A stretch of 35,751 bases of DNA, from contig CANGWV010000005.1 of NCBI GenBank assembly GCA_947457875.1, forward strand, positions 1 to 35,751, given 5' to 3'. Position numbers and translations under genes: made by a program. The notes beneath the pieces were generated by a model. That model was not told the DNA's origin and made no database searches. It worked only from the letters and a program-made list of their open reading frames with translations. Numbering within the stretch: position 1 is the stretch's first letter; each line of letters starts with the position of its first letter. Below are positions 1 through 35,751 of the stretch, piece by piece. Origin of the DNA: Burkholderiaceae bacterium (GTDB lineage: Bacteria; Pseudomonadota; Gammaproteobacteria; Burkholderiales; Burkholderiaceae).

Positions 1-36
1 CAACAGCCTAAAGTGCTCGAGATCTAAGGAAACCAC

Positions 37-438
37 ATGGCTATTAATTACGGAAATTGGAACTACGGTACAGGTCGTCGCAAGAGCTCTGTTGCCCGTG
101 TCTTTATTAAATCAGGCAAAGGTGAAATTACGGTCAACGGTAAGCCGATCGACATTTATTTCGCCCGCGAGACATCCCGCATGATTGCGCGTCAGCCTTT
201 GGCCCTTACAGCCCACCTCACCACCTTTGATATCAAGGTGAACGTGAGCGGTGGCGGTGAAACTGGCCAAGCCGGCGCAGTACGTCACGGCGTGACTCGT
301 GCATTAATCGACTATGACAACGCATTGAAGCCTACCCTGTCCAAAGCAGGCTTGGTCACACGCGATGCTCGTGAAGTTGAGCGTAAGAAGGTTGGTCTGC
401 ACGGCGCGCGTCGTCGTAAGCAGTTCAGCAAGCGCTAA
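37..438 (+). CDS. rpsI: 30S ribosomal protein S9
   Basis: Component of the small ribosomal subunit head; its basic C-terminal tail reaches toward the P-site tRNA. The 133-residue product has the family's opening pattern ([14 protein letters not shown], about residues 10-23), the central [14 protein letters not shown] segment and the basic ending [10 protein letters not shown]9 proteins are usually about 130 residues, so it is full length. A purine-rich AAGGAAA lies just before the ATG. In most bacteria rplM (L13) is immediately upstream and would lie outside this window. A strong terminator follows the stop, so this is probably the last gene of its operon. Confidence 0.98.
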
Positions 439-464
439 TTTCTTTCGGTCACACTGTTTTGCTG

Positions 465-490
465 AAAGGGTCGCGCAAGCGGCCCTTTTT
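465..490 (+). terminator. Rho-independent terminator after rpsI
   Basis: A 10-bp stem (AAAGGGTCGC pairing with GCGGCCCTTT, one T-G pair) closes a GCAA tetraloop and runs into a T-tract. It lies 27 bases after the rpsI stop and separates rpsI from argC. Confidence 0.9.
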
Positions 491-571
491 GTTTCTACAA
501 TTAGGGTGTGAATACGGATAAAGTAGTAGCGCTGCACGATAATTTGGTGTGAGCGTATTTGGGAGAATGGG

Positions 572-1630
572 ATGATTAAAGTAGGCATTGTTGGCGGCAC
601 GGGATACACTGGCGTAGAGCTATTGCGTTTACTCGCACAGCATCCGCAAGTCACCATTCAGGCAATCACTTCGCGTACCGAAGCCGGTATGCCGGTAGCC
701 GACCTATTTCCATCTTTACGCGGCCGAATTGACTTGAAATTTTCCACACCAGACGAAGCCAAATTGGATCAGTGTGACGCTGTGTTTTTTGCAACACCGC
801 ACGGAGTCGCAATGGCGCAAGCCGAAGCCTTGCTCGCTGCGGGTGTGAAGGTACTGGATTTGGCGGCAGACTTTCGTTTAAAAGACACTGCTGAATTTAC
901 GCAGTGGTACGGCATGCCACATGCATGCCCTGCGATTTTGGCAGAAGCGGTTTATGGTCTTCCTGAAATCAATCGTGAGGCAATCAAAAAGGCGCGCGTA
1001 GTCGGTTTGGCCGGTTGCTATCCCACCTCTGTGCAGTTGGGTTTTGCCCCACTCTTGTCGCCGAAGTCGACTGGCGGTAAGCACTGGATTGATGGACTGC
1101 ATTTGATTTCTGACTCCAAGTCAGGCACTTCTGGCGCCGGCCGTAAAGCGGAGGTAGGCACTTTGCTGGCGGAGGCCAGCGATAATTTCAAGGCCTATGC
1201 GGTTAAGGGTCATCGCCATAGCCCTGAGATTGCCCAAGGCTTAAAAGCCATTGCGCAATCCGATCAAATCGGCCTGACCTTTGTTCCGCACCTCACGCCC
1301 ATGATTCGGGGCATTCATTCAACCTTGTATGCGCGCATTACCGAGGACGGCAAGGATGTCGACTTTCAAGCGGTTTTTGAGCAATTCTATAAAGATGAGC
1401 CATTCGTGGATGTAATGCCTGCCGGTAGCCATCCTGAAACTCGCTCGGTACGGGGTAGCAATGGCCTGCGAATCGCGATCCATCGCCCCGGAAATGGCGA
1501 TACCTTGGTGATTCTGGTGGTGGAGGACAATCTCGTCAAAGGAGCCTCAGGCCAAGGTGTACAGTGCCTTAATTTGATGTTTGGGCTGCCTGAGACCATG
1601 GGCTTGACCCAAATTGCCCTCTCGCCTTAA
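572..1630 (+). CDS. argC: N-acetyl-gamma-glutamyl-phosphate reductase
   Basis: NADPH-dependent reduction of N-acetyl-glutamyl-5-phosphate to the semialdehyde, the third step of arginine synthesis, in the cytosol. The 352-residue protein begins with a nucleotide-binding loop ([10 protein letters not shown], residues 5-14) and has the catalytic cysteine in GLAGCYPTS (Cys149). The [10 protein letters not shown] and [11 protein letters not shown] segments are typical of the long ArgC form. GGGAGAATGGG precedes the ATG, giving a good ribosome-binding site. It sits alone between a terminator and erpA, so it is probably transcribed from its own promoter in 491-571. Confidence 0.97.
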
Positions 1631-1720
1631 AGTGGTATTAGTGCGTTTTACATGCCCTTACGCTGGAGCGGGCATTTAGAGCCTAAAATAGAGAAACACT
1701 TTTTGAACTAGGAGTCATTT

Positions 1721-2095
1721 ATGACACAAGTTGCTACAACCCAATCCAACGATCTTGCTGAGCCACCGATTCCATTGGTCTTTACCGATAGCGCGGCAGC
1801 AAAAGTAGCGGACCTGATTGCCGAAGAAGGTAACCCTGAATTAAAGCTGCGCGTATTTGTACAAGGCGGCGGCTGCTCTGGTTTTCAGTACGGCTTCACG
1901 TTTGATGATGCTGTGAATGAAGACGACACTGCTTTTGATAAGAATGGCGTAACCCTATTGGTGGATTCAATGAGCTTTCAGTACCTCGTTGGTGCCGAGA
2001 TCGATTACAAAGAAGACATCAACGGTTCGCAGTTTGTTATTAAGAATCCCAATGCCACAACAACCTGTGGTTGCGGATCGTCTTTCTCCGCATAA
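1721..2095 (+). CDS. erpA: Iron-sulfur cluster insertion protein ErpA
   Basis: A-type carrier that delivers Fe-S clusters to target enzymes, for example those of isoprenoid synthesis and respiration. The three conserved cysteines are present: Cys52 in QGGGCSGF, and Cys116 and Cys118 in TTCGCGSS near the C-terminus. At 124 residues it is slightly longer than Escherichia coli ErpA because of an N-terminal extension before the core. CTAGGAG lies a few bases before the ATG. The 90-base gap after argC and an inverted repeat there suggest separate transcription. ErpA rather than IscA is preferred because no isc genes adjoin it. Confidence 0.93.
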
Positions 2096-2104
2096 GCTAT
2101 TAGC

Positions 2105-3235
2105 TCAAGCAGGGTAGCAAGCGCCTAAGATTCGAGGCCCACTTGCTCCTGTAACGGCCGGCAGATTTGCTGGCCGTTTTGTTTTGTGCGCCCACGCTAG
2201 CCATGCAAAGGCCAGAGCCTCAACCAGCTGTGGATCGACTCCATTTACTTCACTACTGCGGATTTCAAGAGTATGTTTGAATAGCGTTTTTGTATGCTCG
2301 CGCAACCCATTGAGCAATGCCGTGTTGCGAACCCCGCCACCACACACAATCAGAACTTCGGTTTGCGGTGCATACGTACGAATGGATTGCAGCGCCGTAG
2401 TCACGGTGAGGCGCAATAGCGTTGCTTGTACATCTTCCGCCTTAAACGCATTACTGCCAATTTGCTTTTCTAGCCACTGCAGATGAAAGTCATCGCGGCC
2501 CGTGCTTTTGGGCGGCACTTTAGCAAAAAAAGGATCTGCCAACATTCGATCGAGTAGGAAATTGTTCACCGCCCCTTGCGCAGCCCAGGCACCGTCCTGG
2601 TCAAAGGCTTTACCTTGGTATTTTGTAATCCAGGCATCCATCAGCATGTTGCCGGGGCCGCAATCAAAACCAGTAACGGCGCCATTTTTCGGAAGGATTG
2701 TGAGGTTGGCGATACCGCCGAGGTTCAGTACAGCCGTGTTTTTATCGCTTGCAAATTGCTGCGCATGAAATGCGGGCACCAAAGGGGCGCCATGGCCGCC
2801 TGCAGCGAGATCACGGCTCCGAAAGTCCGCAATCACATCAATGCCAGTGAGTTCGGCCAGCAATGCGGGGTTTAGAGTTTGGTGGGTATACGCAAGTGCG
2901 TTATTGGGACCTGCTTGGTGCCGAATGGTTTGTCCATGTGCCCCAATCGCAGTGATGTCGGAGGGGTGCCGTTTGCACTTTGAAAGCAGTTGCTGGACCA
3001 CCTCCGCATAGGCCATCGCCAAGGCATTTGCAGCTAGATGTTCACGGTGAATTTCATTGTCGCCCGGAGTTTGGAGGGCCAATAAGGCTTCACGGAGCGG
3101 GGGTGTAAAGGGGATGCTCACAGCCCCGCAGAGTTGCGTCTCGCCGTCAGGACCAAGCTCGGCAAGTACTGCATCAATCCCGTCAAGGCTGGTACCAGAC
3201 ATCATGCCGATATAAAGGGAGTGGGACTTATCCAT
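2105..3235 (-). CDS. anmK: Anhydro-N-acetylmuramic acid kinase
   Basis: Cytosolic kinase that opens the 1,6-anhydro ring of anhydro-MurNAc released during peptidoglycan turnover and phosphorylates it to MurNAc-6-phosphate. The 376-residue product starts with the ATP-binding signature GMMSGTSLDGID (residues 10-21) and has the family segments GAHGQTIRH, LNLGGIANLT and GFDCGPGNMLMD. Length and motifs match the family. It is divergent from tyrS (89-base gap) and convergent with erpA (9-base gap). Together with amgK and murU elsewhere in this window it indicates wall recycling through the anabolic MurNAc-1-phosphate route. Confidence 0.96.
   Translation of the reverse strand: MDKSHSLYIGMMSGTSLDGIDAVLAELGPDGETQLCGAVSIPFTPPLREALLALQTPGDNEIHREHLAANALAMAYAEVVQQLLSKCKRHPSDITAIGAHGQTIRHQAGPNNALAYTHQTLNPALLAELTGIDVIADFRSRDLAAGGHGAPLVPAFHAQQFASDKNTAVLNLGGIANLTILPKNGAVTGFDCGPGNMLMDAWITKYQGKAFDQDGAWAAQGAVNNFLLDRMLADPFFAKVPPKSTGRDDFHLQWLEKQIGSNAFKAEDVQATLLRLTVTTALQSIRTYAPQTEVLIVCGGGVRNTALLNGLREHTKTLFKHTLEIRSSEVNGVDPQLVEALAFAWLAWAHKTKRPANLPAVTGASGPRILGACYPA
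2153..2186 (+). terminator. Probable erpA terminator inside the 3' end of anmK
   Basis: An 11-bp stem (AACGGCCGGCA with TGCTGGCCGTT, one G-T pair) with a GATT loop is followed on the plus strand by TTGTTTTG. It lies about 60 bases beyond the erpA stop. The same bases encode the last residues of AnmK on the other strand. On the minus strand no T-run follows the stem, so it should act only on plus-strand transcription. Confidence 0.65.
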
Positions 3236-3324
3236 GCGGTAGGCAAGCTCTATTCTGAGGAATGCGACAATACTATTATCGTAACTGAAACCCTAATTTA
3301 ACCGAACTCGATAATTGAATCAGT

Positions 3325-4557
3325 ATGGCGGCTACCCCAGAATCGAAATACCCACTGACACCCGACGTTTTTGCTGCCCTAGAGGTAACAAAACGCGGTT
3401 GTGACGAGCTTTTAGTAGAGGTTGATTGGCTTGCCAAGCTCGCCCGTAGCCAGGCTACAAAAACACCACTGCGAATTAAGTTGGGTCTTGACCCAACGGC
3501 GCCAGATATTCATTTGGGGCATACGGTGGTTTTGAACAAGCTGCGGCAACTGCAAGACTTGGGCCATACCGTGATTTTCTTGATTGGCGATTTCACGAGC
3601 ATGATCGGCGATCCTTCAGGCCGAAACGCAACCCGCCCACCGCTCACGCCAGAAGCAATTGCTGAAAATGCGCAAACCTATTACAAGCAAGCTAGCCTGG
3701 TGCTTGACCCAACTAAAACCGAAGTGCGTTACAACAGCGAGTGGTGCGATCCGCTGGGCGCACGCGGCATGATTCAATTGGCGGCACGCTATACCGTCGC
3801 GCGCATGCTCGAGCGTGATGACTTTACGAAGCGTTATCGCTCGGGTGTGCCAATTTCAGTGCACGAATTTCTGTATCCACTCATGCAAGGCTATGACTCC
3901 GTTGCCTTAAAGAGTGATTTGGAGCTGGGCGGTACCGATCAGAAATTCAATCTACTCGTAGGGCGTGAGCTGCAACGGGAGTACGGTCAAGAGCCACAGT
4001 GTATTTTGACTATGCCATTGCTGGTTGGTCTCGACGGCGTTGAGAAAATGAGCAAATCGAAGGCCAATTACGTTGGCATCAGTGAAGAGCCAAACGAGAT
4101 GTTTGGCAAGCTCATGAGCATTTCCGATGAATTGATGTGGAGCTACTTCACATTACTCTCGTTTAGGCCTCTTGCTGAAATTGATTTAATGAAGCAAGAA
4201 GTGGCGGCCGGCCGCAATCCGCGTGACTGCAAAGTGCTCCTTGCCCAAGAAATCGTGGCACGCTTTCATACACAGGCAGCAGCTGAAAAAGCCTTGGAAG
4301 AATTTAATCACCGCGCCAAAGGCGGTATCCCGGACGATGTTCCCGAGATCGCCTTATCGGGCGCACCACTCGGTATTACTGCATTAATCAAGATGACTGG
4401 TTTAGCGCCATCGAATGCAGAAGCCAATCGCAATATTGAGCAGGGTGGGGTGCGAATTGATGGAGCGGTGATTAGCGATAAAGGCTTGCAAGTCGCTGCA
4501 GGATCCTTTGTATTGCAGGTAGGTAAGCGTCGTTTTGTGAAGGTGACGCTGAGCTAA
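3325..4557 (+). CDS. tyrS: Tyrosyl-tRNA synthetase
   Basis: Charges tRNA-Tyr with tyrosine in the cytosol. The 410-residue protein has the class I signatures: HLGH at residues 63-66 (HIGH motif) and KMSKS at 241-245. A C-terminal S4-type RNA-binding domain occupies roughly residues 345-410 ([14 protein letters not shown] segment). The [13 protein letters not shown] start is typical of betaproteobacterial TyrS of the long subgroup. The ATG has only a weak ribosome-binding site, but no better start is visible. The gene ends 6 bases from the ruvB stop on the opposite strand. Confidence 0.97.
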
Positions 4558-4563
4558 ATTCGA

Positions 4564-5634
4564 CTATGTCAGTAGGTCGAGGTTGTTGCTTGGCGGCGTT
4601 AAGCCAAAGTGTTCGTAGGCCAAGCGCGTAGCAATGCGGCCACGCGAGGTGCGCTGCAAATAGCCCTGCTGAATCAAATAGGGCTCGAGCACATCTTCAA
4701 TCGTATCGCGCTCTTCACCAATGGCTGCGGCGAGGTTATCAATACCAACTGGGCCACCATCAAACTTATGCAGAATTGCTTCCAGTAATTTACGGTCCAT
4801 CACATCAAACCCACTCGGATCGACATCCAGCATCGCCAAAGCGGCATCGGCCATGGCTTTGGTGATAACACCAGTGCCTTTCACTTCAGCAAAGTCACGC
4901 ACCCGCCGCAACAGGCGATTGGCAATTCGTGGGGTACCACGGGCGCGCCGGGCGATTTCAGTAGCACCGCTCGGATCAATCTTGGCTTTGAGTAAGTTGG
5001 CGGAACGCTCCACAATCAGGGTGAGCTCATCGCTTGTATAAAACTCCAGGCGTGCCACAATACCAAAACGGTCGCGCAATGGATTAGTGAGCATGCCTGC
5101 GCGTGTCGTGGCGCCAATCAAGGTAAAGGGCTTGAGATCCAGCTTGACACTACGCGCGGCAGGACCTTCGCCGATCATGATGTCCAGCGCATAGTCTTCT
5201 AGAGCAGGGTACAAAATCTCTTCTACTACGGGTGATAAGCGATGAATCTCATCAATAAAAAGAACGTCGTTTGCTTCTAAATTAGTGAGTAGTGCTGCCA
5301 GGTCACCAGGGCGATCCAGCACAGGGCCGCTAGTTTGGCGCAAGTTCACACCAAGTTCACGGGCGATGATGTGCGCCAGTGTTGTCTTGCCTAGACCAGG
5401 TGGTCCAAAAAGTAAAACGTGATCGAGCGCTTCATTGCGCGCACGCGTGGCACTAATAAAGATCTCCAGCTGCGAACGGGCTTTGCTTTGGCCAACGTAC
5501 TCGTCAAGCTGGCGTGGTCGTAATGCGCGCTCAAAGACGGCTTCCGCATTACCAGCCGAGCCACTCACCAGGCGATCGCCTTGTGCTGGAAGGTCGTCCG
5601 GTAATGCACTTAAATCGTCGGTGTGTATGGCCAT
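4564..5634 (-). CDS. ruvB: Holliday junction ATP-dependent DNA helicase RuvB
   Basis: AAA+ motor that, with RuvA, drives branch migration of Holliday junctions. The 356-residue protein has Walker A GPPGLGKT (residues 77-84), Walker B FIDEIHRL (about 126-133), a GATTRAG sensor-1 segment and a C-terminal winged-helix domain ([20 protein letters not shown]). The ATG is 27 bases downstream of the ruvA stop. It is the last gene of the dusB-fis-purH-ruvC-ruvA-ruvB run. No clear terminator was found in the 6-base gap before the convergent tyrS. Confidence 0.98.
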
Positions 5635-5661
5635 GGTGAGAGTGTATTCGCTTCGTGCAAT

Positions 5662-6243
5662 TTACACTTTAGATAAATACTTTAAGCCCTGGCGAATGCC
5701 TTCAGAAACCGAGGTATCGGGACTAATTTGCTTAATTGCCAAAAGTGCTTCTTTCTCGGAGTAACCCAAGGAAAGCAATGCTTGCAGCACTTCGCTACTG
5801 GGCTGCGCGCTTGCTGCTGCGCCCACGCCTTGACCTAAATCTGGCCCTAGCTTTCCTTTGAGCTCCAGCAAAAGGCGCTCGGCAGTTTTTTTACCAATTC
5901 CAGGAACTTGGGTGAAGCGACCAGGCTCTTGCAGCGCAATGGCTTGTGCCAGCTCATTCACACTCATGCCAGATAAAACGGCAAGCGCCGTACGCGAGCC
6001 AACGCCGCTAATTTTGATCAGTGCCCGAAAGGCCTCGCGCTCCGATTCCGTGGCGAAACCAAAGAGTTGCTGCGCATCTTCACGTACCTGAAAATGCGTC
6101 AGTAAGGTAATGGTGTGGTTAATGCCTGGCAACTGATACAGGGTGCTCATGGGCACATCGATTTCATAACCAACACCATGGCAATCCACCACTAAGCGCG
6201 GTGGATGTACAGCAATTAAAGTGCCTTGAATGCGTCCAATCAT
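5662..6243 (-). CDS. ruvA: Holliday junction DNA helicase subunit RuvA
   Basis: Tetrameric junction-binding protein that loads RuvB. The 193-residue protein shows the N-terminal OB-fold opening MIGRIQGTL, two helix-hairpin-helix motifs ([15 protein letters not shown] and [16 protein letters not shown]) and a C-terminal three-helix RuvB-contact domain ([12 protein letters not shown]), joined by an alanine-rich linker. It lies 9 bases after ruvC and 27 bases before ruvB, so the three are almost certainly co-transcribed. Confidence 0.98.
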
Positions 6244-6252
6244 GGGGTGATC

Positions 6253-6762
6253 TTACTCTTTGCTGGAGGGCTTGGGTTTGAGGGCTGCCGGTAAGCGATA
6301 GTGGTGCGCAGCGCAGATGGCGATACCCAATGCATCGGATGCATCGGTACCAGGAGCGCGGCTTAAGCGCAGTAAGCGCTTCACCATTTCTTGCACTTGC
6401 GGCTTCGTAGCCCGTCCTGTACCAACGACTGACTGCTTGACGCGCAGGGCACTGTATTCGGCTACGCTGAGCTTGGCAGACACGAGGGCGGCGATGACCG
6501 ACCCCCTGGCTTGGCCGAGCATTAAGGTGGAGCGTGGATTCACGTTTAAAAAGACCTCTTCAATCGCAGCCGATTCCGGATGATAAGTGTCTAAGACTTC
6601 TTTAACGCCGTTATACAAGATGCCTAGGCGTTCAGGGAGGCCTCTCTTAGGATCGCCGCTTTCAATTGTTCCGGAGGCGACGTAGGTCATTTTCTGGCCA
6701 TCCACATCAATGATGCCAAAGCCCGTCGTGCGAAGTCCAGGGTCAATTCCGATCCAGCGCAT
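6253..6762 (-). CDS. ruvC: Holliday junction resolvase RuvC
   Basis: Endonuclease that cuts Holliday junctions symmetrically. The 169-residue product carries the acidic catalytic residues expected: Asp7 in [12 protein letters not shown], Glu68 in AAIEEVFLN, and two aspartates in [11 protein letters not shown]. Length is normal for the family. The ATG lies 26 bases after the purH stop. Placement with ruvA and ruvB makes a complete RuvABC set. Confidence 0.97.
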
Positions 6763-6788
6763 GGGTTTTGATCAATGCCCGTTTGGTT

Positions 6789-8369
6789 CTAGTGGCGGAA
6801 ATGGCGGGTGCCGGTAAAGACCATCGCAATACCATGCTCATTGGCGGCGGCGATAATTTCCTCATCGCGCATGCTGCCACCAGGCTGAATCGCGCAGCTT
6901 GCACCTGCAGCAACCACGACATCCAGGCCATCCCGAAACGGAAAGAAGGCATCGCTGGCAACCGCCGATGATGCGAGGCTAAGGCCTGCATTCTCGGCCT
7001 TAATGCTGGCCATGCGGGCGGAGTCAACCCGGCTCATTTGACCGGCACCAATACCCAAGGTCATGCCATTGGCACAATACACAATGGCATTGGATTTAAC
7101 AAACTTAGCAACCCGCCAAGCGAACATCATGTCGGTGAGCTCGGTTGGGGTCGGCTGGCGTTTTGAGACCACGCGCAGCTCCGATTGCGCGACATTTTTA
7201 AAGTCCGGCGACTGCACCAATAAACCACCACCCACACGCTTCATATCGAATGCATTAAATTCAATACCGAGTGGAATCTCGAGTAAGCGCACATTTTGCT
7301 TGCTCGCAAACAGGGCTTTTGCTTCGGCAGTAAAGTGGGGCGCAATTAACACTTCCACAAATTGCTTGGAGATCGCTTCGGCCATTACTCCATCGCAGGG
7401 CACATTAAATGCAATGATGCCGCCAAATGCAGAACTCGGATCGGTTTTAAAGGCTTTTTGATAGGCCTCAAGGCCGCTTGCACCGATAGCTACGCCACAT
7501 GGATTGGCGTGTTTAATGATGACGCAGGCCGCAGCAACAGTAGAGTCCGCAGAAAAGCTCTTCACGCATTCCCATGCGGCATCCGCATCGGCAATGTTGT
7601 TGTAAGACAGTTCTTTACCCTGAAGCTGATGGTAGTTGGCGAGGGCGCCTGTAACGCTGGCTGTGTCACGATAAAACGCAGCCGATTGATGCGGGTTCTC
7701 ACCGTAGCGCATCTCTTGCACTTTAGTAAATGCTAGGTGTAAGGTCTCTGGGTAGGGTGAGCGACCGGCGTGATCTAAATTACCGCCCAGCGAGGACAGG
7801 TAGTTTGCAATGGCACCGTCATACTGCGCAGTATGCGCAAACACCTTTTTAGCCAGGCGCAAATTGCTTTCATACGACACCGTATTCTGATGCGCCTTCA
7901 TTTCAGTCAAAATGGCTTCATAGTCGTCTGGTGAAATCAACACCGTCACATCCTGATGGTTTTTTGCTGCTGCACGTAGCATGGCTGGTCCGCCAATATC
8001 TATATTCTCAACCGCTTCGTCAAACGAGCAATCGGCTTTCGCTACGGTTTGATTGAATGGATACAGGTTAATGACCAGCATATCAATCGGCGCAATACCG
8101 TGTGCTGCAATGGCATCCATATGTTCTTTAGAGTCGCGACGTGCGAGTAAGCCGCCATGAACCATTGGGTGCAGGGTCTTCACTCGGCCATCGAGCATTT
8201 CTGGGAATTGGGTGAGCGACGATACCTCCGTAACGGGTAAGCCATTTTCTGCGAGGAGCTTGGCTGTCCCGCCGGTAGAAATTAATTTGACTCCCAAGGC
8301 ATGCAGCGATTGGGCAAAAGGAATAATGCCCTTTTTGTCGGATACGGATAAGAGTGCGGTGCGAATCAT
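6789..8369 (-). CDS. purH: Bifunctional AICAR formyltransferase / IMP cyclohydrolase
   Basis: Performs the last two steps of IMP synthesis: formylation of AICAR with 10-formyl-tetrahydrofolate, then ring closure. The N-terminal methylglyoxal-synthase-like cyclohydrolase domain begins [14 protein letters not shown]. The C-terminal transformylase domain contains the catalytic Lys-His pair in [12 protein letters not shown] chose the ATG at 8369 (526 residues) because the family begins at this point; an in-frame TTG six codons upstream has no better ribosome-binding site. It lies between fis and ruvC in an arrangement I recall from other betaproteobacteria. Confidence 0.96.
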
Positions 8370-8410
8370 AGTCGTGTCAGTATGCAAAGGTTTGGTATCG
8401 GGGTGCCGCT

Positions 8411-8647
8411 TTATATCAGCTGATGTTCGGTTAATTTTTTATGGAGCGTATTGCGGTTAATGCCGAGGTATTGCGCAGCCAGCGATTGATTTTGCTTAGC
8501 GTGCTGCATTACTACTTCGAGCATGGGCTTTTCCACCACACTCAAAACCATGTGGTACACATCATCGGGGGGGTTGCCATTGAGATCGGCAAAATAACGC
8601 TGTAATTGGGTATGAACGCATTCGCTAATGGGGTGTTTATTGGGCAT
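8411..8647 (-). CDS. fis: Fis-family nucleoid-associated DNA-binding protein
   Basis: Small DNA-bending protein that shapes the nucleoid and regulates rRNA and recombination in enterics. The 78-residue product carries the C-terminal helix-turn-helix (about residues 53-78: [19 protein letters not shown]). It is shorter than the 98-residue Escherichia coli protein, lacking most of the N-terminal beta-hairpin arm region that contacts Hin-type recombinases, a reduction I recall as usual in betaproteobacteria. It sits 17 bases downstream of dusB, the same dusB-fis coupling seen in Escherichia coli, and 41 bases upstream of purH. Confidence 0.9.
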
Positions 8648-8664
8648 CGTGTAACTCAGTCTAT

Positions 8665-9681
8665 TTAAGCGGCTTCTAAAAACAACAGGCGATCCGAATG
8701 GGATTTCATCTCATCAAAAAAATCATTCACCATTTGCAATTGGGTTTTGCAATCATCGGCAGTATTCATGCGCTGGCGAAAGGCATGCGAGTTGCGTAGG
8801 CCTTTGCAATACCAACCAATGTGCTTGCGGGCGGTTCGTAATCCAATGTATTCGCCATAAAAGGCATAGTGGTCAATTAAGTGATCGTTCATGATGGCCT
8901 GAATTTCAGCCACCTCAGGAACATCTAATTTTTTGCCGGTATTGAGGTAGTAATCAATTTCTCGAAATATCCAAGGGCGGCCTTGCGCAGCGCGGCCAAT
9001 CATGATGGCATCGGCACCGGTCTCCTCTAAAACAAACGCTGCCTTTTCGGGTGAATGGATATCGCCATTGGCCACCACCGGAATGCGAACGGCTGATTTG
9101 ACCGCAGTGATGGTCTCGTACTCAGCCTCGCCGTGATACAGATCAGCGCGAGTCCGGCCATGCACCGTGAGCATGCTGATGCCTGATTGTTCTGCAAGGC
9201 TCGCAATCGCCAAGGCATTTTTATGTTCCCGATCCCAGCCGGTGCGGATTTTTAATGTCACGGGTACCGCATCTGGCCCGGTTCCAACGGCATTCATCAC
9301 GGCCTCGAGAATCTGCTGTACTAAGGGCTCATCGCGCAATAAGGCAGAGCCTGCCGCTACATTACATACTTTCTTGGCAGGACAGCCCATATTGATGTCA
9401 ATGATTTGCGCGCCATGGTCCACATTGATCCTGGCAGCGGCAGCCATCATCGCTGGATCGGCGCCGGCAATTTGCACGGCAATGGGTTTGAACTCGCCTT
9501 GGTGATTGGCGCGGCGCTGCGTTTTTTCACTCTTCCACAGCAGGGCATTGGATGCGACCATTTCAGAGACGGCATAACCTGCCCCCAGTTTTTTGCAGAG
9601 CTGCCGAAATGGACGGTCGGTCACGCCAGCCATGGGGGCCACGAAGAGTCGATTGGCTAATTGGTGCGGGCCGATTTTCAT
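8665..9681 (-). CDS. dusB: tRNA-dihydrouridine synthase B
   Basis: FMN- and NADPH-dependent reduction of uridine to dihydrouridine in the D-loop of tRNA. The FMN-barrel start RLFVAPMAGVTDRPFR and the catalytic cysteine in DINMGCPAKK (Cys100) are present, as are the GRTR and NGDI segments. The reading frame is open further upstream to a GTG at 9747, but those 22 residues do not resemble the family, and the ATG at 9681 gives the expected MKIGPHQL start (338 residues). The ribosome-binding site is weak. It heads the run dusB-fis-purH-ruvCAB. Confidence 0.95.
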   Translation of the reverse strand: MKIGPHQLANRLFVAPMAGVTDRPFRQLCKKLGAGYAVSEMVASNALLWKSEKTQRRANHQGEFKPIAVQIAGADPAMMAAAARINVDHGAQIIDINMGCPAKKVCNVAAGSALLRDEPLVQQILEAVMNAVGTGPDAVPVTLKIRTGWDREHKNALAIASLAEQSGISMLTVHGRTRADLYHGEAEYETITAVKSAVRIPVVANGDIHSPEKAAFVLEETGADAIMIGRAAQGRPWIFREIDYYLNTGKKLDVPEVAEIQAIMNDHLIDHYAFYGEYIGLRTARKHIGWYCKGLRNSHAFRQRMNTADDCKTQLQMVNDFFDEMKSHSDRLLFLEAA

Positions 9682-9750
9682 AAATACCGTAGCGTCAATG
9701 GAAACATCAATGGGGGTATGCGTGCGAATACTGCAATAAATAAGCACCCA

Positions 9751-9793
9751 ATTGTAGCGTAGGCGGGACTTAATCTGCCTATTTTTTAGGCAG
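9751..9793 (-). promoter_or_regulatory. Candidate dusB promoter region with an inverted repeat
   Basis: On the minus strand a TACAAT hexamer (9751-9756) lies about 70 bases before the dusB ATG. No good -35 box is seen 17 bases upstream. The place is instead covered by a 7-bp inverted repeat, CTGCCTA-5-TAGGCAG (9775-9793). The repeat lacks a T-run on the minus strand, so it is a poor terminator for ubiH and could be an operator. This is inference from sequence only. Confidence 0.25.
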
Positions 9794-9841
9794 GGTGTGT
9801 TGAATTAGTGACGCTAAAAGAACTTGCTTTGGGGGCTTTGT

Positions 9842-11008
9842 TTAGCGGCGACCAAACATCATCTGGCGCGCTAAACCGGTTTTGAGGGGTGGCAACCACT
9901 GTAGCAGTGATAGCGCGGCCCCACGGGCCGCGATTACAGGGGTAAGTGGAGAGGTAAATACGCGCGCTAAAAAATCGGTGATGCCAATCGTTGCTTTGCG
10001 ATCGGCTTGCCTGCTGAGACTGTATTCATGTAAGGCATTGTCAATCGCGTTACGTGATTTAGTGGAGCGCGATTGTTTTGAAAACAAACCGCTGAGTTGT
10101 TCTGCTAAGAGATAAGCATCACGCAAGCCCAGATTTAAACCTTGGCCAGCGACGGGGTGCAGGGCTTGCGCTGCATTGCCAATCCATACTTCATTGCCTT
10201 GTACGATGTCTTTGCGGTAGTTCAGGCCCAGCGGATAGAGTCGCCGATCACGAATCGATTTAAATTGGCCTACGCGCGAACCAAAGGTCGATTGAATCTC
10301 ATGCAAAAAATCCGCATCTGAAATGCCATTCAGTCTTTCTGCGGTGGCGGGTGAGCTGCACCACACCATATTAAGCACATGACTGCCGTGATGGCTCGGC
10401 AGTAAGGCCAATGGGCCTTCACTCGTAAAGCGCTCCCAGGCATGGTGAGGCTGGGCATGTTCAACTTCAACCAGGCCAACAAGGGCCGCCTGCTGGTAGT
10501 CGCGACCCGACTCGACCCAGTCTTGCTGGGTAAAGAGGCCGCCTTCCGCATGCACAATGCAGCGGGCAACAGAATGATCCTGAACACTATCGAGACCGGT
10601 GTGTTGCCAAACGAAGTGCGGTGTATTTTTTTGCAATTGACGCAAGGATTCTCTGAGGGCAAGGTGAATGCCGCGGTAGCGCACAATATGCCCCAGCGCT
10701 TCTTGATCCAATTCATCGCGGGTCATCAGCGCGCGACCAAATCGACCGACATGCGATACATGCACCGAATGGATGGCGCAGGAATCACTGGGCCATGCCT
10801 GAATCGTATCCAGTAATAACTTACTGCCGTGAGACAAGGCAATGCCTCGAGTGTCGCTGGCAACAATATCGCTATCGTTTTGTGGATTGCGATCAATCAA
10901 TTGGAGTGAGAGCTCTGGAAATTTTTGCAAGCACCATGCGGCGCAAGCTAAGCCTACTGGGCCGCCGCCAATGATTTGCACATCCACAGATGCATTTGAT
11001 GAAGACAT
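9842..11008 (-). CDS. ubiH: Ubiquinone-synthesis FAD hydroxylase, UbiH type
   Basis: Flavoprotein monooxygenase of ubiquinone biosynthesis; UbiH hydroxylates ring position C6 in Escherichia coli. The 388-residue protein has the FAD-binding GGGPVG loop (residues 14-19), the DTRGIALSHGS segment (52-62) and GNAAQALHPVAGQG (277-290). The last differs from the usual GDAAH of UbiF and UbiI but matches my recollection of Escherichia coli UbiH. Its stop-to-start gap with pepP is 2 bases, and pepP-ubiH adjacency is also found in enterics. Which ring carbon it modifies is not certain, since regioselectivity varies among betaproteobacterial members. Confidence 0.85.
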   Translation of the reverse strand: MSSSNASVDVQIIGGGPVGLACAAWCLQKFPELSLQLIDRNPQNDSDIVASDTRGIALSHGSKLLLDTIQAWPSDSCAIHSVHVSHVGRFGRALMTRDELDQEALGHIVRYRGIHLALRESLRQLQKNTPHFVWQHTGLDSVQDHSVARCIVHAEGGLFTQQDWVESGRDYQQAALVGLVEVEHAQPHHAWERFTSEGPLALLPSHHGSHVLNMVWCSSPATAERLNGISDADFLHEIQSTFGSRVGQFKSIRDRRLYPLGLNYRKDIVQGNEVWIGNAAQALHPVAGQGLNLGLRDAYLLAEQLSGLFSKQSRSTKSRNAIDNALHEYSLSRQADRKATIGITDFLARVFTSPLTPVIAARGAALSLLQWLPPLKTGLARQMMFGRR

Positions 11009-11010
11009 GA

Positions 11011-12381
11011 TTAGCCGCGCATCACCGCTTCGATCTCATCGGCCTTGACCGGGACGCCACGGGAAATCAAGTCACATCCATTTTTAGTGACTAGGGCATC
11101 GTCTTCAATCCGAATGCCGATGTTCCAAAATGCCTCTGGTACATCGTCTGCTGGGCGGACATACAAGCCGGGCTCGATGGTTAGCATCATGTTTTCGCAA
11201 AGAATGCGCCATGGCTTTTCAGTAGCATTGCTTGCGCCTGCTTCGCGATACGATCCAACATCGTGTACGTCCATACCCAACCAGTGACTGGTGCGGTGCA
11301 TATAGAAACGGCGGAAGGCGCCTGTTTCGATCGCGTTGTCGAGTGAGCCCAATTGATGCAATGAGAGGAGTTTTTCATCCAACATACCTTGCGTTAAGAC
11401 ACGTACCGCAGCATCGTGAGGTTGCATAAAGGTATTACCAGGCTTCGTGGCATCCACCGCTGCTTCTTGTGCAGCTAAGGTGATGTCATACAGCGCCCGC
11501 TGCGCCGCTGAATAACGCCCATTAATTGGAAAAGTGCGTGTAATGTCAGAGGCATAGCCATCGAGTTCACAACCAGCATCAATCAAACACAAATCCCCAG
11601 ATTGCAGTTCGGCAGCGCTGGCACGGTAATGCAAGATGCATGCATTAGCGCCTGCAGCAACGATGCTGTTGTAGGCTACGCTCTGCGCCCCGCTATGACG
11701 AAACGTGTGCAATAACTCCGCCTCAATTTGGTATTCGCGCTGGCCAGGTCGGCAGGTGCGCATGGCACGCAAATGCGCTTCTGCAGAAATCGCTGCGGCA
11801 CGCCGCATGGTTTCAATTTCGCTGGGGTCTTTAAAGAGGCGCATTTCATGAACGAGTGCTTCAACATCACGAAACTCCGATGGGGCATTCACTCCAGCAC
11901 GCGCTTGGCCACGAACGCGATCAATCCAATGGCGAATACGGCGATCGGTTTCAGCGCTACTGGCTAAGCGAATGTACAGCGCCATTTGATCGGCTAGTAG
12001 CTTGGGCAACTCCTGATCCAGTTCCGAATTAGGGTATGCATGGTCTACCCCTAGGTAATCTGGAGCGGCTTCTGGCCCTAAGCGCAGGCCATCCCAAATT
12101 TCCCGCTCGGCATCTTTAGGGCGGCAAAAGAGGTGTGCCACAACGGTATTGCGATCAACCTGCAAAACCAGGGTTGCGCCCGGCTCGTCAAATCCAGTGA
12201 GGTAAAAGAAATCACTGTCATGCCGATACGGAAATTCACTATCGCGGTTACGCAATTGCTCTGGTGCCGTGGAGAGGATGGCAATGCCGCCGCCAGACTG
12301 TTCTCGAATGCGCCCGGCCAACTTAGCGCGACGCTGGCGGTAGAGTTCAGCCTGAAAAACAGGGGGGTTAATTGGGGTCAT
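11011..12381 (-). CDS. pepP: Xaa-Pro aminopeptidase P
   Basis: Dimanganese M24 peptidase that removes an N-terminal residue preceding proline. The 456-residue protein has the N-terminal creatinase-like domain (SEFPYRHDSDFFYLTGF) and a C-terminal pita-bread domain with all metal ligands visible: two aspartates in DAGCELDGYASDITRTF, His in TSHWLGMDVHD, Glu in LTIEPGLY and Glu in GIRIEDD. Its start overlaps the murU end by 14 bases, and it ends 2 bases before ubiH, so it belongs to the amgK-murU-pepP-ubiH operon. Confidence 0.95.
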   Translation of the reverse strand: MTPINPPVFQAELYRQRRAKLAGRIREQSGGGIAILSTAPEQLRNRDSEFPYRHDSDFFYLTGFDEPGATLVLQVDRNTVVAHLFCRPKDAEREIWDGLRLGPEAAPDYLGVDHAYPNSELDQELPKLLADQMALYIRLASSAETDRRIRHWIDRVRGQARAGVNAPSEFRDVEALVHEMRLFKDPSEIETMRRAAAISAEAHLRAMRTCRPGQREYQIEAELLHTFRHSGAQSVAYNSIVAAGANACILHYRASAAELQSGDLCLIDAGCELDGYASDITRTFPINGRYSAAQRALYDITLAAQEAAVDATKPGNTFMQPHDAAVRVLTQGMLDEKLLSLHQLGSLDNAIETGAFRRFYMHRTSHWLGMDVHDVGSYREAGASNATEKPWRILCENMMLTIEPGLYVRPADDVPEAFWNIGIRIEDDALVTKNGCDLISRGVPVKADEIEAVMRG

Positions 12382-13117
12382 AAGATTGATTTAGCTCGTG
12401 TAAACGCTGTGGTGTCCCTACATCGTGCCACGGACCGGTATATTTTTCACCGAAGACGTGATTTTCGGCCATAGCCAAGCGCAGTAGAGGGGCTAATTTC
12501 GCAGCCTCACCCGGGCGTAGATCTTTAAATAGGGATTGGTGATAAATGCCAATGCCAGAAAAGGTCAGTTTCGTTTCCTGCGACTGGGGGGTGATTGACT
12601 TGTCGCTGACATGATTCCCTTCCAGGTAAAAATCGCCCTCCGGGTGCTGTGGGGGGTTTGGCACCAGCGCTAAATAGGCAAGTGGCTTAACCCCACTATT
12701 TAAATGCGCCTGAAAGCGGCTTGTAAATGCAGCAATGGGGAATCCAGGACAAAATACATCGCCATTGATCACTAAAAAGTAGGGCTCTGGATTGATTAGC
12801 GATAGGGCTTGGCGGATGCCCCCGGCGGTCTCAAGTGCTTTTTCTTCTGGCGAGTACTGGATTTGTACTCCCCACCGTGCCCCATCTCTCAAAGCCGATT
12901 CGATTTGCTCGCCGAGCCACGCATGATTAATGACAATCCGATTGGTGTTTGCGGCAATTAATGCTTCGATGTGCCACTCCAATAATGACTTACCTTGAAT
13001 CTGCAGGAGCGGCTTTGGTGTTGTGTCTGTTAGCGGGCGCATGCGTTCGCCACGCCCTGCAGCCAACAAAAGGCATGGCAATGATTTTTGGGTAGGCGAG
13101 CTATTCATGGGGTGCAT
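12368..13117 (-). CDS. murU: N-acetylmuramate alpha-1-phosphate uridylyltransferase
   Basis: Nucleotidyltransferase of the GlmU/RmlA fold. In the AmgK-MurU recycling route it joins UTP and MurNAc-1-phosphate to give UDP-MurNAc, bypassing MurA and MurB. The 249-residue protein has the signature AAGRGERMRPLT (residues 19-30), KPLL, and the metal-binding NGD (118-120). The assignment as MurU rather than a general sugar nucleotidyltransferase rests on its position directly after amgK and beside lptD, as in Pseudomonas. Its ATG overlaps the amgK stop (TAATG), and its end overlaps pepP by 14 bases. A second ATG lies three codons in. Confidence 0.88.
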   Translation of the reverse strand: MHPMNSSPTQKSLPCLLLAAGRGERMRPLTDTTPKPLLQIQGKSLLEWHIEALIAANTNRIVINHAWLGEQIESALRDGARWGVQIQYSPEEKALETAGGIRQALSLINPEPYFLVINGDVFCPGFPIAAFTSRFQAHLNSGVKPLAYLALVPNPPQHPEGDFYLEGNHVSDKSITPQSQETKLTFSGIGIYHQSLFKDLRPGEAAKLAPLLRLAMAENHVFGEKYTGPWHDVGTPQRLHELNQSYDPN

Positions 13118-14124
13118 TACTTGACCGAGCTAATGCCGTTAGCACGCTCTAATATTCTGGCCAGTGGTTTTAATTCAATGTAGCGATTGGCAGTAGCAAG
13201 GGCGTATTTCAATACCAGCGGAATATCCTTGAGATAACCATCTTTGCCATCGCGGTGATATAGGCGCGCAAAAATTCCTAAGACCTTAATATGGCGTTGC
13301 AAGCCCATCCACTCAAAGTCACGATAGAACTCACCAAAATCAGCGTGCATCGGTAAGCCTTTTTTACGACCCAACTCCCAATAGCGAGCAACCCAGTCGA
13401 TCACGCGTTCTTCAGGCCACTCTATGTAAGCATCGCGCCATAGGGATGCGGCATCGTACGTTATCGGTCCATACACAGCATCCTGAAAATCCAAGATGCC
13501 TGGATTTTTAGTTTCAGTGCGCATGAGATTACGCGAATGAAAATCGCGATGGACATAAACCTGAGGCTGTGAAAGATTATTTTTTAAGATTAAAGCAAAT
13601 ACATTGCGCAGGTATTTTTCTTCATCTGTAGTCAGTTCAAATTGGAGGTGTTTTTTTAAATACCACTCCGGCAATAGATCTAATTCGCGTTGCAATAATG
13701 CCTCTGAATAATCCGGTAAAACGCCAGGCTGACTTGCTAATTGCATTGCGACTAGCGCATCGATTGTATCGCTATATAGCGCATCCGCATTGGAATCGGT
13801 GAGTACTGTCAGGTAGGTGGTTGATCCTAAATCAGTCAGCAGCAAAAACCCATCGGATGTATTTTTTTCAAGAACATGAGGTACATGTAGGCCTGCATGT
13901 TGGAGTAATTCAGCGATCGCAATAAAGGCCCCAACCGGCTCGGATTGCGGGGGCGCATCCATCACAATCAGGGTGGGATACAAGGCATTTTGGCTATGGA
14001 GCCGAAAATAGCGCCGAAAGCTCGCATCAGACGATGCGGGTACGAGCGATGACAGGTCAAGCTCCCAGCTGGTGGGGAGGCCTTCTAGCCAGTGGCGGAG
14101 GGTGTCTAGGCGGTTATTGGGCAT
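13117..14124 (-). CDS. amgK: N-acetylmuramate/N-acetylglucosamine anomeric kinase
   Basis: Aminoglycoside-phosphotransferase-fold kinase that phosphorylates the anomeric hydroxyl of MurNAc or GlcNAc in the cell-wall recycling route. The 335-residue product has the catalytic loop VHRDFHSRN (residues 191-199) and the metal-binding DFQDA (212-216), with the early segment SSDASFRRYFR typical of AmgK proteins. It is the first gene of the amgK-murU-pepP-ubiH run and diverges from lptD with only 31 bases between start codons. A generic phosphotransferase label would also fit, but coupling to murU supports AmgK. Confidence 0.88.
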   Translation of the reverse strand: MPNNRLDTLRHWLEGLPTSWELDLSSLVPASSDASFRRYFRLHSQNALYPTLIVMDAPPQSEPVGAFIAIAELLQHAGLHVPHVLEKNTSDGFLLLTDLGSTTYLTVLTDSNADALYSDTIDALVAMQLASQPGVLPDYSEALLQRELDLLPEWYLKKHLQFELTTDEEKYLRNVFALILKNNLSQPQVYVHRDFHSRNLMRTETKNPGILDFQDAVYGPITYDAASLWRDAYIEWPEERVIDWVARYWELGRKKGLPMHADFGEFYRDFEWMGLQRHIKVLGIFARLYHRDGKDGYLKDIPLVLKYALATANRYIELKPLARILERANGISSVK

Positions 14125-14133
14125 ATCGATTCG

Positions 14134-14139
14134 TATAAT
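14134..14139 (+). promoter_or_regulatory. Candidate -10 box for lptD
   Basis: A perfect TATAAT lies 16 bases before the chosen lptD ATG, inside the 31-base gap to amgK. No convincing -35 hexamer is present 16-18 bases upstream, where the amgK coding sequence lies. If used, transcription would begin about 10 bases before the ATG, leaving almost no leader. Confidence 0.3.
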
Positions 14140-14155
14140 AAGTGGGTCTGCATTT

Positions 14156-16633
14156 ATGAGCCATTATCGCCGTCGCGCTGGACTTTGCGCCCCCCTTGTT
14201 TTTACCCCATTTTTACGAGTAATGATGGGGTGTTTTTGGCTGTATTTTTCAACGACAGCATTTGCTCAGGCGCCGGCCTCAAGTCTCTCATCTTCGCAGC
14301 GCACTAACCCTAATTTTGTCTTGATTCCAGACCGGGGTAACGTCAGTGTTTTGAAGTTAGATGATCAATTGCGCGTTGGCAAACCCATTTCAGACAACCA
14401 AGCCTTAACGTTCACCTTTAGTGATTCGATTCAAGGCATTGTTGATCGTGAAATGAAACTCAAAGGCCGCGCTCAAATTCGACGCAATGACACCGTTCTT
14501 AAAGCCGATGAAATTATTTATCACCCCGATACCGATATTGCCGATTTAATCGGCAATGTAGAAATGATCAAAGGCAACTCCACATTCCGAGGTCCTAAGG
14601 CGAGTTTCAAAGTAGATGCTCGGCAAGGTGAAATGCAAGAGCCTGCCTACGAAATGCGTGATAACCGCTCGAGTGGCAAGGCGAAAAAATTAACGATTCA
14701 ATCGTCCGATATTTTTGTATTTGATAAGGGAACCTATTCGACTTGCTCGCCCGATAACTTGGATTGGTATTTCACAGCAGATCGTATGGAAGTCGATAAC
14801 GAGCAAAAAGAGATGACAGGCACCAACGGTGTTATGCGATTCTTTAATGTACCAATTGCATATACACCCTACTTTAGTCTACCAATATCAAACCAACGAC
14901 GCTCGGGTTTACTTGCTCCGATTACAGGCTACAGTTCCAATAACGGTATTGATGTAACACAGCCCTATTACTTCAATATTGCACCCAATCGCGATCTGTT
15001 AATCATGCCTCGATATATGACGTTTCGTGGCACCCAATTGGGCGGCTCGTATCGCTACATTGATCCAAAATATTCCGGCAATATAGCAGCGGAATATTTA
15101 CCTTATGACAAAATAATGGGGCGTGATCGGTGGAAGTACGATTGGCAGCAGCGACAGAGTATTGCGCCGAATTGGAATGGGTATGCCAACATTGCACGGG
15201 TTTCGGATAATTTATACCCAATCGATTTTTCAAGAGGATTGGCTGGCGGCATCACCAGTCAATTTAGACAAGAGGTAGGAACCACATCCGCAGTAAAGGG
15301 CTGGAATGTTTCGGCTAGGGCAATGACCTTCCAGACCTTACAGCCCGATCCTACGGTAACAGTGCAATCGCCGTATAACGTATTGCCCCAAGTTGTTGCG
15401 GCCTACAATAGCCAGAACGCCCTACTTGCCCAGGATCGCAGTCGGCAATTTGTTAGCCTGCCTACGGGTCCGCAAGTAAATTTTTCGAGCGATTTCACCC
15501 GTTTTGCCTATAACATCGGCGGTAACTTAGCCGCTACTGCCCCGGGCGTTTTTAGCCAAGCTGACCGAACGGTAGTCAAGGCAGCCGTTGGCATGCCAAC
15601 AATAACGCCTGGTTACTACATTAAGCCAAAGCTCAGTGTGCAGTCGAATAACTATAATGCGACCGCATTCGTACCTGGCTATCCGCCGGCACAGGGCTTT
15701 ACCATCCCCACCTTAAGTTTGGATTCGGGATTAGCATTTGAACGTGAGGCAGCAGAGCTCAAAGGCTTTTTTGGGCGCGACATGCTGGTGACGATGGAGC
15801 CGCGGGCGTTTTATGTCTTCACTCCATTTCAAGATCAATCGTCTACTCCCCTGTTTGATACTGCCAATGCCGGTTTTGGTATTACCCAAATCTTCAGTGA
15901 AAATACCTTTGTGGGCAATGACCGTGTTGCCGATAACAATAAGCTAACCATGGGCGTGACTAGTCGCATGATTGAGGCCGCAACTGGGGCAGAGCGAGCG
16001 AATGTGACCTTGGCGCAACGCCAGGATTTCACTGGACAGCGGGTGGGTTTGACGAACACGATACAAAATCCCACCACCTACTCCGATACCTTAGGTGCTG
16101 GCTCGGTTCGACTCATGGGTAACTTTAACGTGGATGCATTTGGCCAATACAACACCCAGCTCAATCGCCTGGTTCAGACGACGGTTGGCGGTAGCTGGCG
16201 ACCCACCATGGGTCGAAGCCTTAATTTTGGCTATCGCAACGTTTGGAGTCCTCCTGTATCCGCCTCGCCTGAAAACAATATACAAGCCACTCCAGGCACT
16301 ACCACCACCGATCAATACAATATTTCTGGCCAGTGGCCCATAACCCGCAAGATTTCCACGCTAGGCCGCTGGGGATATGACGCTTTGACCTTAAATACCC
16401 TTAATTTACTGGCGGCTTTGGAATACAAAGAAGACTGCTGGACCGGTCGATTTGCTTACTCTCAGGTTCGCAACACCACCCAAATCACCACAACCCAAGT
16501 GCTATTTCAAATCGAATTTAGGGGATTTGGAGCCGCCGGTAGTAATCCAGTTGATATCATGAGGTTAAATGTTCCGGGATACATGCCGACCACCAGAACA
16601 ATACCGCCCTCAATTTATGAGAACTACCAATGA
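14156..16633 (+). CDS. lptD: LPS-assembly protein LptD
   Basis: Outer-membrane translocon that, with the lipoprotein LptE, inserts LPS into the outer leaflet. The 825-residue protein has a signal peptide ending near FAQA (about residue 39), an LptA-like jellyroll domain (LKADEIIYHPDTDIADLIGNV), then a large C-terminal beta-barrel with the conserved FFNVPIAYTPYFSLPI segment. The chosen ATG gives a basic n-region (SHYRRRAG). The frame is open upstream to 14072 but that would overlap amgK, and ATGs at 14219 and 14222 are alternatives. Only two cysteines remain after signal cleavage: Cys197 (STCSPD) and Cys761 (EDCWTG). It is followed by surA with an ATGA overlap. Confidence 0.96.
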   Translation: MSHYRRRAGLCAPLVFTPFLRVMMGCFWLYFSTTAFAQAPASSLSSSQRTNPNFVLIPDRGNVSVLKLDDQLRVGKPISDNQALTFTFSDSIQGIVDREMKLKGRAQIRRNDTVLKADEIIYHPDTDIADLIGNVEMIKGNSTFRGPKASFKVDARQGEMQEPAYEMRDNRSSGKAKKLTIQSSDIFVFDKGTYSTCSPDNLDWYFTADRMEVDNEQKEMTGTNGVMRFFNVPIAYTPYFSLPISNQRRSGLLAPITGYSSNNGIDVTQPYYFNIAPNRDLLIMPRYMTFRGTQLGGSYRYIDPKYSGNIAAEYLPYDKIMGRDRWKYDWQQRQSIAPNWNGYANIARVSDNLYPIDFSRGLAGGITSQFRQEVGTTSAVKGWNVSARAMTFQTLQPDPTVTVQSPYNVLPQVVAAYNSQNALLAQDRSRQFVSLPTGPQVNFSSDFTRFAYNIGGNLAATAPGVFSQADRTVVKAAVGMPTITPGYYIKPKLSVQSNNYNATAFVPGYPPAQGFTIPTLSLDSGLAFEREAAELKGFFGRDMLVTMEPRAFYVFTPFQDQSSTPLFDTANAGFGITQIFSENTFVGNDRVADNNKLTMGVTSRMIEAATGAERANVTLAQRQDFTGQRVGLTNTIQNPTTYSDTLGAGSVRLMGNFNVDAFGQYNTQLNRLVQTTVGGSWRPTMGRSLNFGYRNVWSPPVSASPENNIQATPGTTTTDQYNISGQWPITRKISTLGRWGYDALTLNTLNLLAALEYKEDCWTGRFAYSQVRNTTQITTTQVLFQIEFRGFGAAGSNPVDIMRLNVPGYMPTTRTIPPSIYENYQ

Positions 16634-18063
16634 CGTTTTGCATGAACCGCAGCATTAGACTAATTCATACTCTTTTCTTGTTTGCCTGTGTTGCAGTGGC
16701 ATCTCCAAGTTATGCCCAATCCAAAGTCCCTGCAAGTGTGTCTGACAATAAGATACGGGATATTGATGGCGTCGCTGCTGTAGTTAATACGGGCTTTGTC
16801 ACTCGTAAAGAAATTGATGATCGTGTGGCAACCATTACAAAACAGGGCGGCGGCGCAGCGATGCCCGATAAAGACACCCTGCGTAAGCAAGTACTCGAAC
16901 GCCTAATCGTAGAAAAAATTCAACTGCAAGATGCGGAGCAGAGCGGTATCAGTGTTAGCAATGCTGAGCTCGATAAAATCATTGCAGATATTGCCGCTCG
17001 AAATAAATTAAGCATGGCTGAATTTCGGGCAACCATTCAGAAGTCGGGATCGAGTTTTGCGCGTTACCGAGAAATGCTGCGAGAGGACATTATTGTGACG
17101 CGCTTTCGGGAGCGGGAAGTAGATTCACAAATAAAGATCTCTGATGCGGAAGTCGATAATTACATTAGTGAGCGCACTCGGGCCATGAATACCCCTGCAG
17201 CCAGTTCACCAGCTACGGGCGGACAAGAGGAGTTAGATGTTGCGCAAATTTTTATTCCCGTCGATACGAATGCGGGGCCTGGCACGATTGCGGAGGCGCG
17301 TAAACAAGCCGACGCCTTGTTACGGGAAGCGCGTGGCGATGTGGATTTCTTACAGCTTGGTGCAAAGGCAGCAAAAGAAAATCCACGTATTAAGTTTCAG
17401 AATTTAGGCTATCGCACACCAGACCGATTGCCCCAGCTGTTTCTTGAGGCGGTACGCAACATCGGCCCTGGACAGCTAGCAAATACGGTAGTAAAAAGCC
17501 CAGCTGGTTTTCATGTACTTAAAGTCTTAGATCGCCGAGTAATGATGGCAGCAAGCCAAGCGCCAATTCCAGAGGCGATGGGTGACACAACACCAAAAAA
17601 CATTACGATTACAGAGACCAATGCGCGCCACATCCTTTTGCGCAATCGGGTCGGCCTAACGGATGCCGATGCGGAGCGGCGTTTGTCCGGATACCGTGAT
17701 CAAGTTCGTGCCAAGGCGGCTGATTTCGGTGAATTGGCGAAGAAGCATTCTGAGGATGGCTCTGCGGCCAACGGTGGTGTGCTCGGCTGGATGTCCCCTG
17801 GTCAGTTGGTGCCTGAGTTTGAGGTCGCTATGAATCGATTGCAAATAGGTGAAGTGAGCAATCCGGTGAAGACCGAGTTTGGCTGGCACTTAATTCAAGT
17901 GCTTGAGCGCCGTGATGCTCAGTTAACCGTTGAAAAGCAGCGTGAATTCGCACGGGCTGCCATACGCGAACGTAAGTTTGAGCAGCTTTATCAAGATTGG
18001 CTCCGTCAATTGCGCGATACAGCGACTGTGCGTATTCTTAACTTAGACAATGTCACGCGTTGA
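16630..18063 (+). CDS. surA: Periplasmic chaperone and peptidyl-prolyl isomerase SurA
   Basis: Periplasmic chaperone for outer-membrane proteins, LptD being a known client. The 477-residue protein begins with a signal peptide ending near SYAQS, followed by a SurA N-terminal chaperone domain (DGVAAVVNTGFVTRKEIDDR), a degenerate first parvulin domain (about residues 198-300) and a second parvulin domain (about 326-432) with the NARHILL and GGVLGWMSPGQLVPEF motifs. The start codon overlaps the lptD stop (ATGA). An ATG four codons later is an alternative. The next gene, pdxA, begins inside its last codons. Confidence 0.96.
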   Translation: MTFCMNRSIRLIHTLFLFACVAVASPSYAQSKVPASVSDNKIRDIDGVAAVVNTGFVTRKEIDDRVATITKQGGGAAMPDKDTLRKQVLERLIVEKIQLQDAEQSGISVSNAELDKIIADIAARNKLSMAEFRATIQKSGSSFARYREMLREDIIVTRFREREVDSQIKISDAEVDNYISERTRAMNTPAASSPATGGQEELDVAQIFIPVDTNAGPGTIAEARKQADALLREARGDVDFLQLGAKAAKENPRIKFQNLGYRTPDRLPQLFLEAVRNIGPGQLANTVVKSPAGFHVLKVLDRRVMMAASQAPIPEAMGDTTPKNITITETNARHILLRNRVGLTDADAERRLSGYRDQVRAKAADFGELAKKHSEDGSAANGGVLGWMSPGQLVPEFEVAMNRLQIGEVSNPVKTEFGWHLIQVLERRDAQLTVEKQREFARAAIRERKFEQLYQDWLRQLRDTATVRILNLDNVTR

Positions 18064-19048
18064 TTTAGTCATTACAACGGGTGAGCCTGCTGGTATTGGT
18101 CCTGAGGTATCGGCTCAAGCAGCACAGGCTTTTTTGCAAGAGCAGGAGGACGTCCACATCACATTGATTGGTGATCCGACTCTTTTTAGAGATGGCCCAA
18201 GACATCCGCGCTTGCAGATTGAGTCGATAAAACTAAACAAGCCAGTTACTTCAGGTGTGCTCAATCCAAATAATGCAGCCTATGTATTGGCTACGCTTGA
18301 TGCTGCAATAGCTGGATGTCAAACTGAGCGTTTTCAGGCCATGGTGACTGCCCCTGTGCATAAGGGTGTTATCAATCAATCCGGCATTGTATTTACGGGG
18401 CATACAGAGTACCTAGCAGCAGCTTGTGGAGTACAACGCGTAGTGATGCTGCTATGCGCTAACTTGCCTGCTGGTTTAATGGGTTTGCAGAGCGGTTTGC
18501 CATTGCGTGTTGCTCTCACCACCATTCATATGCCGCTTGCTTTAGTTTCAGCGCAAATCACCGTCAAGACGGTGCTGGAGACAATTGAGATTCTGCACGC
18601 CGGCTTAAAGAATCAATTTGGTATTGCCCAGCCACGGATTTTGGTTGCTGGTCTCAACCCCCATGCAGGCGAGGGTGGCTATTTGGGCTCAGAAGAAAGT
18701 ACGACGATAGAGCCGGCGATTGCACAGGCGCAGCAAGCTGGTATTCGAGTAGAAGGACCATTTCCAGGAGACACTCTATTTGATTTGCGCTCACTGGATC
18801 GGGTGGATGCGTATTTAGCCATGTACCACGATCAAGGCTTGGCCCCATTTAAATTGGTGGCATTTAATAGTGGCGTAAACGTAACGCTTGGATTACCGAT
18901 TATTCGTACATCAGTAGACCATGGCACTGCACTGGATATTGCGGGTAAGGGAGTGGCTGATGCGGGAAGCATGCTTGAAGCCATCCGCCTTGCATTTCAG
19001 CTTGCTCGGCATCGTAAGACTTTCATAGCCAATGCATCAGGCGCGTAA
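18050..19048 (+). CDS. pdxA: 4-hydroxythreonine-4-phosphate dehydrogenase
   Basis: NAD-dependent enzyme of the DXP-dependent vitamin B6 pathway; oxidises 4-phosphohydroxy-threonine, and the product decarboxylates. The 332-residue protein opens with ITTGEPAGIGPE (residues 8-19) and retains the three metal-binding histidines, His160 (TTIH), His205 (LNPHAGEGG) and His260 (MYHDQG), plus the substrate-contacting GHTE (117-120). It overlaps surA by 14 bases and rsmA by 17 bases, which suggests translational coupling in lptD-surA-pdxA-rsmA, the order also known from enterics. Confidence 0.97.
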   Translation: MSRVDLVITTGEPAGIGPEVSAQAAQAFLQEQEDVHITLIGDPTLFRDGPRHPRLQIESIKLNKPVTSGVLNPNNAAYVLATLDAAIAGCQTERFQAMVTAPVHKGVINQSGIVFTGHTEYLAAACGVQRVVMLLCANLPAGLMGLQSGLPLRVALTTIHMPLALVSAQITVKTVLETIEILHAGLKNQFGIAQPRILVAGLNPHAGEGGYLGSEESTTIEPAIAQAQQAGIRVEGPFPGDTLFDLRSLDRVDAYLAMYHDQGLAPFKLVAFNSGVNVTLGLPIIRTSVDHGTALDIAGKGVADAGSMLEAIRLAFQLARHRKTFIANASGA

Positions 19049-19817
19049 ACGCTTCGGCCAAAACTTTCTGATTGATGAGGGCATCATTCGTGCGATTGTA
19101 AGTTTGATTGGGCCCGCTAATGATGTTGCCGTTTTAGAAATCGGCCCGGGCCTTGGTGCGTTGACTAAACCCTTATTGGCTAATCTGGAGAGCTTGGACT
19201 TACTCGAGATCGATCGCGATTTAGTGTCATATTGGCGTAAGCAGAATTTACCGGGCTTAACGATTACCGAGGGCGATGCCCTGAATTTTGATTTTCTGGC
19301 GTGGGCACGTACAAAAAAAGCCAGCGGCGCAAAACAGATCAAGGTCGTTGGTAATCTGCCCTACAACATTTCATCGCCATTGCTCTTTCATTTGGTCGGT
19401 GCTGCAAGCGAAATAAGTGAGCAGGTATTTATGCTGCAAGATGAAGTGGTTGAGCGCATGGTAGCTGATGCTGGCTCTTCGGAATACAGCCGCCTATCGG
19501 TGATGTTGCAAGCCCGCTATCACCTCGAAAAACTCTTGGATGTACCTCCGGAATCATTTGATCCGCAGCCTAAAGTGAACTCTGCGATGGTGCGCATGAT
19601 TCCACGCAGCAACTTTAGTGCATCCCCCGCAGAGTGGCGCGCCCTTGAAAAAGTGGTGGCAGCTGCGTTTGCGCAAAGACGCAAGATGCTGCGCACTAAT
19701 TTGCAGGATTACATCGGGCGTTTGCAACTAAAAGAGGATGAGCTGACCAAGCGAGCACAAGACATTTCGGTTGCACGCTATTTGGAATGGGCTTCCATTT
19801 TGGCTGCGTCCTCGTAG
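19032..19817 (+). CDS. rsmA: 16S rRNA (A1518/A1519) dimethyltransferase RsmA/KsgA
   Basis: Dimethylates two adjacent adenosines near the 3' end of 16S rRNA during late 30S maturation. The 261-residue protein has the start RKRFGQNFL (residues 5-13), the SAM-binding EIGPGLG (36-42) and the catalytic NLPYN (108-112), followed by the QDEVVERM segment. The ATG lies within the last codons of pdxA. Its 3' end overlaps that of plsC, on the opposite strand, by 40 bases. Confidence 0.97.
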   Translation: MHQARKRFGQNFLIDEGIIRAIVSLIGPANDVAVLEIGPGLGALTKPLLANLESLDLLEIDRDLVSYWRKQNLPGLTITEGDALNFDFLAWARTKKASGAKQIKVVGNLPYNISSPLLFHLVGAASEISEQVFMLQDEVVERMVADAGSSEYSRLSVMLQARYHLEKLLDVPPESFDPQPKVNSAMVRMIPRSNFSASPAEWRALEKVVAAAFAQRRKMLRTNLQDYIGRLQLKEDELTKRAQDISVARYLEWASILAASS

Positions 19818-20542
19818 GCGCTGGGATCAATTACCCGCATTTCTGTTTCAATCCAGGATTCGACCGCGCTATTGAGTTGACCGCCTGTCTTGCCTTCAGA
19901 CGCAATCACGGGGCCGATGGAAATAATCACCAATCCTGGATACTTTAAAAAGCGATTGCGTGGCCAAACCCGGCCCGCGTTGTGTGCTACCGGAATGACC
20001 GCAGCGCCAGTAGCAGTGGCTAAGCGCGCCCCTCCCTTTAAATAGGGTTTGTGCGATCCAACTGCAGTCCGTGTGCCCTCTGGAAAGAGCATGATCCACT
20101 TACCTTCTTTCAGGCGTGCCCGGCCCTGACTTGCTACCGAAAGGGCGGCGGTCTCGCGGTTATCGCGATTGATGTGAATCATTTTGAGCGCAGCCATGAC
20201 CCAACCAAAGAACGGAATCCACAGCAACTCGCGCTTGAAGACGTAACACAGCTGCTTCGGGAATAAAGCAATGTAAGCAATCGTTTCCCAGGCAGATTGG
20301 TGTTTGCTGAGAATAATGATGGGTTGGTCAAGTGCCCTCAACATATATTCCATGCCCCGAATTTCATAGCGAATGCCACATAGCCATTGCAAAACCCAGA
20401 GGACGGTTATATTCCAGCCCTTCACAAAACGGTAGCGGGTTTCACTGCGCATGAATGGAAATACTGCCAAGCAAATGATTGCCCAGATCGGCGTGAACAC
20501 CAGCAAGAAAAGTGCAAAGAGGGTGGATCTTAGGTAAATCAT
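19778..20542 (-). CDS. plsC: 1-acyl-sn-glycerol-3-phosphate acyltransferase family protein
   Basis: Membrane-bound acyltransferase expected to make phosphatidic acid from lysophosphatidic acid. The 254-residue protein has an N-terminal hydrophobic segment (about residues 6-30), the acyltransferase block I SKHQSAWET (His81 with Glu86 in place of the usual Asp), the RELLWIPFFGW segment and block III FPEGTRT (153-159). The HX4E form is a family variant I recall in several betaproteobacterial and Pseudomonas paralogues, so the exact acceptor is less certain. Its start overlaps the gmhB stop (ATGA). It is the last gene of the miaB-to-plsC run. Confidence 0.88.
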   Translation of the reverse strand: MIYLRSTLFALFLLVFTPIWAIICLAVFPFMRSETRYRFVKGWNITVLWVLQWLCGIRYEIRGMEYMLRALDQPIIILSKHQSAWETIAYIALFPKQLCYVFKRELLWIPFFGWVMAALKMIHINRDNRETAALSVASQGRARLKEGKWIMLFPEGTRTAVGSHKPYLKGGARLATATGAAVIPVAHNAGRVWPRNRFLKYPGLVIISIGPVIASEGKTGGQLNSAVESWIETEMRVIDPSAYEDAAKMEAHSK

Positions 20543-21117
20543 GTATGCGAAGCAGATCCCAAAATGGATTTAGTAAATGCCATTAAATCGGCATGCACTA
20601 CAGTGCCTGCTGGCAATATGCCTGCGTCCACCGTCTTTTGGCCTTTGCCAGTACGAACCAAATGGGGGCTTGCGCCTAATACAGTGGCGGCTTCCAAATC
20701 ACGCAAGGAGTCGCCCACAATCGGCACCCCAGTCAAGGGCATGGCGGAATCTGCCTTACGGTAGCGGGATGCAATGTCACGCATTAGGCCTGGCAATGGT
20801 TTGCGGCAACCACACCGATCTTCATCAACATGGGGGCAAAAGAAAATACTGTCGACGCGACCACCCATAGGGGCCAATAGATCCATCATTTTTTGATGCA
20901 TGGCATGCAGGTCATTAATGGTAAATAAACCTCGTGCCAAACCCGATTGGTTGGTCGCTACCGTTACTTGAAAACCGGCTTGATTGAGTTCAGCAATCGC
21001 CTCCAAGCTTCCTGGAAGCGGAATCCACTCGTCAGCCGATTTAACGTACTGATCGCTGTCAATATTAATCACGCCATCGCGGTCGAGAATAACTAACTTA
21101 GAGGCACTTGAGCTCAT
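20539..21117 (-). CDS. gmhB: D-glycero-beta-D-manno-heptose-1,7-bisphosphate 7-phosphatase
   Basis: HAD-family phosphatase that removes the 7-phosphate of heptose bisphosphate during synthesis of ADP-heptose for the LPS inner core. The 192-residue protein shows the catalytic LDRDG (Asp12 and Asp14) and the zinc-binding loop of this subfamily (Cys94, His96, Cys102, Cys104 in CPHVDEDRCGC), followed by RKPLPG and the GDSLRDLEAA motif. It overlaps glyS and plsC by 4 bases each, so it is translationally coupled on both sides. Confidence 0.95.
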   Translation of the reverse strand: MSSSASKLVILDRDGVINIDSDQYVKSADEWIPLPGSLEAIAELNQAGFQVTVATNQSGLARGLFTINDLHAMHQKMMDLLAPMGGRVDSIFFCPHVDEDRCGCRKPLPGLMRDIASRYRKADSAMPLTGVPIVGDSLRDLEAATVLGASPHLVRTGKGQKTVDAGILPAGTVVHADLMAFTKSILGSASHT

Positions 21118-23264
21118 GCCAAGGTGCCAAGATCGGCTACTAAATTCATTTGGTGGTGGAGTTGCTGTAACAAAGCCAAGCGGTTATCACGAAGAGCAGG
21201 ATCGGGATCCATCACCATGACATCGGTAAAAAACTGATCAATCGGTTGACTCAAATCAACCAGCGTGCGAAGTAGGGTAACAAACTGACGCTGGGTATGG
21301 GCACTCGTTAGCAGCGGAATGGCTTTTTGCAAGGCCCCGTGCAAGGCAATCTCTGCCGACAGTTTTAAGGCCGCTGCCGAGCACTGCGCCGGAATAGGTG
21401 TCGTGGTTTTTTTCAGAATATTGCTGATGCGCTTATTGGCTGCAGCTAATTGCGCTGATTCAGGCAAGGCATTGAATTCCCGCACTGCACGTAGCCGATC
21501 CATCACATCATTGAGCTGCGCAGGTTGCTGACTGAGTACCGCATCGATTTCAGCGGTAGTAAATGGCTTACCGGCTTCGGTTTGGTCGCGCAAGTAGGCG
21601 CGCAAACGATCAATTACAAATACATAGATTGCAGCCGCATCCGCTTTTTCTTGGACGCCAGCTTGTTTAAATTGCCCGCGAGCCAGCTCGATGAGGTCGG
21701 GCAGGTTGCACGGTAAGTTCTTCTCAAGTAACAATCTGCAAATACCCAATGCATGGCGACGCAAAGCATAGGGGTCTTTATCCCCGGTGGGTGCGAGGCC
21801 AACACCCCAAATACCTACTAAGGTTTCGAGCTTGTCAGCAATGGCCAATACTGTGCCAGTCATACTATTAGGTAGTGCATCTCCAGCAAAGCGCGGCTGG
21901 TAGTGTTCACTGCATGCTGCAGCAACCTCAAAGTCCTCGCCATCGTACGCGGCATAGTAGCTGCCCATGATGCCTTGCAGTTCTGGAAATTCACCCACCA
22001 TGTCGGTGAGTAAATCGGTTTTGGCTAACTCGGCAGCGCGCGCCACGTGTTTTGGATCAACCTTAGCGCCTTTACTTTGCAACTCACTTGCGATGCTAGT
22101 TGCGATTGCGCCAACCCGCTTAGTACGCTCAAGCTGGGTCCCTAATTGATTGTGGTAGACCACCTTGTCTAAATCAGTAACGCGCGATGACAGTGGCCTT
22201 TTTTGATCTTGCTGAAAGAAAAACCGCGCATCGGATAAGCGGGGGCGCACGACGCGCTCATTGCCTTGGATGATGGATTGCGGGGTGGTCGTTTCGATAT
22301 TCGATACGATCAAAAAGCGATTGCGAAGCTTTCCTGCGCTATCGGTTAAAGCAAAGTACTTCTGATTGGTTTGCATCGTCAGAATTAAGCACTCTTGCGG
22401 CACCTCTAAAAACTCCGCATCAAAATGACAGGCATAGACGGTAGGCCACTCGACTAATGCCGTTACTTCATCCAGCAAATTGCTGGGCATTAAAACCATA
22501 TCGCCATTAGCCGCCTTGAGGAGCTCGGCTTCTATAGTGGCACGACGCTCATTGAAGTTCGCCATCACCTTGTTTTTGAGTAGCTGCGCAGCGTACTGAT
22601 CAGCATCGCTAATCGTTAACACGTTAGGGGCTAAGAAACGGTGCCCTTCCGTTTGATTCGCGGCATCGATACCTAGTGCATGAATCTGCAATGGCGTGCT
22701 GCCATGCAAGGCCACGATGCGATGCGCTGGCCGGGCAAATTGAACGTCTTCTAAGGTTCCATCCGATTGCTTCACTTGATAATGCATCATTTTCGCAATC
22801 GGTAGCGTTTGCAAGGCATGCACAAGGGCAGTCTGCACGGTGTCCTGTAAAACTGCGCCGTGGGCTTGTACATTTAAGTAGAGCGCTTCATTTTTATCTT
22901 GCCCCGATCGCTCCAAGCTAGCAATATCGATATCGGGATAACCTAATGCGCTGAGTTTTTTAAGCAAAGGGGGTGTTGGTTTGCCGTCTGCATCAAATGC
23001 GACGCTAACTGGCAACACTTTTTCGCGCACCGGAAAGTCGGCGGCTTTACTCAGCACGTTTGTGATCTGCACCGCTAAACGGCGTGGGCTTGCAAAGCTA
23101 GTCGCGATCGATTCTGCAGTACTTAAGCCGGCTGCTTTTATGGAGTCTGATAGTGACGCAGCAAAGGCATCGCCCAGTTTGCGAAGCGATTTTGGTGGCA
23201 GCTCTTCAGTAAATACTTCAATTAAAAGCGTTGCAGCGGAGGATGGAGAGGAAGGTGTGCTCAC
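21114..23264 (-). CDS. glyS: Glycyl-tRNA synthetase beta subunit
   Basis: Beta subunit of the tetrameric (alpha2-beta2) glycyl-tRNA synthetase, carrying the HD-like and tRNA-binding domains. The 716-residue protein opens with LLIEVFTEELPPKSL and contains MQTNQKYFAL, GNERVVRPRLSDARFF and DKDPYALRR, all typical of GlyS. The start codon is GTG, with AAGG 7 bases upstream and no closer ATG. It follows glyQ by 9 bases and overlaps gmhB by 4. Confidence 0.98.
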   Translation of the reverse strand: MSTPSSPSSAATLLIEVFTEELPPKSLRKLGDAFAASLSDSIKAAGLSTAESIATSFASPRRLAVQITNVLSKAADFPVREKVLPVSVAFDADGKPTPPLLKKLSALGYPDIDIASLERSGQDKNEALYLNVQAHGAVLQDTVQTALVHALQTLPIAKMMHYQVKQSDGTLEDVQFARPAHRIVALHGSTPLQIHALGIDAANQTEGHRFLAPNVLTISDADQYAAQLLKNKVMANFNERRATIEAELLKAANGDMVLMPSNLLDEVTALVEWPTVYACHFDAEFLEVPQECLILTMQTNQKYFALTDSAGKLRNRFLIVSNIETTTPQSIIQGNERVVRPRLSDARFFFQQDQKRPLSSRVTDLDKVVYHNQLGTQLERTKRVGAIATSIASELQSKGAKVDPKHVARAAELAKTDLLTDMVGEFPELQGIMGSYYAAYDGEDFEVAAACSEHYQPRFAGDALPNSMTGTVLAIADKLETLVGIWGVGLAPTGDKDPYALRRHALGICRLLLEKNLPCNLPDLIELARGQFKQAGVQEKADAAAIYVFVIDRLRAYLRDQTEAGKPFTTAEIDAVLSQQPAQLNDVMDRLRAVREFNALPESAQLAAANKRISNILKKTTTPIPAQCSAAALKLSAEIALHGALQKAIPLLTSAHTQRQFVTLLRTLVDLSQPIDQFFTDVMVMDPDPALRDNRLALLQQLHHQMNLVADLGTLA

Positions 23265-23273
23265 AATAAAACC

Positions 23274-24158
23274 TTACGCGGTGACATGCTGTTGGCACAT
23301 TGGGAAACCCAATTGCTCACGGGATTCAAGGTATGCCTGTGCGACCAAGCGAGAGAGGGTACGAATGCGACCAATATACGCAGCGCGCTCGGTTACCGAT
23401 ATGGCGCCACGGGCATCCAGTAAATTGAAGGTATGAGCCGCTTTTAAAACCATTTCATAGGCAGGCAAGGCAAGCGGCACCTCCATCAGGCGTTTGGCTT
23501 CACTCTCGTAGTTACTGAAATTCGTAAAAAGCATTTCTGTATTGGAGTATTCAAAGTTATAGCGCGACTGCTCGACTTCATTCTGGTGGTATACGTCGCC
23601 GTACGTCACGCCATCGGTCCAAACTAAATCGTAAACATTCGAGCAATTTTGCAAATACATCGCAAGGCGCTCGATGCCGTAGGTAATTTCGCCCAAGACA
23701 GGCTTGCAATCAATGCCGCCCACTTGTTGGAAGTAGGTAAATTGAGTCACTTCCATGCCATTGAGCCAAACTTCCCAGCCCAATCCCCAAGCGCCTAAGG
23801 TCGGGTTTTCCCAGTCGTCCTCGACAAAACGAATGTCGTTTTGTTTTAGGTCTAAGCCTAAAGCGCTGAGTGATCCCAAATAGAGTTCGAGAATGTTATC
23901 TGGGGCTGGCTTGAGCACAACCTGATATTGGTAGTAGTGTTGGAGGCGGTTTGGGTTTTCGCCGTAGCGCCCATCTTTTGGTCTGCGGGAGGGTTGCACA
24001 TAGGCTGCCTTCCAGGGCTCTGGACCAATAGCCCTTAAAAAAGTAGCGGTGTGCGATGTGCCTGCGCCTACCTCAAGGTCAATTGGTTGCAATAAGGCAC
24101 AGCCTTGTTTATCCCAATAGTCTTGAAGCGTGAGAATAATTTGCTGAAATGTAAGCAT
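23274..24158 (-). CDS. glyQ: Glycyl-tRNA synthetase alpha subunit
   Basis: Catalytic class II subunit that, with GlyS, attaches glycine to tRNA-Gly. The 294-residue protein starts with the conserved [18 protein letters not shown] and has the class II segments [20 protein letters not shown] (motif 2 region) and [15 protein letters not shown] (motif 3 region). Length is normal. It lies between lnt (60-base gap upstream) and glyS. Confidence 0.98.
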
Positions 24159-24218
24159 AGTGAGCCAGAACCAATCGATCTAAGTGATTGATTTTACCTG
24201 CCAATTGCGGGAGTTTTC

Positions 24219-25754
24219 CTAAAACCGGCGCCGTTGCAGCAAGGCAAATACCAAGAGAAAACTGACGAAACTCAAAATAGGCCAATTTCCCCAGACTACA
24301 AACGGGGTTTTACCTGTAAAGCCCTGTACCGAAGCGCTTAGGCTTGCTTGGGTCCATTGCGGCAAGGCCTGCAGCACCCGTCCATTCGGACCAATCACGG
24401 CAGTGATGCCGGTATTGGTCGAACGAATGCTGGGGAGTCCCGTTTCGATCGAACGCATTTGCGATAAGCGCAGTTGTTGACTGGGTGCCTGGGACTGACC
24501 AAACCAAGCGAGGTTAGTCATATTAATAAACAGATTGACTGGACTTTCGCTGTTGCGAATGCGGCTAGCCAGCTCATTGCCAAAGATGTCTTCGTAGCAG
24601 ATGGTGATCGCGGCGCCAATACTCTCTTGACCTACGCGCTCAATTTGAAAAGGGGGCTGCATCAAATTGCCCTGGGCAAAATCACTCATCGGAATTCGAA
24701 AGGCGTTTACAAACCATTGGAAGCCGGGCGGAATAAATTCACCAAAAGGTACGAGGTGGAATTTATCGTAATAGTAGGGCACAGTGGAAGATGGCGATAT
24801 ACCCAGTGCGCGGTTGGAATATTGCAATTGCCCATTTGGGCCAGGTGTAATCCCAATTAAGCCCAAGAGAATATTGCTGTGAGTCGATTGTGAAAATGCG
24901 TTTAGCCGAGCTAGCGTGTCGGCTGGCAAATCTTTTTCAGGTAAGGGAAAGGCAGTTTCTGGAATTACAATCAGATCGGACCGTTGCTCCACGATCGCAT
25001 CGCTATAAAAGCGAATTTGCTGTGCGATGGCATTCGGATTCCACTTCAGGCTTTGTTCAAAATTACCTTGAATCAAACGAACGCTGACGGGGTTGCCAAT
25101 CGCCTCGGTAAAGCGCAATTGATTCAGGCCCAGCATCAACACTAGCGCCAATCCAATGGGAATGCTGGTGCGCACAAGTGATTGACGCCACCCGCTTAAC
25201 TGCATCGATGCCCACACCACTAAAAAAGTAGACCCTAAGCCACCCAGCAGTGGTGCTATCGCTGCAAAGGGGCCATTGACTTGGGCCTCGGCAAAGCCGA
25301 CCCATGGAAAGCCAGTAAAGAGTTGGCTGCGGAGGTATTCCATCAGAACCCAGGCCGCTGCCATGATGGCGCTATTGAGAAAAATAGACTGGTGCCGAAG
25401 TAATCTGCCCAAGGCACTGGCCAAGCCAAAGAAGAGTGCCATGTAAGCCGACAGTAAAACCACAGCAGCAACAGATAAGGCGGCATTCATGCCACCAATG
25501 TCATGCAAGCTAATAAAAATCCACCACAGTCCAACTACAAAATAAGCAAGGCCAAATAAAAAACCACCGGCAAAGTGCGGTAGAAATTGAGTTGTATTGA
25601 TTAAAGAGAGTCGCCACCACAAGAGACTCAGCAAGGGTATTTGCAGCCAGCCGCCCCAGGGGAGCTCGCCTGCAATCGAGGCCGCAATCCCAAGGGCGAT
25701 ACAAAAGAGCCAGTGTGTGTAGCGAGTATCGCTGCGCAAGCTCTGACTAAACAA
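24219..25754 (-). CDS. lnt: Apolipoprotein N-acyltransferase
   Basis: Inner-membrane enzyme that adds the third acyl chain to lipoproteins. The 511-residue protein has about six N-terminal transmembrane segments (residues 15-210), then a nitrilase-like domain with the catalytic triad Glu266 (IPETAFP), Lys331 (YDKFHLVPFGE) and Cys386 (ITICYEDIF), nearly identical in position to the Escherichia coli triad as I recall it (267/335/387). The start is TTG, preceded at 6 bases by a TAAGG ribosome-binding site that includes the corC stop codon. A final transmembrane helix is at the C-terminus. Confidence 0.96.
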   Translation of the reverse strand: MFSQSLRSDTRYTHWLFCIALGIAASIAGELPWGGWLQIPLLSLLWWRLSLINTTQFLPHFAGGFLFGLAYFVVGLWWIFISLHDIGGMNAALSVAAVVLLSAYMALFFGLASALGRLLRHQSIFLNSAIMAAAWVLMEYLRSQLFTGFPWVGFAEAQVNGPFAAIAPLLGGLGSTFLVVWASMQLSGWRQSLVRTSIPIGLALVLMLGLNQLRFTEAIGNPVSVRLIQGNFEQSLKWNPNAIAQQIRFYSDAIVEQRSDLIVIPETAFPLPEKDLPADTLARLNAFSQSTHSNILLGLIGITPGPNGQLQYSNRALGISPSSTVPYYYDKFHLVPFGEFIPPGFQWFVNAFRIPMSDFAQGNLMQPPFQIERVGQESIGAAITICYEDIFGNELASRIRNSESPVNLFINMTNLAWFGQSQAPSQQLRLSQMRSIETGLPSIRSTNTGITAVIGPNGRVLQALPQWTQASLSASVQGFTGKTPFVVWGNWPILSFVSFLLVFALLQRRRF

Positions 25755-25762
25755 GCGTTGCC

Positions 25763-26611
25763 TTAGGCTGATAAAGGAATATCAGATGCCAGGCGCCTTG
25801 CTAGCAATACATGAATTTGACGCGGGTCAGCGCGCTGCACTTCAAACTCGATACCCTCAATTTGCACGCGTTCACCCAGTCTAGGTATGCGTCCTAAATG
25901 GTGGGTAATTAAGCCTGCTACGGTTTCCACATCGTCATCGTCAAACTGTGTTCCCAAGGTCGCATTCAGCTGCTCTAGCTCAGTGATGCCTTTGAGGCGG
26001 ATGTCACCATTTGCGAGTAACAGAACATTATCGGCATCTTCATCAATGTCGTGCTCATCCTCGATGTCACCGACAATTTGCTCTAGTACGTCTTCAATCG
26101 TGACGATGCCAGCCACGTTACTGTACTCATCCACCACCACGGCCAAATGATTGCGGTTAGCTCGAAAATCCCGCAACAAGACGCTCAGGCGCTTTGATTC
26201 CGGAATAAAGACAGCAGGCCTTAGCCAATCGCGCAATTGAAAGTTGGCTTCACTGGCATGGCGTAATAAATCTTTGGCGAGCAAGATGCCAACGACAGTA
26301 TCTTTACTACCTTCATAAACAGGGTAGCGCGAATGGGCTGCGGCGATAACGGTTTGAATCACTTCTGTAACCGAGGAATCAATATCAATCCAGTCGATTT
26401 GTGCGCGGGGTACAAGGATATCCCTGGCACACAATTCACCGACCTGAAAAACCCCCTCAATCATGGAAAGGGCATCTACATCAATGAAACCCTCTGTTTG
26501 GGCTGCGCGCAAGGTTTCAATTAATTCTTGGCGTCGCTCCGTTGCGCTGGTGGGTTGTGGCGTTAGAAATTCAGCGAGGCGTTCAAGTAAGGATTTATCG
26601 GGGTCAGGCAT
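25763..26611 (-). CDS. corC: CorC/HlyC-type CBS-pair protein
   Basis: Soluble member of the CorC family, linked to magnesium and cobalt efflux in enterics. The 282-residue protein has an acidic-basic leader, two CBS domains (around residues 69-128 with ARDILVPRAQIDWID and 134-190 with VVVDEYSNVAGIVTIEDVLEQIVGDIEDEHD) and a C-terminal transporter-associated domain ending near residue 275. It precedes lnt by 8 bases, the usual ybeY-corC-lnt order. There is no N-terminal membrane domain, which separates it from the larger CorB type. Confidence 0.92.
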   Translation of the reverse strand: MPDPDKSLLERLAEFLTPQPTSATERRQELIETLRAAQTEGFIDVDALSMIEGVFQVGELCARDILVPRAQIDWIDIDSSVTEVIQTVIAAAHSRYPVYEGSKDTVVGILLAKDLLRHASEANFQLRDWLRPAVFIPESKRLSVLLRDFRANRNHLAVVVDEYSNVAGIVTIEDVLEQIVGDIEDEHDIDEDADNVLLLANGDIRLKGITELEQLNATLGTQFDDDDVETVAGLITHHLGRIPRLGERVQIEGIEFEVQRADPRQIHVLLARRLASDIPLSA

Positions 26612-26660
26612 CGAAATAGAATAGCGTAGAACAATGTCAACTAAAAAAGTGGGCCTAAAA

Positions 26661-27137
26661 TTAGGCGTAAGGGTCTGAAAAGCCTAGGTTTTTTAGAATA
26701 GCTACTTCACGCGCCTCCATTACCTTGGCACCCTGCTGCGTCATGTGGTCAAGGCCAGTAGCGTGAAGGCAGCCATGCACCACTAGATGCGCTAAGTGAG
26801 CCTTAACTACTTTGCCTTGATCGCGCGCCTCGCTAGTGACTACTGGCATGCAAATCACGATATCGGCGGCTAGCTCATGTTGGCTAATCCCATACGTGAA
26901 GGTAAGCACATTCGTGGCATAGGCCTTCGTTCTAAATTGGCTATTGAGCGCTTGTCCTTCGGTGCGATTCACAAAACGCACCGTCAGGTTACCAGGACGA
27001 TTGATGCTTGCACGAACCCATTTTTTAATGAGAGTACTGGATGCTAATGCGCTCACTTTTTTTTCGAGTGCGGGACTGGCGTATTGAATTTCGACAGCAC
27101 AGGATGCCACTTTGGATGAGGCGCTATGACTAGGCAT
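26661..27137 (-). CDS. ybeY: Endoribonuclease YbeY (rRNA maturation factor)
   Basis: Zinc-dependent RNase involved in 16S rRNA 3' maturation and ribosome quality control. The 158-residue protein carries the diagnostic zinc site HX3HX5H as His121, His125 and His131 (VHGCLHATGLDH) and the upstream NRTEGQALNSQFR and TNVLTF segments. An N-terminal stretch of about 15 residues is longer than in Escherichia coli. The start lies 5 bases after miaB, so phoH (ybeZ), which commonly sits between them, is absent here. Confidence 0.95.
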   Translation of the reverse strand: MPSHSASSKVASCAVEIQYASPALEKKVSALASSTLIKKWVRASINRPGNLTVRFVNRTEGQALNSQFRTKAYATNVLTFTYGISQHELAADIVICMPVVTSEARDQGKVVKAHLAHLVVHGCLHATGLDHMTQQGAKVMEAREVAILKNLGFSDPYA

Positions 27138-27142
27138 ACCGA

Positions 27143-28489
27143 TTAATGGATGAGTGCGTTGACACGCTCACCACGTAGGGTATGCGCCAAAACTTCGGTG
27201 ATGCGAATATCCATCATCGTCCCAATTAGGGAATCCATCTCCGAAATAGCCGCTGGAATATGAATCACACGATTATTTTCAGTACGGCCTTGCAAATTAA
27301 TGCCGTCTTTTGCAATGCCTTCAATCAGCACGCACTCTTCTTTGCCCAACATCGCCTTACTGATGCGTTCCGCTTGTGAATCAATTAATGCCAATAAAGT
27401 CTGCAGGCGTTTTAGTTTGACGGCGTAAGGGGTATCGTCCGCGAGATTGGCTGCTGGGGTACCGGGGCGAGGGCTGAAGATAAAGCAATAACTGTTATCA
27501 AATTGCAATTCGGCGACTAAGGCTAAGAGCTTTTCAAAATCAGCATCGGTTTCCCCAGGGAAGCCCACAATAAAATCGCTCGAGAGGCAAAGGTCAGGGC
27601 GTACGGCACGCATGCGGCGAATAATGCTCTTGAATTCCAATACTGTATAGCCGCGCTTCATCGCTGATAAAACGGAATCAGAGGCATGCTGCACTGGCAG
27701 GTGCAGGTGACTAACTAATTTAGGCACTTTGGCATACACATCAATGAGGCGCTGCGTAAATTCTTTAGGGTGGCTGGTGGTAAAGCGAATGCGCTCAACT
27801 CCGGGAATCTCAGCAATGTATTCAATCAAGAGGGCAAAATCGGCAAGCTCGTTCGTTTTGCCCATCTTGCCGATGTAAGCATTGACGTTTTGACCCAGCA
27901 ATACGATTTCTTTTACTCCTTGGGCGGCTAAGCCAGCAACTTCCGTTAATACATTATCAAATGGGCGCGATACTTCTTCGCCGCGGGTATAAGGCACCAC
28001 ACAATAACTACAGTATTTGGAACAGCCTTCCATGATGGAAACAAAGGCAGAGCCTCGGGTTTGCCGTGACGCAGGCAAATGATCAAACTTCTCAATCTCC
28101 GGAAACGAAATATCTACCTGAGAAACGCCGCTGGATAAGCGCTTGGCAATTAAGTCGGGCAAGCGATGTAGGGTTTGAGGACCAAAGACCACATCCACAT
28201 AGGGCGCGCGGCTAATGATTTGCTGTCCCTCTTGGCTCGCCACGCAGCCGCCCACACCAATCAGCAATTCAGGTTTGAGTTTTTTTAGTTCGCGCAGACG
28301 ACCCAGGTCAGAAAACACCTTGTCTTCGGCTTTTTCCCGAATAGAGCAGGTGTTGAGCAAAATGACATCGGCTTCGGCCGGGTCGTTAGTAGGAGTCATG
28401 CCATCGTTGGCATGCAGGACATCGGCCATCTTTTCCGAGTCGTACTCGTTCATTTGACAGCCAAAGGTTTTGATATACAGTTTTTTCAT
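27143..28489 (-). CDS. miaB: tRNA-2-methylthio-N6-dimethylallyladenosine synthase MiaB
   Basis: Radical-SAM methylthiotransferase that modifies i6A37 of tRNAs reading UNN codons. The 448-residue protein has the N-terminal UPF0004 domain with cluster cysteines Cys11, Cys48 and Cys82, the radical-SAM CX3CX2C (Cys156, Cys160, Cys163 in GCSKYCSYC) and a C-terminal TRAM domain. It is the first gene of the minus-strand run toward plsC and diverges from the small repeat protein (112-base gap). Confidence 0.98.
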
Positions 28490-28601
28490 ATGCCGTTTCA
28501 GGTTTATAACTGGGGGCGATTTGCAATTTTACGGGAAATTTATGGGAAATCAGCGCGCCGCTAGCAAAAAAGACAGCGACTGCCCGTAAGATAGATGAAC
28601 C

Positions 28602-28916
28602 ATGATCAAACTTCTTCATCTTTGTGCGCTGCTTTTATTGGCTGGCATTGGTATGCGGGCGGTTGCAGCACCGATTTACATCACCAGCTACCCGTCTGAG
28701 GCCAATGCTAAGGTATTTGTGACGCAATACAAATCCGAGGCCAATTGCATTGTGTTTGAAACGCCTTACCAAAGCGAGAATGACCCGGGAGTCTGGTTCT
28801 TCACCAAATACAAAAGCAATGCACGGGCTCGCATTTACTACACTCAATACAAATCAGAGGCTGATTTAGTGGTGTATTTCACGAAGTACAAAAGCGAGGC
28901 GCGTTGCCGTTATTAA
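28602..28916 (+). CDS. Secreted six-repeat protein, DUF6150 / septoil-knot type
   Basis: Function unknown. The 104-residue product begins with a clear signal peptide (basic MIK, leucine-rich core, cleavage near VAA-P at residue 23), so it should act in the periplasm or outside. The mature part is almost wholly six repeats of 13 residues with the pattern [VI]-[FY]-x-T-x-Y-x-S-E-A-x-x-x. The key tyrosines fall at 30, 43, 56, 70, 83 and 96; one extra residue (Trp65 region) shifts the phase at repeat 4. Two cysteines, Cys49 and Cys102, could form a disulfide. The repeat pattern and the internal GVWFF break match my recollection of DUF6150, a family I recall being described as a 7_1-knotted beta fold. 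The MOSC gene follows after 2 bases. Confidence 0.8.
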   Translation: MIKLLHLCALLLLAGIGMRAVAAPIYITSYPSEANAKVFVTQYKSEANCIVFETPYQSENDPGVWFFTKYKSNARARIYYTQYKSEADLVVYFTKYKSEARCRY

Positions 28917-28918
28917 CC

Positions 28919-29530
28919 ATGAACCTGATTTCAATTAATAGTGGCAAAGTAGGCCCCTTATTTGCGAACCAGCACCAGGATCGCACCGTGGTGATGTCCG
29001 GCATTAAAAAGAGTAGCATTAGTCACGCGGGCCAGCCAAGCCCAGTTGAGATCAATACCTTGGGCGTGATGGGCGATGAGCAGGCCGACCCAACCGTGCA
29101 TGGTGGGATAGAGAAAGCCATTTACGTTTATCCACACGAGCACTACCCATTTTGGAATGCACTTTTATCGCGTGAACTAAAAAAACCAATCGATTTGCAA
29201 CCCGGAGCAATGGGTGAAAACTTCACCATCACGGGCTTGTTGGAAGAGAATGTGTATGTGGGCGACACCCTACAGATTGGCGATTTGGAATTTGTCGTGA
29301 CCAAACTGCGCGAGCCGTGTTTTAAGTTCAATGCGCGCATGGGCTACAAAGGCGCAGCAAAAGCAATGTTGCAATCGGGGTATTGCGGCTGGTATATGCG
29401 GGTCATCACGCCAGGAATATTGATTGCTGGCAGCGCGATAAACCACCGACCAGGAAGGCAAGAAACCGCCATTGCAGATCAGGTGCGATCAATCGCCAAG
29501 CGAGACATGCAGCGTGATTGGTGGGATTAG
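28919..29530 (+). CDS. MOSC domain protein, YiiM-like
   Basis: MOSC domains bind molybdenum-cofactor sulfur or act in N-hydroxylated base detoxification (YiiM and YcbX in enterics). The 203-residue protein has LGVMGDEQADPTVHGG followed by KAIYVYPHEHYPFW, the MGENFT motif, and the conserved cysteine in KLREPCFKF that would coordinate molybdenum. A small C-terminal helical extension (about residues 165-203) fits YiiM. I chose the ATG at 28919 because the family starts with this methionine; the frame is open five codons further into the preceding gene. It starts 2 bases after the repeat-protein stop and is probably co-transcribed with it. Confidence 0.88.
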   Translation: MNLISINSGKVGPLFANQHQDRTVVMSGIKKSSISHAGQPSPVEINTLGVMGDEQADPTVHGGIEKAIYVYPHEHYPFWNALLSRELKKPIDLQPGAMGENFTITGLLEENVYVGDTLQIGDLEFVVTKLREPCFKFNARMGYKGAAKAMLQSGYCGWYMRVITPGILIAGSAINHRPGRQETAIADQVRSIAKRDMQRDWWD

Positions 29531-29543
29531 GGCTCCAAGAAAA

Positions 29544-29569
29544 AAGCCACTGCAGATTAGCAGTGGCTT
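29544..29569 (-). terminator. Rho-independent terminator after the tRNA
   Basis: A perfect 10-bp stem (AAGCCACTGC with GCAGTGGCTT) closes a 6-base loop. On the minus strand it continues into TTTTCTTGG, giving a run of six Ts, so it ends the tRNA transcript 7 bases beyond its CCA end. On the plus strand only TTCTAAA follows, so termination of the MOSC gene by the same hairpin would be weaker. Confidence 0.8.
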
Positions 29570-29576
29570 CTAAATG

Positions 29577-29653
29577 TGGTGGCGATTCAGGGATTCGAAC
29601 CCCGGACCTGTGGATTATGATTCCATCGCTCTAACCAACTGAGCTAAATCGCC
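29577..29653 (-). tRNA. tRNA-Met (anticodon CAT), probably elongator
   Basis: A full cloverleaf reads on the minus strand: acceptor GGCGATT pairing with AATCGCC, D-arm GCTC/GAGC, anticodon loop ATCATAA with anticodon CAT, T-arm CGGGG/CCCTG with TTCGAAT loop, discriminator A and an encoded CCA. The fully paired first acceptor pair and the lack of three G-C pairs in the anticodon stem argue against initiator tRNA. A CAT tRNA-Ile2 (lysidine-modified) cannot be excluded without comparison. The outermost anticodon-stem pair is an A-C mismatch. Confidence 0.93.
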
Positions 29654-29661
29654 GAACTGGC

Positions 29662-29670
29662 ATTGTAGCA
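29662..29670 (-). promoter_or_regulatory. Candidate extended -10 promoter for the tRNA
   Basis: TGCTACAAT on the minus strand is an extended -10 element ending 8 bases before the tRNA 5' end, the right distance for a start just upstream of the mature tRNA. No good -35 hexamer is visible at 17 bases. Confidence 0.5.
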
Positions 29671-29837
29671 AATAACTTTAAGCACGGCCTGATGCAGGCA
29701 GTTCGTATCTTAGATGAATATCCCGCGCCGAATTGCCCTAATACCCTGTTTTAAAGCTTGACTACCCAATTCTCGTAATTATTTTGAAATGGGCGGCTGG
29801 CTCGTAAAACTGGGCCTAGTTTATAAACCGAGAGCGC

Positions 29838-30755
29838 TTAAAACCGCGTTACTAAATTCAGCGCTATTGCAGGAGCCGTTTTGTAGTTTGAATTGAACAC
29901 CTTGTTTCCGCTACTGTCTGTAACCGAAACGGCGCCCCCAACATTCGCAATCGTATAAAGATCTAATCGGGTTTGCCGATCAAATGCATAGGAAAACTTT
30001 GCAAAAACGGGGACAAAACGATTTTCACCAACACCGCCGGCGTAGGCACTGGAATCATTCAGTCTAAAGCGATAGCTGCGATAAGCGGCTCCACCTGAAA
30101 CCTTAAAGCTTGGAGTGACTGCATACGTCAACTCCAGTCCAGCACCACCTGCAGGACCTCCTGGGAATGGGTTGTTTAAGTTCCATCGGTCGGTGATTTT
30201 CCAGTCAATCACCACGAAAGGAAAAATACGATTTGTATCAATTTGACGGAAGACGCCAGTGCCCAGTCCGAGATTTAGGGTAGGGGACAACTGCTTCGAT
30301 GCATTCACGATACTGCCGTAGGTTAGTGAATTGCTCGCACTGGTGCCCTGCTCTCCAGATGACTCTACGGTAGGAATGAGATTTAATCTCCAGTCAGAAT
30401 CCAGTTTGTGGGAGTAGACCATGCTGAGAGCTGGAGAATTAATGGTTGACCATGGATTTTTTCCGCTGGCACTATAGCTTTGCATATTGCTCCAGTTCCA
30501 AAACTCACTCTCGTATCGTACAGAGATGCCTACTGTGGTGCTCGATGAAACAGGTTTGATGAGGCCTAAAGAAGCACTGACGTTTGACCATCCGAAATTG
30601 CCGGATGCTTTTAAATCGGTATTGAGCTGATTAACACCAACGATGCTAACGGATGCTCGAATTGCATCGCTCTGTCCAGGACCGCTTGGCTGTGCTTGGC
30701 TTATGACGGGGAGCCCAATCAGTACGAGTGCGAACTGCAGAAAAAGGTGACGCAT
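29838..30755 (-). CDS. Predicted outer-membrane beta-barrel protein of unknown function
   Basis: I do not recognise a specific function. The 305-residue product starts with a signal peptide (MRHLFLQFALVLIGLPV, cleavage near SQA-Q at about residue 21). The rest is rich in alternating polar and hydrophobic stretches with many aromatic, serine and glycine residues, and ends in a terminal phenylalanine (LNLVTRF), the usual outer-membrane insertion signal. Composition resembles the DUF6268-type barrels, offered only as a suggestion. It stands alone, with gaps of 184 and 168 bases on its two sides, in which I see no other genes. The following minus-strand gap has a weak palindrome but no clear terminator. 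Confidence 0.75.
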   Translation of the reverse strand: MRHLFLQFALVLIGLPVISQAQPSGPGQSDAIRASVSIVGVNQLNTDLKASGNFGWSNVSASLGLIKPVSSSTTVGISVRYESEFWNWSNMQSYSASGKNPWSTINSPALSMVYSHKLDSDWRLNLIPTVESSGEQGTSASNSLTYGSIVNASKQLSPTLNLGLGTGVFRQIDTNRIFPFVVIDWKITDRWNLNNPFPGGPAGGAGLELTYAVTPSFKVSGGAAYRSYRFRLNDSSAYAGGVGENRFVPVFAKFSYAFDRQTRLDLYTIANVGGAVSVTDSSGNKVFNSNYKTAPAIALNLVTRF

Positions 30756-30923
30756 GATTAGGGCCGATCCAAGAAGTAAGAATCAATACTAATGTAAATT
30801 TGATTATGAAAAGAGCGAACTGACTTTATTAGCCAATTTAGGAAAATAGACTGCTCTAAATTAGATTCCCATAGATACTGAATGGCAATTCAAGCGAGAC
30901 CATAGCCCCTGCAATTCCATGAA

Positions 30924-31469
30924 TTAATTAAACGTCCATTTAGCCCAAGTAAATAGTACATTTCCAAAACCATCTCCTCCAGGCACAAATGCCGTTTGCA
31001 GGCTTGCCTTTTTGTAACTAATGGATCCAACTGGTAAAAGGCCGGGAAATGGAATGTAATTATTGATGTCTTGTCGGGACATCATAAAAACCGTGGCACC
31101 CGCACCGATTTTCCAGTCGCCATTATTCGAGAGGTTCCAACTGGGGATCCAGGCATACCCAGCCATGTATTGGTAGATACCATGGGAATCTTTAAAGGTC
31201 ATTCCGTAAATGCCTTCCCAATTATTGTTTTTGTTGTAATAGCCTTTTCCAACGCCGATGCCAAGGGGTATGTGGGTATATTGGCTAATCTTTTCTGGTG
31301 AGTAGGCGTAGGGCATGTGATAGGTATACAGAGGCACATACAACTCCCAATCGCCTTTATCGATGATCGTTTTGAAACGCGCTTTTGTATTGTCGATAAA
31401 AGAGGAAGTAGATTGCGCATGCGCGCAATGCATTGAAAATAGAAAAAGAATGGCGAGAAATTGACGCAT
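30924..31469 (-). CDS. pagP: PagP-like lipid A acyltransferase
   Basis: Outer-membrane enzyme that transfers an acyl chain (palmitate in Escherichia coli) from phospholipid to lipid A. The 181-residue protein has a signal peptide (cleavage near AHA-Q at residue 18) and an eight-strand barrel. The catalytic residues line up as His51 (YTYHMPYAY), Asp94 and Ser95 (FKDSHG), with the same 43-residue His-to-Asp spacing as Escherichia coli His33/Asp76. It also keeps NWEGIYGM, IPFPGLLPVGSISY and the final FTWAKWTF. The residue matching Gly88, the floor of the acyl-chain pocket, is Ala106 (GYAW rather than GYGW). It stands alone, with its own candidate promoter. Confidence 0.9.
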   Translation of the reverse strand: MRQFLAILFLFSMHCAHAQSTSSFIDNTKARFKTIIDKGDWELYVPLYTYHMPYAYSPEKISQYTHIPLGIGVGKGYYNKNNNWEGIYGMTFKDSHGIYQYMAGYAWIPSWNLSNNGDWKIGAGATVFMMSRQDINNYIPFPGLLPVGSISYKKASLQTAFVPGGDGFGNVLFTWAKWTFN

Positions 31470-31495
31470 AGAAAAGATGGCAACGAATCAGAGCA

Positions 31496-31524
31496 AATCT
31501 AATTATCCGGCTCGAAGATGTAAA
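31496..31524 (-). promoter_or_regulatory. Candidate sigma-70-type promoter of pagP
   Basis: On the minus strand TTTACA (31519-31524) and TAGATT (31496-31501) are separated by 17 bases. They match the consensus hexamers at 5 and 4 of 6 positions. The start site would fall about 20 bases before the pagP ATG. Confidence 0.4.
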
Positions 31525-31599
31525 CTAAAAAACGGGTAAATTCTGGGTCTATTTGTTAGAATTGTCCTGCCCGCGCAAAAAAGAGGCCACTACGGTGTG

Positions 31600-32259
31600 T
31601 TAACGCGCACTGCGCCGCGCCTGAATTTTCTTGAATACTTCTTTACTAAAGATCCACAGCGCCGGCAGGCCAGGAATAATAATCATGGCAAGGGCAACAA
31701 GGGAGAAGTTGGCTTTCACCCAGGGATGTTCCCCAATCCAGTAGCCCAATGCAGTTAGGCTGCAAACCCAGAGAATGCCACCAAAGACATTGTAAAAAGC
31801 AAAGATGGGATAACGCATGTGGGCAACGCCAGCCACAAACGGAGCAAAGGTGCGGATGAAAGGCATAAAGCGGCCTAGAACAATCGTGATGGGGCCGTAC
31901 TTTTCATAAAAGGCATGCGCTTGATCAAATGCTTTGCGATTAAACCAGCGTGAGTCTTCCCAAGAGAAGACTTTATTACCCACAAATCGTCCGATCGAAT
32001 AATTGAGGGCATCACCCAAGATGGCGGCCGTGGTGAGCAATGCCATTAGTACATACAAATCCATGCCGCCGACTGCGCAGAGCGCTCCTGCCACAAACAG
32101 CAAGGAGTCGCCTGGTAAAAAAGGCATCACCACAAAACCAGTCTCTACAAAGATGATGGCAAAGAGCAGGACGTAAATCCAAACGCCCCATTCATTGGCA
32201 ACAATCGCTAAATTTTTATCGAGGTGGAGAAATAAATCGATGAGGGATGAAAATTCCAA
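31600..32259 (-). CDS. DedA-family membrane protein
   Basis: Inner-membrane protein of the DedA superfamily, whose members are implicated in undecaprenyl-phosphate or phospholipid translocation and proton-dependent homeostasis. The 219-residue protein has several membrane segments and the functional residues Glu39, Asp51 (LPGDSLLF), Arg130 and Arg136 (LGRFMPFIRTFAP), at exactly the numbering I recall for Escherichia coli YqjA and YghB. The start codon is TTG with AAAGGA a few bases upstream; the matching residue numbers support it. It follows the haloacid dehalogenase gene by 27 bases. Confidence 0.9.
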   Translation of the reverse strand: MEFSSLIDLFLHLDKNLAIVANEWGVWIYVLLFAIIFVETGFVVMPFLPGDSLLFVAGALCAVGGMDLYVLMALLTTAAILGDALNYSIGRFVGNKVFSWEDSRWFNRKAFDQAHAFYEKYGPITIVLGRFMPFIRTFAPFVAGVAHMRYPIFAFYNVFGGILWVCSLTALGYWIGEHPWVKANFSLVALAMIIIPGLPALWIFSKEVFKKIQARRSAR

Positions 32260-32286
32260 GGCAATCCTTTGGCGGGCTACTATCCG

Positions 32287-32970
32287 TTACGCAGGCAAGG
32301 TAGCCAGCACGTCATTTAAATTAGCCCCAGTATAAGTGGGCTTAGGGCCGATTTCTTCAAAAGGCAGATTTTGGCGATTAACCCAAAAAGTAGTAAGCCC
32401 AAACCAGCCCGCACCAATCACATCCCAAGCATTACTGGAAACAAAAAGAATATCTTTGGGCGCGCAAGCAAAATGGCTGGCTAATAAACCATAACTGGCA
32501 GGGCTTACTTTGAATTGGCGTACTTCATCGACAGAGATGACCTTATCCAATAGCGTATCAAGTTGATTCGCTTGCAATGCTCTTGACAGCATGGCCTGAT
32601 TGCCATTCGAGAGTACTGCCGTAGCGATCCCTGCTTTCTTAATCTGACTCAGGGTTGATTGGCATTCCGGGAAAGCGCTTAACTTAGCGTATTGCCCCAT
32701 CAGTTGCGCTTCCTGATCTTGGCTCAATGGAAGTGCTAAGCGTTTACAGGAAAAACGCAGTGCGGCAATGGTGAGATCCCAGAACGACTGATAGCGCGTT
32801 GATCCCGAAGGATCGCTCATCGTAATCAGGCGGGTGTATTCAATTTGTCGATCACGCCAGAGCACACATAAGGACTGCCCATGACCTGGGAAGAGGTTTT
32901 CTGCCAAGACCCCCATCGAATAGACATCGAGGAGGGTGCCATAGGCATCAAATGCAATTAGCTTAGGCAT
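32287..32970 (-). CDS. L-2-haloacid dehalogenase (type II)
   Basis: HAD hydrolase that converts L-2-haloacids to D-2-hydroxyacids with release of halide. The 227-residue protein keeps the whole active-site set: nucleophile Asp8 and Thr12 (FDAYGTLLD), halide-binding Arg39 (LWRDRQ), Ser121 and Asn122 (LSNGN), Lys154, Tyr160, Ser178, Asn180 and Asp183 (SSNAWD). These match the arrangement in characterised type II enzymes as I recall them. The protein is likely soluble. It lies 12 bases after the antiporter-like gene and 27 before the DedA gene. The physiological substrate is unknown. Confidence 0.9.
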   Translation of the reverse strand: MPKLIAFDAYGTLLDVYSMGVLAENLFPGHGQSLCVLWRDRQIEYTRLITMSDPSGSTRYQSFWDLTIAALRFSCKRLALPLSQDQEAQLMGQYAKLSAFPECQSTLSQIKKAGIATAVLSNGNQAMLSRALQANQLDTLLDKVISVDEVRQFKVSPASYGLLASHFACAPKDILFVSSNAWDVIGAGWFGLTTFWVNRQNLPFEEIGPKPTYTGANLNDVLATLPA

Positions 32971-32982
32971 GCAGGTGATGCC

Positions 32983-34242
32983 TTAAATAAAGCGGAAGGC
33001 GATGATCGCAATAATCGTTGGTGGAACGGCGTATAGAAATAAATACAGTGGACTAATAACGCCATCATGAAAACTAGATTTCAGAATAGAGTAGCCGGCT
33101 GGATTGGGCGCATTGGCGATGACCGTAAGACCGCCGCCAGTGAGGGCGCCTGCTACCAGCGAATACTTAAATTCATCGGACAAGCCTTCAACCAGTGAGC
33201 CTAAGTAGGTCAGCGCTGCATTATCTGTAATGGCCGTTAGAACCGTGGCGCCATAGTAGACCGTGGTTGAGTCGAGATTAACGAGCAACGGTTGCAGCCA
33301 CCATTTTTGTTGGCTGCCTAAGACAACGAGCCCTGCCAAGAAAAACGCAACCAGCAAACTCTCGCGAATGATGAGCTTATTTTGATAGCGTGCATACGCA
33401 GTGGTGTAGCCCACAAAAAATAAAAACAAGCCCATGAATAAAACCGAGTGGTGTACTGAAATGACCACTGCCACTAAGAAGGCTAAGTGGATGCAAATGA
33501 CACTCGCCGGAATGGCATCAATTTTCTTTTCATTAGGCTGGATATTGAAGCCGCGCAGTTCTTTGTAGAACAAAAGTGCCAGCAAAGTAGAGTTGGCACT
33601 CACTGCAACAGCAGAGCGCCAGCCAAAGTTTTCAAGCATGAACCACAGATCCCAATTCCAGGTGCTGGCCACCATCAAGATGGGAGGCGCGGCATAGGGG
33701 GTTAAGGCGCCGCCAATCGAGATATTGACAAAGAGCACCGCCAGACCCCCATACATCAACTGGGGTGAAATGCGTTTAGAAAAATAGTAGTCACGCAGCA
33801 GCAATGCGGCAACCGTCATGGCTGCCGGCTCGGTAATAAAGGAGCCCAATAGTGGGACGAGGGTCAGCGTGACCCACAGAAAGCCCACCGACTTTTTAAC
33901 CGGCAGAATCGCCGTAATGCGCAATACCAAGAACAAGCAAAACTCCAGAACCGGTTTGCTTGCTGCAATGATCATAATTACAAATACAAAGAGCGGCTCG
34001 GTAAAGTTAAGTTTCTCTAAATAGGCAATCGTGGCATCGGTTCCGGTGTAAATAAAAAAGAAGGAAACCAGGACCATGGCCCAAAATCCAAACACCACTT
34101 CCACTTCACCCAGTAAATGCCAGGCCCCTGCATGGTTTGGTTGCTTGTGCGCTAAACCCTGAAAAAAGGCAGTGGAAAAGGTATGGATTACAGCAAGTCC
34201 GAACAGAAGGCTGCTGACGATATTAACGGTGGTGGGATTCAT
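32983..34242 (-). CDS. Putative Na+/H+ antiporter, NhaD-like family
   Basis: A 419-residue polytopic membrane protein with ten or more hydrophobic segments spread over its length. Segments such as ITEPAAMTVAALLLRDYYFS, GGALTPYAAPPILMVAS and LTAITDNAALTYLGSL resemble the ion-transporter superfamily that includes NhaD, where paired helix-breaking loops carry the ion-binding Asp/Asn residues. I would place it with the 'putative Na+/H+ antiporter' family (PF07399). Substrate is inferred only from family. It is the first gene of the antiporter-dehalogenase-DedA set and diverges from the cNMP/CBS gene with a 148-base gap. Confidence 0.8.
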   Translation of the reverse strand: MNPTTVNIVSSLLFGLAVIHTFSTAFFQGLAHKQPNHAGAWHLLGEVEVVFGFWAMVLVSFFFIYTGTDATIAYLEKLNFTEPLFVFVIMIIAASKPVLEFCLFLVLRITAILPVKKSVGFLWVTLTLVPLLGSFITEPAAMTVAALLLRDYYFSKRISPQLMYGGLAVLFVNISIGGALTPYAAPPILMVASTWNWDLWFMLENFGWRSAVAVSANSTLLALLFYKELRGFNIQPNEKKIDAIPASVICIHLAFLVAVVISVHHSVLFMGLFLFFVGYTTAYARYQNKLIIRESLLVAFFLAGLVVLGSQQKWWLQPLLVNLDSTTVYYGATVLTAITDNAALTYLGSLVEGLSDEFKYSLVAGALTGGGLTVIANAPNPAGYSILKSSFHDGVISPLYLFLYAVPPTIIAIIAFRFI

Positions 34243-34390
34243 GGTAATTGCCTGACTATGTCTAAGTGCTTCTATTGTATTGATAAGTCAGTCAAATGAA
34301 CATATGATGGTTTGTAGGGCCTTGATTATCTGATCTCCCGGACACCTTACTCCCATGATGCGAATACATAATCTACCTTCAAATTGAGCG

Positions 34391-35751
34391 ATGACAAGGC
34401 AAGGTAACCAGCACACCTCTTCTTCCCATAGCCTGGTGCAAAATCTTCGGCAACAGGTGATGCAAAGCCTACCATTTTCAAAAATGGCCGTAGCCGATGT
34501 TGATTTTTTTCTCACGCAATCCCGCGAGGCTTACTTCGCACCCAAAGAGCGCATTCTCGTGCCGGCCGATGGCCCTCCTCAATTTCTCTATCTCATACGG
34601 CAAGGGCGCGTATCCGGTCGCCGTGATATTCCGGGGATTGAAGAAACCGCTTTTCTATTGGATGCAGGCAGTTTATTTTCGATTGGTTCGGCGTTTGCCA
34701 ACCGGCCTGTTTCCACCACCTACAGTGCGGTGGGCGATTGCTTTTGCTTACTTTTTCCAGTAGCAGCAATGCGCCAATTGCAAGCGCAGTCCAAACCCTT
34801 CAGTGATTTTTTAAGTAATCGCATTTGGGGTTTGCTTCAAGAGTCCCGCACGGCCCTACGCAATTCCTTTGCTTCACAGGCTTTGGCAGACCAATCCCTG
34901 GAAAGTCGGCTGGGTGATTTGCGTTTAAAAAAGCCGCTGATTACTAGCCCCAATACATCTCTGCGCGAAGCGCTGACTCTGATCAACGAGAAAAAAGTAG
35001 GGTCGATTCTAGTTTGCGAGGATGAACAAACCATCGTTGGAATCTTGACCCGCTACGACGTCTTGTCACGCGTGACCCTGAGCAATTTAGATCTCGATAC
35101 ACCCATTTCAAGCGTGATGTCGACTGGAGTAAAAACCTTAAGCGTTGATGACACCGCCGAGATGGCGGGCCTCTTGATGTCGCGTTTTAATATTCGTCAC
35201 TTACCCATTTTGGATCACGGCCGCTTGGTTGGAATTATTTCAGAGCGGGATTTATTTTCCTTGCAGCGTTTATCGCTGAGTAATATCAGCAGTGCTATTC
35301 GTGCTGCCGATGATCTTCCCCTTCTAAAGAAATGCGCCGATGATATTCGTACATTTGCGCGCAATCTCTTGGGGCAAGGCGTTCAGGCCCGCCAACTAAC
35401 GGCCCTGATTAGCCATTTAAATGATGTGCTGACCGAGCAGCTGATTACTCTAACTGCTAAGCGCTATCAATTGAACCCCAGTTGCTTTGCCTGGATTGCC
35501 TTGGGTTCCGAGGGTCGCAGCGAGCAAACCATCGCAACCGATCAAGACAATGCCTTGGTGTATGCCGATGGGCAGGATGAGGCGCAGCGTTTGATTTATC
35601 TGCAGTTCGCTCGGGAAGTGAATGAAGCCCTCGATGCGTGCGGATATCCGCTCTGTAAAGGCAACATCATGGCCAGCAATCCAGAGCTCTGTTTGTCGCA
35701 GCAGGAATGGCTGAGCCGTTTTGATCGTTGGATCGAACAAGGCAATCCAGA
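34391..35751 (+). CDS. cNMP-binding-like / CBS / DUF294 nucleotidyltransferase-like protein, 3' end outside window
   Basis: The frame is open from an ATG at 34391 to the window edge without a stop (453 codons seen). Domains in order: a cyclic-nucleotide-binding-like domain (about residues 40-130, FAPKERILVPADGPPQFLYL and SIGSAFANRPVS), a CBS pair (about 177-228, KKVGSILVCEDEQTIVGILT, and 242-290, RHLPILDHGRLVGIISERD), a helical linker, then the DUF294 nucleotidyltransferase domain with GSEGRSEQT (372-380) and DQD (384-386). A substrate-binding domain should follow outside. This architecture is thought to be a sensor or signal-transduction protein. The cNMP domain lacks the usual phosphate-cassette glutamate. 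The start could also be ATG 34460, which has a purine-rich stretch nearby. Confidence 0.85.
   Translation, partial: MTRQGNQHTSSSHSLVQNLRQQVMQSLPFSKMAVADVDFFLTQSREAYFAPKERILVPADGPPQFLYLIRQGRVSGRRDIPGIEETAFLLDAGSLFSIGSAFANRPVSTTYSAVGDCFCLLFPVAAMRQLQAQSKPFSDFLSNRIWGLLQESRTALRNSFASQALADQSLESRLGDLRLKKPLITSPNTSLREALTLINEKKVGSILVCEDEQTIVGILTRYDVLSRVTLSNLDLDTPISSVMSTGVKTLSVDDTAEMAGLLMSRFNIRHLPILDHGRLVGIISERDLFSLQRLSLSNISSAIRAADDLPLLKKCADDIRTFARNLLGQGVQARQLTALISHLNDVLTEQLITLTAKRYQLNPSCFAWIALGSEGRSEQTIATDQDNALVYADGQDEAQRLIYLQFAREVNEALDACGYPLCKGNIMASNPELCLSQQEWLSRFDRWIEQGNP

Follow-up and report, generated by a model that had tools for sequence, protein, structure and literature searches.

The window, a 35,751-nucleotide stretch of DNA, encodes a small protein that probably carries the most complex knot known in proteins, here in an exported form with cysteines. 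Our best overall explanation, in which we place somewhat better than even confidence, is that of an exported DUF6150 protein whose 7_1 knot would be tied outside the cytoplasm, secured by a cysteine latch, and put to use as a module of the cell envelope. The DUF6150 family is already catalogued, with no role assigned to it, and the window protein is a true member of this known, very probably knotted family; the predicted fold match agrees with the septoil family named in the earlier note. What is new is the type VI secretion neighborhood of a signal-less arm of the family, the exported subgroup with its cysteine pair and its distribution, and a set of natural repeat-loss alleles. An exported knot allows one to ask whether a seven-crossing knot ties itself in the cell and is latched by a disulfide, and the type VI neighborhood provides the first testable function for a family without a role.

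Family membership and repeat plan

The gene (28602..28916, + strand) runs from ATG to TAA and encodes 104 amino acids. In a Pfam search the product matched PF19647 (DUF6150) at 48.7 bits (E 7.8e-13, residues 19-102 on positions 5-89 of the 98-position model, curated cut-off 27), as the earlier note had anticipated, and this was the sole Pfam match above cut-off, the next being a cytokine-receptor domain with an E value of 0.14. Membership in DUF6150 is virtually certain. The NCBIfam search with the same protein gave no match, and a whole-genome profile search of the source genome found one DUF6150 copy. The host is a freshwater bacterium. The source assembly, in which the window is contig 5, comprises 1.58 Mb in 121 contigs (79% complete), and the window's genus was called Polynucleobacter by likeness, the nearest named relatives being Polynucleobacter and Burkholderiaceae records.

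Residues 1-22 (28602..28667, +) form a putative Sec signal peptide, recognized by eye from Lys3, a hydrophobic stretch at residues 4-18, and the cleavage motif A20-V21-A22; residues 2-14 are helical in the structure model. Export, also proposed in the earlier note, is very likely on this basis, and the listed carriers in the genus have starts that resemble those of exported proteins. The remainder consists almost entirely of repeats, all encoded on the + strand: repeat 1 (residues 24-36, PIYITSYPSEANA, 28671..28709), repeat 2 (residues 37-49, KVFVTQYKSEANC, 28710..28748), which ends in Cys49, repeat 3 (residues 50-62, IVFETPYQSENDP, 28749..28787), a one-residue break at G63 (28788..28790) ahead of the Trp repeat, repeat 4 (residues 64-76, VWFFTKYKSNARA, 28791..28829), which holds Trp65, repeat 5 (residues 77-89, RIYYTQYKSEADL, 28830..28868), repeat 6 (residues 90-102, VVYFTKYKSEARC, 28869..28907), which ends in Cys102, and the C-terminal residues RY (28908..28913). 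The six 13-residue repeats that the earlier note had read from tyrosines 30, 43, 56, 70, 83, and 96 were borne out by 26 identities at lag 13 among 68 comparisons over residues 24-104; shuffled sequences averaged 4.2 (SD 1.9, maximum 14), and none of 20,000 shuffles reached 26. Each repeat is of a strand-turn type. Its Trp-containing break after repeat 3 was likewise found, the spacing being 13, 13, 14, 13, and 13 with the 14 at GVW, and its two cysteines are present, together with a further one inside the signal peptide (Cys8) that it had not listed. At the DNA level any two repeats of the gene have only 13-26 of 39 bases in common; recent repeat expansion was therefore rejected, and the repeats are old.

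A profile search returned 399 relatives, and PF19647 was matched by all of the best 120 of these, among which the five with organism names were from Bacteroidota or groups taken as Bacteroidota. The six-repeat, Trp-break plan, which is our own reading of a family that has no published definition of this kind, is common to the window protein and to the 85 of 135 proteins accepted by a repeat and cysteine parser that rejected most rows of the window-genus type, the window protein included. The window protein differs from these relatives in the length of its break (14 residues, compared with 16 in 80 of the 85 parsed proteins) and in its cysteine pair on repeats 2 and 6, the like of which only 2 of the 85 possess. 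Three 229-residue relatives (P0078, P0092, and P0093) combine a signal-peptide-like start and a DUF6150 domain with a C-terminal rhodanese domain (PF00581). A literature search found no paper that names DUF6150 or PF19647, alone or with type VI secretion, and one that joined type VI secretion, knots, and PAAR found nothing on knotted proteins. No match was seen for P0001 in phage and plasmid records or for a signal-less relative in plasmids, and 58 pattern matches in viral contigs yielded none that was confirmed, in collections that may lack the hosts in each case; a viral structure library gave 0 matches with E ≤ 0.001.

Predicted fold, probable knot, and possible cysteine latch

The structure model of the window protein was built from 86 aligned sequences and has a confident fold. 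The sole solved relative found for this fold was Q9PR55 of Ureaplasma urealyticum, a 7_1-knotted protein (PDB 8IWA, 8IWB, and 8JRM; Hsu et al. 2024, as cited in passages of PMC13352647 and PMC11223836). The model superposes on the knotted core of Q9PR55 (residues 24-84) with 61 aligned residues for 61 Q9PR55 positions and no gap there, and DSSP assigns a short seventh strand to residues 101-102, a correction to the earlier note. The two proteins are 10% identical, and phmmer and three profiles did not reach 8IWA, so that these searches found no sequence relation to Q9PR55. Over the equal core the window protein has about 20 more residues, roughly one helical turn (the S-E-A corner) per repeat, and unlike Q9PR55 it is exported and has a cysteine pair. 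We consider it highly probable that the two have the same fold.

According to a passage of Doyle et al. 2023 (PMC10598012), a (2,q) torus knot, with q odd, is obtained when q repeats make two turns about an axis. The designed (2,3) and (2,5) torus-knot proteins described there resemble the window protein in that repeat number sets the knot, but they are helical, designed, and unrelated to it, and the designed pentafoil folded as a trefoil instead. In the window protein the chain would wind twice round a small ring with about 3.5 units per turn, and with the C-terminal strand counted alongside the six repeats there would be seven units, which would make the knot a (2,7) torus knot, or 7_1. The ring neighbors of unit i would be units i+3 and i+4; Cys49 and Cys102, at the ends of repeats 2 and 6, are four units apart and would thus lie on neighboring strands. 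A putative Cys49-Cys102 disulfide, which we consider likely, would pin the short C-terminal tail and stop the knot from slipping. Such a latch would matter because, from the alignment ranges, the mature protein has only about 3 residues past the core at each end. For the same reason the knot is probably shallow, and the model suggests that trimming five residues at each end would likely undo it; of the earlier note's reading, the family and the fold match stood, the latter through the superposition on the Q9PR55 core, but its description of the protein as deeply knotted is doubtful. Sec would carry the chain unfolded across the inner membrane, so the knot would be tied outside the cytoplasm without ATP-driven chaperones.

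Two other readings of the fold were weighed against the 7_1 knot. The same ring could form only a 5_1 knot if one very short tail were left unthreaded, and the scant residues past the core at each mature end are consistent with this. P73136, described as a probable homolog of Q9PR55, is predicted to be 5_1, one winding apart from the 7_1 of Q9PR55 (Brems et al. 2022, section 3, PMC9278004). However, the match spans the Q9PR55 core without a gap, so every Q9PR55 winding has an equivalent in the window protein, and we judge the 5_1 form to be unlikely, if still worth keeping in mind, and a 7_1 rather than a 5_1 knot to be reasonably probable. The repeats could also form an unknotted solenoid, small propeller, or barrel, in which case the knot would be either an AlphaFold artifact or not present in the model at all. 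AlphaFold is reportedly blind to chain crossing, and the Foldseek superposition of the model on Q9PR55 was poor (TM 0.26-0.34); even so, we hold an unknotted fold to be improbable. With the 7_1 reading preferred, the window protein probably ties the most complicated protein knot known.

Selection, distribution, and repeat-loss alleles

For the analysis of selection 108 loci were tried, 102 were read, and 66 distinct sequences were obtained, of which 64 were full length (81 residues); several of the loci represent a single genome that is held in two collections, and three distinct sequences were on contigs labelled Myxococcota, Deltaproteobacteria, and Steroidobacteraceae. The six loci left out were L002-L004, which are intact by eye but escaped a pattern that was too narrow, and L016, L034, and L035, which are broken. 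The median dN/dS was 0.023 over 219 pairs, and between the window copy and its nearest relative there was 1 nonsynonymous change as against 19 synonymous ones. The window gene is under very strong purifying selection, and all 64 distinct full-length coding sequences encode both Cys49 and Cys102. Of 186 genomes in the genus, 69 had a match to the knot gene, always in one copy (53 of the 144 more complete ones). With the window's own genome counted each time, it was carried by 32 of 349 genomes drawn from the family (21 in the genus and 11 in other genera), by 4 of 369 drawn from the class, and by 4 of 398 drawn from the phylum. The knot gene is exported, cysteine-bearing, strongly constrained, and accessory. 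Internal stop codons in 3 of the 69 carriers (G065, G133, and G159) and the loss of repeats in two would fit a decaying relic, a reading that is likely true of a few other copies but is contradicted for the window copy by the dN/dS values; for the window lineage we regard it as very improbable indeed.

The two carriers with repeat losses are single-contig genomes, one of 1.93 Mb (G031) whose gene is without 26 residues, or two repeats, and one of 2.04 Mb (G183) whose gene is without 13, or one repeat. Counted by eye, 11 of 26 close homologs are without 26-40 residues, a proportion that is uninformative about the natural frequency of short forms, as the genus's many full-length proteins are missing from this set. 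Eight of them (P0004, P0007, P0010, P0011, P0012, P0014, P0015, and P0017) have lost 26 residues at an identical junction of repeats 4 and 6 although they differ in their signal peptides, the whole signal sequence of P0014 and P0017 being common to the six-repeat genes of G006 and G077; P0018 and P0021 have lost 27 residues at a junction of repeats 3 and 5, and P0016 has lost 40. Seven of the 26 were not counted: P0020, P0022, and P0023 are truncated, probably because the contig ends there, P0009 is missing its beginning, and the tails of P0005, P0008, and P0013 are altered. Five repeats are found in P0025 and P0026 of another lineage and, by eye, in P0116 and P0124; our repeat counter undercounts because of its strict pattern. 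These four proteins and the single-repeat loss in G183 speak against an odd-number rule.

In the 64 full-length coding sequences the longest exact stretch between any two repeats is only 8-20 bases, which makes assembly collapse unlikely as a general cause of the short forms, although it may still explain single metagenome contigs. That stretch lies most often between repeats 4 and 6 (18 of 64) and between repeats 3 and 5 (14 of 64), so the preponderance of two-repeat losses can be explained by homology alone. Removal of two units from a two-turn ring would leave five of the seven and give a 5_1 knot if the fold stays, which matches the reported difference between Q9PR55 and P73136 (PMC9278004). 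A ladder of knot types in natural populations, with 7_1 in six-repeat alleles, 5_1 in four-repeat alleles, and the cysteine pair on neighboring strands in both, is a long shot; if true, simple in-frame deletion would alter knot type within a species, and would do so in an exported protein that ties itself with no help from the cytoplasm and whose signal-less relatives would serve type VI secretion. More soberly, the short forms may be broken alleles of a dispensable gene. A model of the four-repeat P0004 had a pLDDT of 49.7 and one PDB match (E 9.5), but it was built from 8 aligned sequences and its comparison with the full-length model, which had 86, is unfair. The shortened natural alleles would offer a ready-made set in which to study how knot type depends on the number of repeats. 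At the four-repeat locus of G031 (L032) the adjacent MOSC gene is on a very long branch (0.98), which suggests possible decay of this locus; G031 also contains a second MOSC match.

Genomic neighborhoods and possible role

The most likely role of the exported protein is that of an envelope module worth keeping only in some habitats. We tentatively predict a small module, made hard to unfold or digest by its knot and disulfide, that would bind or shield something. Competition between bacteria is the preferred setting, because the signal-less relatives in Burkholderiaceae are encoded in type VI clusters. Outside the genus, 11 Burkholderiaceae carriers match the same model, and those that were read start with MARIYQ or similar, with no signal peptide by eye. 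Eight of these and two sequences from elsewhere in the class were aligned; each of the 10 matches PF19647 individually, and a profile-profile comparison of the alignment with the exported arm gave a probability of 98.1, so that the family has both an exported and a signal-less arm. The signal-less Burkholderiaceae proteins belong to the same Pfam family as the window protein but differ from it in having no signal peptide, no conserved C49/C102 pair, and type VI secretion neighbors.

An all-against-all comparison showed that the Burkholderiaceae loci have neighbors in common, among which Pfam names TssA; several other cluster neighbors had no Pfam match. In 10 of the 11 carriers (G333, G275, G481, G234, G476, G258, G221, G209, G480, and G483, but not G200) a TssA match (ImpA_N, PF06812) precedes the DUF6150 gene on one contig and in the same orientation, at gaps of about 0.9-5.8 kb. 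By our own rough estimate, from 1-4 TssA matches in genomes of 3.6-9.4 Mb, such proximity would arise by chance in something like 1% of genomes. In L207 (G483) the order by Pfam is TssK (T6SS_VasE), TssM (IcmF-related), TssA, and then DUF6150 52 bases on; the gap between TssA and DUF6150 is 43 bases in L198 (G333), and L199 and L200 are also among the signal-less loci in type VI clusters. VipB (PF05943) is on the same contig about 21-26 kb away in 7 of the 11 (G333, G275, G476, G258, G209, G480, and G483), and these copies score among the lowest in their genomes (351.7-390.1 bits, compared with 411-452 for the others), which points to one particular type VI subtype; two more VipB of this low class are on other contigs in G234 and G481. 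Sigma-54 activators, a usual kind of type VI regulator, are near DUF6150 in L202 (G476) and in L181 and L183 (G234 and G258). In two genomes of another family of the class (G526 and G667) no VipB or TssA match was found; their signal-less DUF6150 genes (L193 and L194) stand beside mutually homologous genes with the start MDSSR.

Only the signal-less relatives were found in type VI clusters, and the window copy was not. The window's own genome (79% complete) had no VipB match, and the genus hardly has type VI systems: VipB was matched in 1 of 186 genomes (G025), which does not carry the knot gene; the exported form therefore does not belong to a type VI system of its own cell. The signal-less form could instead be a working part of one type VI subtype and the exported form its counterpart, an envelope shield or immunity-like protein of bacteria exposed to attack. 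The regular position of the signal-less genes 3' of tssA argues for this, as does the combination of strong constraint and frequent loss in the exported copies, which is expected of a competition trait. Against it stand the near absence of VipB from the genus, the cluster genes without a Pfam match, the lack of an identified effector or attacker, and the chance that the two arms have diverged in function. We consider this pairing unlikely, and a more general tie between the exported form and competition among bacteria, drawn from where its signal-less relatives lie, is only slightly less doubtful.

A partnership with the gene next door was also weighed against the envelope module. A MOSC-domain gene (PF03473; 28919..29530, +) begins with its ATG two bases past the stop codon of the knot gene. 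It lies directly 3' of the knot gene in 53 of 69 carriers, whether the gene on the other side is miaB, as in the window's clade, or a 136-residue gene, as elsewhere. The knot and MOSC proteins could form a two-gene unit in molybdenum cofactor or sulfur chemistry, and the fusion of the knot domain to rhodanese in P0078, P0092, and P0093 of another lineage likewise points to sulfur chemistry. However, MOSC was matched in 172 of the 186 genomes of the genus and the knot gene in 69, so MOSC does without it; 16 carriers had no MOSC match within the 463-4096 bases downstream of the knot gene; and MOSC has no export signal by eye. The partnership is possible but poorly supported, and we think it quite improbable.

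We examined 59 sites upstream of MOSC, 56 of them in genomes with no knot-gene match and three in genomes that carry the gene elsewhere (G103, G104, and G115), and tblastn found no knot-gene match at any; motif hits such as FGGES at these sites were far upstream and were judged to be chance. At 47 of the 59 sites MOSC is instead preceded by the 136-residue gene, which in many carriers stands before the knot gene. In a MOSC tree of 111 rows, presence of the knot gene at the site changes 9 times, compared with about 37 in shuffles, which indicates mainly vertical inheritance of the gene at a single site, with several losses or regains; at least 6 of the 9 changes are forced by well-supported branches, with the bootstrap not fully settled. 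The 136-residue protein (L121 and other loci of the genus) has a signal-peptide-like start, and its gene is divergent from the MOSC or knot-MOSC genes. Just 3' of the MOSC gene the window has a tRNA-Met (CAT) gene (29577-29653, −), followed by a gene (29838-30755, −) for a 305-residue protein with a signal-peptide-like start and a DUF6268 match (PF19783, 33.3 bits, cut-off 22.8) and by one (30924-31469, −) for PagP, the lipid A palmitoyltransferase (NCBIfam equivalog, 174.6 bits, cut-off 155).
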